From the NCBI GenBank assembly GCA_009659925.1, contig PUXW01000017.1, positions 1-56,561 of the forward strand: a stretch of 56,561 nt of DNA, given 5' to 3'. A model generated the notes under the pieces. That model did no database searches and was not told where the DNA came from. It saw only the letters and a list, made by a program, of their open reading frames with translations. This DNA is from Nitratiruptor sp. (GTDB taxonomy: Bacteria; Campylobacterota; Campylobacteria; Campylobacterales; Nitratiruptoraceae). The translations under genes were made by a program, and so were the position numbers. Of this stretch, positions 1-56,561 are shown in pieces (position 1 is the first letter of the stretch; each line of letters opens with the position of its first letter).

Positions 1-85
1 GGTGGTGGGAGGAGGATTCGAACCTCCGAAGGCAAAAGCCAGCAGATTTACAGTCTGCCCCCGTTGGCCACTTGGGTATCCCACC
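1..85 (-). tRNA. tRNA-Tyr (GTA)
   Basis: Read on the minus strand this folds as a tRNA: acceptor arms GGTGGGA (79-85) and TCCCACC (4-10), a T arm GGAGG-TTCGAAT-CCTCC, and anticodon GTA in the loop CTGTAAA. A longer variable arm is present, as expected for bacterial tRNA-Tyr. The CC of the CCA end is encoded at 1-2; the last A would lie outside the window. It is 32 bases downstream of tRNA-Thr and probably shares its transcript. Confidence 0.96.
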
Positions 86-117
86 ACTGTGCCACACTGG
101 TCCAAGCGCTGAAACGG

Positions 118-191
118 AGCCGGTGAAGGGACTCGAACCCCCGACCTGCTGATTACAAATCAGCTGCTCTAGCCAACTGAGCTACACCGGC
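118..191 (-). tRNA. tRNA-Thr (TGT)
   Basis: Minus-strand cloverleaf with acceptor arms GCCGGTG (185-191) and CACCGGC (119-125) and the anticodon loop TTTGTAA, giving anticodon TGT. The CCA end is not fully encoded. In Campylobacter a Thr/Tyr/Gly/Thr tRNA group precedes tuf; a similar arrangement may continue to the left of the window, but this is inference. Confidence 0.96.
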
Positions 192-223
192 GTCTCAATC
201 GACTCACTCTCAATGTGGGTGAA

Positions 224-252
224 ATTTTAGCCCATTTTTTCTCTCTTGTCAA
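224..252 (-). promoter_or_regulatory. Sigma-70 promoter of the tRNA-Thr/tRNA-Tyr transcript
   Basis: On the minus strand a perfect TTGACA (247-252) is followed after 17 bases by TAAAAT (224-229), placing the transcription start near 217, about 26 bases upstream of tRNA-Thr. It is one of the few promoters in the window with a consensus -35, as expected for a stable RNA. It lies immediately downstream of tkt. Confidence 0.8.
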
Positions 253-263
253 GAGGTGGGCAA

Positions 264-2204
264 CTAGCCCAGGAGATTTTCCACCTCTTGCACGATTCTT
301 TCGATGGTAAAACCAAACTCCTTGAAGAGCACTCCGGCTGGCCCACTGGCTCCGAAGCGATTCTCCATCGAGATGACCCGGTCGGCGAAGCGGTACCACT
401 CCAAGCCGCTAGCCGCTTCGATAGCCACCACCTTGGTTTGGGGAGGAAAGATACGGTCTCGATACTCGCGATCTTGCTCTAAAAAGAGCTCCATACAGGG
501 CATACTGACCACATTGGCATTGATTCCCCGCTCCTCCAGGGCACAGCCAGCCTGAAGGGCGAGCATCACTTCACTCCCACTGGCGGCCAGGACCACCTGG
601 GCATTGGGGCGCTCTTTGACAATGTATCCCCCCTTGGCCACATCCCCAAAATCTCGATGGGGCTTGAGGGTCTTGAGCTTCTGGCGGGAGAGGACGAAAC
701 CACAGGGTTTGCCTAGCTCCAGGGCCACCTTCCAACACTCCACATTCTCGCTGGCATCAGCCGGACGGAAGGTGTAAAAATTGGGGAGGGCCCGAAATGT
801 GGAGAGCTGTTCGATTGGCTGGTGGGTGGGACCATCCTCTCCAACCCCGATACTATCATGGGTCCAGATGAAGTAGTTGCGCAAATTGCTCAAAGCCGCG
901 ATCCGAACCGCCGCCTTCTGATAGTCGCTGAAGACGAAAAAGGTGGCGTTGAAGGGGATGAAGAGGCCATAGGCGGCCATGGCGTTGGTTATGGCCCCCA
1001 TAGCGTGTTCCCGGACCCCAAAGTGGATGTTGCGCCCCTTGGGAAACTCCCCCATTCCGTGGAGGTAGGTCTTGTTGGAAGGGGCTAAGTCGGCGCTTCC
1101 CCCCAAAAAGCCGGGAAGGGCTTTAGCAATGGCGTTGAGGATCTTGCCGTTGCTCTCCCTCGTGGCCACCATGCTCCCTGGCTCGAAGGTAGGCCACTCA
1201 ATGGCTTCAAAATTGGGGTTTTGGAGGCGTTCGAGAAGTTCCACCTGCTCTTTGTAAGGGGATTCGAGAATGCGCTTCTTCCACTCCCGCTCGGCCAGAT
1301 CCCCCCGCTCTACGGCACAGCGGAAACGGGCTAGGACATCTTCGGGCACATAAAAACGCCGATCTGGATCGAATCCAGCCCGCTCTTTGGCGCATCGGAT
1401 CTCCTCTTCCCCCAGGGGAGCCCCATGGGCGTGGGGATCCCCTTCATAGTGGCAGCTCCCTTTGGCGATAATCGTGTTGGCAATGATGAGCGCAGGCTTT
1501 TTCCGGGTTTGCGCCCAGGTGAGGGCTCCATCGATCTGGGCATAGTCATGGCCGTCAATTTCGATCACATCCCAATTTTGAGCCTCGAAACGCCTCTTTA
1601 CATCTTCGTTCCAGGCCAGGGCGGTATCCCCTTCGATGGTGATGTGGTTGGAGTCATAGATGAGGATGAGGTTATCCAGCCCGAGCCGTCCAGCCAAGGC
1701 ACAGGCCTCGTAGCTGATCCCCTCCTCCAAGTCCCCATCCCCACACAGACAATAGACCTTATGGTCGATGATCTTGGTCGTTTCGCTATTGAGCAAATTG
1801 GCTCCATACTGGGCCGCCATTGCCATACCGACGGCATTGGCCACCCCCTGCCCCAAGGGACCCGTGGTCATCTCTACCCCGGGTGTGTGGCCATATTCGG
1901 GATGGCCTGGGGTCTTGGAACCAAATTGACGGAACTGCTTCAAATCCTCCAAACTCACATCATAGCCCCACAGATAGAGCAAGGAGTAGATCAATCCCGT
2001 AGCGTGACCACCACTGAAGATGAGACGATCCCTGTTGAGCCATTTGGGATTTTTGGGGTTGTGGCGCAGATGGTGGCTTAAAACCACCGCCACATCGGCT
2101 AGCCCCAAACATACACCTGGATGGCCGCTTCGAGCCTCTTCGATCATGTCGAGGGCGAGAAAGCGGATGGTATCGGCCATCTTCTTGAGCATCTTCTCAT
2201 CCAT
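264..2204 (-). CDS. tkt: Transketolase
   Basis: Thiamine-diphosphate enzyme that moves two-carbon ketol units between sugar phosphates in the non-oxidative pentose phosphate pathway. The 646-residue protein has the normal family length. SGHPG (26-30), GPLGQG (115-120) and the ThDP/Mg motif GDGD (155-158) with Asn186 lie in the N-terminal domain; GEDGPTHQP in the middle domain carries the cofactor-activating region. The start follows an AAAGGGGAG site and overlaps the end of ispA by 8 bases, so the two are translationally coupled. ispA next to tkt is also the Campylobacter jejuni arrangement as I recall it. Confidence 0.97.
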   Translation of the reverse strand: MDEKMLKKMADTIRFLALDMIEEARSGHPGVCLGLADVAVVLSHHLRHNPKNPKWLNRDRLIFSGGHATGLIYSLLYLWGYDVSLEDLKQFRQFGSKTPGHPEYGHTPGVEMTTGPLGQGVANAVGMAMAAQYGANLLNSETTKIIDHKVYCLCGDGDLEEGISYEACALAGRLGLDNLILIYDSNHITIEGDTALAWNEDVKRRFEAQNWDVIEIDGHDYAQIDGALTWAQTRKKPALIIANTIIAKGSCHYEGDPHAHGAPLGEEEIRCAKERAGFDPDRRFYVPEDVLARFRCAVERGDLAEREWKKRILESPYKEQVELLERLQNPNFEAIEWPTFEPGSMVATRESNGKILNAIAKALPGFLGGSADLAPSNKTYLHGMGEFPKGRNIHFGVREHAMGAITNAMAAYGLFIPFNATFFVFSDYQKAAVRIAALSNLRNYFIWTHDSIGVGEDGPTHQPIEQLSTFRALPNFYTFRPADASENVECWKVALELGKPCGFVLSRQKLKTLKPHRDFGDVAKGGYIVKERPNAQVVLAASGSEVMLALQAGCALEERGINANVVSMPCMELFLEQDREYRDRIFPPQTKVVAIEAASGLEWYRFADRVISMENRFGASGPAGVLFKEFGFTIERIVQEVENLLG

Positions 2205-3075
2205 GTCTCCCCTTTAAGTCGTTGTGTCGGTAGAGATAGTTTCCAAGGAGCCCTCCAAGACCTTGGGCTATGGGCTCTTCCATCGCTTTCAGCTCCCTTT
2301 CGAGCTTTTGGGCCAGCCGATCGGCCTCTTCCAAAGCCCCCTTGACCCCGAGAAGTTGGGTGAAGCTATTCTTCTTCCCGTCGTTCCTCGTAGTCTTTCC
2401 CACCTCCTCTTCATGGGCGAGGGCGTCGATGAGGTCATCTTGGATTTGAAAGAGGAGACCAAGCTCAAGTCCGAAGGCAAAAAGTTCCTCTTGGAGGTGG
2501 GGGGGGAGATTGGCAATGATCGCCCCCATCTTCAAACTGGCCGCTATGAGTTTAGCCGTCTTGTTGAGATGGAGCTGGCGAAGCTCTTGGAGAGAGAGGG
2601 GATGCTCCTCGAAGTGGCAATCGAGGATCTGGCCATGGACCATCCCCCCAATCCCGCCAGCTTGAGCCAATTCCCGCACTAGAGCTACCCGTACATCCGG
2701 ATGGAGGGATGCCTCGGCAATGAGGAGAAAGGCATGGGTGTTGAGCCCATCCCCCACTAGAACCGCCGTCACCTCGTCGAAAGCCCGATGCAAGGTAGGC
2801 CGCCCTCGTCGCAAGGTGGCATCGTCCATGATAGGCAGATCGTCATGGATGAGGGAGTAGGTGTGGAAGAGTTCGAGGGCCAAGGCCACATCTAGGGCCG
2901 AAGGGAGCAAGAGCGGTTCCTTGGCCTCCACAATAGTCAAAAGGAGCAAGGGACGAAACCGCTTGGCAGGTGCTTGGAGGGTATAGTTGAGGGCCTCTTG
3001 GTAGAAGGGGTGGAAGGTGTCGACTTGGAGGAGACGGCGTCGAAGGTGCTCCTCAAATTTGGTATAAAGATCCAT
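2197..3075 (-). CDS. ispA: Polyprenyl synthetase, probably farnesyl diphosphate synthase
   Basis: Head-to-tail prenyltransferase that condenses isopentenyl diphosphate with allylic diphosphates, supplying undecaprenyl and quinone side-chain synthesis. The 292-residue protein carries the first aspartate-rich motif DDLPIMD (78-84, the spaced DDx4D form typical of bacterial short-chain enzymes), the RRGRPT segment (89-94) and the second motif DDLID (213-217). Product length (C15 or C20) cannot be settled from sequence alone. It starts 2 bases after the YbaB gene ends and overlaps tkt, so it sits inside an operon. Confidence 0.93.
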   Translation of the reverse strand: MDLYTKFEEHLRRRLLQVDTFHPFYQEALNYTLQAPAKRFRPLLLLTIVEAKEPLLLPSALDVALALELFHTYSLIHDDLPIMDDATLRRGRPTLHRAFDEVTAVLVGDGLNTHAFLLIAEASLHPDVRVALVRELAQAGGIGGMVHGQILDCHFEEHPLSLQELRQLHLNKTAKLIAASLKMGAIIANLPPHLQEELFAFGLELGLLFQIQDDLIDALAHEEEVGKTTRNDGKKNSFTQLLGVKGALEEADRLAQKLERELKAMEEPIAQGLGGLLGNYLYRHNDLKGRHG

Positions 3076-3077
3076 GC

Positions 3078-3389
3078 TCAGCGCTGTCCAAAGAGGCCAG
3101 CCCCCATCATCTCCAGGGCGCTGGCTTTTCGATCCTCTTCCACCATCTTGAATAGGTCGTTGATCGCACTGATGAGGAGAATCTGGAGGGCCTCCTTGTC
3201 TTCGAGCAAGGAGTCGTCGATCTTCAAGTCGACGACCTCCCCCTTCCCATTGGCGCTCACCTCCACCATCCCTCCCCCGCTTTTGGCTGTGAAGATCTTT
3301 TTAGCGTGCTCCTCCTGGAGGGCTTTGGCCCGCTCTTGGAGCTGTTGGACCATCTTGCCAAGCTCTTCGAGATCGAGTTTGTCAAACAT
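3078..3389 (-). CDS. YbaB/EbfC-family nucleoid-associated protein
   Basis: Small DNA-binding protein of 103 residues. The N-terminal half is an amphipathic helix (ELGKMVQQLQERAKALQ), followed by the family core with the SGGGMVEVSANGKGEV beta segment, and a C-terminal helix. Members form dimers and bind DNA broadly. It lies 8 bases after panD and 2 bases before ispA. C. jejuni keeps a YbaB gene in the same neighbourhood (from memory). Confidence 0.9.
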   Translation of the reverse strand: MFDKLDLEELGKMVQQLQERAKALQEEHAKKIFTAKSGGGMVEVSANGKGEVVDLKIDDSLLEDKEALQILLISAINDLFKMVEEDRKASALEMMGAGLFGQR

Positions 3390-3397
3390 GGGCTATC

Positions 3398-3763
3398 CTA
3401 GGAGTAGGTGATGATCTGGTCGATCCGATTCCCCTCGCCCACGAGGACGACGGTAGGAGCGTATTCCTCCAGCTCTTCAGGCTGGTAGTGGGCATAGGCC
3501 ACGATGATGATCTTATCTCCAGGATGGGCCTTCCTCGCGGCGGCTCCATTGAGGCAGATCTCCCCCTTGCCCCGCTCTCCCCGGATCACATAGGTTTGAA
3601 AGCGCTCTCCGTTATTGATGTTGAGGATCTCGACCTTTTGTCCGACCCGCAACTTCGCCGCCTCCATAAGCTCCTCGTCGATGGTGATGGAGCCCACATA
3701 GTTCAAGTCGGCCCCCGTCACCGTCGCCCGATGGATCTTGCTATAGAGCATCTCGATGGTCAT
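3398..3763 (-). CDS. panD: Aspartate 1-decarboxylase precursor
   Basis: Pyruvoyl enzyme converting L-aspartate to beta-alanine for pantothenate and coenzyme A. The 121-residue proenzyme shows the self-cleavage site YVGSI with Gly24-Ser25; Ser25 becomes the pyruvoyl group. The N-terminus [20 protein letters not shown] matches the family, and the ATG at 3763 has an AGGTGGAG site inside the end of the upstream gene. An in-frame start at 3802 would add 13 residues foreign to the family and is rejected. panB and panC are not in the window. Confidence 0.96.
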
Positions 3764-3767
3764 CGCC

Positions 3768-4154
3768 CTATGCTCCACCTGCCATTTTGATGACATCGGC
3801 AATGCTCATGGGCTCATCCCAGTACTCTTTGGGGATGAGATACTCCTGGACCGGGGTACCGCCGATAATGTGCTCTTCGATGATTCGGTCGATCTTCTGT
3901 TGATCGAGGCCCACATACATGTAGTGGCCAGGCTCTACAAGCATGACCGGCCCCAGTTGGCATCGGTTCAAACATCCAGTTCGCACCGGCTGGACGGCGG
4001 CGATGATCCCTCGCTCCATCAACTTTTGAGCCAGATACTGGAAGAGCTGTTGGCTTTGGGGATCGTCGGGGCGAACACAGCTCGGTTTTGGAAAACCTGG
4101 AGGTGCCGACTGCTCGCATTTGAAGATGTAAAAGGTTGGTTGTGGAATACCCAT
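3768..4154 (-). CDS. (2Fe-2S) ferredoxin-domain, thioredoxin-like protein
   Basis: A 128-residue protein with cysteines at 13, 26, 61 and 65 (pattern FKCEQS, PSCV, GCLNRC), the arrangement of thioredoxin-fold 2Fe-2S ferredoxins such as the NuoE-like and Shethna-type proteins. It probably transfers electrons in the cytoplasm; partners are unknown. The ATG at 4154 has an AAAGGAG site, and a TATGAT at 4170-4175 could be its -10. It heads the run leading through panD, ybaB, ispA and tkt, with 4 bases to panD. Confidence 0.88.
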
Positions 4155-4225
4155 GCGCGCTCCTTTGAAATCATACTATTTTTGTCCCAATTTTACCGAG
4201 GGTTCCTTAAACTCTCCTGAATCGA

Positions 4226-5500
4226 CTATCCTAATCTGGAGAGAGCCTGCTGGACCGCTTCCCGATCGCAAAAGGGAATTTGCTCCCCCTTTTGCTCGAT
4301 ATACTCTTCGTCCCCCTTGCCAAGAATGAGCAGGACCTCATCCCTCCCCAGTTCCCGGATCGCCCGCTCGATAGCCTTGCCCCGGTCCACTTCAATGGTG
4401 AGAGGATAGCCAGGGGGAATGGCGCTGCGAATCTCCTCGATGATCTTGCGGGGCTCCTCACTTCGGGGATTATCACTGGTAAGATAGATCCGTTTGCAAA
4501 AGCGGGCAGCCACAGCCCCCATCTGGGGCCGTTTGCTTCGATCCCGATCCCCTCCCGCTCCAAAGAGGGCCACCAGCTTCTTCCCTGGAAAGCTCTCGAA
4601 GACCTTCGCCATTCCATCGGGGGTATGGGCGAAGTCGACGATAATCAGCGGATCGGTAGAGACCACCTCCATACGCCCCCGCACTCCGCCGAAATGCTCA
4701 ACAACCTGGCACACCTCTTGGAGAGAGCAACCGGTGAGCATATGGACCGAACCGATGGCCGCCAACAGGTTCGAGAGGTTGAAAAGGCCCCGCAGAGGTG
4801 AGGAGAAGGGGGCAAGTTCGGAGCCAAAACCCACGAGAGCGTCGATCCCATCTTCCAGGGAGTAGGCGAGGATCCGATAGGTCGCTAACTCCTCGATGGC
4901 ATAGGTTCTGGCATTTTTTGGGTTAAAAGAGACCCGAGGATCCTCCTTGTTGACCAACTTCCGGGATTCATCGGCGAGGAAGCTATTCTTGGTAGCGATG
5001 TAGCGCTCCATACTCTTGTGATAGTCCAGGTGGTCTTGGGAGATATTGGTGATCACTTTGAGGGCGAAGGGCAGACCCGCGATTCGCCCTTGGTCGATAG
5101 CATGGGAGCTCACCTCCATCACGAAGAATTTGGCCCCTGCCTTCTTAGCCAGATAGAGGTGGTAGAGGGTTTGGAGGAGGGGAGGGGTGGTGTGGGTCTT
5201 GGGAGCGACCAGACGATCGGCGATAAAAAAACCCCGACTCCCTTGAAGGGCCGCCTTATGACCCAGATCGTTGAGCATCGAATAGATGGCGGCGGTGGTG
5301 GTGGTCTTGCCGTTGGTACCAGTCACCCCTACGATGGAAAGATCGAGTTGGAAGCGCCGCAGCAGCTCTTGGGGTTGAATCGTCGGAAAATTGGATCCAG
5401 CGCGGTAGGGAGCGTTTTGAGGGGTCTCTAGGAGGGTAACGCCATCTCGAATCTCCCGGGTATCATCGCTGATGGCAACCCCATCGAAGTGGTAGATCAT
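4226..5500 (-). CDS. murE: UDP-N-acetylmuramoyl-tripeptide synthetase (meso-DAP adding)
   Basis: Mur ligase that adds meso-diaminopimelate to UDP-MurNAc-Ala-Glu in the cytoplasmic stage of peptidoglycan synthesis. The P-loop GTNGKTT is at 61-67, and DNPR at 343-346 is the established meso-DAP recognition motif. At 424 residues it is shorter than E. coli MurE because the N-terminal UDP-binding domain is reduced, which I recall as usual in Campylobacterota. Its ATG overlaps the upstream stop (ATGA, 5497-5500). Confidence 0.95.
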   Translation of the reverse strand: MIYHFDGVAISDDTREIRDGVTLLETPQNAPYRAGSNFPTIQPQELLRRFQLDLSIVGVTGTNGKTTTTAAIYSMLNDLGHKAALQGSRGFFIADRLVAPKTHTTPPLLQTLYHLYLAKKAGAKFFVMEVSSHAIDQGRIAGLPFALKVITNISQDHLDYHKSMERYIATKNSFLADESRKLVNKEDPRVSFNPKNARTYAIEELATYRILAYSLEDGIDALVGFGSELAPFSSPLRGLFNLSNLLAAIGSVHMLTGCSLQEVCQVVEHFGGVRGRMEVVSTDPLIIVDFAHTPDGMAKVFESFPGKKLVALFGAGGDRDRSKRPQMGAVAARFCKRIYLTSDNPRSEEPRKIIEEIRSAIPPGYPLTIEVDRGKAIERAIRELGRDEVLLILGKGDEEYIEQKGEQIPFCDREAVQQALSRLG

Positions 5501-6054
5501 ACCTTGATCTTTTTAGAAAGCTCCTGGAGGCGTCGATCGGTGGGATAGAGCCTGGAGGCATCTTCCAGATAGCCGAGGACCTGCTCCTCGTAGCCGTGGC
5601 GGATGAGCTCGTCGATAAAGTCAAAGAGCTCCTCCTTGTTGGTGATAATCACCTTGGTACTGAACATGATATCCTCATAGGCCTGCTTGAAATCCCCTCG
5701 CTCCCGGACGAAACTCTTGAAATCTTCGTAGCTGATCCCCCCCTCGACCAGGCGCTCCTGGCTACTGAAGGCCTGGTTCATCTCATTCTCCAGCTCGTCG
5801 AAGCCCCGGATCATATCGATAATAATCTCCTCGGCATGGGGATCCCCTTCATCCTTGAGGACCTCGTAGTAGTCGAAGAGCGCCATCGCCTCATCTTCAT
5901 TTTCGCTGAGCAGATCGCACAACATCACTCCAACTTGAGCGGCTAAATCCATTGGATCCCGACGTAAAAGGGCTAGATAACTATCCAAGGCCTTTTGGAA
6001 ATCCCGCTTCAAAAAGGCTTCAGCAGCCACTTGCAAGAGTCTCTCTCTATCCAT
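5497..6054 (-). CDS. Conserved hypothetical protein, helical TPR-like
   Basis: A 185-residue, acidic, almost entirely helical protein. The N-terminal part (AAEAFLKRDFQKALDSYLAL) reads like a TPR helix pair and the C-terminal part (QVLGYLEDASRLYPTDRRLQ) like another. No catalytic motif is visible. I chose ATG 6054, preceded by AGAGGAG and overlapping the nfu gene by 8 bases, over an upstream in-frame ATG at 6087. C. jejuni has an uncharacterised gene in the same place between nifU-type and murE genes (from memory), so it is conserved and perhaps tied to the envelope or Fe-S neighbours. Confidence 0.8.
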   Translation of the reverse strand: MDRERLLQVAAEAFLKRDFQKALDSYLALLRRDPMDLAAQVGVMLCDLLSENEDEAMALFDYYEVLKDEGDPHAEEIIIDMIRGFDELENEMNQAFSSQERLVEGGISYEDFKSFVRERGDFKQAYEDIMFSTKVIITNKEELFDFIDELIRHGYEEQVLGYLEDASRLYPTDRRLQELSKKIKV

Positions 6055-6358
6055 TGCTCCTCTGGCTTCCTTCATATTGCATCGCAATATCCTCCCACTT
6101 GTCTTCGTAACCTGGAGGAATATTGACTACCTCGATGTCTGGGTGAATATCGATTTTAAGCTGGCGTTCCACTCCATACTTGAGGGTGTTCCCACTGGCA
6201 CTACACCCGACACAAGCTCCCCCAAGCTGGACAAAGACCCTCCCGTTGCGTACCCCCAGCAATTTGATGTCCCCTCCGTCGAGAGCGAGCATAGGACGGA
6301 TCTTTTCTATGCTCTTTTCAACGGCTGGATAGAGATCCTCGTCGGTAAATGGAAACAT
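6047..6358 (-). CDS. NifU C-terminal-domain (Nfu) iron-sulfur protein
   Basis: Nfu-type iron-sulfur cluster carrier of 103 residues, consisting only of the NifU C-terminal domain. The cluster-binding CxxC is Cys49-Val-Gly-Cys52 in the segment GGACVGCSAS. The family donates Fe-S clusters to apoproteins in the cytoplasm. The ATG at 6358 follows AAGGA; an in-frame ATG at 6376 would add six residues not expected for the family. Confidence 0.9.
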   Translation of the reverse strand: MFPFTDEDLYPAVEKSIEKIRPMLALDGGDIKLLGVRNGRVFVQLGGACVGCSASGNTLKYGVERQLKIDIHPDIEVVNIPPGYEDKWEDIAMQYEGSQRSNG

Positions 6359-6416
6359 CTTGGTCCTTGATCTCAATCTTATGCCAAGGAATATATTGGA
6401 TTTTTGTTTAAATTTA

Positions 6417-6437
6417 GATTAATCGTGGGGATTAATT
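6417..6437. repeat. AT-rich inverted repeat after rplQ
   Basis: ATTAATC (6418-6424) and GATTAAT (6430-6436) are perfect 7-base inverted arms around a 5-base loop, between the end of rplQ and the start of nfu on the minus strand. It could weakly terminate the alpha operon, but it is AT-rich and lacks a clear T run, so the role is uncertain. Confidence 0.35.
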
Positions 6438-6458
6438 CGGAGAGGGCGAGCCGGTCCC

Positions 6459-6809
6459 TCAGACCAGCTCGATGAAGGCCATGGGGGCCGCATCGCCCCG
6501 TCGGGTACGGGTCTTGATGATGCGGGTATAGCCCCCGGGGCGCTCCTTGTACTTGGGAGCGATCTCGTTGATAAGCTTCTTGGTCGCCTCTTTGTCCTGC
6601 AAATGGGCGAAGATGGCCCGATGGGTGTTGAAATCGGGCTCCTTCGCCTTGGTGATAAGCTTTTCAATGTAGCTGCGCAAACTCTTGGCCTTGGCCAGTG
6701 TCGTTTCGATACGCTCGTGCATGATCAAAGCGATGGCCAAGTTCTTGTGGAGCGCCTTACGATGGGATGTGGTACGCCCCAACTTCTTGTATCCGTGTCT
6801 GTGTCGCAT
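6459..6809 (-). CDS. rplQ: 50S ribosomal protein L17
   Basis: Large-subunit protein of 116 residues beginning [20 protein letters not shown], the diagnostic L17 N-terminus. It is the last gene of the alpha operon, 11 bases after rpoA, in the same place as in E. coli. Confidence 0.98.
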
Positions 6810-6820
6810 ACTCCTATCCT

Positions 6821-7822
6821 TTAGCCTTGATTCCCTTTGATGGAGTTGATCTTCTCCAAGAGGGCCCGCCTCTTCTCCTCGTCCATCGAGGAGAGATCGA
6901 CCCCGAGCTCAGCCAACTTCTCGTCGATCTCATCCAGGGATTTCTTGCCCAGATTCTTGATGTTCTTGAGCTCCTTGCGATCCATGAGGAGGAGCTCACC
7001 CACATACTCGATCCCCGCCTTCTCCAAGCAGTTGTAGCTCCTGGCGCTCAGATCCAAAGTATCGATTTTACGCAAGAGGATTCGATCCTCGTTGGAAAGG
7101 GCCGCGTTGGCCCCGCTCTCGACGACATTCAACTCGCTGTTGAAAATGGCGATTTGATCCATGAAGACCCCGTAGGCCTCTTTGAGGGCCTCCAGGGGTT
7201 CCACCTGTCCATCGGTCTCGATGTCGAAGATGACCTTCTCGTAGTTGGGATCGTCTTCGACGAGGATGTTCTCGATGGTATAGGTGGCCCGCTTGACCGG
7301 AGTGAAGAAGGCATCCAGAGGAATGTAGCCCTCAGGAAGTTCCTCCCGCAACTCCTCACTCGGAACATAGCCGATCCCCCGCTTGAGGATGAGCCAAAAA
7401 TGCAAATCGGCATCCTCGTTCAACGAGGCGAGAAAGGTATCGGGGGTGACTATCTCCACCTCCTCGTTGTGCAAATCGGCCCCAGTGATCTCCTTTGGTC
7501 CGGTGAAGTGGTACTCCAGGGTAAGACTCTCCACTTCGGGATTTTTCACCCGAAAGCGGATTCCCTTCAAATTGATGATGAACTCGGCCACATCCTGGAG
7601 CATCCCCCGGACGCTATCGAACTCATGCAAGACCCCATCGATCTTGATTCCCACGGGAGCATACCCCGAGGTACTGGCCAGGAGGAGGCGCCGCAATGGA
7701 TGGGCGATGGAGATTCCATAGCCGCTCTCATAAGGGTAGACATTCAAGCGGACATGGTTCTCCTTGATCTTCTGGACCTCAATATGTTTGGGGACCGAAG
7801 GCGCTCTTTTAATTCGCTTCAT
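6821..7822 (-). CDS. rpoA: RNA polymerase alpha subunit
   Basis: Alpha subunit of RNA polymerase, 333 residues. The N-terminal domain ([20 protein letters not shown]) drives assembly; the C-terminal domain ([20 protein letters not shown], then [11 protein letters not shown]) contacts DNA and activators. I start it at ATG 7822 (MKRIKRAPS), not at an in-frame ATG at 7969 that would run 49 residues back into rpsD. It lies 25 bases after rpsD. Confidence 0.97.
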
Positions 7823-7847
7823 CTGCCTACTCGCTTTCAGGAAGCTA

Positions 7848-8474
7848 CTACTTGGAGTAGAGCTCGACGATGAGACGCTCTTCCACTGGGCAATCAATCT
7901 CCTCCCGATCGGGGATACGGGTGAAAATACCGAAGACCTTCTCTTTGTCCACATCGACCCACGGAGCAATGCCTGTCTGGTTGGTCAGCTCCAAGGCCCG
8001 CTGGATTTGGGGGTTGTTCTTGCTCTTTTCTCGAACCTCGATCTTTTGACCGGGCTTGACCCGATAGGAGGGGATATTGACCCGCTTTCCATCCACGAGG
8101 ATGTGGCCATGGTTCACCAGCTGGCGGGCAAAGCGGCGGGTTGTAGCGAATCCCATGCGATAGACCACATTGTCCAACCGCTGCTCCAAAAGCTTGAGGA
8201 GGTTTTCCCCGGTATTCCCCTCCATTCGAGCAGCCTCTTTGAAGAGGTTGCGAAACTGCTTCTCCAGCACCCCATACATGTACTTGGCCTTCTGTTTTTC
8301 CCGGAGCTGCATGCCATATTCAGAGATCTTGCTTCTGCGCTGGCCATGCTGTCCTGGGGGATAGGGGCGTCGCTCCAAGGCGCTCTTTCCAGCAAGGCGC
8401 CGCTCCCCTTTCAGGGCCAAACTCACTCCAAGTCTTCGCTCGATTCGCTCAACAGGACCTCGATATCGTGCCAT
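7848..8474 (-). CDS. rpsD: 30S ribosomal protein S4
   Basis: Small-subunit assembly protein of 208 residues. The start [19 protein letters not shown] and the S4 RNA-binding domain ([20 protein letters not shown]) are clear. In E. coli and Bacillus S4 represses its own operon by binding a leader RNA; the structured leader at 9415-9537 is a candidate target here. Gaps are 58 bases to rpsK and 25 to rpoA. Confidence 0.98.
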
Positions 8475-8532
8475 CTTCTCTCCTATGCGCTCAAAATTTT
8501 TCCCTCTTCAGGCGTGCTGCAAAGGGGCGGTC

Positions 8533-8925
8533 TTAGACCCGCCGTCGTTTTGGAGGGCGACAACCATTGTGTGGAAGCGGAGTGATATCCTTGAAGAAGA
8601 TGACCCGGATCCCTTCGACCGCACCGACACTCTTGACCGCTGTATCCCGACCGCTGCCAGGACCCTGGACCTTGATTCCAACCTCTTTGATCCCATGCTC
8701 CTTCGCTTTGGCCAGGGCATCTTCTACCGCCTGCTGGGCGGCAAATGGAGTCGACTTCTTGCTCCCCTTGAACCCGAGGCTCCCTGCGCTGCTCCAGGCG
8801 ATTACATTGCCCATCTCATCGGTTACGGTAACGACAGTGTTGTTGAAAGTGGCGCTGATATAGACCACCCCCCGGGCAATATTCTTCTTGACGACCTTCT
8901 TCCGACTGCCTCGTCTCTTTGCCAT
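8533..8925 (-). CDS. rpsK: 30S ribosomal protein S11
   Basis: Platform protein of the 30S subunit, 130 residues, with the conserved segments [18 protein letters not shown] and the C-terminal [15 protein letters not shown]. It lies 9 bases after rpsM within the alpha operon. Confidence 0.98.
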
Positions 8926-8934
8926 GGCGATCCT

Positions 8935-9297
8935 TTACTTTGAACCTACGGTTTTCCGCTTACCCTTGCGGGTTCGGGCATTGGTCTTGGTCCGCTGTCC
9001 CCGGACGGGAAGCCCCCGTCGATGGCGTAATCCCCGATAGCAGCCAATATCCATGAGGGCCTTGATGTCCATCGCCACTTTGCGGCGCAAGTCCCCCTCC
9101 ACCACATAGTTTTGGCGAATATGTTTGTTAATGGCGGCTACCTCATCCTCACTCAACTCATAAACCCGCTTGTCGTAACTGATTCCCACCGCATCGAGGA
9201 TCTTTCGGGAAGATGTGAGCCCAATTCCATAGATGTATGGAAGGGCGTATTCGATCCGCTTGTTCTTTGGAAGATCTACTCCTGCTACCCGTGCCAT
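8935..9297 (-). CDS. rpsM: 30S ribosomal protein S13
   Basis: Head protein of the 30S subunit, 120 residues. [20 protein letters not shown] and the C-terminal [20 protein letters not shown] are diagnostic. It follows rpmJ by 3 bases, so the leader in front of rpmJ also serves rpsM. Confidence 0.98.
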
Positions 9298-9300
9298 CGC

Positions 9301-9414
9301 CTATCCTTGTCGCTGTTTGTGTTTGGGATTCACGCAGATCACCCGGATCACTCCCTTGCGCTTGATGATCTTGCACTTCTCGCACATCCGCTTCACAGAA
9401 GGTCTCACTTTCAT
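9301..9414 (-). CDS. rpmJ: 50S ribosomal protein L36 (zinc-binding form)
   Basis: A 37-residue protein starting [20 protein letters not shown]. Cys11, Cys14, Cys27 and His32 form the zinc-binding set of the C+ type L36. The ATG at 9414 has an AAAGGAG site; an in-frame ORF extending to 9531 is non-coding leader. Here rpmJ is the first gene of the alpha operon transcript. Confidence 0.97.
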
Positions 9415-9537
9415 CCCAGCTCCTTTCCTCGTTTTGCACTCTTGCAGCACGCCATAGGTCTGGAGAGTCGATCCAGACCAACCCTTACAAAAGGAGTGCC
9501 TCTTTTGTAAAGGCTCTTCCCATAGTTTCAAAAAGGG
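9415..9537 (-). promoter_or_regulatory. Structured leader of the rpmJ-rpsM-rpsK-rpsD operon, possible pseudoknot
   Basis: The roughly 120-base leader contains two perfect hairpins on the minus strand: TTACAAAAG/CTTTTGTAA (9485-9510, 9 bp, 8-base loop) and GGTCTGG/CCAGACC (9457-9479, 7 bp, 9-base loop). The loop of the first contains GCACTC (9494-9499), complementary over 6 bases to GAGTGC (9436-9441) between the second hairpin and the ribosome-binding site. This allows a nested pseudoknot close to the start of rpmJ. In E. coli a nested pseudoknot in the alpha operon mRNA binds S4; the sequence here differs, so analogy only. Confidence 0.6.
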
Positions 9538-9562
9538 AGAAAATTATACTTAATTCTCCCTT
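9530..9562 (-). terminator. Intrinsic terminator after infA
   Basis: On the minus strand AAGGGAGAA (9554-9562) and TTCTCCCTT (9533-9541) form a perfect 9-bp stem with a 12-base loop, followed directly by a T run (9530-9534). It begins 9 bases after the infA stop and would end the S10-spc transcript. The loop contains the -10 box of the next operon. Confidence 0.7.
9544..9549 (-). promoter_or_regulatory. -10 box of the alpha operon promoter
   Basis: A perfect TATAAT on the minus strand lies in the loop of the infA terminator, putting the transcription start near 9537, inside the terminator's 3' stem arm. No good -35 is present (TTGGAC at 9564-9569 is only 14 bases away), which is usual for Campylobacterota promoters. 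Confidence 0.55.
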
Positions 9563-9571
9563 AGTCCAAGC

Positions 9572-9790
9572 TTATTTGTAGCGGAAGGTGATGCGCCCCT
9601 TATCCAGGCTGTAAGGGGTCAACTCCACTTTGACCCGGTCTCCGGGCATGATCTTGATATAGTGCATCCGCATCTTGCCGGCAATATGGCACAAAACCTT
9701 ATGTCCGTTGTCCAGCTCGACTCGAAAAGTGGCGTTTGGCAGAGCCTCCACCACCGTCCCGTCCACCTCAATCACATCGTCTTTGGCCAT
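9572..9790 (-). CDS. infA: Translation initiation factor IF-1
   Basis: A 72-residue OB-fold protein that occupies the ribosomal A site during initiation. [20 protein letters not shown] and the C-terminal [19 protein letters not shown] are diagnostic. It is the last gene of the S10-spc run, 3 bases after map, and is followed by a terminator. Confidence 0.98.
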
Positions 9791-9793
9791 CTC

Positions 9794-10552
9794 TTACTCC
9801 TTACTCAAAATTTCGGCTCGTCCACCAATGATTGCCACCGTATGTTCATAGTGGCTCCCACGCAATCCATCCTGACTCACCACCGACCATCCATCTTCGA
9901 GGATCTGAGGGATCGAAGACTTCTGGGTGATCATCGGCTCGATGCAAAAGACCATCCCCTCCCGAATCTTGGGACCGCTCTTGGGCGAACCGTGTTCGAG
10001 ATAGTTGGGAATCTCCGGCTCCTCATGGGGTTTACGCCCGATCCCATGGCCACAAAAGCCATGAAGGGGAAGAAAGCCCCGGGCCTTGATGAACTCTTCG
10101 ATGGCATAGCTGAGCTCCTTAAAGCGCATCCCGACCCGGATGATATCGATAGCATACTCCAGGGTATCCCGGGCACAAGCGATGAGGGCCTCATCTCCGG
10201 GAGAGATGGTCCCAACCCCCACGGTAATAGCCGCATCGCCAAACCACCCATCCACCTCGCTTCCAAGATCGAGTCCAATGATATCCCCTTCCTGAAGGCG
10301 ATAGTCACTGGGGATACCGTGGATGATGACTTCGTTAACAGAGGTACACACAGCCGCTGGAAAGCCGTAGAGCCCCTTGAAGGAGGGACGAGCCCCTAGG
10401 GAGCGTAGATACTCCTCTCCAGCCGCATCGATCTCCTTCAATGAGACCCCGGGACGGCAGAGCCCCTGGAGGTAGCGAAGGGTCTTGGCCACGGCCAGGC
10501 TGGCCGTGCGCAGCCGCTCGATCTGGGCTGGCGTACGGATCGCAATAGCCAT
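9794..10552 (-). CDS. map: Methionine aminopeptidase, type I
   Basis: Dinuclear-metal enzyme that removes the initiator methionine from nascent proteins. The 252-residue length and segments GDIIGLDLGSEVDGWFGDAA, LPLHGFCGHGIGRKPHEEP and GMVFCIEPM supply the conserved Asp, Asp, His, Glu and Glu metal ligands. It sits between secY and infA, where E. coli has no such gene; its ATG shares one base with the secY stop (TAATG). Confidence 0.97.
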   Translation of the reverse strand: MAIAIRTPAQIERLRTASLAVAKTLRYLQGLCRPGVSLKEIDAAGEEYLRSLGARPSFKGLYGFPAAVCTSVNEVIIHGIPSDYRLQEGDIIGLDLGSEVDGWFGDAAITVGVGTISPGDEALIACARDTLEYAIDIIRVGMRFKELSYAIEEFIKARGFLPLHGFCGHGIGRKPHEEPEIPNYLEHGSPKSGPKIREGMVFCIEPMITQKSSIPQILEDGWSVVSQDGLRGSHYEHTVAIIGGRAEILSKE

Positions 10553-11814
10553 TAGAGCCCCACCGCGCTGAGGGTCTCGTATCGGCTCATGTAGATTTGG
10601 GCCTCGATCTTGCGCATCGTGTCAAGGGCGACTTGAACCACGATGAGAACGGCCGTTCCTCCAAAGTAGAAGGGAACCCCCATTGCCTTGACCAAAATCC
10701 AGGGCAAGGTGGCGATGAGTCCCAGATAGAGGGCACCCCAGAAGGTCAAACGGCTGGCCACCTGGTTGAGGTACTCGGCCGTTGGCTCGCCGGGACGCAC
10801 TCCAGGGATGAAGCCCCCCTGCCGCTTGAGATTTTCGGCGATCTCCTTGGCGTTGAAGACGATGGAGGCGTAGAAGTAGGCGAAGAAGACGACGAGGAAG
10901 AACATCAACAAGTTGAAGAGAAAGCCGTTGGGATTGAGCCAATCGGCGATCTGCTGGACGATGGGATTGGTACTCGATTGGAGAATAGTCGCAGGGAACA
11001 TGAGGATCGCAGAGGCGAAGATTGGCGGAATGACCCCACTGAGGTTGAGCTTGATGGGGATGTAGTTCATGATTCGCTTCTTATGGTGCTGCATCAGCAC
11101 CTTACGGCTATAAGAGACTGGAATACGCCGCTCCGCCAACTCCACATAGATGATGAAGCCAACGGTAGCCAGGATGATGGCTACGATGGCGATGAGTACC
11201 AAGAAGTTGAGCTCCCCTGTATTGACCAGGTTGATGGTCCCAGCGATGGCTGCAGGAATTCCGGAAACGATTCCAGCGAAGATGATGAGGCTGATCCCGT
11301 TTCCAACCCCCCGCTGGGTAATCTGCTCTCCGATCCACATGAGGATCATCGTCCCAGCCAACATGCTAATGGCCGAAATGGTGATGAAGGTAGGCAGATC
11401 GATCATGATGGCGCTCTCGCCCCCACGACCTGTGAGATGGCTCAACCCGATCGAGACCCCAACCGCTTGGATGAGGGTGATAACAATGGTGGCGTAGCGG
11501 ATGATCTGCATATATTTGACCATCCCATCCCGCTCTTTTTTCATCTGAGCGAGAGTGGGGAATGTGGCGGCAAGGAGCTCCATGATGATCGATGCGGTAA
11601 TGTAGGGCATGATCCCGAGGGAGATGATGGAGAGCCGCTCCACGGCGTTTCCACTGAACATATTGAAAAGGCCGAGGGCATTTCCCGACTGGCTCTCGAA
11701 GAACTCCTTGACCACATCGATGTTGACTCCGGGAACGGGCACATAGGCCAGGACCCGGTAGAGGAAGAGAAAGCCGAAGGTGATGAGGATCTTGTTGACC
11801 AGCGAGCGGTTCAT
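10552..11814 (-). CDS. secY: Protein translocase subunit SecY
   Basis: Channel subunit of the Sec translocon, about 420 residues, with ten expected transmembrane helices. The PVPGVNID plug-proximal segment, the GNGISLIIFAGIVSGIP loop and RPGEPTAEYLN cytoplasmic loop are characteristic. I use ATG 11814 ([13 protein letters not shown]), which overlaps the rplO stop as ATGA; a GTG one codon upstream is the alternative. Like Campylobacter SecY it lacks the long E. coli N-terminal extension. Confidence 0.97.
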   Translation of the reverse strand: MNRSLVNKILITFGFLFLYRVLAYVPVPGVNIDVVKEFFESQSGNALGLFNMFSGNAVERLSIISLGIMPYITASIIMELLAATFPTLAQMKKERDGMVKYMQIIRYATIVITLIQAVGVSIGLSHLTGRGGESAIMIDLPTFITISAISMLAGTMILMWIGEQITQRGVGNGISLIIFAGIVSGIPAAIAGTINLVNTGELNFLVLIAIVAIILATVGFIIYVELAERRIPVSYSRKVLMQHHKKRIMNYIPIKLNLSGVIPPIFASAILMFPATILQSSTNPIVQQIADWLNPNGFLFNLLMFFLVVFFAYFYASIVFNAKEIAENLKRQGGFIPGVRPGEPTAEYLNQVASRLTFWGALYLGLIATLPWILVKAMGVPFYFGGTAVLIVVQVALDTMRKIEAQIYMSRYETLSAVGL

Positions 11815-12215
11815 CACTTCTGTCCACTATAGGAGATGTTGGGATCTTTGATGCGCTCGACGATCTTCTCCACTCCAACTCCAATCAACTTGACCCGGGT
11901 AACCCGTTTCCCCAATTTGTGGACATTTCGGATGGTCTCGATGGTGATCTCTTCCAGTTCCAAGATCTTGGGTACCTTGTCCACATTGATTGGGTGGGGC
12001 TTTTCTACATTGGAGTTGAAGCCAACCTTTGGCAAACGGCGTTGGAGGGGCTGTTGACCCCCTTCAAATCCCCGTTTCCGTTTGTAGCCGGTTCGGCTCT
12101 TTTGCCCCTTTTGACCTCGGGTCGCAGTCTTACCCCGACCGCTTCCTTGACCTCGACCAACCCGTTTGCGCTTTTGACTACTTCCCTTTGCCGGTTGGAG
12201 ATGCTCCAGTCCCAT
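11814..12215 (-). CDS. rplO: 50S ribosomal protein L15
   Basis: A 133-residue protein with [20 protein letters not shown] and the Gly/Arg-rich [20 protein letters not shown]. It follows rpsE after only 3 bases: the rpmD (L30) gene that sits here in E. coli is absent. Confidence 0.97.
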
Positions 12216-12218
12216 AGG

Positions 12219-12662
12219 CTATCCTTTAATTCGCTCTAATGCTTCGATAGTCGCCCGCACCAGGGTCGCTGGGTTGTTGGAACCGAGTGACTTGGAGAGA
12301 ACATCCTTGACTCCAGCCAATTCTAGGACCGGTCGGGCGGCACCCCCCGCAATCAACCCGGTTCCTGGGGCCGCAGGTTTGAGGAGGATCTTGCTGGCAT
12401 TGTACTTGTGCTCGATGTCATGGGCGATTGTCGAGCCCTTGAGGTGGACGGTTGTGATGTTCTTGAAGGCGTTGTCGATCGCCTTGCGGATGGCGTCTGG
12501 AACCTCTTTGGCCTTGCCAATACCATATCCAACATGGCCCTTCTTGTCCCCAACGACCACGAGAGCGCTAAAGCGAAAGCGCCGTCCACCCTTGACAACT
12601 TTGGTCACCCGCCCAATGTTGACCACCACCTCTTCAAACTCTTCTCTGTTCCACTTTTCCAT
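12219..12662 (-). CDS. rpsE: 30S ribosomal protein S5
   Basis: A 147-residue protein with the dsRNA-binding-like N-terminal domain ([20 protein letters not shown]) and the C-terminal [19 protein letters not shown]. It is slightly shorter than E. coli S5. It follows rplR by 11 bases. Confidence 0.98.
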
Positions 12663-12673
12663 ACGCTCTACCC

Positions 12674-13030
12674 CTAAAATTGGATTCCATGTTCACGAAG
12701 GGCATCTGCGAAGGATGCCACCACCCCGTGGTAGAGATACCCATTGCGATCGAAGACGATGACCTCGATCCCCTTGGCCTTCAACTGATCGGCAAAGGCC
12801 GCGGCCACCTGCTTCACATCCTCCTTGTTGGCCCGCAACCCCATCTTGGCCCCATCGGCATAGGCGAGGGTATGGCCCCGATCGTCGTCGATGGCCTGGG
12901 CGTAGAAATGGCGATTGGATCGAAAGACAGAAACCCGTGGCCGCTGGGCCGTTCCCCGAATCTTGCCTCGGACCCGTCGCTTCCGCTTGAGCCGTAACTT
13001 GTTCTTCTTTCGCTGGACGCTCTCTCGCAT
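12674..13030 (-). CDS. rplR: 50S ribosomal protein L18
   Basis: 5S rRNA-binding protein of 118 residues. [20 protein letters not shown] and the C-terminal [20 protein letters not shown] are diagnostic. It sits in the canonical spc order between rplF and rpsE. Confidence 0.98.
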
Positions 13031-13038
13031 ACTCCCTC

Positions 13039-13575
13039 CTATTTCTTGGCAGCCTTACCGGCTTTGCGGATGATCACCTCATCCACATACTTGACCCCTT
13101 TCCCCTTGTAAGGTTCAGGTGGCCTGAAACTACGGATCTCGGCGGCAACCTGCCCAACCCGCTGTTTGTCGTGTCCCTTGACGGTGATGATGTTCTTCTC
13201 GACACTGATTTGAATTCCTTCTGGAATCGGGTAAAGAATGGGATGGGAAAAGCCAAGAAGCAGCTCCAGCTCCTTCCCTTTCAAGGTTGCCTTGTAACCG
13301 ACCCCGTTGATCTCCAGCTTCTTCTCGAAGCCTTTGGTCACGCCGTCGATGGCATTTTGAGTCAAGGCACGATAGGTTCCCCAGTAGGCTCGGCTCTGTT
13401 TATCCTCCCCTACGGGCTCGAAAATGATCTTCCCATCTTCGATGCGCACCTTGACCCGATCGCCAAATTCCACCTCGTTGACGGCGTTCCCCTTCTTGGC
13501 GATGATCTTTCCATCCTCTACTTTTACATCAACTCCAGATGGAATTACAACCGGCTGCTTTCCGATCCGACTCAT
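13039..13575 (-). CDS. rplF: 50S ribosomal protein L6
   Basis: A 178-residue protein with two tandem L6 domains, beginning [20 protein letters not shown] and carrying the signature [21 protein letters not shown] at the C-terminus. A 49-base gap separates it from rpsH and shows no clear structure. Confidence 0.98.
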
Positions 13576-13624
13576 TCAAAGTTCCTTTGGCACGATATTG
13601 AAAATTCCTTCGGTGGATCTCCCG

Positions 13625-14029
13625 TTACCAGACGGTGCACAATACCTCGCCGCCAACACCCTTGGCGTAGGCTTCGTCGTTGGGCAAGACCCCTTTGCTC
13701 GTCGAGACGATGATGGTTCCATAGCCATTCTTGAACCGCTTGATCTCCTCTTTGCCCCGATAGACCCGGCGTCCTGGCTTGGAGATCCGTTTGATCTCGT
13801 TAATGACGGGCTTCTTGCGTTTGCCGACCTCCTCGTACTTGAGAACCACATTGATATACTTGCGGTTCCCCTCTTCGACCACCTTATAGCTCTCGATATA
13901 CCCCTTTCGGGCGAGAATGTCGACGATCGCCTCCACGATCTTGGAATGGAGCAATTGGGTCACCTCCTGACCCCGCATGGAGGCGTTGCGAATACGGGTA
14001 ATGGAATCGGCGATAAGGTCGTTGATCAT
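13625..14029 (-). CDS. rpsH: 30S ribosomal protein S8
   Basis: A 134-residue 16S rRNA-binding protein starting [20 protein letters not shown] and ending with the signature [20 protein letters not shown]. In E. coli S8 represses the spc operon by binding mRNA near rplE; I see no obvious matching site here. Confidence 0.98.
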
Positions 14030-14051
14030 ATCCTCTCCTTTATGCTTCCAG

Positions 14052-14237
14052 CTACCAGCTCGACTTCTTCACGCCTGGCAGCAATCCCTCGCTAGCCATC
14101 TTCCGCAAGCAGATGCGACAAAGTCCAAAGTCGCGGTAGACGGAGCGGGGGCGACCACAAATGCGGCATCGCGTATAGGCCCGTACTTTGAATTTCGGTT
14201 TCCGTTTCGCCTTTGCAATCATACTCTTCTTCGCCAT
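14052..14237 (-). CDS. rpsN: 30S ribosomal protein S14, type Z
   Basis: Short 61-residue zinc form of S14. Cys24, Cys27, Cys40 and Cys43 (CRIC and CRIC) form the zinc finger missing from the long E. coli form. The start overlaps the rplE stop by one base. Confidence 0.97.
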
Positions 14238-14788
14238 TACTTCCCACCTTTCGCGAATGGAAATCCCAGAAGTTCCAGGAGCTTGTAGGCCTCTTTGTCG
14301 CTCTCCGTCGTCGTGACGATGGTGATGTTCATCCCGTGGGTCTTCATGATCTGATCGTAGTCGACCTCAGGGAACATCAGCTGTTCGTCGAGCCCGAAAT
14401 TGTAGTTCCCCCGCCCATCGAAACCGCTCTTGGGCAGTCCACGAAAATCCTTGACCCGGGGAAGGGCGATGTAGATGAGCTTTTGCAAGAAGTTCCACAT
14501 GCGAGTACCCCGTAGAGTCACCTTCACTCCAACGGGCATTCCCTCCCGAATCTTGAAACCGGCCTCACTCTTGCGCGCCTTGGTGATAACCGCCCGCTGG
14601 CCGGCGATGAGGCTGATGGTATCTTGGATATTCTGCATCAACTTGCTGTCCCGGCTCGCCTCCCCGGCTCCGACGCTGATGACGATCTTCTCCAGGTTGG
14701 GAATGAGCATCGGATTCTTAATAGCCAGCTCCTCTCGCAGAGCCGGAATCACCTCCTCTTTGTACTTCTCCTTGAGTTCGATTCTCAT
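14237..14788 (-). CDS. rplE: 50S ribosomal protein L5
   Basis: 5S rRNA-binding protein of 183 residues, containing [18 protein letters not shown], the signature [12 protein letters not shown]-type segment ([19 protein letters not shown]) and [18 protein letters not shown]. Its ATG overlaps the rplX stop (14785-14788). Confidence 0.98.
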
Positions 14789-15030
14789 GACGCTCCACCT
14801 TCAACTTTTCGGACATTGGAGATGTGGATGGGCATCTCCTTCATGATGAATCCGCCATCAGGATTTTTCTCGCTGGGTTTGACCGCCTTTTTGGCCAGTT
14901 TGCACCCCTCCACCAAGACGGCGTCCCGCTTCGTGAGAACCTTCAAAACAACCCCCCGTTTCCCCTTGTCGTCGCCGGTGATGATCTCGACCAGATCTCC
15001 CTTCTTGATCTTGAACTTCTTGCGAGCCAT
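14785..15030 (-). CDS. rplX: 50S ribosomal protein L24
   Basis: An 81-residue KOW-motif protein, shorter than E. coli L24. The KOW segment is [20 protein letters not shown]. It overlaps both neighbours by 1-4 bases, a sign of tight translational coupling. Confidence 0.97.
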
Positions 15031-15398
15031 TAGAGCACCTCCGGAGCCAGGGAGACAATTTTGGTAAAGTTCTTGTAGCGCACTTCCCGGGCGATGGGAC
15101 CGAAGATCCGGGTTCCAATGGGCTCGTTCTTGTTGTCCAAGATGACAGCAGCATTATCGTCGAAGCGGATCAAGGAGCCATTCTCCCGCTGGATCTCCTT
15201 CTTGGTGCGCACCACCACCGCCTTGACGACCTGTCCCTTCTTCACCTTCCCATTGGGGAGGGCCTTCTTGACCGAAGCGACGATGATGTCCCCCACCGAG
15301 GCGTAGCGTCGCTTACTCCCCCCCAGGACCTTGATGGCCATAATCTCCTTAGCGCCGCTATTATCGGCTACGGTAAGCCGGGTGAAACTTTGAATCAT
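15030..15398 (-). CDS. rplN: 50S ribosomal protein L14
   Basis: A 122-residue protein starting [20 protein letters not shown] with the signature [21 protein letters not shown] start it at ATG 15398, overlapping the rpsQ stop; an in-frame ATG at 15464 would add 22 non-family residues. Confidence 0.97.
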
Positions 15399-15649
15399 CA
15401 CTGCACTCCTGTGGAGATGATCTGTTTGAGCCGAAAGGCCTTCCGCTTGGAAATGGGCCGGCACTCGACGACCCGGACCACATCCCCGACCTTGGCTTCG
15501 TTGCGCTCGTCGTGGACGAGGTACTTTTTAAACCGCTTCACGATCTTGTGGTAGCGCGGATGCATGATCTTGCGCTCCACAAGGACCGAAATGGTCTTGT
15601 CCCCACTCTTTTTGATCACCTTTCCCTGCAATTCTCGCTTGTAGCCCAT
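15398..15649 (-). CDS. rpsQ: 30S ribosomal protein S17
   Basis: An 83-residue OB-fold protein starting [20 protein letters not shown] with the signature [20 protein letters not shown]. The start shares a base with the rpmC stop (TAATG). Confidence 0.97.
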
Positions 15650-15843
15650 TATCCAGCCCTTCTCTTCTCAGCAATTGCCGTCTTGATCCGCGCAATGGTT
15701 CGGCGCGTCTTGCGGATCGCGCTGGTATCCTGGAGCTGCATCGTCTTGAGCTTCATGCGAAGCTCGAAGAGCTCCAACTTCTTCTCCCGCAACAACCCTT
15801 CCAATTCGGCAAGGCTCTTCTCTTTGATCTCAGTATATTTCAT
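15649..15843 (-). CDS. rpmC: 50S ribosomal protein L29
   Basis: A 64-residue two-helix protein, [20 protein letters not shown], with the expected [20 protein letters not shown] segment. The start lies 14 bases inside the end of rplP. Confidence 0.97.
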
Positions 15844-16255
15844 TTTCGCTCTCTTGTGTCACGATTTTGGTTTTGAAAGGGAGCTTATAGCGAGCCAGAT
15901 CCAAGGCCTCCCGGGCCAAACTCTCCTCAACCCCGGCCATCTCGTAGATGATGCGTCCGGGTTTGATGTTCATAACCCACTTTTCGACACTTCCCTTTCC
16001 TTTCCCCATCCGAGTCTCCAAGGGCTTCTTGGTCAAGGGTTTGTCAGGGAAGACCCGGATCCAGATCTTTCCGGTCCGCTTGACCTTCCTGGTCATGGCG
16101 ACCCGGGCTGCCTCGATCTGGCGGGAATCGATGCGCCCATGTTCGAGGGCCTTGATTCCGATAGTTCCAAAAGCCAACTTGTTCCCCCGATAGGCTTTCC
16201 CCCGGTTGCGCCCCTTTTGCTGCTTGCGGTATTTGGTCTTCTTTGGCATCAACAT
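15830..16255 (-). CDS. rplP: 50S ribosomal protein L16
   Basis: A 141-residue protein near the peptidyl transferase centre. [20 protein letters not shown] and [12 protein letters not shown] are diagnostic. ATG 16255 has a strong AAGGAGGAG site and is chosen over an ATG two codons downstream. Confidence 0.97.
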
Positions 16256-16258
16256 GGT

Positions 16259-16945
16259 CTATCTCCTCCTTGGGGTACGGCGTCGAGGTCGCTCCTCTTG
16301 CTCGGGGCGAATACCCTTTTGCAGGACCTCTCCCTTGAAGATCCACACCTTCACCCCGATGACACCGTAGGTCGTATGAGCTTCGGCAAAACCATAATCG
16401 ATCTTGGCCCGGAGGGTATGGAGGGGTACTCGTCCCTCGAGATACCACTCGGTGCGGGCCATCTCCGCTCCTCCCAGCCGTCCGGCTACCTGGACCTTGA
16501 TCCCTTTGACTCCGGCCTTTTGAGCTCCCTGGATCGCCTTCTTCATCGCCCGGCGAAAGGCGACCCGGCGCTCCAATTGGGTAGCGATGTTTTCAGCCGC
16601 CAACTGGGCGGAGGCTTGGGGGCGCTTCTCCTCTTTGATGTTGATGTAGACATCCTTACCCACCAAGCGCTGGAGCCGCTGCTTGAGCTTCTCGATGTCG
16701 GCCCCCTTCTTTCCGATGATGATCCCAGGGCGAGCGGCGACGATGGTGACCCGCAACTTCTTGGCGGTCCGCTCGATGATGATATTGCTGATCCCAGCGT
16801 AGTAGAGCTCTTTCTTCAAAAATTTGCGGATCCGATGGTCCTCCTCCACCCGGTCGGGCATCTTGTTGAAATCCGGAAACCAGCGGCTGTTCCAGTTGCG
16901 GTTGATTCCAAGTCTAAGACCGATGGGATTGACTTTCTGACCCAT
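16259..16945 (-). CDS. rpsC: 30S ribosomal protein S3
   Basis: A 228-residue protein of the mRNA entry channel: [20 protein letters not shown], a KH domain ([20 protein letters not shown]) and an Arg-rich C-terminus. The start overlaps the end of rplV. Confidence 0.98.
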
Positions 16946-17274
16946 TAGCTATCCTTCTTGGCTTGTGCAACCTCCACATAGATGTGGGAGGTCGGTTTGA
17001 GAATTCGACTTGCCCGTCCCCGTGCCCTGGGACGAAACCGCTTCAAGTAGGGTCCCCGATCGACCCGGCACGAGGTAATGACGACCTCGTCGGCCTCGTA
17101 TCCCCCATTGGCGACGGCGCTGGCAATCACTTTGGAGATCACCTTCGCCGCCTTGTTGGGCATGAACTCCAGGGCGGCCAGAGCCTCTTCGGCATTCATC
17201 CCCTGGACCTCCCGGGCAATGAGCCGGGCCTTGGTCGGAGAGAGTCGGGTAAATCGTAGAATCGCTTTGCTCAT
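16945..17274 (-). CDS. rplV: 50S ribosomal protein L22
   Basis: A 109-residue exit-tunnel protein: [20 protein letters not shown] and [19 protein letters not shown] are diagnostic. It lies 12 bases after rpsS. Confidence 0.98.
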
Positions 17275-17286
17275 CCTCTGCCCCCA

Positions 17287-17568
17287 TCACTTACCGATTT
17301 TCTTCTGCACCGTTCCCTTGTGGCCTCGGAAGGTGCGGGTTGGTGCAAACTCGCCCAGTTTGAACCCGACATGATTCTCGGTGATATAAACGGGAACGAA
17401 CTGGCGCCCGTTGTGGACATTGATGGTCAAGCCGATCATCTCAGGAACGATGGTGCTCCTGCGAGACCAGGTCTTGATTGGCTTGCGATCGCCACTCTCC
17501 TTGGCCTTGAGGACCTTCTTCATCAAATGGTCGTCGACGAAAGGACCTTTCTTGATACTTCGTGCCAT
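17287..17568 (-). CDS. rpsS: 30S ribosomal protein S19
   Basis: A 93-residue head protein: [20 protein letters not shown] and the C-terminal [16 protein letters not shown]. It lies 9 bases after rplB. Confidence 0.98.
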
Positions 17569-17577
17569 CTTCCTACC

Positions 17578-18405
17578 TTACTTCTTTCTTCGTGAAATGA
17601 TGAACTTGTCACTTGGCTTCTTGCGGCGGGTCTTGTAGCCCTTGGTAGGCATGCCCCACGGTGTAACGGGATGGCCACCAGGTCCTGTCTTCCCTTCCCC
17701 ACCACCATGGGGGTGATCCACTGGGTTCATGGCAGATCCCCTGGTTTGAGGCCGAATTCCTCGATGGCGGTTGCGTCCGGCCTTTCCGATGACGATGTTG
17801 ATGTACTCCTCGTTCCCTACGACCCCGATGGTCGCCATACACTCTCCCAAAATCTTGCGCATCTCCCCGCTTGGCAGGCGCAAGATCACATACTTATCCT
17901 CTCGCCCCATAATCTGGGCGTAGGCTCCGGCACTGCGGGCCAGCTGTCCCCCCTTCCCCGGCTTCATTTCGATGTTATGAACCAGGGTTCCAACGGGGAT
18001 GTTCTTGAGCTTCATCGCATTGCCAGGGAGGACATCCAAACCCGATTCGGCGGCCTCGACCACATCCCCTACCTTCAAGCCGCTGGGCTGGATGATGTAG
18101 CGCTTGTCCCCATCCCGATAGACGATGAGGGCGATCCGACAGTTGCGGTAGGGATCGTACTCGATACTGGCCACCCGCCCAGGAACACCGAACTTGTCCC
18201 GTTTGAAGTCGATGATCCGATAGAGCTTCTTGGCCCCTCCCTCCCGGTGGCGGGAGGTAATGCGCCCCTGGTTGTTGCGCCCGGCCCTGGTGGGCAGCTT
18301 GACCAAAAGCTTGCGTACCGAGGGTTTACCGGTGATGTCGCTGCTATCGATTGTACTCATGAAACGCCGTGAAGGCGTGTAGGGTTTATACTTTCTAATC
18401 GCCAT
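17578..18405 (-). CDS. rplB: 50S ribosomal protein L2
   Basis: A 275-residue protein of the peptidyl transferase region with [19 protein letters not shown] and the signature [20 protein letters not shown]. It lies 9 bases after rplW. Confidence 0.98.
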
Positions 18406-18414
18406 GTCCCATCC

Positions 18415-18696
18415 TTATACCGCTAGACTTTCGATCTTGGCCCCCTCAGGAAGCTTGACATAGAATTTCTTATAGCTTGGCCGCTTCCCTTCGACTCCCC
18501 GGAAGCGCTTACGCTTCCCCTTCATCCGCAAGGAGTTGATCTTGAGAGGGGTGATGCCAAAGTACTCTTTGAGGATCGCTTTGAGCTGGTTCTTCGTCAC
18601 CTTGTCGCTCGTTTGGATGACGATATACCCCTCCTCCTGGAGCCCCAGACTCTTCTCGGTGTAGACGATCGATTTGATATCGGTAATATCTGCCAT
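18415..18696 (-). CDS. rplW: 50S ribosomal protein L23
   Basis: A 93-residue tunnel-exit protein that docks trigger factor and SRP in other bacteria. It begins [20 protein letters not shown]; the [21 protein letters not shown] segment fits the family. Confidence 0.95.
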
Positions 18697-18697
18697 C

Positions 18698-19312
18698 TTA
18701 ACCCTCTTTTACGATTTTTTCCCAGACTGGTTTTTCCAGGACAACGGCCCGAAAGGTGGCGATGAGGTAGGGATTGAGCTCCTGCGCCTCGACGAGGTAG
18801 GCGTTGGGAAGGTTCCGGAAGGCTAGAACCGTCTTCTCGTCAAGCTCCTCCTTGACCACCAGCAGATCCCGGGCCCCAATCTTTTTAACGAAGGCCGCGG
18901 CATCCTTGGTCTTGCCAGACTCGATGGCGATCTTATCCACAACGAAGAGCCCTCCCTGCTCCCCTTTCTCGTTGAGGGTAAACTGGAAGGCCTTGCGCTT
19001 TTGCTTCTTGTTGATCTTCTGGGTGTAGTTGCGCTCGTTTCTCGGGCCGAAGACCACCCCACCGCCGACGAAAAGGGGTGAGCGGATCGATCCGGCCCGG
19101 GCCCCTCCTCGTCCCTTCTGTTGCCACGGCTTGCGGCCACCACCGCTTACTTCCCCCCGGGTCTTGGTATGGGCGTTGCCGGCCCGCAAATTGGCCTGGT
19201 AGGCCTTGATGTAGAGGTAGAAGTTGTGGGGATTGATCCCTTGGAAACTGGAGGGGAGGGCCAACTCTCCCGCCGGTTTGAGGTCTTGATCGAGTACTAC
19301 CGCCTTGCTCAT
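18698..19312 (-). CDS. rplD: 50S ribosomal protein L4
   Basis: A 204-residue protein with the tunnel-loop segment [20 protein letters not shown]. In E. coli L4 represses the S10 operon through its leader; the short leader here (about 45 bases) leaves little room for that mechanism. Its ATG overlaps the rplC stop. Confidence 0.97.
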
Positions 19313-19887
19313 TTGACAATCCTTATCTTACCGAGTGCTCCGTTGGGTCCGGGTACGGATCCCTTAACCACCAAGATCATGCTCTCCGGATCGAAGCTGA
19401 CAACTTCATTCTGGACGCTCACCTGCTTGTTGCCATAATGGCCTGGCATCTTTTGACCCTTCATGATCCGACCGGGAAATTCACACATCCCCACCGATCC
19501 TGGAGCCCTATGGAATCGGGATCCATGGCTATCGGGTCCTCCGGCGAAGTTCCACCGCTTCACGACGCCGGTAAAACCGCGTCCCTTGGAGCGGAAGCTG
19601 GTCTTCACCCGTTTAGCCTCGCTCAAAGGGGTCAGATCGAGATCCCCCGCCTCGCTGTTGGCGACCTTCAAGGTGGCGAAGCGGTTGAAGATCTTCTCCA
19701 GGCCATACTTCTTCTGCTGCCCCTCGATCGCCTTGTTGCGCTTCTTCCCGTGGCTATAGGCGACGATGGCCCGCCCATCCTCCAAGAGCTCACACACCTT
19801 TGCATCCTTGACCTTGAGCAGGGTCACAGGCACACTTGGGACCCCAATGGTTCTGCTCATTCCGATTTTTTCTACAATGAATTCCAT
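19309..19887 (-). CDS. rplC: 50S ribosomal protein L3
   Basis: A 192-residue protein with the signature [20 protein letters not shown] followed by the conserved [11 protein letters not shown] loop that reaches the peptidyl transferase centre. It lies 11 bases after rpsJ. Confidence 0.98.
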
Positions 19888-19898
19888 CGACTCTCCCC

Positions 19899-20210
19899 TT
19901 ACTCACCCATTGACCGGACTTCGACGTCGACCTCTGGTGCAAGATCGAGTTTCATCAGCGAATCGACGGTGTCCGGCGTCGCCGAGACAATATCGATCAA
20001 ACGCGAATGGATTCGGATCTCAAACTGCTCCCGTGAATCTTTGTTGATATGGGGTGATCGCAAAACGGTATATTTGCGGATCTTGGTAGGAAGTGGGATG
20101 GGTCCACGAATTTCGGCCCCTGTCCGCTTCACGGCCTCTACGATGGCCGAGACGCTCCGGTCCAAAACCCGATGGTCATACGCGCGAAGCTTGAGTCGTA
20201 TCTTCTCCAT
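19899..20210 (-). CDS. rpsJ: 30S ribosomal protein S10
   Basis: First gene of the S10-spc run, 103 residues, also a NusG-contacting transcription factor in E. coli. [20 protein letters not shown] and [20 protein letters not shown] are diagnostic. A promoter lies about 55 bases upstream and a hairpin at the predicted 5' end of the mRNA. Confidence 0.98.
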
Positions 20211-20234
20211 GAGGATCCCTTCAAAAGAACTTGG

Positions 20235-20256
20235 TCCAAAATCGACCTATTTTGGA
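20235..20256 (-). promoter_or_regulatory. 5'-terminal hairpin of the rpsJ leader
   Basis: TCCAAAAT and ATTTTGGA are perfect 8-base inverted arms around a 6-base loop. The predicted transcription start is near 20256, so the rpsJ mRNA would begin with this hairpin, which could protect its 5' end or act as a control site. Confidence 0.5.
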
Positions 20257-20262
20257 GGATGA

Positions 20263-20292
20263 ATTATAGGCTAAAGCGGCCTCTAAAATCAA
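20263..20292 (-). promoter_or_regulatory. Promoter of the S10-spc ribosomal operon
   Basis: On the minus strand TTGATT (20287-20292) and a perfect TATAAT (20263-20268) are 18 bases apart. The start would be near 20256, giving a leader of about 45 bases to the rpsJ ATG at 20210. Confidence 0.75.
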
Positions 20293-20302
20293 GGGTTTTT
20301 GG

Positions 20303-20308
20303 TATAAT
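20303..20308 (+). promoter_or_regulatory. -10 box of the divergent ATPase gene
   Basis: TATAAT preceded by a T-rich stretch (GGGTTTTTGG), the typical look of a Campylobacterota vegetative promoter without a -35. The start would be near 20315, 24 bases before the ATG at 20339. The motif TTGGTCCAAA begins on the -10 (20308-20317) and recurs at 20231-20240. Confidence 0.6.
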
Positions 20309-20338
20309 TGGTCCAAATTATTTCCTTGGTGGAAGGAA

Positions 20339-21385
20339 ATGAACCCCATCGATCGCTTCTATGAACAACCATGGTTCAAGGGGCCCCTCTTCCCCAGGAA
20401 GATCCCTTTTCAGCCGGCTCCCAGACTCATCCTCACCGGCCCCAAAGGGAGTGGCAAGAGCTCCCTCTTGCGCCTCATGGCCAAGGAGCACTTCCACCCC
20501 AAGGAGGTCCTCTTCCTCGATTGTGCCGATTTGCGCTGCATCCCCCCCAATCCCCACCACCTCCAACGCTTCCTCCAGGAGCGCCAAATCCGCCTCTTGT
20601 GTGTTGCCAACTACCAGCGGGATATGGCCCTACCAGAGTGTGAAACCATCTGGCTCACTGGAGAGGAGAAGGTCCCAGGCTACGAAAACCTTTCCCTGGG
20701 CTACCTCACCTTCGAGGAGTTCCTGGCCTTTGAGCGCCGCCACAATCCCAAGATAGCCTTCAACCTCTTCCTCAAAAGCGGCAACTTCCCCGAGGTAGCC
20801 AGAATCGACGAATGGAGTAAAGAGCGCCGCTCCCAGCAACTCTTTCGCCTCGCCTTCCAAGGAGAACTCGAACTCTTCCAGCAAGTAGCCGCCTTCCAGG
20901 GCCACACGGCTTCGATCCACTTCATCTTCACCCGAGCCAAAGAGCACTTTAAAATCGGCAAGGATCGATTCTACACCCTCTTCCACCAGTGGCAAGAGCG
21001 CGGTTACCTCTTCGAAGTGGCCAAATGGGGAAGCCCCCGGGCGGCTAAGAAGCTCTTCTTCGCCAACTTCCTCACCAAAGCCCTCCTCCATCCCGAGCGG
21101 GAATTTCCCAAAACCTTCGAGAACATGGTCTATCTCGAACTCCGGGAGCCCGTCTACTACCTGGATCCCCTCGGCCTCTACCTACCCCAAACCCGCCGCT
21201 TCATTCTGGCCATTCCCTTTGGCGACGAGGTCCGCATCCAAAACCGCATCGAGCAGGTATTGGCCAGGAACAGCCTCGAACTTGAGCGGATCCAGGTCAT
21301 AACGGTTACCAGTAACTTCCGGTATGAAACGAGGGGAATCCTCTGCGAAGTTCTCCCCTTTTACGAATGGGCCCTAGGGGAGTAA
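20339..21385 (+). CDS. P-loop ATPase of the AAA_14/DUF4143 type
   Basis: A 348-residue protein with a Walker A motif GPKGSGKS (34-41) and a possible Walker B LFLDCADL (Asp61). The remainder resembles the winged-helix and degenerate nuclease-like C-terminal parts of AAA_14/DUF4143 ATPases. No signal peptide or membrane segment is seen. It lies divergent from rpsJ and upstream of rnhB. H. pylori has an uncharacterised ATP-binding protein between rpsJ and rnhB (from memory), so the position is conserved. The substrate is unknown. Confidence 0.75.
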   Translation: MNPIDRFYEQPWFKGPLFPRKIPFQPAPRLILTGPKGSGKSSLLRLMAKEHFHPKEVLFLDCADLRCIPPNPHHLQRFLQERQIRLLCVANYQRDMALPECETIWLTGEEKVPGYENLSLGYLTFEEFLAFERRHNPKIAFNLFLKSGNFPEVARIDEWSKERRSQQLFRLAFQGELELFQQVAAFQGHTASIHFIFTRAKEHFKIGKDRFYTLFHQWQERGYLFEVAKWGSPRAAKKLFFANFLTKALLHPEREFPKTFENMVYLELREPVYYLDPLGLYLPQTRRFILAIPFGDEVRIQNRIEQVLARNSLELERIQVITVTSNFRYETRGILCEVLPFYEWALGE

Positions 21386-21450
21386 ACGTATGCTCCCCTC
21401 TTGGATCGCTAAGCCGAAAGGGTCTCTCAGCAACTTCCATACACGCCGAT

Positions 21451-21460
21451 ATTGTACAAT
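21451..21460 (+). promoter_or_regulatory. Palindromic -10 region before rnhB
   Basis: ATTGTACAAT is a perfect 10-base palindrome containing TACAAT (21455-21460). It could act as a -10 for rnhB, with a start near 21467 and the ATG at 21494. No -35 is visible. The rest of the 108-base gap shows nothing clear. Confidence 0.4.
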
Positions 21461-21493
21461 CCTCCATCGAGAACATCACGATAAAGGCATCCG

Positions 21494-22060
21494 ATGGTTT
21501 GCGGTATAGATGAAGCAGGACGGGGTCCCTTGGCAGGGCCCCTAGTCGTGGCTGGAGCCATTTTAAAAGAGCCCATTTCTGGACTCGACGACTCCAAACG
21601 GCTCTCCCCCAAAGTACGTCACGCTCTCTACGAGAGGATCCTCGAAAGAGCACACTACCACATCGTCACCATCGAAAGCTCCACAATCGATAACCAGGGC
21701 CTCTCGGCCTCCATCGCCCATGCCCTGCGCCAAATCGCTGCCAGACTCGAAGCCGATCGCTTCATCTTCGATGGCAACTCCTCCTTTGGTGTGGAGGGGA
21801 TCGAGCCCATCGTCAAGGCCGATTCCACCATTCCCGAGGTCATGGCGGCATCGATTCTGGCCAAGGTGACCAGGGATCGGATCATGTGCCAACTAGATCG
21901 CCTCTATCCCCAATATGGCTTTTGCCGCCACAAGGGCTATGGCACCAAAGAGCACATCGAAGCCATCAAGAGGTATGGCCTCTCCCCCATCCATCGCAAG
22001 TGTTTTCGTCCAAAAGCCCTCGAACCCAACCTCCTCGATCTCATGGAAGGGGATCCTTGA
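21494..22060 (+). CDS. rnhB: Ribonuclease HII
   Basis: Removes ribonucleotides from DNA and RNA primers. The 188-residue protein has the signature GIDEAGRGPLAGP with Asp6 and Glu7, Asp93 (FDGNSS) and Asp110 (KADSTIPEVMAASILAKVTRD), the four metal-binding acids. The ATG has AAAGG seven bases upstream. RNase HI is also encoded at 25570, so both classes are present. Confidence 0.96.
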   Translation: MVCGIDEAGRGPLAGPLVVAGAILKEPISGLDDSKRLSPKVRHALYERILERAHYHIVTIESSTIDNQGLSASIAHALRQIAARLEADRFIFDGNSSFGVEGIEPIVKADSTIPEVMAASILAKVTRDRIMCQLDRLYPQYGFCRHKGYGTKEHIEAIKRYGLSPIHRKCFRPKALEPNLLDLMEGDP

Positions 22061-22098
22061 GGTCGATTGTGGTATCATCGGGGAAAAAAGGAGAGCCG

Positions 22099-23217
22099 AT
22101 GACCCAAATCCGCTGCCCCCACTGCCACAACCTCATCGACATCGATCAGGCCTTGACCCAGGAGCTGGAGGGACGCTTGAGAGAGCGGATGGAGCGCGAA
22201 CTCAAAGAGCAGATCGAACGAACCTACACCCTCCAGATCCAGCGCCTCCACCAGGAACTGGAAGAAAAGAGCCGCCAGGTGGTCCAGCTCTACGAGGCCC
22301 AGGCCCGTATCCGTCAACTCGAACGGGAGAAGGAGGAGGCCCTCGCCCGGGCCAAACGGGAGATGCAAGAAGAGCTGACCACCTTGCTCCAGCGGGAGCG
22401 CCAGCAATTGCAAGAGGAGCTCCGCCAGCAAGAGGAAGAGTTGCGCCAACGCATCGCTCTGGAGACCCAAATGGAGCTCAAGGAGAAGGAGATCCAACTC
22501 CAACAACTCAAGCAACAGCTCCAAGAGGCCCAGCGCAAGATCGAACAAAAGAGCCAGCAACTCCAAGGGGAGGTCCAAGAGCTTCTGATCGAAGAGTGGT
22601 TGCGGGCCAACTTCCCCCTCGACGAGATCCAACAGATTCGCCAGGGGGCAAGGGGGGGTGATTGCCTTCAAATCGTCAACGACACCCACCTGCCCCGGTG
22701 TGGGACTATCTACTACGAATCCAAGCGGACCAAGGAGTTCCAGCGGGCCTGGATCGAGAAGCTCAAAGAGGATATGCGGGAGGTCGGAGCAGATGTGGGC
22801 GTGATCGTCACCCAGACGATGCCTAAGGGTATGGATCGGATGGGGCTAATAGAGGGGGTGTGGGTGTGCACCTTCCAGGAGTTCAAGGCCCTCAGCGCCA
22901 TTTTGCGCCACCACCTCATCGCCCTCGCCTCCCTCAAGCGAAGCCAGCAAAACAGCAAGGAGAAGATGGAGCTCCTCTACAACTACCTCACCTCCAACGA
23001 GTTTCGGATGCACATCGAAGCGATCATCGAAAGCTTCACGCAAATGCAAGAGGAGTTAGATCGGGAAAAACGGGCGATGCAGCGAATTTGGAAGCAGCGG
23101 GAGAAGCAGCTCCAAAAGGTCCTCACCACCACCTCCCAGATGTATGGAGCCCTCCAGGGCATTGTTGGGGGAGCCATTCCCCCCATCCACCTCCTCGAAC
23201 TCCCCTACGACAATTAG
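22099..23217 (+). CDS. DUF2130-family coiled-coil protein
   Basis: A 372-residue protein. It begins with a half zinc ribbon (Cys6-x-x-Cys9, RCPHCHNLIDID), continues with a long Glu/Gln/Arg-rich coiled coil (about 20-170), and ends in the DUF2130 domain (SKRTKEFQRAWIEKLKEDMR, VGVIVTQTMPKGMDRMG). The domain has been compared with nuclease folds but no activity is established to my knowledge. The start at 22099 follows AAAAGGAGAGCCG; an in-frame ATG at 21886 inside rnhB is rejected. The stop overlaps the convergent DedA gene by 4 bases. Confidence 0.85.
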   Translation: MTQIRCPHCHNLIDIDQALTQELEGRLRERMERELKEQIERTYTLQIQRLHQELEEKSRQVVQLYEAQARIRQLEREKEEALARAKREMQEELTTLLQRERQQLQEELRQQEEELRQRIALETQMELKEKEIQLQQLKQQLQEAQRKIEQKSQQLQGEVQELLIEEWLRANFPLDEIQQIRQGARGGDCLQIVNDTHLPRCGTIYYESKRTKEFQRAWIEKLKEDMREVGADVGVIVTQTMPKGMDRMGLIEGVWVCTFQEFKALSAILRHHLIALASLKRSQQNSKEKMELLYNYLTSNEFRMHIEAIIESFTQMQEELDREKRAMQRIWKQREKQLQKVLTTTSQMYGALQGIVGGAIPPIHLLELPYDN

Positions 23218-23819
23218 GGGCCCTCTTTGCCCCTCCTGGCCTGGCGGTAGTAGTAGAAGAAGACGAGGACCACCCCCACCATCACCCCGCCAAGGATGAG
23301 GTGGAGATAGTGGCGCAACTCCTCTTCGTTCTCCCCGATGAAATAGCCAAGAGCCAACAAGATGGCGCACCAGAGCCCGGCACCCAGGAGAGTATAGAGG
23401 CTAAAAGAGACAAGCTCCATCCGCCCAATTCCAGCTGGCAAGGAGATATATTGGCGAATTCCCGGCACAAGCCGCCCCCAGAAGGTACTGGCTGGCCCAT
23501 AGCGTGCGAAGAAGGCCTCTACCTTCTCCAAGCTCTCCTCCTTGAGAAAGAGGTAGCGGCCATACCTTTTCAGGAAAGGGCGCCCGAGCCGATAGCCCAG
23601 GAGATAGTTGAACAGGGCTCCGGCTAAACTTCCTCCCGTACCGGCCAACCAGGCCAAGAAGAGGTCCATCTCCCCCTTGCTGGCCAAGTATCCGGCTGGA
23701 ACCATCGCCACTTCGCTGGGGAAGGGAAAAAAGGAGCTCTCCAGAAACATCATGACGAAGATTCCCCAATACCCCAAACCTGCCACCAGCTCGACGATCC
23801 AGTTGACTAGTTCAGCCAC
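23214..23819 (-). CDS. DedA-family inner-membrane protein
   Basis: A 201-residue membrane protein of the DedA/VTT family, some members of which act as undecaprenyl-phosphate or phospholipid flippases. Visible features are FLESSFFPFPSEVAMVPAGY (with the family Glu and PSE), GALFNYLLGYRLGR, and the FWGRLVPGIRQYISLPAGIG segment with the conserved FxRxxPxxR-like motif. I choose GTG 23819, preceded by GGAGAGGAT and overlapping aroC by 8 bases; an ATG at 23843 lacks a ribosome-binding site. Confidence 0.88.
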   Translation of the reverse strand: MAELVNWIVELVAGLGYWGIFVMMFLESSFFPFPSEVAMVPAGYLASKGEMDLFLAWLAGTGGSLAGALFNYLLGYRLGRPFLKRYGRYLFLKEESLEKVEAFFARYGPASTFWGRLVPGIRQYISLPAGIGRMELVSFSLYTLLGAGLWCAILLALGYFIGENEEELRHYLHLILGGVMVGVVLVFFYYYRQARRGKEGP

Positions 23820-24888
23820 GATAGATCCTCTCCAGCCATTCAAGCCGACTCGTAGCGTTCAACAGCAGCATATCGGCCAAGACCAAAGCCATCATCGCCT
23901 CAGCCACCACGCTACCCCGGGCAGCAACGAAGGGATCGTGCCTTCCTTGAAGCTGCAGTTCCACCTCTTCTCCCTGCTCATTGATGGTTCGCTGCTTCTG
24001 AAAGATAGAGGGAGTCGGCTTGAACCAGATCTTGACGAGGATCTCCTCTCCAGTGCTAATCCCCCCCAAAATTCCTCCGGCATCGTTCTTTGCAAAACCC
24101 TCTTTGGTTATGGGATCGTTGTTCTGGGAACCCCGAAGCCGAGCTGCCTCGATCCCAAGACCGATCTCCACCGCCTTGACCGCGTTGATCCCCATCATCG
24201 CCCCGGCCAGGGCCGCATCGAGTTTGTGATAGAGAGGCTCCCCCAGCCCCGCAGGCACACCTCTAGCCCGGACCAGCACCGCTCCCCCGACGCTGTCATG
24301 GGCCTGTTTGGCGGCTAGAATTGCTTCCCTCTGCTCTCCTTCCCGCTCTGGATCGAGGGCACAGATAGGGCTTTGTCTCGCGTGTTGGAAGTCCAGGCGT
24401 CTCCCTTCGATTCCGGCCACCTCCATCACACCAGCCTCCACGCTGATCCCAAATCTACCCAAGAGGAGTTTGGCCACAGCTCCAGCGGCTACCCGGGCCG
24501 CCGTCTCCCGGGCACTGCTGCGTCCCCCTCCCCGATAGTCTCGGATCCCATACTTCTGGTGGTAGGTGAAGTCGGCGTGGCCTGGGCGAAAGAGCTCTTT
24601 GATGGCCGAATAGTCCCTGGAGCGCTGATCCTGGTTGAAGATGACCATCGCCATGGGGGTCCCAGTACTCCTTCCTTCAAAGAGGCCGCTGAGGATTTCG
24701 ACCCGATCCTCCTCCTTTCGGGCCGTGGCGTAGCGGCTCTTACCGGGGCGTCTGCGCTCAAGTTCCCCCTGGATGAAGGCTACATCGATCTCAAGCCCTG
24801 CCGGAAGGCCGTCGATCACACACCCGATCGCTGGACCATGGGACTCACCGAAGGTGGTCACCACCAACCGCTTCCCGAAGCTATTCAT
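23812..24888 (-). CDS. aroC: Chorismate synthase
   Basis: Final enzyme of the shikimate pathway, eliminating phosphate from EPSP with reduced FMN. The 358-residue length is normal. The signatures [18 protein letters not shown] and [20 protein letters not shown] are near the N-terminus and [17 protein letters not shown] lies in the middle. The start overlaps rnc by 8 bases, so rnc-aroC-DedA form one unit. Confidence 0.97.
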
Positions 24889-25561
24889 CGCTTCCCCGCA
24901 ACACTTCGAGGGCCCGTTTAGCCGCCTCCTGCTGGGCCGCCTTCTTGCTGCGTCCCTTGGCGGTGGCGATCGTCTTCCCGTGGAGGGTTACGGCCACTTC
25001 AAACTCCTTCCTGTGATCGGGCCCCGACGAGCCCAAGAGCCTATATTCGGGGGTCACCCCATGGCGGGCCTGGGTGAGCTCCTGGAGGGTCGTCTTGTAG
25101 TCTTTAAAGAGGCTTCCCAGATCGATTTTGGGGTAGGTCTCTTCCAGAAGGCGCAAGACCAACTCTCGAACCCGCTCAAGACCACTTTCGAGATAGATCG
25201 CCCCCATCACCGCCTCGAAGGCGTTGGAAAGAAGGCTCGGCTTGGTCCGCCCCTGGTTGTTCTCCTCCGCCTGGGAGATGAAGATATAATCGCCAATCCC
25301 GATACGCTGGGCCAGTTTGGCAAATCCCTCCTCGTTGACAAGGGAGGCCCGGAGTTTGGAGAGCTCCCCTTCGTTGGCCTTGGGGAAACGTTTGAAGAGG
25401 TACTCCCCGACGATGAGGTCCAAAACTGCATCCCCGAGGAACTCCAGGCGTTCATTGTTGACTGGACTTTTAAAACTCTTGTGGGTGAGGGCCTCACGTA
25501 GGAGTTCACGATTTTGAAAGCGATAACCCAATCTCTCTTCAAATTCTGCGAGTCGTTCCAT
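24881..25561 (-). CDS. rnc: Ribonuclease III
   Basis: Double-strand-specific endoribonuclease for rRNA and mRNA processing. The 226-residue protein has the RNase III signature [20 protein letters not shown] (about 38-57) and a C-terminal dsRNA-binding domain ending [20 protein letters not shown]. It lies 8 bases after rnhA. Its presence matters because several convergent transcripts in this window can form dsRNA. Confidence 0.97.
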
Positions 25562-25569
25562 GCTCCCCC

Positions 25570-25989
25570 TTATCTGGCCCTTTCGGCCATCTGCTTTGCA
25601 ATTGTATCACACAATTCGTTCTCTTTGTGGCCGCTATGGCCCCGGATCCAGTGGGCCCGGATCCGATGGGGGCCACTCACCTCCAAGAACTCCCTCCACA
25701 AATCGGCATTCTTCACCCCCCGAAACTCCTTCCCCACCCACCTGGGTAGCCACTCTTGGATAGCCCGCACGACATAGCTCGAATCGCTATAGAGCTCCAC
25801 TTCGCACGGCTCTTTCAAAGCCCGCAACCCCTCAATCACAGCCCGCAGCTCCATCCGATTGTTGGTGGTATGGGGCTCGCTTCCCCGGATGATGCGCTCC
25901 CGATCCTTGTAGCGCAAGAGGGCACAATAGCCTCCGGGTCCAGGGTTTCCCAGGCTCGATCCATCACTAAAAAGTAAAACTCGCTTCAC
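25570..25989 (-). CDS. rnhA: Ribonuclease HI
   Basis: Degrades RNA in RNA-DNA hybrids. The 139-residue protein has Asp9 ([12 protein letters not shown]), Glu47 (NNRMELRAV), Asp69 (LYSDSSYVV) and Asp128, with His118 in the flexible loop. The start lies 23 bases inside the upstream TPR gene. Confidence 0.95.
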
Positions 25990-26944
25990 GCCTCCTCCTT
26001 GTCACGACCATCTCCACCACCATCTCCTCTACAGCACCACACGCCAGACAGCGCCCGAAGGGGAGGGGAAAACGGCGCTTACACCCTTGGCACAGGTAGA
26101 GGAACTCCAAATCGGCCTTGGGATAGTGGAGGAGTAGATCGAGCTCGAAGATGGAGGAACCCTTTACCCCCTCCAGGTAACCCTTGGCTCCATAGAGTTC
26201 CCGCAAAAGGGAGAAATGGGTCGAGATCTGCTCCTTGGGCAAATACCAGAGTAAATCGGCCACCAAGAGGACATCCTCCTCCCGCAAGATCCGCCAGAGC
26301 CGGGGCAAATCCAGGCGAAAAAGGGGTTCAAGGGCCGTTCGCCGGGCAAGTCCAGCCCGGTAGAGCTCTTCGAGGCGGTCACTATCCCCCCGCCGAGTGG
26401 CGATGAGGGCTTCGATATAGCCCCGTTCCCTACCGCCTTCCCCCAGCTCCTCCAGGGATTCGAGGACATCTAAGGCCCCCTCGAAATCCCCCAACCGCTC
26501 ATAGACGTACAAAAGGGAGCGCAAAGCCTTTCGGTGGCGGGGGAAAAGCCCCAGGATCTCCTCGTAGATCTGGCAGCTGCGCTCTAAAAATCCCGCCCTG
26601 CGGTACAAGTCGGCTAGACGGAGCAGGATCTCCAAACGCCCCTGGAGCTCCCGATGTTCCTGGAGCTGGAGGTAGATGGCAATCGCCGCCTCGTAATCCC
26701 CACTCTTGGCAAAGGCATCGGCGAGGATGAGGAGGGCCCGGTGGCTGGATGGCTCTTGGAAGGGGTGGGGGAGCCGATGCTCCTGGTACTCGAAGCGGTG
26801 GAAGAAGTGGCGCAACCTCGAATCTTGCTCCCTCGCCTTGTAGATGGCCCACCAGTAGCTGAAGAAGGAGATGATGAAGACGAGGGCGAAGAAGACGATG
26901 AGACCGAAGAGGGGATCCCGATACCCTACCAAAAAGTCGCTCAA
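25967..26944 (-). CDS. Membrane-anchored TPR protein with C-terminal rubredoxin-like metal site (LapB-like)
   Basis: A 325-residue protein: an N-terminal membrane segment (about 10-33), a series of TPR-like helix pairs (about 65-280) and a C-terminal pair of CxxC motifs (Cys285, Cys288, Cys299, Cys302). This architecture matches E. coli LapB/YciM, which controls LpxC turnover and LPS synthesis, but the repeats here are diverged and orthology is not proven. The start is TTG 26944 with a strong AAGGAG site. C. jejuni keeps an uncharacterised gene at this position between rnhA and dnaG (from memory). Confidence 0.78.
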   Translation of the reverse strand: MSDFLVGYRDPLFGLIVFFALVFIISFFSYWWAIYKAREQDSRLRHFFHRFEYQEHRLPHPFQEPSSHRALLILADAFAKSGDYEAAIAIYLQLQEHRELQGRLEILLRLADLYRRAGFLERSCQIYEEILGLFPRHRKALRSLLYVYERLGDFEGALDVLESLEELGEGGRERGYIEALIATRRGDSDRLEELYRAGLARRTALEPLFRLDLPRLWRILREEDVLLVADLLWYLPKEQISTHFSLLRELYGAKGYLEGVKGSSIFELDLLLHYPKADLEFLYLCQGCKRRFPLPFGRCLACGAVEEMVVEMVVTRRRREASFTF

Positions 26945-26970
26945 CCCTTGGCTCCTTCCCTTTGACGAAA

Positions 26971-26983
26971 ATTATACTATAAT
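26971..26983. promoter_or_regulatory. Divergent promoter pair between the LapB-like gene and dnaG
   Basis: ATTATACTATAAT carries TATAAT on the plus strand (26978-26983) and TATAAT on the minus strand (26971-26976), with a possible plus TATACT (26973-26978) 18 bases after TTGGCT. The minus start would be near 26964. The plus start from the 26978 box would fall at the dnaG ATG itself. Confidence 0.65.
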
Positions 26984-26989
26984 ACCCCG

Positions 26990-28642
26990 ATGATCGATCC
27001 AGCCTCCATCGAACGCCTCAAGAGCCTCGTCGACATCGTCGATGTCATCGGGAACTATATCGAACTCAAAAAGGCCGGCTCCAACTACAAGGCTCTGTGC
27101 CCCTTCCACGACGAGAAGACCCCCAGCTTCGTCGTGAGCCCAAGCCGCCAGCGTTTCCACTGCTTCGGATGTGGGGTAGGGGGAGATGTCATCCAGTTCG
27201 TCATGGAGTATGAGAAGCTCTCCTATCCTGAAGCCATCGAGAAGATCGCCACCCTCTACAACTTCTCCCTCACCTACACCAAAACTCCAAAGGAGCGCCC
27301 TCTCCTCCAAGCCCTGGAAGCCATCCAGCAACTTTACACCGATACCCTCCCCAACCACCCCCAAGCCATGGACTATCTCGCGGGGCGAGGGGTCAGCCGC
27401 AACTCGATAGAGCGCTTCGGCCTCGGATTTGCCCCGGCTTCTCCAGAGCAAATAGCCCACCTTCGAAAATGCAACATTCCCCTGCAGGGAGCTATCGAGG
27501 CTGGAATTCTGGCCAAGGGAGAGGGGGGAGAGCCATACGCTCGGATACGCGATCGCATCACCTTCCCGATCCATACCCCCACAGGTCTGCTTGTTGGCTT
27601 TGGTGGGCGCACCCTGGGCACTCATCCGGCCAAATACCTCAACACCCCCCAAACCAAACTCTTCAACAAGTCCAAACTCCTCTACGGCTACCACCTGGCC
27701 AAGGAGACCATCTACAAGGAGCGCCGCCTCATCCTGTGCGAGGGCTATCTCGACGTCATCCTCCTCCACCAAGGGGGATTCACCAACGCCGTCGCTACCC
27801 TCGGCACGGCCCTCACCCCCCACCACCTCCCCCTTCTGCGCAAAGGGGAGCCCCAGATCATCCTGGCCTACGATGGGGATCGGGCCGGAGTGGCGGCAGC
27901 CATCAAGGCGGCCAAACTCCTGGCTCAAGCCGATCTGGATGGAGGTGTGGTCCTCTTTGAGCCCGGGGCCGATCCAGCCGACATGGTCCAGCAAGGGCGT
28001 CTCCAAGAGCTCGAGAAGCTCCTTCGCACCCCCAAACCCCTGATCGAATTCGTTCTGGAAGAGAGCCTCAAGGAGTTCGACCTAACCAACCCCAAAGAGA
28101 AGGAGCGCGCTTTAAAAGAGGCCATCACCTTCTTGCGGGGGCTCTCCCCCATCCTCCAGGAAGAGTACAAGGAGTTTCTCGCCGCCCTCCTCCAGATCCA
28201 TCCAGCCAAGATTCCCCTCAAGCCCAAGGATCCCCTCCCCCCTCCCACCACCACGATCGCCGATCCCAAAGAGCTCAGCCTCATCAAGACGATGCTCCTC
28301 TTCCCTCAGACCATCGAGAGCGTCCTCGACCTCATCGATGTCACCCATCTCCGTTACCACCAAGAGGAGTTCCAAGCCATCCTCGAGGGCAACCTAGACC
28401 ATCCGAAGTTGCGCTCCATCCTCTTAGATGAGACCATTATCCCCTTTCAGCCCGAAGAGCTTGAAGAGGAGTTGACCACATTTTTGATACAATTTTACGA
28501 ACGCAAGATCAAGGAGGTGGCACACGCCCCCCTGGCCCTTGAGCAAAAGAGTTTCCTCATTCGGCGTTATCGGGATTGGATCTTGCAATTGAAACGAGGG
28601 GAGGTGCCCATTGGAGACGATACGGGCCTTGGCACTCTTTAG
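26990..28642 (+). CDS. dnaG: DNA primase
   Basis: Synthesises RNA primers at the replication fork. The 550-residue protein has the CHC2 zinc site Cys37, His40, Cys58, Cys61 (LCPFHDEKTPSF, FHCFGCG), the TOPRIM catalytic Glu251 (LILCEGYLDV) and Asp295/Asp297 (AYDGDRAG), then a C-terminal helicase-binding region. No ribosome-binding site precedes the ATG, and a TATAAT ends 6 bases upstream, so the mRNA may be leaderless. The 3' end overlaps the next gene by 32 bases. Confidence 0.97.
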   Translation: MIDPASIERLKSLVDIVDVIGNYIELKKAGSNYKALCPFHDEKTPSFVVSPSRQRFHCFGCGVGGDVIQFVMEYEKLSYPEAIEKIATLYNFSLTYTKTPKERPLLQALEAIQQLYTDTLPNHPQAMDYLAGRGVSRNSIERFGLGFAPASPEQIAHLRKCNIPLQGAIEAGILAKGEGGEPYARIRDRITFPIHTPTGLLVGFGGRTLGTHPAKYLNTPQTKLFNKSKLLYGYHLAKETIYKERRLILCEGYLDVILLHQGGFTNAVATLGTALTPHHLPLLRKGEPQIILAYDGDRAGVAAAIKAAKLLAQADLDGGVVLFEPGADPADMVQQGRLQELEKLLRTPKPLIEFVLEESLKEFDLTNPKEKERALKEAITFLRGLSPILQEEYKEFLAALLQIHPAKIPLKPKDPLPPPTTTIADPKELSLIKTMLLFPQTIESVLDLIDVTHLRYHQEEFQAILEGNLDHPKLRSILLDETIIPFQPEELEEELTTFLIQFYERKIKEVAHAPLALEQKSFLIRRYRDWILQLKRGEVPIGDDTGLGTL

Positions 28643-29603
28643 CGGCGGGCTGGATAGCCTCCTGGCGATGAAACTCATCATCGAACAGGGGGTGGAGGTG
28701 ATCGGCCTCTATTTCGACACCGGCTTTGGGAGCAAGGCCGAAGAGCAAAAGCGAGCCTACCTGGAGCGGGTCGCCAAGAAGATTGGAGCCAGACTGGAGG
28801 TGGTCGATATCCGGGACCAGTTTATCCAGGAGATCCTCTTCGATCCCAAGTATGGCTACGGCAAGAACTTCAACCCCTGTATCGACTGCCACGCCAACAT
28901 GTTTCGAATCGCCAAAGCCCTCTTACCCAAGTACGACGCCCACTTCCTCATTAGCGGGGAGGTGGTAGGGCAGCGCCCCATGAGCCAGCGCTTCGATGCC
29001 CTCAAAAAGGTGAACCTGCTCTCCCAAGCCGATGGTCTCATTGTCCGTCCCTTGAGTGCCAAGCTCTTACCCCCCACCATTCCCGAAGAGCGGGGCTGGA
29101 TCGATCGAGAACGACTCTTGGATATCCATGGCCGCAGTCGCCACCGCCAGATGGAACTTGCCAAAAAGTGGGGGATCGAAGAGTACGAGAGCCCAAGTGG
29201 AGGGTGCCTCCTCACCGATCCAGGCTTTGCCAGCAAGATCAAGGAGCACATCCGCTACCAACCCTTCGAGATTGAGGACATCGAAGTCCTCAAAGTGGGG
29301 CGCCACTTCCGTCTCCCTGAGGGAGCCAAGCTGGTGGTTGCCCGCAACCGCCATGAGAACGAACGGATAGCCTCCCTCGCCTTGACCAAGTACACCACCT
29401 TCCGCCTCCCCCTTCCAGGACCTCTCAGCCTCCTGAGCAAGGGGGCCTCCCAGGCTGATCGGGAACTTGCGGCCCGGATCGCCCTCACCTACTCCAAGGC
29501 CGACCCCAGCCAAACCTACCAAGTCCTCATCGAAGGGGAGCCCTTCCAAGTGGCCCCCTTCGCCACCAAAGGGGAGGCTCAAACCTATTTTGCCAAGGGA
29601 TAG
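28611..29603 (+). CDS. PP-loop ATPase related to tRNA thiolases (MnmA/ThiI-like)
   Basis: A 330-residue protein beginning with an ATP pyrophosphatase loop SGGLDS (11-16). Cys90-x-x-Cys93 (NPCIDCHANMFRIAK) and Cys199 (SPSGGCLLTDPGF) occupy the positions of the catalytic cysteines of 2-thiouridylases. The substrate is unproven and it may not be MnmA itself. The start is TTG 28611, with GGGGAGGTG just upstream inside dnaG; a later ATG would remove the PP-loop. It ends 1 base before dgkA. Confidence 0.8.
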   Translation: METIRALALFSGGLDSLLAMKLIIEQGVEVIGLYFDTGFGSKAEEQKRAYLERVAKKIGARLEVVDIRDQFIQEILFDPKYGYGKNFNPCIDCHANMFRIAKALLPKYDAHFLISGEVVGQRPMSQRFDALKKVNLLSQADGLIVRPLSAKLLPPTIPEERGWIDRERLLDIHGRSRHRQMELAKKWGIEEYESPSGGCLLTDPGFASKIKEHIRYQPFEIEDIEVLKVGRHFRLPEGAKLVVARNRHENERIASLALTKYTTFRLPLPGPLSLLSKGASQADRELAARIALTYSKADPSQTYQVLIEGEPFQVAPFATKGEAQTYFAKG

Positions 29604-29604
29604 G

Positions 29605-29973
29605 ATGCACAACAAACCCCGCTACCACCTCTTCCACAACGCCCGCTACGCCTTGGAAGGGCTCTTGCAGGTTTTCATCAAGGAGCGCTCCTTCCAGATC
29701 GAGGTCCTCCTCTTCCTCCTTTTGAGTCTCGGGCTCTGGCTTGCTCCAGTGAGCCTCTTGTCCAAGGTCATCCTCCAAACCTCCCTTTTCATCCCCCTCA
29801 TCGCCGAGCTCTTCAACAGCGCCATCGAGGGGGTCGTCGACCTCATCACCCAGGAGCGCCACCCCTTGGCCAAGTATGCCAAGGATGCCGGAGCCGCAGG
29901 GGTCCTCCTCTCCCTCCTCGTGACCTTGGGAATTTGGGTGGGGGTTTGCATTTTCGAATTTTTTTCGCTATAA
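29605..29973 (+). CDS. dgkA: Diacylglycerol kinase
   Basis: Small integral membrane kinase that phosphorylates diacylglycerol released during envelope turnover. The 122-residue protein has three expected membrane helices and the active-site segment AELFNSAIEGVVDLIT with Glu68, Asn71 and Glu75, followed by KYAKDAGAAGVLLSLL. The ATG at 29605 lies directly after the previous stop. Confidence 0.93.
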   Translation: MHNKPRYHLFHNARYALEGLLQVFIKERSFQIEVLLFLLLSLGLWLAPVSLLSKVILQTSLFIPLIAELFNSAIEGVVDLITQERHPLAKYAKDAGAAGVLLSLLVTLGIWVGVCIFEFFSL

Positions 29974-29974
29974 T
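29946..29974 (+). promoter_or_regulatory. Promoter of tRNA-Ala
   Basis: TTGCAT (29946-29951) and a perfect TATAAT (29969-29974) are 17 bases apart, with a T-rich spacer. The start would be near 29981, 12 bases before the mature tRNA. The -10 overlaps the dgkA stop codon, so this tRNA is transcribed independently. Confidence 0.75.
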
Positions 29975-29992
29975 TTCACCAACCAAGCAGAT

Positions 29993-30068
29993 GGGCCCTT
30001 AGCTCAGCTGGGAGAGCGCTGCGCTGGCAGCGCAGAGGTCGCCGGTTCGAACCCGGCAGGGTCCACCA
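29993..30068 (+). tRNA. tRNA-Ala (GGC)
   Basis: Complete 76-base cloverleaf: acceptor arms GGGCCCT and AGGGTCC (one G-T pair), D arm GCTC/GAGC, anticodon stem CTGCG/CGCAG with loop CTGGCAG (anticodon GGC), T arm GCCGG-TTCGAAC-CCGGC, and an encoded CCA. The 112 bases between it and the next stop (30069-30180) contain nothing I can identify. Confidence 0.97.
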
Positions 30069-30180
30069 AGAGTGCCTTCCACTACCATCAATTCTCCACT
30101 TCCGTAGCCATCCATCCAATTCGAAACAGCTCTCTTCCCAGAGAAAACTTTTCCAGGATCAATACTCCCCCAAGCCAGGC

Positions 30181-31251
30181 TTAGGGGATATTGAGGGCGC
30201 TTTTAGGCCGTTCGCGAAGGAGACGGACGTTGGTTGCCCCTTTGGGAAGGGGGATTACCTTCGTGCGTTCGATCCAGCGCTCGGGAAGCCGTACCTCTTT
30301 CCCACGAATGGTAATTGTTGTCGGAGCCACCCGAGATTCATAGGTGATCTTGACCCCCCATACCTTGTTGCCAAAGCGATTGCGAAACTCTCCGGGCCCT
30401 TCCATTCGGAGATTGCGGTATTCGGCTGGAAGGTAGACCCGCTTGGCATACTCCCTCTTGCGTCGGGGATGGTAGTAGACCAGCCAGACAATCTGTCCCC
30501 CACCCTTGTAGCGCTCCTGGGATGGAATGAGGGTCTGGGCCTTCTCCTCCTCTTCCAAAAGCTTCTTGAGGTACTCCTCCGCCCCCTCTTGGCCAAAGTC
30601 CTCTTCGCTGATCGCCTCGAAATAGCCATCCCATCCATGGACTTCGCTGATGATGTTGGCCAACTCGACACTGCGCTCCTTCTCCAACTCCACCAGCCGA
30701 TCGATGGCCCCAAGTAACCCTGGATCGAAGTGGGCATGGAAGCTCTCCAGGTAGGGCAAAACAGAGAGGATATCGACCCCCCGTTTGAGCCGCTCCAAGC
30801 AGGGGAGATCTTCACACACCACCATCGCTTTACGCAGTTCACAAAACTCGTTGCGCAAGAACTCCAGGATCTCCTGGGGCTCGTGGAGGTTCAAGAGGCT
30901 CTGTTCCAACTCTTCCAAGACCTCTTCAGGAATCTTGCGCAGCTGCTCCTCGATATCGATGTCGCTCCGCCATGGGTGGTACTCTTTGGAGTAGCCCTTG
31001 AACTTGGCGATGATGTTGGCCTCCTTGACGCTGACCCGATTCTCCTCCAAGGCCACCTGGCGCAACTCCTCGATCCGATCACCAAAGCGCTTCTGCCAGA
31101 AAGGGGAGTAGGTGAGGGTGCACAGGTAGTCGCTACGCTTCTTGAGCTCGGTCAGTTGAGCTTCGCTGGTGACCACCATCATCTCGTCTCGAATGAGGCA
31201 GTTGATCCGTCGGATATCTTGAGGTCCCTCCACTTTGGAATAGATCGCCAT
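30181..31251 (-). CDS. Protein of unknown function
   Basis: I do not recognise this gene. From ATG 31251 it encodes 356 residues, soluble and mostly helical: a Glu/Leu-rich central part with a possible coiled coil, then a basic, beta-rich C-terminal quarter (ending near ERTKVIPLPKGATNVRLL). No signal peptide or cofactor motif is visible. ATG 31251 has an ideal AAGGAGG site 5 bases upstream. The frame stays open to a stop just past 31364, with a TTG at 31317 as the only other in-frame start before an ATG at 31269, so a longer N-terminus is possible. It is convergent with tRNA-Ala. Confidence 0.65.
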   Translation of the reverse strand: MAIYSKVEGPQDIRRINCLIRDEMMVVTSEAQLTELKKRSDYLCTLTYSPFWQKRFGDRIEELRQVALEENRVSVKEANIIAKFKGYSKEYHPWRSDIDIEEQLRKIPEEVLEELEQSLLNLHEPQEILEFLRNEFCELRKAMVVCEDLPCLERLKRGVDILSVLPYLESFHAHFDPGLLGAIDRLVELEKERSVELANIISEVHGWDGYFEAISEEDFGQEGAEEYLKKLLEEEEKAQTLIPSQERYKGGGQIVWLVYYHPRRKREYAKRVYLPAEYRNLRMEGPGEFRNRFGNKVWGVKITYESRVAPTTITIRGKEVRLPERWIERTKVIPLPKGATNVRLLRERPKSALNIP

Positions 31252-31370
31252 TCCAGCCTCCTTGTCCATATTTGCAAGGACGATGGTGCCAGCTAGACGC
31301 TCCCCTAGAGCCTCCAATTGCCCGTTGGTCGCTCCTCCAGCAAAGCCCCACCGACCATCGCCATGGAAAT

Positions 31371-31400
31371 ATTATAGTGAAAATCCCGAAAGGGGGGCAA
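31371..31400 (-). promoter_or_regulatory. Promoter of the unknown gene at 30181-31251
   Basis: TTGCCC (31395-31400) and TATAAT (31371-31376) are 18 bases apart on the minus strand. The start is expected near 31364, which is also the first base of an ATG out of frame with the main ORF. The leader to ATG 31251 would be about 113 bases. Confidence 0.65.
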
Positions 31401-31409
31401 GCAAACCCT

Positions 31410-33245
31410 CTACTGGCTCAAGAGCTCCCGATCCAACGAAAGCTCCTTCGCCCTTGAGGCGAAATAGCTGGCCACCAGGCTTTGCATCGAAGCGGTCACC
31501 TCGGGATAGGTTGGCCGCAGGAGGGAGCCATGCTCTCCGTAGGCATACTTGACGAGGTAGGGTCGCTCCTGCAAGGGGAAGGAAGCTGCCAAGATGTTGA
31601 CCGCCCCCATCTCACGGGCAAGAGGTTCGGTCCCGCTTAACGGAGCTTCCAAGACGCGGTTGGGGATCACCTCATCGCCCACCACCTCCAGGAGCAAGAG
31701 GGGATGGCGGGTTAGCTTGGAGCCGTAGTTGATGGGATCGGCATCGTCCAGTAGGGTTTGAGCCAGCAGGAGATAGCGCTCATACTCCTTGCTGCCAGGT
31801 TCAATACCCTCCCTTTGCAAGGCCTCTTCGATGAGAGGGGCAAAGGTTTTGGAGTGGGCTAGGAGTTGGGCGATCCCTCCCCCAGGATTGGCCAAGACGG
31901 CCGCTGGAAGGGGGTGCTGGCTCAAGTAGGGGATGGGGACCATCGCCCCTAGGGAGTGGCCCAGCAGGTAGATCCGATCGGGATCAAAGCCCATACCATC
32001 CGGCCCCTTGAAGCGCTGAAGGGCCACCCGCAAGGCGGCAAGATCGGCACTGCTTTGGAGCATGTTGTCCCTGGAGATGGCTGGGTTGGCTAGGTTGATG
32101 TACCAGCTCCCACTAGGGTCGATGTTCCCATCGGCTCCAGCCATCCTGGTCCCATTCTCCATGAGATCCAGATCGAAGGTGCGCTCAAAGGAGGCCATAT
32201 AGAAGGGATTGGACGGATCGCTGATCCCATGGAGGGGCAAATCGATGGCCACCACCGCATGGCAGATCTTGGCGAGGGTAGGGGCTATGGCCAAAAGGGC
32301 TGTACGATCCTTTGTGATTCCATGGAGGAAGATGACGACGGGCCAGCCAGAGGGGGGCATTGGGCAGTGGCTAGGGATGGAGGCGAGGACAGGGATGGAG
32401 CGGCGTTGGGGATCGTCCAGATCCATTCCCTTGTGCAAGGGGGCCGTCGGATCCGATGGGCTCGGGGTGGCGAGGAAGTAGGGGAGGTTGTGGAGGAGTC
32501 CGGTATAGAGGCGATCAATAGGGGGCATTTCGTTGGCTACGCCGGCCATCGTCAAAGCCTGATGGCTTGAGAGCCCCGTCGGCCAAAGCTCCATAGCGAC
32601 AGAACTATAGTAGTCGGCTTCGAGGAGTCTGGCTACCCGGGCCCCGATGGTCTGGGTAGGAAAATCCCAGATAGCTATGGTATCGTCCTTGGAGCGTCGG
32701 GTAAGATGGAGGAGCTCTTGGGTGATGGGCTTGAAGGGGGCTAGTCCGGGATCTGGGGCAATTTCTGGATCCAACAGGGAGCGCCAATTCCTATCGCTCT
32801 CGAGCAAAGCTCCATCGACGTCGACGATCCCCCGATCGAGGGCAACGATGTAGCGTTGCCCCCCCTCGAGAGGACGCTGAAGGAGGAGAACAATCCGATC
32901 TCTCTGGGCAATGGGGAGGAAGTGGGGAAACTCTTGGAGCCCATCCCGCTCTACCTTGTAGATGTGGATGCGCCCCTGGGCCGAAGCAGGATCGATCAGG
33001 GTCGTCGTCCCAATGGTGATGGGAGCCGTCGTCGAGAAACCATCGAGCCGGCTCAACTCCTGGAGTAGAGGAGAATCGGGGCTCTCTCGACCTTTTGAAG
33101 CCAAGGAGAAGAAGCGGCTGGGAAAGGGAAAGGCCCCTCTTGGCAGATCAAGAACGACCTCTCCCCCCTTTTCCATAGCCCGATCCCCTCCACAACCGAG
33201 GAACAAGAGCAACCCCCCAAGGAGCAAGGTCTTCCACAACCACAT
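31410..33245 (-). CDS. Surface or periplasmic lipoprotein lipase/esterase (VolA/Pla-1-like)
   Basis: A 611-residue predicted lipoprotein: hydrophobic start MWLWKTLLLGGLLLFLGCGG with a lipobox and Cys18. The second half is an alpha/beta hydrolase with the oxyanion segment VVIFLHGITKD (about 304-314) and the nucleophile elbow GHSLG (Ser431). The layout resembles the VolA/Pla-1/cef extracellular lipases, which have an N-terminal lipase-associated domain; substrate not known. ATG 33245 has GAAAGGGGG upstream; an in-frame ATG at 33281 would spoil the signal sequence. Confidence 0.82.
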   Translation of the reverse strand: MWLWKTLLLGGLLLFLGCGGDRAMEKGGEVVLDLPRGAFPFPSRFFSLASKGRESPDSPLLQELSRLDGFSTTAPITIGTTTLIDPASAQGRIHIYKVERDGLQEFPHFLPIAQRDRIVLLLQRPLEGGQRYIVALDRGIVDVDGALLESDRNWRSLLDPEIAPDPGLAPFKPITQELLHLTRRSKDDTIAIWDFPTQTIGARVARLLEADYYSSVAMELWPTGLSSHQALTMAGVANEMPPIDRLYTGLLHNLPYFLATPSPSDPTAPLHKGMDLDDPQRRSIPVLASIPSHCPMPPSGWPVVIFLHGITKDRTALLAIAPTLAKICHAVVAIDLPLHGISDPSNPFYMASFERTFDLDLMENGTRMAGADGNIDPSGSWYINLANPAISRDNMLQSSADLAALRVALQRFKGPDGMGFDPDRIYLLGHSLGAMVPIPYLSQHPLPAAVLANPGGGIAQLLAHSKTFAPLIEEALQREGIEPGSKEYERYLLLAQTLLDDADPINYGSKLTRHPLLLLEVVGDEVIPNRVLEAPLSGTEPLAREMGAVNILAASFPLQERPYLVKYAYGEHGSLLRPTYPEVTASMQSLVASYFASRAKELSLDRELLSQ

Positions 33246-33299
33246 GGCATGCCCCCTTTCTTCTATTTTAAGAGTTTCCATGCTAAGCTATTGTCCATC

Positions 33300-33305
33300 A
33301 ATTAT
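33300..33305 (-). promoter_or_regulatory. -10 box of the lipase gene
   Basis: Perfect TATAAT on the minus strand, giving a start near 33293 and a leader of about 48 bases. It lies in the 76-base divergent space shared with hemJ, where the plus-strand TTGTCC...TTATAC may serve hemJ. Confidence 0.5.
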
Positions 33306-33321
33306 ACCCAAAGGAGTGGGG

Positions 33322-33756
33322 ATGGCCTACTACAACTGGATCCTAGCCTTCCATGTGATGGCGGTGATCAGCTGGATGGCGATGCTCTTCTATCTGCCCA
33401 GACTCTTCGTCTACCATGTGGAGCATCGCGAGAACGAGGGGTTTGTCCAAGTTGTCAAAATCCAAGAGGCCAAACTCTACCGCTACATCGGAATTCCCGC
33501 CTTCTGGGCCACCCTTTTGAGCGGTACGACTCTCATCGCCCTCAATCCAGCCCTCTTCAAAAGTGGCCTCTGGCTCCATATCAAATTGAGCGCCGCCCTC
33601 GCCCTCCTCCTCTATCACCTCTCCCTAGGATTCTTCCTCAAGCGGCTGGCCCAGGATCGGTGTACCAAGAGCGGGCGCTTCTTTCGGATCTACAACGAGA
33701 TACCCACACTCCTCATGATCATCATCGTCACCATGGCCGTGGTCAAACCGGTATGA
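33322..33756 (+). CDS. hemJ: Protoporphyrinogen oxidase HemJ
   Basis: Membrane protein of 144 residues in the HemJ/UPF0093 family, which oxidises protoporphyrinogen IX in heme synthesis. Four hydrophobic helices are visible, with the conserved His11 (AFHVMAVISWMAMLFYLPRL) and the FVYHVEH motif (His32). The start follows AAGGAGTGGGG. The stop overlaps the patatin start (ATGA). Heme supply fits the many c-type cytochromes expected in this lineage. Confidence 0.92.
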   Translation: MAYYNWILAFHVMAVISWMAMLFYLPRLFVYHVEHRENEGFVQVVKIQEAKLYRYIGIPAFWATLLSGTTLIALNPALFKSGLWLHIKLSAALALLLYHLSLGFFLKRLAQDRCTKSGRFFRIYNEIPTLLMIIIVTMAVVKPV

Positions 33757-34514
33757 AGCTGGCTCTCGCCCTTAGTGGAGGGGGGGCCAGGTGCGCCGCC
33801 CAGCTTGGCTATCTGGAACCGCTGATCAACGAACTGGGGATCACCATCGAGGCCTATAGCGGGAGCAGTGGAGGAGGAATCGCCGCCGCCCTCCTGGCCA
33901 AAGGCTACCACCCTCGAGAGGCCCTCCAACTCCTCCTAGAAACAGACTACTCCAAAATCGCTTGGGACCTTCGTAGGGGGATCTGGAACTTGGAGCCAAT
34001 GGAAGTGGAACTCCATCGGCTCGGGCTCGATCGCTTCGATCGCCTTACCGCCCCTTTGACCATCACCCTCACCCGCTTCCACGACCTGACCACCCACTAC
34101 CGCTCCCAGGGAGATCTGGCCCGTACCCTCCTGGCTGGGGCGGCTCTCATCCCCCTTTTCGCCCCCATCACCATCGACGGGGTCCTCTTTTGTGATGGAG
34201 GATTGAGTGACAACCTGCCCGTCACCCCCCTACGCTCTACGAGAAAAGAGCCCATTCTCGCCATCAACGTCAACCCCCGCCGCCTCCCGTTCCCCAATAC
34301 CATCCGAGGTAACCTCAAACGGGCGGCGATGGCCCTCTTCAACTCCAACATCCACCACTCCATCCCGAAGGCCACCTACTATGTCGAGATCCAAGAGTGT
34401 GGAGAGTATGGTATACTTGAGCGATCGAAACTCGCCCAAATCTATGGAATCGGCCAAAAAGCGGCCTACCAAGACCTTCGCCTCTGGGAGCAACGATGTG
34501 GGAGCGACTCTTAG
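33753..34514 (+). CDS. Patatin-like phospholipase
   Basis: A 253-residue serine hydrolase with a Ser-Asp dyad: oxyanion loop GGGAR (9-13), nucleophile elbow GSSGG (Ser39), and DGG (Asp148) in FCDGGLSDNLP. No signal peptide, so probably cytoplasmic or membrane-associated, acting on phospholipids or acyl esters. The resemblance is to the RssA-type small patatins. It is coupled to hemJ by an ATGA overlap and overlaps the next gene by 19 bases. Confidence 0.9.
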   Translation: MKLALALSGGGARCAAQLGYLEPLINELGITIEAYSGSSGGGIAAALLAKGYHPREALQLLLETDYSKIAWDLRRGIWNLEPMEVELHRLGLDRFDRLTAPLTITLTRFHDLTTHYRSQGDLARTLLAGAALIPLFAPITIDGVLFCDGGLSDNLPVTPLRSTRKEPILAINVNPRRLPFPNTIRGNLKRAAMALFNSNIHHSIPKATYYVEIQECGEYGILERSKLAQIYGIGQKAAYQDLRLWEQRCGSDS

Positions 34515-34987
34515 ACAAGATCATCGACTACCTCTTCGAACTACCCCGCTATCCCATGCGTTTTCGGGAACTCATGGAAGCCAATCGGATCTATGTGGAC
34601 CACCTCGATATCCGCCAAATTCCAGGAATCAAGTTCTGCCGCATCAAGCTCTACCTCCTCTACTTTATCATCTGGAACCTCATCCTCATCCCCCTCTCCC
34701 TCCTCTTTCACTCCTTCCTCGCCAGACTGGACTGCCATGTGGCCATTGTGCTGGCTATCCTCTTTACCCTCCTCTTCTTTGGGACCTACAAGATCTTCGA
34801 GGAGCGCCTCAAGGAGCGGGCGGCCAGACGGCTCATCAAAGAGGCTTGGAACAACTACCTCCCCCACTTCCCCTACGAAAAGTACCAGGAGCGGGTAGCC
34901 CAAATCTATAAAGAGGCCCTGGATCGGGAGATCCCAAGGCGCAAGATCGAGCAGTTCGTCATCGACTCGATCGTCGAGTCCAAGTGA
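34496..34987 (+). CDS. Hypothetical protein with two membrane helices
   Basis: A 163-residue protein I do not recognise. An amphipathic start (WERLLDKIIDYLFELPRYPM) is followed by two hydrophobic segments (about 51-72 and 80-99) forming a hairpin, then a charged helical C-terminus predicted to be cytoplasmic. It is the third gene of the hemJ-patatin run and may anchor or modify the patatin, which is inference. Its last 29 bases overlap the convergent gene. Confidence 0.75.
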   Translation: MWERLLDKIIDYLFELPRYPMRFRELMEANRIYVDHLDIRQIPGIKFCRIKLYLLYFIIWNLILIPLSLLFHSFLARLDCHVAIVLAILFTLLFFGTYKIFEERLKERAARRLIKEAWNNYLPHFPYEKYQERVAQIYKEALDREIPRRKIEQFVIDSIVESK

Positions 34988-35375
34988 CCTTGGTCCCAAA
35001 GCCGAGGCGGTTGGCAGTCCATTTGAGCCACTCCAGCTCAATAGCCCAGTAGGAGGCCCCCATGAACCGGGCCAGGGGGAAGGCTTGGAGGTAGTAGTCC
35101 CGCTCCTCCTTGCTGGCCAGACGCACCGATCCACGAAATTGGATCCCTTCGATCTCTTGGATCCGGGAAGTACAGTTGTGGATGGTACCGGCCACTTGGG
35201 GATTGATCTGGAAGAGCTGGACATGGTAACTTTTGGGCTGGGAGGCGCAAAGGAGGGTCATATTCGGATGGTAGAAGCGATAGAAACAGTTGGCCGCGTA
35301 GGCTCCTTCGGGCCCTTGGAGGGCGATGTTGAGAATGTGCTGGTTATCCAAAAAGGCTATAATTGCGCTATCCAT
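34959..35375 (-). CDS. Pyridoxamine 5'-phosphate oxidase-like flavin-binding protein (YhbP/UPF0306-like)
   Basis: A 138-residue split-barrel protein: MDSAIIAFLDNQHILNIALQ, AYAANCFYRFYHPNMTLL and GTIHNCTSRIQEIEGIQFRG match the YhbP-type family, whose members often bind flavin but are largely uncharacterised. I start at ATG 35375; a GTG at 35381 is possible. The upstream region is shared with the tamA promoter, which lies inside this gene's 5' end. Confidence 0.75.
   Translation of the reverse strand: MDSAIIAFLDNQHILNIALQGPEGAYAANCFYRFYHPNMTLLCASQPKSYHVQLFQINPQVAGTIHNCTSRIQEIEGIQFRGSVRLASKEERDYYLQAFPLARFMGASYWAIELEWLKWTANRLGFGTKVTWTRRSSR
35358..35363 (+). promoter_or_regulatory. -10 box of tamA-tamB
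   Basis: TATAAT in AAAAAGGCTATAATTGCGC on the plus strand, within the first codons of the divergent YhbP-like gene. The start would be near 35370, 32 bases before the tamA TTG. Confidence 0.5.
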
Positions 35376-35401
35376 ACCCACAATTGTACCAAGGATCGCC
35401 C

Positions 35402-37072
35402 TTGAGGCCTCTGGTCATCCTCTGCTGCCTGGTCCAACTCCTCCTCGGTGGCCCTATCGCCATCGACTTTCAAGGGAATAGGAGCTTTTCCAAAGAAACC
35501 CTCTACGAAGCCTTAGGAATCCAGCCCCCCTGGTGGAAACGGATCCTCTCCCCCAACCAACCCCCCGTCGTCGATGAACAGCTCCTCCCGATCCTCATGG
35601 ACCAGCTCAAGGAGTTCTATCGGGACCAGGGCTTTTGGGATGTGGTGGTGGAGCTGCGCCTTGAAGATCAGCGGGCGGTCTTTCACATCCAAGAGGGGCG
35701 CCCCATCCTCGTAGCCTCCATTGAGATCACCAGCGACTTTCCCATTACCGACCTCATCCCCTTGCGCAAAGGAGAGCGTTTCATCGCCTCGGCCTTCACC
35801 AAGTCCAAACGGGCGATCCGCCAGGAGCTCCTGGAGGCTGGATATTGTAGCTACGACTTCGACGCTAAGGCCTTCGTCCATAAGCAGCGCTACGAAGCCT
35901 ATCTGGTCTACCGCCTCCAAAAAGGGGCCATCTGCTCCATTGGCTCCATCACCATCCACGGCCTCACAACTATTCCAGAACGGGTCATCCTCTCCCATAT
36001 CGATTTGCGTCCGGGCCAACCCTTCAGCCTCGATCGCCTTCGAGACAGCTACCGCCGCCTCTACTCCCTGGAGTACTTCCGTTTCATCAACATGGACTAC
36101 TCCCGTAAAGTGGCTAACAAGATCCTCTTGGGTATTGAAGCCAAAGAGCGGCGCAAACGCAACATCTACAAGATCGGACTTGGGTTTGATACCCAAAACG
36201 GGATCCACACCAGCTACTACTACAAGAATGTCAACTTCCACCTCTTCCAGCCGACGATCCAGCTCTTCTATTCCAATGTCCGCAAGAGTGTGGAGCTGGG
36301 GACCTTCTACCCCTCCATCCCCATCCTGGGTCTCTTCTTCGACAGCGTCGCCACCTTGGCCATCGAGAAGAACCGTTACGACTCCTTCACCCAGTCCGGA
36401 TATCGCCTCAGCGGCAAGCTCTTGACCGGGTATTACCACCTCTGGGCTTCCATCCAGCTCAATCTCGAGCGTATCCGGATCTCCCAGGCCACAGGGTGTA
36501 TCCACAACGATACCTACACCCTCTTCTATCCCGAACTCTTCGCCCTCTTGGACAAGCGGGATTCGAAACTTGCTCCGAAGAAGGGGTTTTTCCTCCAAGA
36601 TCGCCTCGACCTCTCCCTCATCGGAGACCAATTCCTCAAGAATGAGTTCACCGCGGGGCTCCTCATCCCCTACTCCTCCTTCACCCTCTTCCTCAAAGGG
36701 CGCCTTGGAACCCTTTTCGCCTCAAGTATTCCTCCAAACAAGCGGTTCTATGCTGGAGGGGCCAAGAGCAACAGGGCCTACACCTACCGCCAGCTCAGCG
36801 CCCTCGATACCCCTTGTGATATCGGCGGCAAGACCCTGCTGGAGACCACCATCGAACCCCGCTACCACTACACCAAAGAGCTGAGTTTCGCCCTCTTCTG
36901 GGATCGGACCTACCTCAGTGCTACCGAACTCCACCTGGGCCCCTATCGAGACGGGGTTGGATTGGGCCTCCTCTACACCACTCCCGTCGGCCAGTTCAAA
37001 GCCTACTTTGGTCTCGATCCCAGGGATCCCGGACAAAACGCCATCAATCTCTCCATAGGAGCCTCCTTTTGA
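35402..37072 (+). CDS. tamA: BamA/TamA-family outer membrane protein
   Basis: Omp85-superfamily protein of about 556 residues: a signal peptide (MRPLVILCCLVQLLLGG), POTRA domains (about 20-250, IAIDFQGNRSFSKETLYEAL and SIGSITIHGLTTIPERVILS) and a C-terminal 16-strand barrel with the FxxGG-like segment RFYAGGAKSNRAYTYR characteristic of the L6 lid loop. The downstream TamB-type gene argues for TamA rather than BamA. The start is TTG 35402 with AAGGA at the right distance; an upstream ATG would put charged residues before the signal. Confidence 0.85.
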   Translation: MRPLVILCCLVQLLLGGPIAIDFQGNRSFSKETLYEALGIQPPWWKRILSPNQPPVVDEQLLPILMDQLKEFYRDQGFWDVVVELRLEDQRAVFHIQEGRPILVASIEITSDFPITDLIPLRKGERFIASAFTKSKRAIRQELLEAGYCSYDFDAKAFVHKQRYEAYLVYRLQKGAICSIGSITIHGLTTIPERVILSHIDLRPGQPFSLDRLRDSYRRLYSLEYFRFINMDYSRKVANKILLGIEAKERRKRNIYKIGLGFDTQNGIHTSYYYKNVNFHLFQPTIQLFYSNVRKSVELGTFYPSIPILGLFFDSVATLAIEKNRYDSFTQSGYRLSGKLLTGYYHLWASIQLNLERIRISQATGCIHNDTYTLFYPELFALLDKRDSKLAPKKGFFLQDRLDLSLIGDQFLKNEFTAGLLIPYSSFTLFLKGRLGTLFASSIPPNKRFYAGGAKSNRAYTYRQLSALDTPCDIGGKTLLETTIEPRYHYTKELSFALFWDRTYLSATELHLGPYRDGVGLGLLYTTPVGQFKAYFGLDPRDPGQNAINLSIGASF

Positions 37073-39711
37073 AAGGGCTCCATACCCTCTTGGAGCTCCT
37101 CCTGCTCCTCCTCATGGCCCTCTTCCTGGCGGAATTCAAGGAGCGTCTACTTCAAAGCTGGCTCCAAACCCACGGACTCGCAGGGACAATCACTTTTGAT
37201 TCTCCCGAATGCATCCGGATCCAAAACCCCTCTTACCGCCACCACCAACTGGCCCGGGAACTTCTGGTGTGTCTCGATTACCCAGGGCTGCTCCGAGGAG
37301 ATCTCGCCCTCACCCGCCTCCTCGTCCACGATCTCGACCTCAACGCCCTCCAAAAACTCCTTCCCAAAAAGAAAGGGCCAAGATCCCAATCCCCCAAGAT
37401 CGCCATTCCCATCCAAATCCACTCCTTCCACCTCGATGGCTTCTACCGCTACCAAGGGCTCAACCGCTTCGAGCTCATCGGCCACGACGCCACCCTTCAC
37501 CGGGGATGGATCGACCGGCTCTGGGTGCAAACCTTCGCCGCCACCCTCCAAGCCCATGGCCACTACCAAGGCGACCAGCTCCAGCTCCAAGGCCTCATCG
37601 AACCAGAAGCCATCTACCTGGCCAAATGGCTCCCCCCCCAACTCGATCCGAGGGGATTGAAAAAGCTCATCTTCACCACCACCATCACCCCCAAAGCCCT
37701 CCACTATACCCTCACCGCCCACGCCCGCAAGCTCTATCGAGATGCCAACCTCTCCCTCCTCTCCCAGGGCACCTTCACCTACGCCACCGCCCATCTAACC
37801 AGCCAAAACCAGCTCTCCCTTACCATCGCCAGGAGCCAAGCCAGAGCCACCTTCGACCTGGAATATGATGGAACCATCCATGTGCAGGGGCGTGGCCTCG
37901 TGGAAAATCGCCCCTACGACCTCCCCCTCAAACCCTCCTTTTACAGGCGAATCGCCATTGAGTTCCAAGGCACACCCGACCACTTCATCCTCCAAGCGGA
38001 CAATGGCTCTTGCCAGCTGGAAGCCAGCCTCCAAAAGGCAAGCGCCACCTTCACCACCTCCCCTATCCCCCTCCAAGCCCTTTTCGACCCGCCCCAGCCC
38101 CTCGCCAAGAGCGCCATCGCCATCAAAGGAAAGTGGCAAAAGGGAAAGCTCCAGCTCCAACTCGACTCAAGCCAGTTGGGCCAGGCCCGGATCACCTATA
38201 GCAACGATATCCTCCAAGCTAAGGCTAACCTCTACAGCCTCCCCCAAATCCGCCTGGCAGCCCTCAATCCCATCCAGCTCCAAGCCGACTTCAAGACGAA
38301 ACGGGCCCAGATCTCCACCGCCCTCTTCCAAGGAACTTTGAGCCAAGAGGATGGGCAGATCCATGCCACCATCAAGATCGCCAAGAGCACGATCCAGCTC
38401 ACCTACCGCCACGACCTCAAGCTCAAGGGCTACATCACCTCCCTCAAGGCCCTGGGAGCTACCCTGGCTCAGCTCTTGCCCACCATCCAGGTCCCCAATT
38501 TTGACGCTAAACTTCTGGTTCAAGGGAGGCTCGAACCGAAGAAAATGGTCTATCGCCTCAAGATCTCCTCTCCATGGCGCCCCCCAAAAGAGGCCATTGG
38601 CCTCGGCTTCTTCGATCTCCAGCTCCATGGAAATCGGCAGGAACTCTTCATCGACTACTACGCTGCTACCTTCGCCGATCACGCCTTCTACGCCACCAAG
38701 ACCTCCCGAATCCGCTTTGAAAATGGAGCCATCATCCTCGATCCCCTCTGGATCGAGGATCGCATCCGCGTGACCGGACGCTATGCCAAGGGAAGGGGGA
38801 GCTTCGACCTTGAGGCCCAAGACTACCACTACTCCTCCATCGAAGGTTCCATCACCCTCGACGCGGCTCTGGATATCCTCTTGAACCAGGGGCGCATTAA
38901 GGTCCAGGGGAACCTTCTGCTCAAAGGGGGAACCATCACGATGGCCCCCAAGCAGAAGGGGAGCATCCAGGATCCAGACATTGTGATCCTCGACCAGTTC
39001 GGTCAGGAGCCAAAGGCCAACTTCTTCCAGGAATCGGTGGCCCTAGAGATCAAAGTAGAAAGCCAAAAGCCGATACACTACAAGCTCCCCGACCTGGAAC
39101 TCTCCCTCAAACCCGACCTCCTCATCTGGAAGGAGTACCAAAAGGAGCTCCAGCTCCTGGGATATATCCACATCGTCGAGGGCACCTACCGCCCCCTAGG
39201 CGAATACTACAAGATCCTTCCCAGCGATCTCTACTTCTACGGCAAACCGACCGACCCCCTCCTGGATCTGCGCATCAAGACCAAGAAGGAGTCCTACACC
39301 ATCTACATCACCATCTCGGGCACCCTCACCAACCCGATCCTCCGCTTCGACAGCGACCCCTATTTGCCCCCCAAGGATATCCTCACCCTCCTCATCATGG
39401 GAAGCAACTCCTCCCTCCTGTTGAAAAGTTCGGCTGGAGACCGGCTAGCGGGCGCCCTGGGCAACCTCTTCTTGAAGAACATGCTCTCTAGCTTCGGGAT
39501 TGAGCTGGATACCCTCACCCTCACCTCCAACGACGGGCGCCTCGGGTTTGAGATCGGGAAGCGGCTGGGAGATAAAATTATGGTCATCTACAAGAACGAT
39601 ACCGTCTCCACCATCATCATCCGCTACGAGATGAGCGATCATATCGAAAGCGAACTGATCTTTGGCCCCCAAAAGAGCGGAGTCAACATCTTCTATCGTA
39701 AACAGCGTTAA
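37069..39711 (+). CDS. tamB: TamB-family translocation/assembly protein
   Basis: An 880-residue protein with an N-terminal membrane anchor (LHTLLELLLLLLMALFLAEF), long beta-rich repeats typical of AsmA/TamB lipid-conducting proteins, and the conserved C-terminal DUF490 domain (about 560-880, including DPLLDLRIKTKKESYTIYIT and GRLGFEIGKRLGDKIMV). It spans the periplasm and works with TamA, possibly in lipid transport. The TTG start overlaps the tamA stop (TTGA), with AGGAG upstream. It is shorter than the E. coli protein (about 1,260). Confidence 0.9.
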   Translation: MKGLHTLLELLLLLLMALFLAEFKERLLQSWLQTHGLAGTITFDSPECIRIQNPSYRHHQLARELLVCLDYPGLLRGDLALTRLLVHDLDLNALQKLLPKKKGPRSQSPKIAIPIQIHSFHLDGFYRYQGLNRFELIGHDATLHRGWIDRLWVQTFAATLQAHGHYQGDQLQLQGLIEPEAIYLAKWLPPQLDPRGLKKLIFTTTITPKALHYTLTAHARKLYRDANLSLLSQGTFTYATAHLTSQNQLSLTIARSQARATFDLEYDGTIHVQGRGLVENRPYDLPLKPSFYRRIAIEFQGTPDHFILQADNGSCQLEASLQKASATFTTSPIPLQALFDPPQPLAKSAIAIKGKWQKGKLQLQLDSSQLGQARITYSNDILQAKANLYSLPQIRLAALNPIQLQADFKTKRAQISTALFQGTLSQEDGQIHATIKIAKSTIQLTYRHDLKLKGYITSLKALGATLAQLLPTIQVPNFDAKLLVQGRLEPKKMVYRLKISSPWRPPKEAIGLGFFDLQLHGNRQELFIDYYAATFADHAFYATKTSRIRFENGAIILDPLWIEDRIRVTGRYAKGRGSFDLEAQDYHYSSIEGSITLDAALDILLNQGRIKVQGNLLLKGGTITMAPKQKGSIQDPDIVILDQFGQEPKANFFQESVALEIKVESQKPIHYKLPDLELSLKPDLLIWKEYQKELQLLGYIHIVEGTYRPLGEYYKILPSDLYFYGKPTDPLLDLRIKTKKESYTIYITISGTLTNPILRFDSDPYLPPKDILTLLIMGSNSSLLLKSSAGDRLAGALGNLFLKNMLSSFGIELDTLTLTSNDGRLGFEIGKRLGDKIMVIYKNDTVSTIIIRYEMSDHIESELIFGPQKSGVNIFYRKQR

Positions 39712-39767
39712 GCGCTCCTCCCCCTTTTTCCGATAATCCCTCATGAAACCACCACAAGGAGTCTTCC

Positions 39768-40100
39768 ATGGTCAAGAACATCAAAGAGAAGATCGTCGCC
39801 CTGGCGATGAAACAGCTCTTCAATCGCCACATCCAGGAGTTTGGGGAGATCCTCTACCTGGGACTCGATTCGGAGAACAAGGAGATTGAGATGGAGGTCA
39901 TGCTCCGGGGCGAACAAGAGCCCCTCATCGTTCGGGTCCGCGGCTACGAGATCGTCGAAGAGGATGGGAACTACTACCTCATCGCCAACCAGATCGAAAC
40001 CTCCCGGGAGTGGATCGACACCCTCATTGCCAACTCCATGGCCAACCGCCGTTTCGCCATCTCCCAACAGATCGCCAAGACCCTCAAAGCGACGGTCTAG
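39768..40100 (+). CDS. Conserved hypothetical protein
   Basis: A 110-residue soluble protein I do not recognise. An amphipathic basic helix (VKNIKEKIVALAMKQLFNRH) precedes a beta-rich middle (ILYLGLDSENKEIEMEVMLR, IVRVRGYEIVEED) and a C-terminal helix. The pattern could suit binding to a membrane surface or lipid, but this is inference. AAGGAG lies 8 bases before ATG 39768. It follows tamB by 56 bases with a possible GATAAT -10. Its TAG stop shares CTAG with the convergent gene's stop. Confidence 0.75.
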   Translation: MVKNIKEKIVALAMKQLFNRHIQEFGEILYLGLDSENKEIEMEVMLRGEQEPLIVRVRGYEIVEEDGNYYLIANQIETSREWIDTLIANSMANRRFAISQQIAKTLKATV

Positions 40101-40987
40101 TTGCGCTCCAAGGAGATTCCGACCCGGACCATACAACGCACCCCAGTTTTAAAATCGTACTCGTCCCGCCAGATGAGGCCCGGTTCGATCTCGTAGAAGA
40201 GCCAATCCCGGATGAAACGGTCGTGGTAGGTGAAACCGAGGTAGTAGTAGTTGACCCGATAGCCGTGGCGCTTGTTCTGATTGCAGTAGAGGGTCGCCTT
40301 GGGGGCGAGGAACTCATAGCGCCCCAGGGAGCGATAGTAGGTGAGGCTGTGGGTGTACTGGTGCTCTTTGATGTAGTCCTGGTAGCGGTAGCCGTTGTCA
40401 AAGGAGAAGATACTCTCCTCGTCCACTTTACGCTGGTAGGAGGCGAAGAGCTTGTTGTCCCATTTGCGATCGAGGTAGTAGGCCAACCGATCGCCATAGT
40501 AGATCCATGAGAGATCGTCCAGGTAGTAGGTGTCCTCCCAGCCCACCGCCACGAAGGGATCGGGAGAGATCCCATGGAAGCGGACTCCAACCCGGTAAGA
40601 GAGGTGTTTGAAGGTGAGGTACTGGAGCCCCAGGAGGAAGGAGCGCTCTTTGATGGAGCGGTTGAGGTTCTGCTGGGTCTCGTCATCGATATTCTCGCTC
40701 CGCCGAAACTCCTGGAAGAAGATGTTGAGCTTCTTTTGGGTCCGGGGCAAGGAGATATTGGCCCGGATGTTGAACTTGAACCGGACCGGCTCCCGCGACT
40801 CCATAATGGTATCCACTGAGGTACGGATGGAGAACTTCTGCTTGAGGCTCTCCTTGCTATCGCTCAACCACTCATCCACATCCTGGAGCAGATCGCTCAC
40901 GAAGGAGAAGAGCTTATCGTAGTAGCGATCGATGGTGGCCCCCAGCAACGGGAGGGCGATCACGAGGCTAGCTATTAAGAATCGCAT
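40097..40987 (-). CDS. Secreted, probably outer-membrane beta-barrel protein
   Basis: A 296-residue protein with a signal peptide (MRFLIASLVIALPLLGA). The N-terminal mature part is helical and charged. The rest is rich in alternating aromatic and polar residues (YYLDDLSWIYYGDRLAYYLD, GYRVNYYYLGFTYHD) as in beta-barrels. I do not recognise the family. Its start lies 20 bases inside the upstream MetF-like gene, so the two are co-transcribed despite different compartments. Confidence 0.75.
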   Translation of the reverse strand: MRFLIASLVIALPLLGATIDRYYDKLFSFVSDLLQDVDEWLSDSKESLKQKFSIRTSVDTIMESREPVRFKFNIRANISLPRTQKKLNIFFQEFRRSENIDDETQQNLNRSIKERSFLLGLQYLTFKHLSYRVGVRFHGISPDPFVAVGWEDTYYLDDLSWIYYGDRLAYYLDRKWDNKLFASYQRKVDEESIFSFDNGYRYQDYIKEHQYTHSLTYYRSLGRYEFLAPKATLYCNQNKRHGYRVNYYYLGFTYHDRFIRDWLFYEIEPGLIWRDEYDFKTGVRCMVRVGISLERN

Positions 40988-41882
40988 GGGCCAACTCGAA
41001 TCGGTTTGCTGTCATGATATGGATCTTGGGATGGAGCTGGAGGAGCTCCTCGAAGAGCTCCTTCGAGAGGGCAAAACCCACCTCGTACTCCTTCTCCTCC
41101 CCATCCTTGTGGGCCTTGTAGAGCTCGTCGATCCAATATTGCGGAACATTGATTCCAGGGACATGGGAGGCGAGGAATTGGGCGGTCTTGAGCCGAGTAA
41201 TGGGGAAGAAGCCAAAGATGAGCTGGGCCTTCTTACGCTCCCCCTCGTAGCCGCTGCGCACCTCCTCGAACATCTCCAGGAGCCGTCGTCCATTCTTTAC
41301 GTCGAAGACCGGCTGGGTAATGATCCCCAAGGCCCGATGGTCCAACTTCTTTTTGAAGCGGCGCTGGATGGTCTTGGGGTTCTTGGCATAGGCGTTGGAG
41401 ACGGCGAAGGGGTAGATCCGCTTGGGCTTGATGGTAAACTCCTTTCCAGCATAATCGATCCCAGCGTTGAAACACTTGATGATATCCAGCAGTAGGGTGC
41501 TATCCCCCTCAAAACACCCCTTGGTATTGGGCTGGTCACTGATCTTGGCCGGATCCCCTGTGAGGGCCAAAATCCCCCGGATGTCGAAGTCGTTGGCAGC
41601 CAGGAGGTCGGACTGGAGGGCGATCTTGTTGCGATCCCGCATCGTCATGGTAGCGATAACCGGCCGCTGGAAACGGCGCTGGAGCTTATGGGCCGCAAAG
41701 AGGGAGTTGTATTTGAGCTTGGCCAGGGGGTTGTCGGTGGTAGAGAAGCCGTCCACCAGGGTGTGTAGCCCCAATTGCTGGATGCGATCGAGCATCGGAT
41801 CGATGGTGGGGGCATGTCCTGGGGTAGTCTCCAGGGTGATACAGCGCCCCTGTTGGAGTTTGGCAATGAGACTCTCGACCAT
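40968..41882 (-). CDS. Methylenetetrahydrofolate reductase-family protein
   Basis: A 304-residue TIM-barrel protein of the MetF superfamily. GRCITLETTPGHAP opens the barrel, and IATMTMRDRNKIALQSDLLA and GILALTGDP match the folate-binding and flavin-binding segments of MetF. The N-terminus differs from E. coli MetF, so it may be the second MetF-like type found in many anaerobes and autotrophs rather than the main methionine-pathway enzyme. The ATG at 41882 follows AAGGGAGCAGGGAG. Confidence 0.8.
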   Translation of the reverse strand: MVESLIAKLQQGRCITLETTPGHAPTIDPMLDRIQQLGLHTLVDGFSTTDNPLAKLKYNSLFAAHKLQRRFQRPVIATMTMRDRNKIALQSDLLAANDFDIRGILALTGDPAKISDQPNTKGCFEGDSTLLLDIIKCFNAGIDYAGKEFTIKPKRIYPFAVSNAYAKNPKTIQRRFKKKLDHRALGIITQPVFDVKNGRRLLEMFEEVRSGYEGERKKAQLIFGFFPITRLKTAQFLASHVPGINVPQYWIDELYKAHKDGEEKEYEVGFALSKELFEELLQLHPKIHIMTANRFELAHAILNS

Positions 41883-41962
41883 GCGGCTCCCTGCTCCCTT
41901 TTTGCCCTATTTTAATCAAAAGTTCGTTAAAATCGGATGAATTTTTCCAACAAAGGGGGAAC

Positions 41963-42583
41963 ATGGGCCTTTGCGTCTTCGATTTTGACTCAACCCTCAT
42001 GGATGGAGAGACTATCGACTTCCTGGCCGCACCCCTAGGCCTCCAGGATCAGGTAGCCGAGATCACCCAGATGGCGATGCGGGGGGAGCTGGACTTTTTC
42101 GAGAGCCTCATCATGCGGGTCAAACTCCTCGAAGGCTTAGAAGTGGCCCGGGTCGACGAGATCTGTCGCAACCTTCCCTACATGCCCGGAGCCAAGGAGA
42201 CCATCCAGGCCCTCAAGGAACGGGGGTACAAAGTTGTCGTCTTTAGTGGTGGCTTTCGCAACGCTACGGCTCATGCCCGGAAAGTGCTGGGTTTTGATGC
42301 CGACTTCAGCAATATCTTGCACCACCGGCAAGGACGGCTCACGGGACTGGTGGGGGGAGAGATGATGTTTAGCCAAAGCAAGGGGGAGATGCTGGTGCGG
42401 CTCCAGCAACTCCTCGACATCGGCCCCGAGGAGACCATCGCCGTAGGGGATGGGGCCAACGATTTGAGCATGTTCGCTCATGCCGCCAAACGGGTGGCCT
42501 TTTGTGCCAAACAGATCCTCAAAGAGGAGGCCAACATCGTCATCGACAGGAAGGATCTCCGGGAGCTCCTCAACTTCCTCTAG
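41963..42583 (+). CDS. serB: Phosphoserine phosphatase
   Basis: HAD-family phosphatase for the last step of serine synthesis. The 206-residue protein has the motif DFDST (Asp7, Asp9), VVFSGGFRNATAHARKVLG with the conserved Ser, and AVGDGANDLSMFAHA with the metal-binding Asp residues. It lacks the N-terminal extension of E. coli SerB. Its 3' end overlaps the convergent methyltransferase by 14 bases. Confidence 0.93.
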   Translation: MGLCVFDFDSTLMDGETIDFLAAPLGLQDQVAEITQMAMRGELDFFESLIMRVKLLEGLEVARVDEICRNLPYMPGAKETIQALKERGYKVVVFSGGFRNATAHARKVLGFDADFSNILHHRQGRLTGLVGGEMMFSQSKGEMLVRLQQLLDIGPEETIAVGDGANDLSMFAHAAKRVAFCAKQILKEEANIVIDRKDLRELLNFL

Positions 42584-43148
42584 CCTCCATGATCAGGCAA
42601 AAGATCGGAAAGTCCCTGTGTTTCCGAATGGTAAAGGGTCGCTCCAGGGCGACCAGTTCCATCCCTAATCCCTCCAGCTCCCGGGCCAGCCGCCATGGAT
42701 CGAAACCGAAATGGTAGACCCCTGCATTCCCCCGATCGTGGAAGGTCCCATCCTCTATGAAAAGATCGGCCAGGGCCACCATCCCTCCCGGAGCCAAAGC
42801 GGCGACAAACCTCTCCAGCAAGGGAGAGAGATCTCGAATGTGGTGGAGGGTCATCGAGGTACAGACCAGATCGAAAGGCCCTTCTGGCCAGTGGGCGGTG
42901 GCATAAAACCTCTTTAAATCGGGGGACTTGGCATCAAAGAGGGCCCGCATCTTGGGCGAGGCATCGACGCCGATGATCTGGGTGGCCTCGGGGAGGAGAT
43001 TATAACTGAGCAATCCCGTCCCACACCCAAAATCGAGGACGCGCCCACCCTTCCAGTAGCTCTTGATGGTAGTAGCCAAGGCCTGGGCCAGAGCCCGGCG
43101 GCGGGGATTGGCATCCCAAGAGGGGGCTAATTGGTCGAACTCACTCAC
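42570..43148 (-). CDS. SAM-dependent methyltransferase (class I)
   Basis: A 192-residue Rossmann-fold methyltransferase: motif I VLDFGCGTG (38-46), motif II with VDASPKM, post-II FDLVCTSMTLHHI and LAPGGMVALAD. The substrate is unknown; the family includes enzymes acting on small molecules. I start it at GTG 43148 (reads VSEFDQLAPSWDANP), which overlaps the upstream stop by 8 bases; no ATG is available at a sensible place. Confidence 0.82.
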   Translation of the reverse strand: MSEFDQLAPSWDANPRRRALAQALATTIKSYWKGGRVLDFGCGTGLLSYNLLPEATQIIGVDASPKMRALFDAKSPDLKRFYATAHWPEGPFDLVCTSMTLHHIRDLSPLLERFVAALAPGGMVALADLFIEDGTFHDRGNAGVYHFGFDPWRLARELEGLGMELVALERPFTIRKHRDFPIFCLIMEARGS

Positions 43149-43371
43149 CCTTGAGCCCGAGACACTCGATGGCAATGGCCCGAATGCGTCGGGCCTGGTA
43201 ATCGAGCTTGAACCAGCGTTCAAAGAGCTCCTTGGCATCCAGTTGACCGGCCCGCTCCAGATCGAGGCTCCCATCGGCTTTGCGGGGGATGGCCCCTTCG
43301 AGAAACTGGTACATCTCCTGGCGCATCTCTTCGTAACGGCGAAACTCCTCCTTCGCTCTCTCCAGATCCAT
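43141..43371 (-). CDS. Small hypothetical protein
   Basis: A 76-residue, highly charged helical protein (MDLERAKEEFRRYEEMRQEM, LDAKELFERWFKLDYQARRI). No known domain is recognised. ATG 43371 has an excellent AAGGAGGAG site. It precedes and overlaps the methyltransferase and is divergent from the IscU-like operon. Confidence 0.75.
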   Translation of the reverse strand: MDLERAKEEFRRYEEMRQEMYQFLEGAIPRKADGSLDLERAGQLDAKELFERWFKLDYQARRIRAIAIECLGLKGE

Positions 43372-43395
43372 CACTCCTCCTTGACCTAGGGTTGG

Positions 43396-43405
43396 TATAA
43401 TTGTA
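43396..43405. promoter_or_regulatory. Overlapping divergent -10 boxes
   Basis: TATAATTGTA contains TATAAT on the plus strand (43396-43401) and TACAAT on the minus strand (43400-43405). The plus start would be near 43408, 27 bases before the IscU-like gene; the minus start near 43393, 22 bases before the small hypothetical gene. Confidence 0.6.
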
Positions 43406-43434
43406 GCCGAGCACATTCTATCAAAAGGGAGACC

Positions 43435-43893
43435 ATGGAGCAAGGAGTATCCATCGATTCCCGCTACCTCGAACTCCTCCTCAATCCTACCAACTACGGG
43501 GAGATGGAGGGATTCGACGCCAAGGGGTATGGGAAGAACCAGCAGACCGGGGAGATGGTGGTCATCTATTTGAAAATCGACCCCCAAAACCAGCAAATCA
43601 CCGACATCAAGTGGCAGACCAACGGCTGTGGTACCACTCTGGTAACGGGAAGCCTCTTGAGCCAGGAGTACAAGGGAAAGTCGATCCAGGAGGGGATATC
43701 CTTCACTAACGCGATTTTCGATAAGATAGCCCACAATCCTCCCCCGGACGCGGCTTGTGGCGAGGTGGTGGCCCGGGCCTTCCTCGCGGCGGTGGAGGAT
43801 TACAAGGCGAGGCAAGCAGGTGAAGTGAAGGACCATGTCCACCTGGTGACCCTCAGCTGTCCCCAACCGGAGGAAGAGCATGGAGATGATTGA
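43435..43893 (+). CDS. IscU/NifU-N-like scaffold protein with a missing ligand cysteine
   Basis: A 152-residue protein aligned with IscU: NPTNYGEMEGFD at the N-terminus, TNGCGTTLVTGSLLSQEYKG carrying Cys65, and PDAACGEVVARAFLAAVEDY carrying Cys108. The first IscU cysteine motif (A-C-G-D) reads Q-T-G-E here (Thr38-Gly39-Glu40), so one of three cluster ligands and the neighbouring Asp are replaced. A further Cys142 sits near the C-terminus. It may be an Fe-S or iron carrier of changed function. It heads a four-gene overlapping operon. Confidence 0.82.
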   Translation: MEQGVSIDSRYLELLLNPTNYGEMEGFDAKGYGKNQQTGEMVVIYLKIDPQNQQITDIKWQTNGCGTTLVTGSLLSQEYKGKSIQEGISFTNAIFDKIAHNPPPDAACGEVVARAFLAAVEDYKARQAGEVKDHVHLVTLSCPQPEEEHGDD

Positions 43894-44683
43894 ACTCCTA
43901 CGACGCAAACATGAGATCTGGCTCACCTTTCTCTTTGGCTCCTTCGCCCTGCCCAGGGGCTCCAAGAGCGAAGAGCTCTTTGACTTTGCCCTCATTCACT
44001 TCCGCCATCTCAAGTGGATAGCCCAAGAGATCGTCGCATCGGGAGAGGATGTAGATTGGAACCGCAACCCCATCCCCCTCAACTTCAAGGATGGAACCCA
44101 GCTCTACGAGGCTTTGAGCCACCTCCTCCAATCGATCCGCCCCCACTATCCAGTGAGCCCGCTCTTCCAGCGTATCGTCGGCGATGAGGAATACATGCTC
44201 ACCCGGCTCCACAACCCGCCCCAAGTCCCTATCAGCGCCTTTGAGCGCCACCTCCACTTCAAGGGCCTCGATCGCAAGAGCCTCGACAACCTCATCCTCT
44301 TCCTGGTGGAAGAGTCCTACAAGGAGTATGAACTCATCCTCACCTACACCTACTCCCAACTCCACAGCGACGACGCCACCATCGCCCTCATCTTTGAAGA
44401 TCTGGTCCAAGAGTCCCTCTACCACCTGAAATCCTTCGCCCTCCTCATGGCTAAACTCGGGATCTTGAGCGTGCCCCGGGTCGTGATGGAGCAGGTGTAT
44501 AAATTCCAGGACCTCAAGGCCTTCCTCCTCAAGGGGATCGAAGAGGAGCGGGCAGCCAAAGAGCAGTGCAAGGCTTTGAGCCAGGGAATCGCCGACAAGG
44601 AACTGGCCACCTTCTTTGAGTATATCAACCAGCAAGAGGAGTATCACATCTATCTCATGGAAAAGGTACTCCAACGGCTATGA
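43880..44683 (+). CDS. Ferritin-like domain protein, possibly tandem
   Basis: A 267-residue helical cytoplasmic protein. The C-terminal half has the spacing of a diiron four-helix bundle: Glu144/145, Glu178 with His182, Glu222, and Glu253-x-x-His256 (NQQEEYHIYLMEK). The N-terminal half repeats degenerate pieces (IHFRHLKWIAQEIV at 39-52, IVGDEEYMLTRL at 99-110), suggesting a duplicated bundle with the first metal site altered. I infer iron or metal handling. Its start overlaps the IscU-like gene by 14 bases, and its end overlaps the next gene. Confidence 0.7.
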   Translation: MEMIELLRRKHEIWLTFLFGSFALPRGSKSEELFDFALIHFRHLKWIAQEIVASGEDVDWNRNPIPLNFKDGTQLYEALSHLLQSIRPHYPVSPLFQRIVGDEEYMLTRLHNPPQVPISAFERHLHFKGLDRKSLDNLILFLVEESYKEYELILTYTYSQLHSDDATIALIFEDLVQESLYHLKSFALLMAKLGILSVPRVVMEQVYKFQDLKAFLLKGIEEERAAKEQCKALSQGIADKELATFFEYINQQEEYHIYLMEKVLQRL

Positions 44684-44925
44684 GATGGTCCAGCCTCCTC
44701 CTGGCCCTCTCCCTCGTTGCCGGAGAGCACAACCAGAGCCTCCCCTTCGATCTGGACCGGGAGATCGACAAGATCATGCAAGCCCCTCCCCATAAACGGC
44801 GTATCCTCATGAACGCCCTCAAACGGAAGATATTCGAGCTCAACCTCGAAGTCCAATCTGCCCAGATTCTCAACCTCCAGCGACTACTCAACCTCAAAGC
44901 CCATACGAGAGGAAGGGATCGATGA
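44680..44925 (+). CDS. Small secreted hypothetical protein
   Basis: An 81-residue protein with a short signal peptide (MRWSSLLLALSLVAGEH), then a charged helical mature part (DREIDKIMQAPPHKRRILMN, LNLEVQSAQILNLQRLLN). No cysteines or known domain. It overlaps both neighbours by ATGA, so it is translated with them. Confidence 0.7.
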   Translation: MRWSSLLLALSLVAGEHNQSLPFDLDREIDKIMQAPPHKRRILMNALKRKIFELNLEVQSAQILNLQRLLNLKAHTRGRDR

Positions 44926-45689
44926 AGCAACTTCTCCTAGCACTCCTACTCCTTGCCAGCCTCTGGGCCAACGGCTACAACGACGACGATCTCGATGGGG
45001 TTCCCAACCATCTCGACCGCTGTCCCGCCACCCCGTTTAGCGATATTGTCGACGAGTTTGGATGTAGCATCGAGCGCCTCATCCGCCCGAGACAGGTGGA
45101 GTTTTATCTCGAATACCTCTACGCCCGGGATGGCCACTTCCACGAAAACGGCTACCTAGCCAACCTCACCCTCTACCGGGGTCCCTTCGACTTCAGCTTG
45201 AGCAGTCTCTATTTCAACAATCCCCAAAAGGCCGGTTTTTCCGATGTGAACATCCGCCTCCAATACCTCTTCCATCCCACCCCTATGTGGGATCTGCTCC
45301 TAGGAGTTGGGATCGATCTTCCAACCTACAACGTCCCAGGAAACCGGAGCGACTACGCCCTCTACTGGAACAACTACTACTACCTCCTCGACATCCGCCT
45401 CCTCTTTGGTCTCTACCACATCTACACCACCGACCGCTACGGCCAGCAGCGCCGCCTCAAGAACTCCTACGGAGGCTATGGAGGGATCGAGTACTTCTTT
45501 GGGCCCTGGAGCTTGGAGCTCTCCTACCTCTACCACAAGAGCAAATTTGGCTCCATCAACAATCTCCTCTACCTGCGCACCGAGCGCCGCTTCCAAGGGG
45601 GCCTCTTCCTCTTTGCTACGGGGAGCAAGGCCTTGAACAACCAGACCATCGACCATGTCTTTAGCCTCGGTTTCGGGTACCGATTCTAA
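44922..45689 (+). CDS. Outer-membrane protein with a thrombospondin type-3-like repeat
   Basis: A 255-residue protein: signal peptide (MKQLLLALLLLASLWANG), a calcium-binding TSP3-like segment (DDDLDGVPNHLDRCPATPFS, about 21-40), then a beta-barrel-like region rich in Tyr and Leu (NNYYYLLDIRLLFGLYHIY) ending in a terminal aromatic (GFGYRF), the usual signal for outer-membrane insertion. Length and layout suit an 8-12 strand barrel. It is last in the operon started by the IscU-like gene. Confidence 0.78.
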   Translation: MKQLLLALLLLASLWANGYNDDDLDGVPNHLDRCPATPFSDIVDEFGCSIERLIRPRQVEFYLEYLYARDGHFHENGYLANLTLYRGPFDFSLSSLYFNNPQKAGFSDVNIRLQYLFHPTPMWDLLLGVGIDLPTYNVPGNRSDYALYWNNYYYLLDIRLLFGLYHIYTTDRYGQQRRLKNSYGGYGGIEYFFGPWSLELSYLYHKSKFGSINNLLYLRTERRFQGGLFLFATGSKALNNQTIDHVFSLGFGYRF

Positions 45690-45734
45690 CACTTCTTTAA
45701 CCAATCCCTAATAGGTGAGTAACGAAGTTTTCCC

Positions 45735-45740
45735 TATAAT
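45735..45740 (+). promoter_or_regulatory. -10 box of the acidic secreted protein gene
   Basis: TATAAT in TCCCTATAATGCGTG, giving a start near 45747 and a leader of about 40 bases. No convincing -35 is seen. Confidence 0.55.
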
Positions 45741-45786
45741 GCGTGTGAAGAAAGAGTTGAAGAAAGTTAGATCGAAAGGAGTGAAA

Positions 45787-46914
45787 ATGCGAAAGGAACT
45801 TTTTGGAGCCCTCGCCCTTGCCGCTCTTCTTTTTAACACCGCAAGCGCCTCAACCGAGCGGATGGGCAGCTTCACCACAGGCTTTAGCGAAATCGAAGAG
45901 CACAGCCAAGAGCTCAAAGAGGAGCACGAGGATCAGGACCATCGGTTCGGTTACGAGGAAGAGGAAGAGGATACCCACGGGAAGCTCAAAGAGGAGTGGA
46001 AACAAAAGCCAAAGGAACCGATCCTCATCCACGATGACGATCAAGAGGAAGGAGATCTCTTCGACAAGCCAGTCAAAGAGCGCCCCCTCAAAGAGCCCCG
46101 AGAGGGAGAGATCCATATCGACGATGAGGATCTCGCCGACAAGATGGAGGCTCAAAAGGGAACCTTCCATACCCAGTTGGAAGAGGCCAACTCTTCCAAG
46201 GAGATGAAGCCCCACTTTGAGGATGCCCAGGAAGATCTGGAGGAAGAAGGGGTCAAGGGGCACATGGGCTCCGCTAAAGAGCTCATTGGCCAAATCTCCC
46301 AGCTCCTCCACGATCCCCAGCTCGATTCAGAGACGAAGAAGCTCCTTAAAGAGGCCAAAAAGGCCATCAAGTTCTACAAACAGGCGGAACTCTTCGCAGA
46401 TATGGATCTGAGCCAACTCGGCCAGGATCCAGCCCTCTTGGAGGAGCTCAAGGAGCGCATCGAAGCGGCCAAGCAGGAGCGAGATCGCCAAGTAGCCCAG
46501 AAACTGGTTCATAGCGGGGAGAAGGAGGTCTATCCCGTTGTAGGCTACTTCGTCTCCATCGGCCCAGGCCAGTACGATTGGATCTTCGTGACCATGGGAG
46601 GCCAGGCCTACAAACTGGTTGGAGTCAACGATCAAGGGAACTTCCAGTACGCTCCCTTCACTGAGCCGGTGAGCCTCCACGAAGATGGCCATATCCAAGT
46701 GGGTGATCAGCTCAAGAAGGGGCTTCCCTTCGTGAACTATCAAGATCCGACGGAAAATGGCTTCGACTGGGTCATCACCCTCGGGGGCAAGGTCTATAAA
46801 CTGGAGGGCTACGATCCAGATAGCCAGAGTTTCGTCTATACCCCGATTGAGAGTGTCATCGCCCAGGAGAATGGGGATCAGGTGGAGATCCTCCTCCCTG
46901 GCGTGGAGAACTGA
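45787..46914 (+). CDS. Acidic secreted protein with two C-terminal repeats
   Basis: A 375-residue protein with a signal peptide (MRKELFGALALAALLFNTAS). The mature N-terminal part (about 25-245) is extremely rich in Glu, Asp and Lys and is likely disordered or helical. The C-terminal part holds two repeats of about 63 residues (247-312 and 313-375) sharing the pattern DW[IV]..[TL]GG..YKL.G....F.Y.P; the Asp-Trp pairs are at 264 and 327. I do not recognise the family. ATG 45787 follows AAAGGAG; an in-frame ATG at 45715 lies upstream of the -10 and is rejected. Confidence 0.78.
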   Translation: MRKELFGALALAALLFNTASASTERMGSFTTGFSEIEEHSQELKEEHEDQDHRFGYEEEEEDTHGKLKEEWKQKPKEPILIHDDDQEEGDLFDKPVKERPLKEPREGEIHIDDEDLADKMEAQKGTFHTQLEEANSSKEMKPHFEDAQEDLEEEGVKGHMGSAKELIGQISQLLHDPQLDSETKKLLKEAKKAIKFYKQAELFADMDLSQLGQDPALLEELKERIEAAKQERDRQVAQKLVHSGEKEVYPVVGYFVSIGPGQYDWIFVTMGGQAYKLVGVNDQGNFQYAPFTEPVSLHEDGHIQVGDQLKKGLPFVNYQDPTENGFDWVITLGGKVYKLEGYDPDSQSFVYTPIESVIAQENGDQVEILLPGVEN

Positions 46915-46918
46915 AACC

Positions 46919-48055
46919 TTACGAGAGACGGTGCTTGTAGGTGCAATAATCGAAACGCTTGAGAATCTCCAACTCCCCGCTCTTGCGCAAGATAGCCAAG
47001 GCGGGGAGGCGGATGCCGTTGAAGGTGGTATTCTTCACAAAGGTGTAGTGGATCATATCCTCAAAGATCACCTTGTCCCCAGGCCGCAAAGGGCGATCGA
47101 AGCTGTAGTCCCCAATGACATCGCCGGCTAAACAGCTATTTCCTCCGAGACGATAGGTGTAAGGCTTTTCACCAGGAGCTCCAGCCCCACGAATTTCGGG
47201 ACGATAGGGCATGGCTAGTACATCGGGCATGTGGGCTTCAGCGGAGGTGTCCAAAATGGCGATCTCCATCCCATTGCGCACCACATCCACCACACTTGCA
47301 ACCAAGACCCCCGTCCGCCATCCCACCGCTTCTCCGGGTTCGAGGTAGACCTCAACCCCGTAACGCTCCTTGAAGGCGGTTATCAACTCCACGAGCCCTT
47401 CCACATCGTATCCCTCCTTGGTAATGTGGTGGCCCCCACCAAAATTGACCCAGCGACACTTTGGGATGAAGGGGCCAAATGCCTCCTCGAAAGCGGCAAC
47501 TACCTTGGCCAGAGAGGCGGCACTCTCTTCACACAAGGCGTGGAAGTGGAGCCCTTCGATCCCCTCCTCCCAACGGAATTCCTGGGCTACGACCCCAAGA
47601 CGGCTGTAGGGAGCACAGGGGTTGTACAGCTCGACTGGGGCGACACTCACCTCGGGGTTGACCCGAATCCCGATGGAGGCTCCATGCTCCCTAGCCCGCT
47701 CCTTGAAGCGATGGAACTGGGAGAGGGAGTTGAAGATCACATGGTCGCTCATCTTGGCGATGAGGTCGAACTCATCCTCCTTAAAAGCGGGGGAGTAGGT
47801 GTGTACCTCCTTGCCCAGCTCTTCAAAGGCCAACTGGGCCTCCCAGAGCCCACTGGCGGCGGCTCCAGCCAGATAGCGTCTGAGCAGGGGGAAGGTAGCC
47901 CACATGGCAAAGCCCTTGAGGGCGACGAGAATCTTGGCTCCGCTGGCCCGTTGGACCTGGTCCAGGAGCTGGAGATTGGCCTCAAGAAGGGCCTCCTCGC
48001 AGACATAAACTGGAGTTGGGAGTCGGTCGAGGACCGCCTCGATACGCGATTCCAT
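46919..48055 (-). CDS. nspC: Carboxynorspermidine decarboxylase
   Basis: PLP-dependent alanine-racemase-fold decarboxylase making spermidine (or norspermidine) from its carboxy form in the pathway that replaces S-adenosylmethionine decarboxylase. The 378-residue protein has the PLP lysine in ILVALKGFAMW (Lys47), with ALCEESAASL, WVNFGGGHH and GEAVGWRTG further on. ATG 48055 lies 2 bases after the synthase gene; an in-frame extension to 48250 runs into that gene and is rejected. Confidence 0.94.
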   Translation of the reverse strand: MESRIEAVLDRLPTPVYVCEEALLEANLQLLDQVQRASGAKILVALKGFAMWATFPLLRRYLAGAAASGLWEAQLAFEELGKEVHTYSPAFKEDEFDLIAKMSDHVIFNSLSQFHRFKERAREHGASIGIRVNPEVSVAPVELYNPCAPYSRLGVVAQEFRWEEGIEGLHFHALCEESAASLAKVVAAFEEAFGPFIPKCRWVNFGGGHHITKEGYDVEGLVELITAFKERYGVEVYLEPGEAVGWRTGVLVASVVDVVRNGMEIAILDTSAEAHMPDVLAMPYRPEIRGAGAPGEKPYTYRLGGNSCLAGDVIGDYSFDRPLRPGDKVIFEDMIHYTFVKNTTFNGIRLPALAILRKSGELEILKRFDYCTYKHRLS

Positions 48056-48057
48056 AC

Positions 48058-49272
<1,215 letters not shown>

Positions 49273-49281
49273 ACCACTCCT

Positions 49282-49449
49282 TTACGCATAAAGATCGATT
49301 CGGCTCCCCCTTTTCCCCTTCTCCCTGGAAGAGGGAGCGGACTTCTGCTTGCCCTTTCCCCGGGAAGGCCGCTTCCAGGGCCAGGGGAACCGGCGTTCAT
49401 TGACAATCCCATAGATCCTAGGGATTCGTTCCACATCGAGCCGTCCCAT
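49282..49449 (-). CDS. Small basic hypothetical protein
   Basis: A 55-residue protein starting MGRLDVERIPRIYGIVNERR, with an RFPWPWKRP segment and a Lys/Arg/Ser-rich tail. Support for it being real: ATG 49449 has AAGGAAGG at the correct distance, a TACAAT -10 (49479-49484) lies 30 bases upstream, and the downstream synthase gene starts 9 bases after its stop. Its function is unknown. Confidence 0.6.
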   Translation of the reverse strand: MGRLDVERIPRIYGIVNERRFPWPWKRPSRGKGKQKSAPSSREKGKRGSRIDLYA

Positions 49450-49561
49450 GGTCCTTCCTTGGAGAGGAATCTCTTCCAATTGTAGCAAAAATGTGACTTT
49501 GGATACACTTCCCGCAAGGAAGATGTGCTAAGATAACCAAAATCCTCAAAAAGGAGTCGCT

Positions 49562-49993
49562 ATGGAGAGCCTCAACATCGTCTGTCCCAACTGCCTTGCC
49601 CTCAACCGCCTACCCAAAAAGAGCTACTACGCCAAAGCCAAGTGCGGTAAGTGTGGCTTCAACCTCCTCGATACCCATCCCATCGAACTCAACCCGCAAA
49701 ACTTCGAGCCGATGATCACCAAGAACGATATCCCCGTTATTGTTGACTTCTGGGCCCCCTGGTGCGGTCCATGCCAGATGATGGCCCCAGCCTTTGAAGA
49801 AGCGGCCAGCCACTTCCCCCTCAAAGCCCGATTCGCCAAGGTCAACACCGAGGAGTACCCCCAACTGGCCCAACCCTTTGGCATCCGCGGAATCCCCACG
49901 ATGATCGCCTTCAAACACGGCCAAGAACTTGGTAGGGTGAGTGGGGCTTTGAGCGCCGATCAGATCATCCAGTGGGTAAGCCGCTTCCTCTAA
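49562..49993 (+). CDS. trxC: Thioredoxin with N-terminal zinc ribbon (TrxC type)
   Basis: A 143-residue thiol-disulfide oxidoreductase. Cys8, Cys11, Cys28 and Cys31 form a zinc ribbon as in thioredoxin 2; the redox site is WCGPC (Cys68, Cys71), followed by the cis-proline in IRGIPTMIAFKHG. It is cytoplasmic and likely protective against oxidative stress. The start follows AAAAAGGAG. Confidence 0.93.
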   Translation: MESLNIVCPNCLALNRLPKKSYYAKAKCGKCGFNLLDTHPIELNPQNFEPMITKNDIPVIVDFWAPWCGPCQMMAPAFEEAASHFPLKARFAKVNTEEYPQLAQPFGIRGIPTMIAFKHGQELGRVSGALSADQIIQWVSRFL

Positions 49994-50195
49994 CCCTCCC
50001 TTCGGGGGAGGCCCACCCACCTACATAGCCAACCTCTCTTCGATCAAATCCTCCTATCCCCTCTGATTAGTCGAATTTCAACAATGGAAGAGCCAAAGGA
50101 GAGGTCGCTTTGAGCGTAGGGCAGGAATAGCGAAAAGAGAGCAAAAAAAGGGGCAAGAGAGTCAGTGAAGATCCGGGCCCGAAGGCCCGAGGGAG
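49994..50195. other. Convergent intergenic region with two GC-rich hairpins
   Basis: Between trxC and the cytochrome gene lie CCTCCC/GGGAGG with loop TTCGG (49995-50011), just after trxC, and CGGGCC/GGCCCG around a CGAA loop (50174-50189; UUCG when read on the minus strand), just after the cytochrome gene. Each is placed to stop its own transcript, although U runs are poor; a minus-strand T run occurs further on near 50145-50151. I see no gene in the middle. Confidence 0.55.
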
Positions 50196-50498
50196 TTACT
50201 TCAATTTGGAGATATACTCGGCCAACGCCTCGATATCGGCGTCGCTCAAGCTGGCAACTTGGCCCTTCATGAGCATACCCATGCCATAGACATTGCGGGT
50301 TCCAGCTTTGTAGCCCTTGAGAGCCTCTACCAGCTTCGCTTTGTCCCATCCAGCAATTGGAGCAGACTTGCCAAGAGCCTTTTTCTCACCCTTCGCACCA
50401 TGGCATCCAGCACACTTCTTGTACAAAGCGGCTCCATCGGCAGCCATGAGAGTAGAAGCAACCAGAGCACTCAGAGTCAAAAGAGCCAACTTTTTCAT
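50196..50498 (-). CDS. Periplasmic monoheme cytochrome c (c553-like)
   Basis: A 100-residue class I cytochrome: signal peptide (MKKLALLTLSALVASTLMAA), heme motif CAGCH (29-33) and candidate axial methionines in NVYGMGMLMKGQV. It carries electrons in the periplasm, for example to a terminal oxidase or peroxidase. It lies 24 bases after the preceding cytochrome-like gene, probably on the same transcript. Confidence 0.93.
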   Translation of the reverse strand: MKKLALLTLSALVASTLMAADGAALYKKCAGCHGAKGEKKALGKSAPIAGWDKAKLVEALKGYKAGTRNVYGMGMLMKGQVASLSDADIEALAEYISKLK

Positions 50499-50522
50499 TG
50501 TAACCTCCTTTATGTGGTTTGT

Positions 50523-50846
50523 TTAGCAGCTGGGAACATTCCCGCTGTCGCTTGCATACTCGTAAGCAAAATCATAGATATGTTTGAGTTGGGTCTCTTT
50601 GAGATAGCCCTTGCGATACTTGGGGCAGAGCTTCTGGATCTCATCCTCAAATTTCCCCTCTTCGTAGAGCTCTTCCCACTCATCTTGGGTATGTTTGGCC
50701 GCAAATTTGGCCCCGTTGAAACCACAAACCTTCTTGAGCTTCTTCTGGTAGATCTTCTGCCCCTTGCTCGCATCGGCGAAAGCGGCAGTTCCTACCAGAC
50801 CAGCTCCCAGAAGTCCTGTGAGAATGAGTGTCGCGATCTTTTTCAT
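50523..50846 (-). CDS. Cytochrome-like secreted protein without a heme motif
   Basis: A 107-residue protein with a signal peptide (MKKIATLILTGLLGAGLVGT). Its mature part (GQKIYQKKLKKVCGFNGAKF) looks like a cytochrome c start, but there is no CxxCH: cysteines are at 41, 74 and 107 only. The FAAKHTQDEWEELYEEGKFE segment is a pattern I associate with small Campylobacterota cytochrome relatives. The function is unknown. ATG 50846 has a strong GAAGGAGG site. Confidence 0.78.
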   Translation of the reverse strand: MKKIATLILTGLLGAGLVGTAAFADASKGQKIYQKKLKKVCGFNGAKFAAKHTQDEWEELYEEGKFEDEIQKLCPKYRKGYLKETQLKHIYDFAYEYASDSGNVPSC

Positions 50847-50879
50847 CTGCTCCCTCCTTCGTCCAAGTTTTCATAGAAA

Positions 50880-50914
50880 AGTATAGACAAAAATCGTGAA
50901 CTAATCGTGAACTA
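50880..50914 (-). promoter_or_regulatory. Promoter with PhoB-box-like tandem direct repeat
   Basis: On the minus strand two perfect 11-base repeats (TAGTTCACGAT, 50904-50914 and 50893-50903) precede TATACT (50880-50885) by 7 bases. Read as TTCACGA-TTAG-TTCACGA-TTTT, this is the 7+4 layout of OmpR/PhoB-type boxes that replace the -35. The start would be near 50873. It overlaps the stop of the upstream cytochrome gene and lies downstream of an OmpR-family regulator gene. Confidence 0.6.
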
Positions 50915-51229
50915 GCGGATTCTTCCAATCACCTTGTAGCGGTTCCAGTAGATCTGCAAGAGCAAATCGAGCTCATCCGGATCCACCTGGTGGCGGTATC
51001 CTCGTCTGCGCTCTTTGGGAATCAGGGAGTTTTTGGGATCGGGATTGAGGAGTTGGCGGGCCATCGCCCCCTTGACCAACCGCTCGCTGCTGAAGTGGAG
51101 GAGATAATCGAAGAAGATCGGCTTGAGGGGGAGAGCCACCTCCCTATGGCAGGTGACACAGCGCCGATCGAAGATGGTATCGCTCCAGAGCTGGACCACC
51201 AAAAAAGCTAGGAGGACTATCTGTCCCAT
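50912..51229 (-). CDS. Monoheme cytochrome c-type protein encoded with the sensor kinase
   Basis: A 105-residue protein with a hydrophobic N-terminus (GQIVLLAFLVVQLWS) and heme motif CVTCH (24-28). The remaining part is helical and basic and does not look like a standard class I cytochrome. The start lies 13 bases inside the kinase gene, so the two are translationally coupled. This suggests a redox or heme signal linked to the two-component system, which is inference. Confidence 0.78.
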   Translation of the reverse strand: MGQIVLLAFLVVQLWSDTIFDRRCVTCHREVALPLKPIFFDYLLHFSSERLVKGAMARQLLNPDPKNSLIPKERRRGYRHQVDPDELDLLLQIYWNRYKVIGRIR

Positions 51230-52380
51230 CGCACTTCCACCTTGGTATAGACCCCCTCCTGGGAGTCGATGGCAATCTTCAACCCAAACTCCTTGGCGAT
51301 CATGTAGACGATATGCATCCCAATCCCAAACCCCCCCTCCACCTTACTCAGCCGCTTGTAGCGCTGGAAGATCTCATCAATCCGCTCCTTTGCAATGCCA
51401 ATCCCGCTATCCCGAATCCAAAAACCCCCCTCAAAACTCTTCACTTCGATGCTCCCTCCGACCCGATTGTATTTGATGGCGTTCGAGAGGATATTATCGA
51501 TGAGACGGGCCAACTTCTTCCGATCGGCCCGGAGTCTGGAGGGCCCTAGGTCGAGATGGAAGGTGATCCGCTTGCTCTGGGCCAAAGGTTTGAAGTAATC
51601 GACCCGCTGACCCAAAAGCCGGGCCACGTCGATGGTTTCGATCTTGGAAGGGAGCCGCTCATGGAGGAGGAGGTAGGTGAGATCATCGTAGATGTTGGCT
51701 ATGGTCCGGGCGGCAATTTCGATTCTAGCGATCTTCTTGGCCAGCTTGGGATCGTCGCTCTCGATGGTCTCGATGTTGGTCAAGATGGTGCTCACCGGAG
51801 TGTTGAGCTCATGGGTCGTATCCTTGATGAAGTCGTTCAAGAGGACGATGGAGTTGCGCATCGGACGCAAGAAGAGGGTGACGAGGAAGTAGCCGATCAC
51901 CGCCATGAAGAGGAGGAAGAGGGAGCCGAAAAAGACAATGTTGGCGAAGGCCCGGTGGAGCCAGGCCTCGTCATCGTCGATCTCGATGACCACATATTTG
52001 GCCCCGAGGTAGTAGAGCTCGGGCTCTTTAATGAAGTAGATCTGTTTGCCCTGCTTGTAGAGGACCTTATCAAAGGCGATCTTTTGGGTGCGCAAGAGGG
52101 AGAAGATCTGGACGAAGTCGGCATCGTAGATGGCCGAGCGGAAGTTGGAGTAGCGGGGATAGTAGTTGTCTTCCAAGAGGCTCTCGTGCATCTGACGGAT
52201 CCGGTGGATCACATCCTTGGCATAGTTTTGAAGCTTTGGAAGATGGGCGTTGAGGGCTAACTCCTTCTCGAAGCGGAAGTACATGAAGGAGGCGAGGGAG
52301 AAGATAATGACGGTCAAGAAGATGTAGAGGGTCAAAAAGTAGAAGAGGGAACGGCGCTCACTGGATAAACTTATACCCAT
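51217..52380 (-). CDS. Sensor histidine kinase
   Basis: A 387-residue membrane kinase: transmembrane helices at about 13-35 and 138-160 enclose a periplasmic sensor domain of about 100 residues; no HAMP domain is obvious. The phosphorylated His is in DTTHELNTPVSTI. The ATPase domain has the N box (LIDNILSNAIKYN), G1 (DSGIGIAKERIDEIF) and G2 (GFGIGMHIVYMIA). It overlaps the regulator gene by 23 bases and the cytochrome gene by 13. The ligand is unknown. Confidence 0.9.
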   Translation of the reverse strand: MGISLSSERRSLFYFLTLYIFLTVIIFSLASFMYFRFEKELALNAHLPKLQNYAKDVIHRIRQMHESLLEDNYYPRYSNFRSAIYDADFVQIFSLLRTQKIAFDKVLYKQGKQIYFIKEPELYYLGAKYVVIEIDDDEAWLHRAFANIVFFGSLFLLFMAVIGYFLVTLFLRPMRNSIVLLNDFIKDTTHELNTPVSTILTNIETIESDDPKLAKKIARIEIAARTIANIYDDLTYLLLHERLPSKIETIDVARLLGQRVDYFKPLAQSKRITFHLDLGPSRLRADRKKLARLIDNILSNAIKYNRVGGSIEVKSFEGGFWIRDSGIGIAKERIDEIFQRYKRLSKVEGGFGIGMHIVYMIAKEFGLKIAIDSQEGVYTKVEVRWDR

Positions 52381-53017
52381 AGCGTTTGATACTCTCGATC
52401 CGCTCTTTCCCCAGGTACTTACGCAACTTCTTGATATAGGTGCGCAAAGCCATGTCGCTTGGCCGCTCCCCATACTCCCAGAGGGCGTCGTGGATTCGTT
52501 CGTGGCTTAAGGGTTCATTGGGGTGTTTGAGGAAGAGTTTGAGCAGGGAGCGTTCCTTCTGGTTGAGTGGAACCGCCTCCCCATCCACATACAAACTCTG
52601 ACTCTCCAAATCGAAGTAGCGTCGATCATCGATGACGACCCGCTCCCGCTTGCCAAACTCCCGCTTGAGGAGGGTCTCGATACGCAAGAGCAACTCTTTG
52701 AGGGCAAAGGGCTTGCGGATATAATCGTCACATCCACTCTTAAACCCTCGCTCTAGATTCTCCACGCTATCCAGGGAGGTGATAAAGATGGCCGGGGTAT
52801 CGGTTCGCTCCCTAATCTGGCGCAGGAGCTCAAATCCATCGATTCCGGGGACCATCACATCCAGCAGTAAGAGATCGTAGTTGTGTTCGTAGACCCGCTC
52901 CAGGGCCTCATCCCCCGTGTAGACACTCTCCACCACAAATCCTGCATCCTCCAGATACTCTCGAATCGTCTCGCTCAAGGCCAGATCGTCCTCCAAGAGT
53001 AAAATCTTCCCTTTCAC
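52358..53017 (-). CDS. OmpR-family response regulator
   Basis: A 219-residue regulator: receiver domain with acidic pair Glu9/Asp10, phosphoacceptor Asp53 (LLLDVMVPGIDGFE), the TS pair of IFITSLDS and the Lys of IRKPF, followed by a winged-helix DNA-binding domain ending RIESIKRYGYKFIQ. I start it at GTG 53017 (reads VKGKILLLEDD), with AAAGGAG upstream. It probably acts with the overlapping kinase and may bind the direct repeats at 50890-50911. Confidence 0.93.
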   Translation of the reverse strand: MKGKILLLEDDLALSETIREYLEDAGFVVESVYTGDEALERVYEHNYDLLLLDVMVPGIDGFELLRQIRERTDTPAIFITSLDSVENLERGFKSGCDDYIRKPFALKELLLRIETLLKREFGKRERVVIDDRRYFDLESQSLYVDGEAVPLNQKERSLLKLFLKHPNEPLSHERIHDALWEYGERPSDMALRTYIKKLRKYLGKERIESIKRYGYKFIQ

Positions 53018-53036
53018 CGCGGCGCTCCTTTGTGCT

Positions 53037-53044
53037 ATTATAAT
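53037..53044. promoter_or_regulatory. Symmetrical divergent -10 element
   Basis: The palindrome ATTATAAT gives TATAAT on the plus strand (53039-53044) and on the minus strand (53037-53042). The minus start near 53030 serves the response regulator (GTG 53017) and the plus start near 53051 serves the small membrane protein (ATG 53068). Confidence 0.65.
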
Positions 53045-53067
53045 CAAAAGTCGAAAGGTTGCAAAGG

Positions 53068-53253
53068 ATGGGATGCCGAATCTGCAGGCGGGGCCACCTC
53101 CTCTACCTCTTTGGCTTCGCCCTGGCCATCACGGCCTTCAACCACCTCACCTTCGGGTGTGTGGAACTCCCCCAGCAGGGAGCCTACGCCATGCTCCTCA
53201 TGGGGCTTACCATCATGGTCCTCGGGGCCATGCTCCAGAGGAAGGGGCCATGA
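53068..53253 (+). CDS. Small membrane protein
   Basis: A 61-residue protein with two hydrophobic segments (GHLLYLFGFALAITAFNHLT and YAMLLMGLTIMVLGAML) and three cysteines. Family unknown. It begins 24 bases after a -10 box, has AAAGG upstream, and its stop overlaps the polX start (ATGA), which supports it as a real gene. Confidence 0.7.
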   Translation: MGCRICRRGHLLYLFGFALAITAFNHLTFGCVELPQQGAYAMLLMGLTIMVLGAMLQRKGP

Positions 53254-54953
53254 CCAACAGCCAGATCGCCAAAATCTTGCGCACCTACGCCGATTTGCTG
53301 GAAATTGCCGGGGGCAACCCCTTCAAAGTCCGCGCCTACAGGAATGGGGCCCGTATCATCGAGGAGCTCCCCCAACCCATCTCCCAGCTCCTGGCCCAAG
53401 GCTACGAGCTCCACCAGCTCCCAGGTATTGGAGCCGACTTGAGCCGCCATATCGAAGAGATCGTCGAAACAGGGAGCTTTACCAAGCTCCGGGAGCTCCA
53501 ACGCCAATTCCCCTTGAGCCTCCTGGAATTGCGCAAGGTCGGCGGATTGGGTCCCAAACGGATCGCCCTCTTGTACGAGCGCCTTGGAATCGACTCCCTA
53601 GAAGGGTTGGCCAAAGCTCTGGAGGAAGGAAGGCTCCAGGAGGTTCCAGGCTTTGGGAAGAGGCTCATCGAGACCATCCGCCAGCACCTCGCCCAATTGC
53701 CAGAGCGCAAACCCCACCTCAAGTGGAGTGAAGCCAACCAGATTGCCCAGGAGCTCGTGGCCTATTTAAAGCAGGTCGATCCCCTCTACATCGAAGTGGC
53801 TGGCAGTTTCAGACGCAAGAAGGAGGTGGTTGGGGATTTGGATATCCTCATCGTCCCTGGCCAGCAGGATCCAATGGCCCACTTCCTCGCCTACCCCCAC
53901 ATCGATGAGGTCCTCCTTACCGGTCCAACCCGGTCGAGCATCATACTCCAAGGAGGAATTCAGGTCGATCTACGCGTGGTCTCCGAGGAGAGTTTTGGAA
54001 GCGCCCTCCAATACTTCACCGGCTCCAAGGCCCACAACATCGCCATCCGCCGCCTCGCCCAAGAGCAGGGACTCAAAGTCAACGAGTACGGGGTCTTCGA
54101 GGGGGAGCGCAAGGTAGCCGGAGCTAGGGAAGATGAAGTTTACGAGGCCCTGGGGTTATGCTACATCGAACCGGAGCTACGGGAAGATCGCGGGGAGATC
54201 GAAGCGTGTCTCAACCACCAACTCCCCAACCTCATCACCCTCGAGGCGATCCAAGGGGATTTGCACATGCACACCACCTCCAGCGATGGAACGGCCTCTA
54301 TCTCCCAGATGGCCCAGGCCGCCAGGGAGCGGGGGTATCGCTACATCGCCATCACCGACCACTCTCCCCGGCTCGGTGGCCCGAGCCCCCAGGAGCTCTT
54401 GAGACAGCTCGACGAAATCGCCCGACTCAACCGGGAACTTGAGGGGATCACCATTTTAAGCGGCATCGAAGTGGATATCCTTCCCGACGGGAGCCTCGAC
54501 ATGGACCCTGCCATCCTCCAACGCCTTGACGTGGTCATTGGAGCGATCCACTCCCACTTCCGGCTTCCTAGAGAGCTCCAGACCAAGAGGCTCCTTCGGG
54601 CCATGGAGGAGCCCTCCCTCACCATCCTAGCCCACCCCACGGGACGTATCATCGACAAACGGCCCCCGATGGAGCTCGATTTGGAGGCGATCTTCACCCA
54701 GGCGGCCCGGCTTGGAGTGGCGATGGAGATCAACGGCCAACCGGACCGCCTCGACCTTCCCGACATCCAAATCAAAATGGCCAAGGAGCTTGGGGTCTCT
54801 TTCGCCATCAACAGCGATGCCCACTCCCCCACCTCCCTCCACTTCATCACCTACGCCATCAACCAGGCCCGACGGGGGTGGTGCGAACCCCAAGATACTA
54901 TTAACAGCTACAACCTTCCCCAACTCCTCGACTTCTTCAGGAGGCGCAGATGA
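53250..54953 (+). CDS. polX: DNA polymerase/3'-5' exonuclease PolX
   Basis: A 567-residue family X repair polymerase. The N-terminal part has helix-hairpin-helix motifs (LPGIGADLSRHIEEI) and the polymerase acids (GDLDILI, VDLRVV). The C-terminal PHP domain has the metal-binding segments DLHMHTTSSDG, HSPRLGG, GIEVDILPDG, GAIHSHFRL, AHPTGR and INSDAHS. The ATG at 53250 overlaps the small membrane gene; a longer in-frame extension to 53073 is a shadow. Confidence 0.95.
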   Translation: MTNSQIAKILRTYADLLEIAGGNPFKVRAYRNGARIIEELPQPISQLLAQGYELHQLPGIGADLSRHIEEIVETGSFTKLRELQRQFPLSLLELRKVGGLGPKRIALLYERLGIDSLEGLAKALEEGRLQEVPGFGKRLIETIRQHLAQLPERKPHLKWSEANQIAQELVAYLKQVDPLYIEVAGSFRRKKEVVGDLDILIVPGQQDPMAHFLAYPHIDEVLLTGPTRSSIILQGGIQVDLRVVSEESFGSALQYFTGSKAHNIAIRRLAQEQGLKVNEYGVFEGERKVAGAREDEVYEALGLCYIEPELREDRGEIEACLNHQLPNLITLEAIQGDLHMHTTSSDGTASISQMAQAARERGYRYIAITDHSPRLGGPSPQELLRQLDEIARLNRELEGITILSGIEVDILPDGSLDMDPAILQRLDVVIGAIHSHFRLPRELQTKRLLRAMEEPSLTILAHPTGRIIDKRPPMELDLEAIFTQAARLGVAMEINGQPDRLDLPDIQIKMAKELGVSFAINSDAHSPTSLHFITYAINQARRGWCEPQDTINSYNLPQLLDFFRRRR

Positions 54954-55381
54954 TCCAAACCCCCTATCTGGCAACCGATGGCATCGTCAAGATTTTCGAC
55001 GAGTCAGGGTCTTTTCAGGGTATCGTCCTGATCGAGCGCAAGAATGAGCCCCGGGGCATCGCCCTTCCTGGGGGCTTCGTCGAGATTGGGGAGCGGGTGG
55101 AAGAGGGGTGTCGCCGGGAGATGCGTGAAGAGATCGGCCTTGAGGTAGAGATCGAGGGGCTCCTTGGAGTCTACAGCGATCCCAAGCGGGATCCTCGCTT
55201 CCATGTGGTCAGCGTGGTCTTCGTCGCCCGGGCCTACGCCCCTCCAGTGGGAGGCGACGATGCCAAGCGGGCCTTCATCGTCCCCTTGGAGGAGATCCCT
55301 TGGCGAGAGCTCCTCTTCGACCATGCCACGATTCTTCAAGACTTCCTGGGAGCTAGAGGGATCAAATCTTGCTGGCGATGA
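54950..55381 (+). CDS. Nudix hydrolase
   Basis: A 143-residue hydrolase with a complete Nudix box GGFVEIGERV...REMREEIGL (41-63), including the REUxEExGU core. It hydrolyses a nucleoside diphosphate linked to some group X; the substrate cannot be told. Coupling to polX by an ATGA overlap suggests a housecleaning role for damaged nucleotides, which is inference. Its last 20 bases overlap the convergent PilZ-like gene. Confidence 0.93.
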   Translation: MIQTPYLATDGIVKIFDESGSFQGIVLIERKNEPRGIALPGGFVEIGERVEEGCRREMREEIGLEVEIEGLLGVYSDPKRDPRFHVVSVVFVARAYAPPVGGDDAKRAFIVPLEEIPWRELLFDHATILQDFLGARGIKSCWR

Positions 55382-56207
55382 AGCGCTCGATAACCCGCAT
55401 GCTCCTTGGATCGAAGTTTTCAAAGAGAAGGAGATACTTCCCGTCAGAGCCCCCCAGGACCACCTTGACCACGCCGCGAACCTGCTGTCCCCCTACCTCG
55501 AACTCGATCCACAGCCGCTCGTAGCGCCCGAAGAGATTGCCTCCATTCTCGACAACAACCGTAATCCCGCTATTGGAAAGGCTCTTCAATCGGGCCGGAT
55601 AGCGCTCCCCTTCCCGCCTCCCTTCGACGAGTCGCTGGAGCCAACCAACCCCTTCTACCGCGATCCTGGGATGGCTGCGATCCTTGAGGAGCTCCAACTC
55701 CTCGGCGTGGGGGGTCCGGATGAGGGTGACATTCTGGCGCAATTCGTCGAGGATTCGAGAGGGGAAGCGGTAGCTGCGCCCATAGCGATCCTCAATGAGA
55801 ATGTGGCCCTCTTCCCCCTTCTTGAGCCGGTCCATGTTGCGATGGGAGATCACCTCCCAGAGGAGATAATCCGGCTTGTTCTTCTCCAACTTGATCGGAG
55901 CAAAACTGCCATCGGCGAAGATAAACTTGGCCATCGTCCCAGGAGGAAGGGAGCCCCGGGTCGATTGGAAGGTTGCTCCAAGGGGACTAGCGAATCCCAA
56001 TTTCTGGCGCAAAATTTCAACGAAACGCTGGTCCGGGCGCAAGCTCTCCCGCTCATATTCAGCCACTAGATTCTCGAAAAGCTCCTTGTTGACCAGGACC
56101 CGTTCCGGATCGATACCGACCTTTTGAGCGTAATGGATGATGAATTGGAGTTCTTCTTGAGAGAGATCGAAGGCTTTGGCCTTGGTATGCAGTTGGGAGA
56201 TCGACAT
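55362..56207 (-). CDS. PilZ-like domain protein
   Basis: A 281-residue soluble protein. The C-terminal 95 residues (PARLKSLSNSGITVVVENGG, LWIEFEVGGQQVRGVVKVVL) resemble a PilZ domain, but I do not see a clean RxxxR...DxSxxG c-di-GMP motif: the counterpart reads LSNSG, so c-di-GMP binding is doubtful. The N-terminal half is helical then beta-rich and unidentified. I use ATG 56207 with AAGG upstream; GTG 56213 is the alternative. Confidence 0.65.
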   Translation of the reverse strand: MSISQLHTKAKAFDLSQEELQFIIHYAQKVGIDPERVLVNKELFENLVAEYERESLRPDQRFVEILRQKLGFASPLGATFQSTRGSLPPGTMAKFIFADGSFAPIKLEKNKPDYLLWEVISHRNMDRLKKGEEGHILIEDRYGRSYRFPSRILDELRQNVTLIRTPHAEELELLKDRSHPRIAVEGVGWLQRLVEGRREGERYPARLKSLSNSGITVVVENGGNLFGRYERLWIEFEVGGQQVRGVVKVVLGGSDGKYLLLFENFDPRSMRVIERFIASKI

Positions 56208-56311
56208 ACTCACCTTCCCAGATTTTTGGGAAGTATTATAGCCCGCAGCCGTTTCAAATCTGTTGCAAGAAGTAATCGGGAAGGATTGGGAAGGGACAAG
56301 AGAGGTCGAAA

Positions 56312-56388
<77 letters not shown>

Positions 56389-56391
56389 AGA

Positions 56392-56467
56392 TGGTGGTCG
56401 GTAGTGGACTCGAACCACTGACCACTTGCTTGTAAGGCAAGCGCTCTACCAACTGAGCTAACCGACC
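56392..56467 (-). tRNA. tRNA-Val (TAC)
   Basis: Minus-strand cloverleaf of 76 bases with acceptor arms GGTCGGT and ACCGACC, anticodon stem CTTGC/GCAAG with loop CTTACAA (anticodon TAC), and encoded CCA. Only 3 bases separate it from tRNA-Asp, so they are processed from one transcript. Confidence 0.97.
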
Positions 56468-56471
56468 TCAG

Positions 56472-56547
56472 TGGCGACCCCTAGGGGATTTGAACCCCTG
56501 TGACCACCGTGAAAGGGTGGCATCCTTGGCCACTAGATGAAGGGGTC
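56472..56547 (-). tRNA. tRNA-Glu (TTC)
   Basis: Minus-strand cloverleaf of 76 bases with acceptor arms GACCCCT and AGGGGTC, anticodon stem CCACC/GGTGG with loop CTTTCAC (anticodon TTC), and encoded CCA. It lies 4 bases upstream of tRNA-Val in the same array. Confidence 0.97.
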
Positions 56548-56552
56548 AAGAG

Positions 56553-56561
56553 TGGTGACCC
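56553..56561 (-). tRNA. Possible 3' end of another tRNA, cut by the window edge
   Basis: Read on the minus strand the last nine bases are GGGTCACCA, which would suit the 3' acceptor arm and CCA of a further tRNA in the array, 5 bases before tRNA-Glu. Too little is present to name it. Confidence 0.4.

Follow-up and report, generated by a model that had tools for sequence, protein, structure and literature searches.

PhoB recognizes the Pho box, in which two 7-bp direct repeats (half-site CTGTCAT) are separated by a 4-bp gap and take the place of the −35 element. For DccR, the box is said to follow the consensus WTTCAC-N6-TTCACW, reportedly described by Wosten in 2010; this consensus was not found stated in the literature that we searched. 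The cre/blr tag of CreB and BlrA, TTCACnnnnnnTTCAC, has TTCAC-N6-TTCAC as its core (PMC4689548, PMC3660660), and we observe the tag at creD of E. coli. In Campylobacter jejuni, Cj1223c and Cj1222c encode DccR and DccS (PMC9449129), Cj1224 is HerB (PMC4257069), and the genes for MacA (Cj0606) and Cj0200c have been linked to DccRS (PMC11365321).

The stretch of DNA analyzed here (56,561 nt, hereafter the window) contains a direct repeat that matches TTCACnnnnnnTTCAC and is identical to the cre/blr tag in core sequence and spacing. This repeat is very probably the binding site of the neighboring DccR-type response regulator (52358–53017). An earlier note had put forward TTCACGA as a new box, which it is not, because TTCACnnnnnnTTCAC is the published cre/blr tag and a box of this kind is reportedly that of DccR, the counterpart of the regulator by gene context. 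The window system extends a known kind, described in Campylobacter and E. coli, and what is added here is the extension of the repeat to TTCACRAT, a fixed promoter geometry, and, for vent lineages, another set of targets. We reject an assignment of the regulator as CreB, to which it is about 31% identical, from which it stands apart in the tree, and for which it scores 122.5 bits against an NCBIfam cutoff of 273; unlike CreBC, the window system is accompanied by neither creD nor creA. With the Pho box, the repeat shares the 7+4 direct-repeat layout in place of the −35. It is nevertheless not a Pho box, as its half-site is TTCACRAT (TTCACGA in the window) rather than CTGTCAT and the regulator is not a PhoB orthologue.

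Genes, repeat and promoter of the locus

On the minus strand, the genes run in the order response regulator, histidine kinase, CYTX, box, P107, and monohaem cytochrome c. The proposed box binder is an OmpR-family, DccR-like protein (PF00072 and PF00486) and is followed by a DccS-like kinase (51217–52380; HisKA, HATPase_c). CYTX (50912–51229) encodes a small exported protein with a CVTCH haem motif; its start overlaps the kinase stop, and its own stop codon lies inside the repeat. CYTX neighbors the kinase in almost every one of the 40 orthologous loci. All 40 distinct CYTX homologues contain CxxCH, and the protein may serve the sensor kinase as an accessory haem protein.

The earlier note had described two secreted cytochrome-like genes behind the box. 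This holds for the second (50498–50196), a monohaem c-type cytochrome with CxxCH (PF00034, E = 1.6e-12), but not for the first, P107 (50846–50523), an exported 107-aa protein in which the CxxCH haem motif is absent from all 38 homologues. Within this family of 38 members, H52/Q54/W57 and C41/C107 are invariant, while the third conserved cysteine, C74, is nearly so. The predicted fold of P107 (pLDDT 80.6) matches solely c-type cytochromes, and because all of these matches are weak (Foldseek E of 1.8 or worse; VIA Z of 5.3 or less), we do not claim a cytochrome c fold. P107 is possibly a haem-free cytochrome-c-like protein.

The putative regulator box (50894–50911, minus strand) consists of two TTCACGA heptamers, 50911–50905 and 50900–50894, which are spaced 11 bp apart with TTAG between them. 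Eight bases (TTTTTGTC) then lead to the −10 hexamer TATACT at 50885–50880, 10 bp past the second TTCAC, and the repeat occupies the position of the −35. Over 50914–50880, the minus strand reads ...CGC TAG TTCACGAT TAG TTCACGAT TTTTGTC TATACT..., in which two copies of TAGTTCACGAT form a perfect 11-bp tandem (50914–50893); the first three bases of this tandem are the stop codon of CYTX, and the first ATG of P107 is at 50846. The minus-strand sequence thus bears out the earlier description of a perfect 11-base tandem with a TTCACGA-N4 layout, ending 8 bases before TATACT and replacing the −35. The regulator gene, placed by the same note 1.4 kb upstream on the same strand, is indeed there, at 1.44 kb. 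TTCACGA-N4-TTCACGA is found as a single exact copy in the window, where 0.29 copies with up to two mismatches are expected by chance from shuffled sequence.

Conservation of the box and rival explanations

We compared the window with 40 further regulator loci from 60 relatives, counting a box where the score against TTCACRAT-N3-TTCACRAT was at least 13/16. A box ahead of a −10 is present in 31/31 loci (window included) with a P107 or cytochrome gene downstream of regulator-kinase-CYTX versus 0/10 regulator loci lacking such a gene downstream, figures that we read as a contrast rather than a formal test, because the 8-bp consensus was derived from these same loci, which are related and hence not independent counts. 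In these loci, conservation of the repeat with the gene set, a check suggested for the proposed link, is what we observe. The observed box score is rarely matched in dinucleotide-shuffled regions. With its 11-bp pitch (one helical turn), TTCACRAT-N3-TTCACRAT lies ahead of P107 and/or the cytochrome whenever these follow the two-component system, and in 30/31 loci a −10 of TATAAT, TACAAT, TATACT, or TAAAAT lies 10 bp after TTCAC. Along the promoter, information content is highest at the two CAC cores, at the AT that extends each of them, and at the −10; other positions carry little.

The box usually travels with the P107 or cytochrome gene when these relocate. In two genomes (G004 and G008), P107 has moved and the box is directly in front of it at the new site, and in a third (G056), the box precedes a displaced cytochrome gene; several second copies of P107 are without a box. 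Among records with organism titles, which overlap partly with the first set of loci, the box is present in 45/45 P107 loci with a regulator upstream and, among P107 loci with sufficiently long sequence but no visible regulator, in 14/23.

Another regulator could bind the box instead, with the neighboring one controlling something else, and the main candidate is a paralogous two-component system in the same genome (G000:C14) that could bind the same box, judging by its recognition helix. That helix, ALRTYIKGLRK, is nearly the same as in the window regulator, and the paralogous kinase is 37% identical to the window kinase. However, the box tracks the window-type locus in every one of the 31 and 45 cases above, and the recognition helix is constant in the window regulator's family together with the box; we consider binding by another regulator instead improbable. 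The paralogous kinase-regulator pair, at about 103.5–106.7 kb of its contig, adjoins a DUF2202 protein.

A reading of the repeat as two DnaA boxes, whose sequence in this phylum includes TTCAC as well, is still less probable, indeed very much so. A pattern search of the whole 1.44-Mb genome returns only four exact TTCAC-N6-TTCAC sites, of which the window box is one and the remaining three are DnaA boxes of one cluster near dnaA/dnaN/ruvC. Those sites read TTATTCACA, whereas the window-type box is TTCACRAT without a preceding TTAT, and where an origin has clustered 9-mers of the TTATTCACA type, the window has a single promoter site, TAGTTCACGAT, at a fixed distance from its −10. As a separate observation, DnaA-box-like TTATTCACA clusters flank dnaA on both sides, between dnaN and ruvC (G000:C11:11000–19500), and this region is the probable chromosome origin.

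Least credible of all is a tandem without regulatory function that arose by chance or remains from slippage where the preceding gene ends. The repeat is a perfect 11-bp tandem abutting a stop codon, but relatives show divergence between the copies beyond TTCACRAT, and the gap between the preceding stop and the box ranges from 0 to more than 40 bp while the distance to the −10 is constant, a conservation that refutes this reading.

Candidate regulon and relation to DccRS

When the box plus −10 pattern was searched with up to two mismatches in 22 genomes of the family, we obtained 61 matches versus 4 for the reversed pattern. The window's own genome has four predicted sites and no control match; besides the window box (C9:50880), these are C3:149419, C5:55015, and C15:14158, so that a search for further sites ahead of −10 boxes, as had been suggested, yields three more predicted ones at this mismatch tolerance. 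A 160-aa glycine-zipper protein (PF05433) is preceded by the box in the 12 genus genomes examined, and other recurrent predicted targets are an exported basic protein of about 100 aa, an exported protein of 170–200 aa, and a YidB-like protein. Across the genus, the box thus recurs before further envelope genes. Given this recurrence, together with the conservation and co-movement of the box, the link proposed in the earlier note, from the neighboring OmpR-family regulator through the box to the downstream genes, appears well supported by sequence. When the 40 orthologous loci were examined for autoregulation through the same box, none had it ahead of the regulator gene. In one Helicobacter-like genome, the regulator gene is itself immediately preceded by a box (G074:C9:61313), which suggests autoregulation through the box in that genome alone.

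To place the regulator, we used a Campylobacter-like genus (g26) recognized by MOMP score and hemerythrin context; a second genus with MOMP matches (g16) was rejected as Campylobacter, its RuvC gene beside DnaA boxes suggesting a Helicobacter-like group. In most genomes of the Campylobacter-like genus, the window regulator has one best relative, with 46–53% identity. This counterpart adjoins a hemerythrin gene in several of the genomes examined and is therefore taken as DccR-like, as Cj1223c lies beside Cj1224. In the tree, the window regulator family joins these hemerythrin-linked regulators, and CreB, PhoB, ArcA, and CpxR of E. coli stand outside this grouping. Two paralogues from the window's genome, one of them the rival candidate with the similar recognition helix, fall at the base with no fixed placement. 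Tree and hemerythrin context together point to the window regulator as an orthologue or relative of DccR, those two basal paralogues being left without a fixed position.

In seven Campylobacter-like genomes, exact TTCAC-N6-TTCAC-N10-TANANT sites start 20–35 nt before an ORF in 23/23 cases among the matches listed. Judged by eye, most of the ORFs behind these 23 sites have a signal peptide or membrane anchor, and they include MacA-like membrane fusion proteins and PepSY-like proteins. The window system resembles DccRS in that its box is a direct repeat of TTCAC-N6-TTCAC placed over the −35, in most cases with 10 bp to the −10 (the DccR consensus being as reportedly described), and in that its predicted targets are exported or membrane proteins. 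It differs from DccRS in the longer repeat, TTCACRAT, in the haem protein gene located after the kinase gene, and in its predicted targets, which are P107, the cytochrome, and the glycine-zipper protein rather than MacA or PepSY-like proteins.

Proposed mechanism and significance

In the mechanism that we propose, the kinase, perhaps aided by the haem protein CYTX, would sense an envelope or redox cue and phosphorylate the regulator. By analogy with the OmpR/PhoB family, the regulator would then bind the box, which overlaps the −35 and spans roughly −38 to −20, as a head-to-tail dimer, and would activate sigma-70 polymerase in the manner of PhoB. P107 and the cytochrome would be made along with the products of the regulon's remaining envelope genes. 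A role for CYTX as the sensory partner of the kinase is speculative. We regard as possible, though rather unlikely as a whole, a broader picture in which the Campylobacterales have retained one regulator-box pair but changed the genes under its control, the targets being the haem-free cytochrome-like protein, the cytochrome, and the glycine-zipper protein in vent lineages, and MacA and PepSY-like proteins in Campylobacter. In this picture, CYTX would sense the periplasmic redox state for the kinase.

The analysis gives a computed DNA-binding motif, a promoter geometry, and a candidate regulon for a two-component system of free-living Campylobacterota. It also links the little-understood DccRS of a major gut pathogen to relatives with haem proteins beside the kinase, and these haem proteins hint at the signal to which DccRS may respond.
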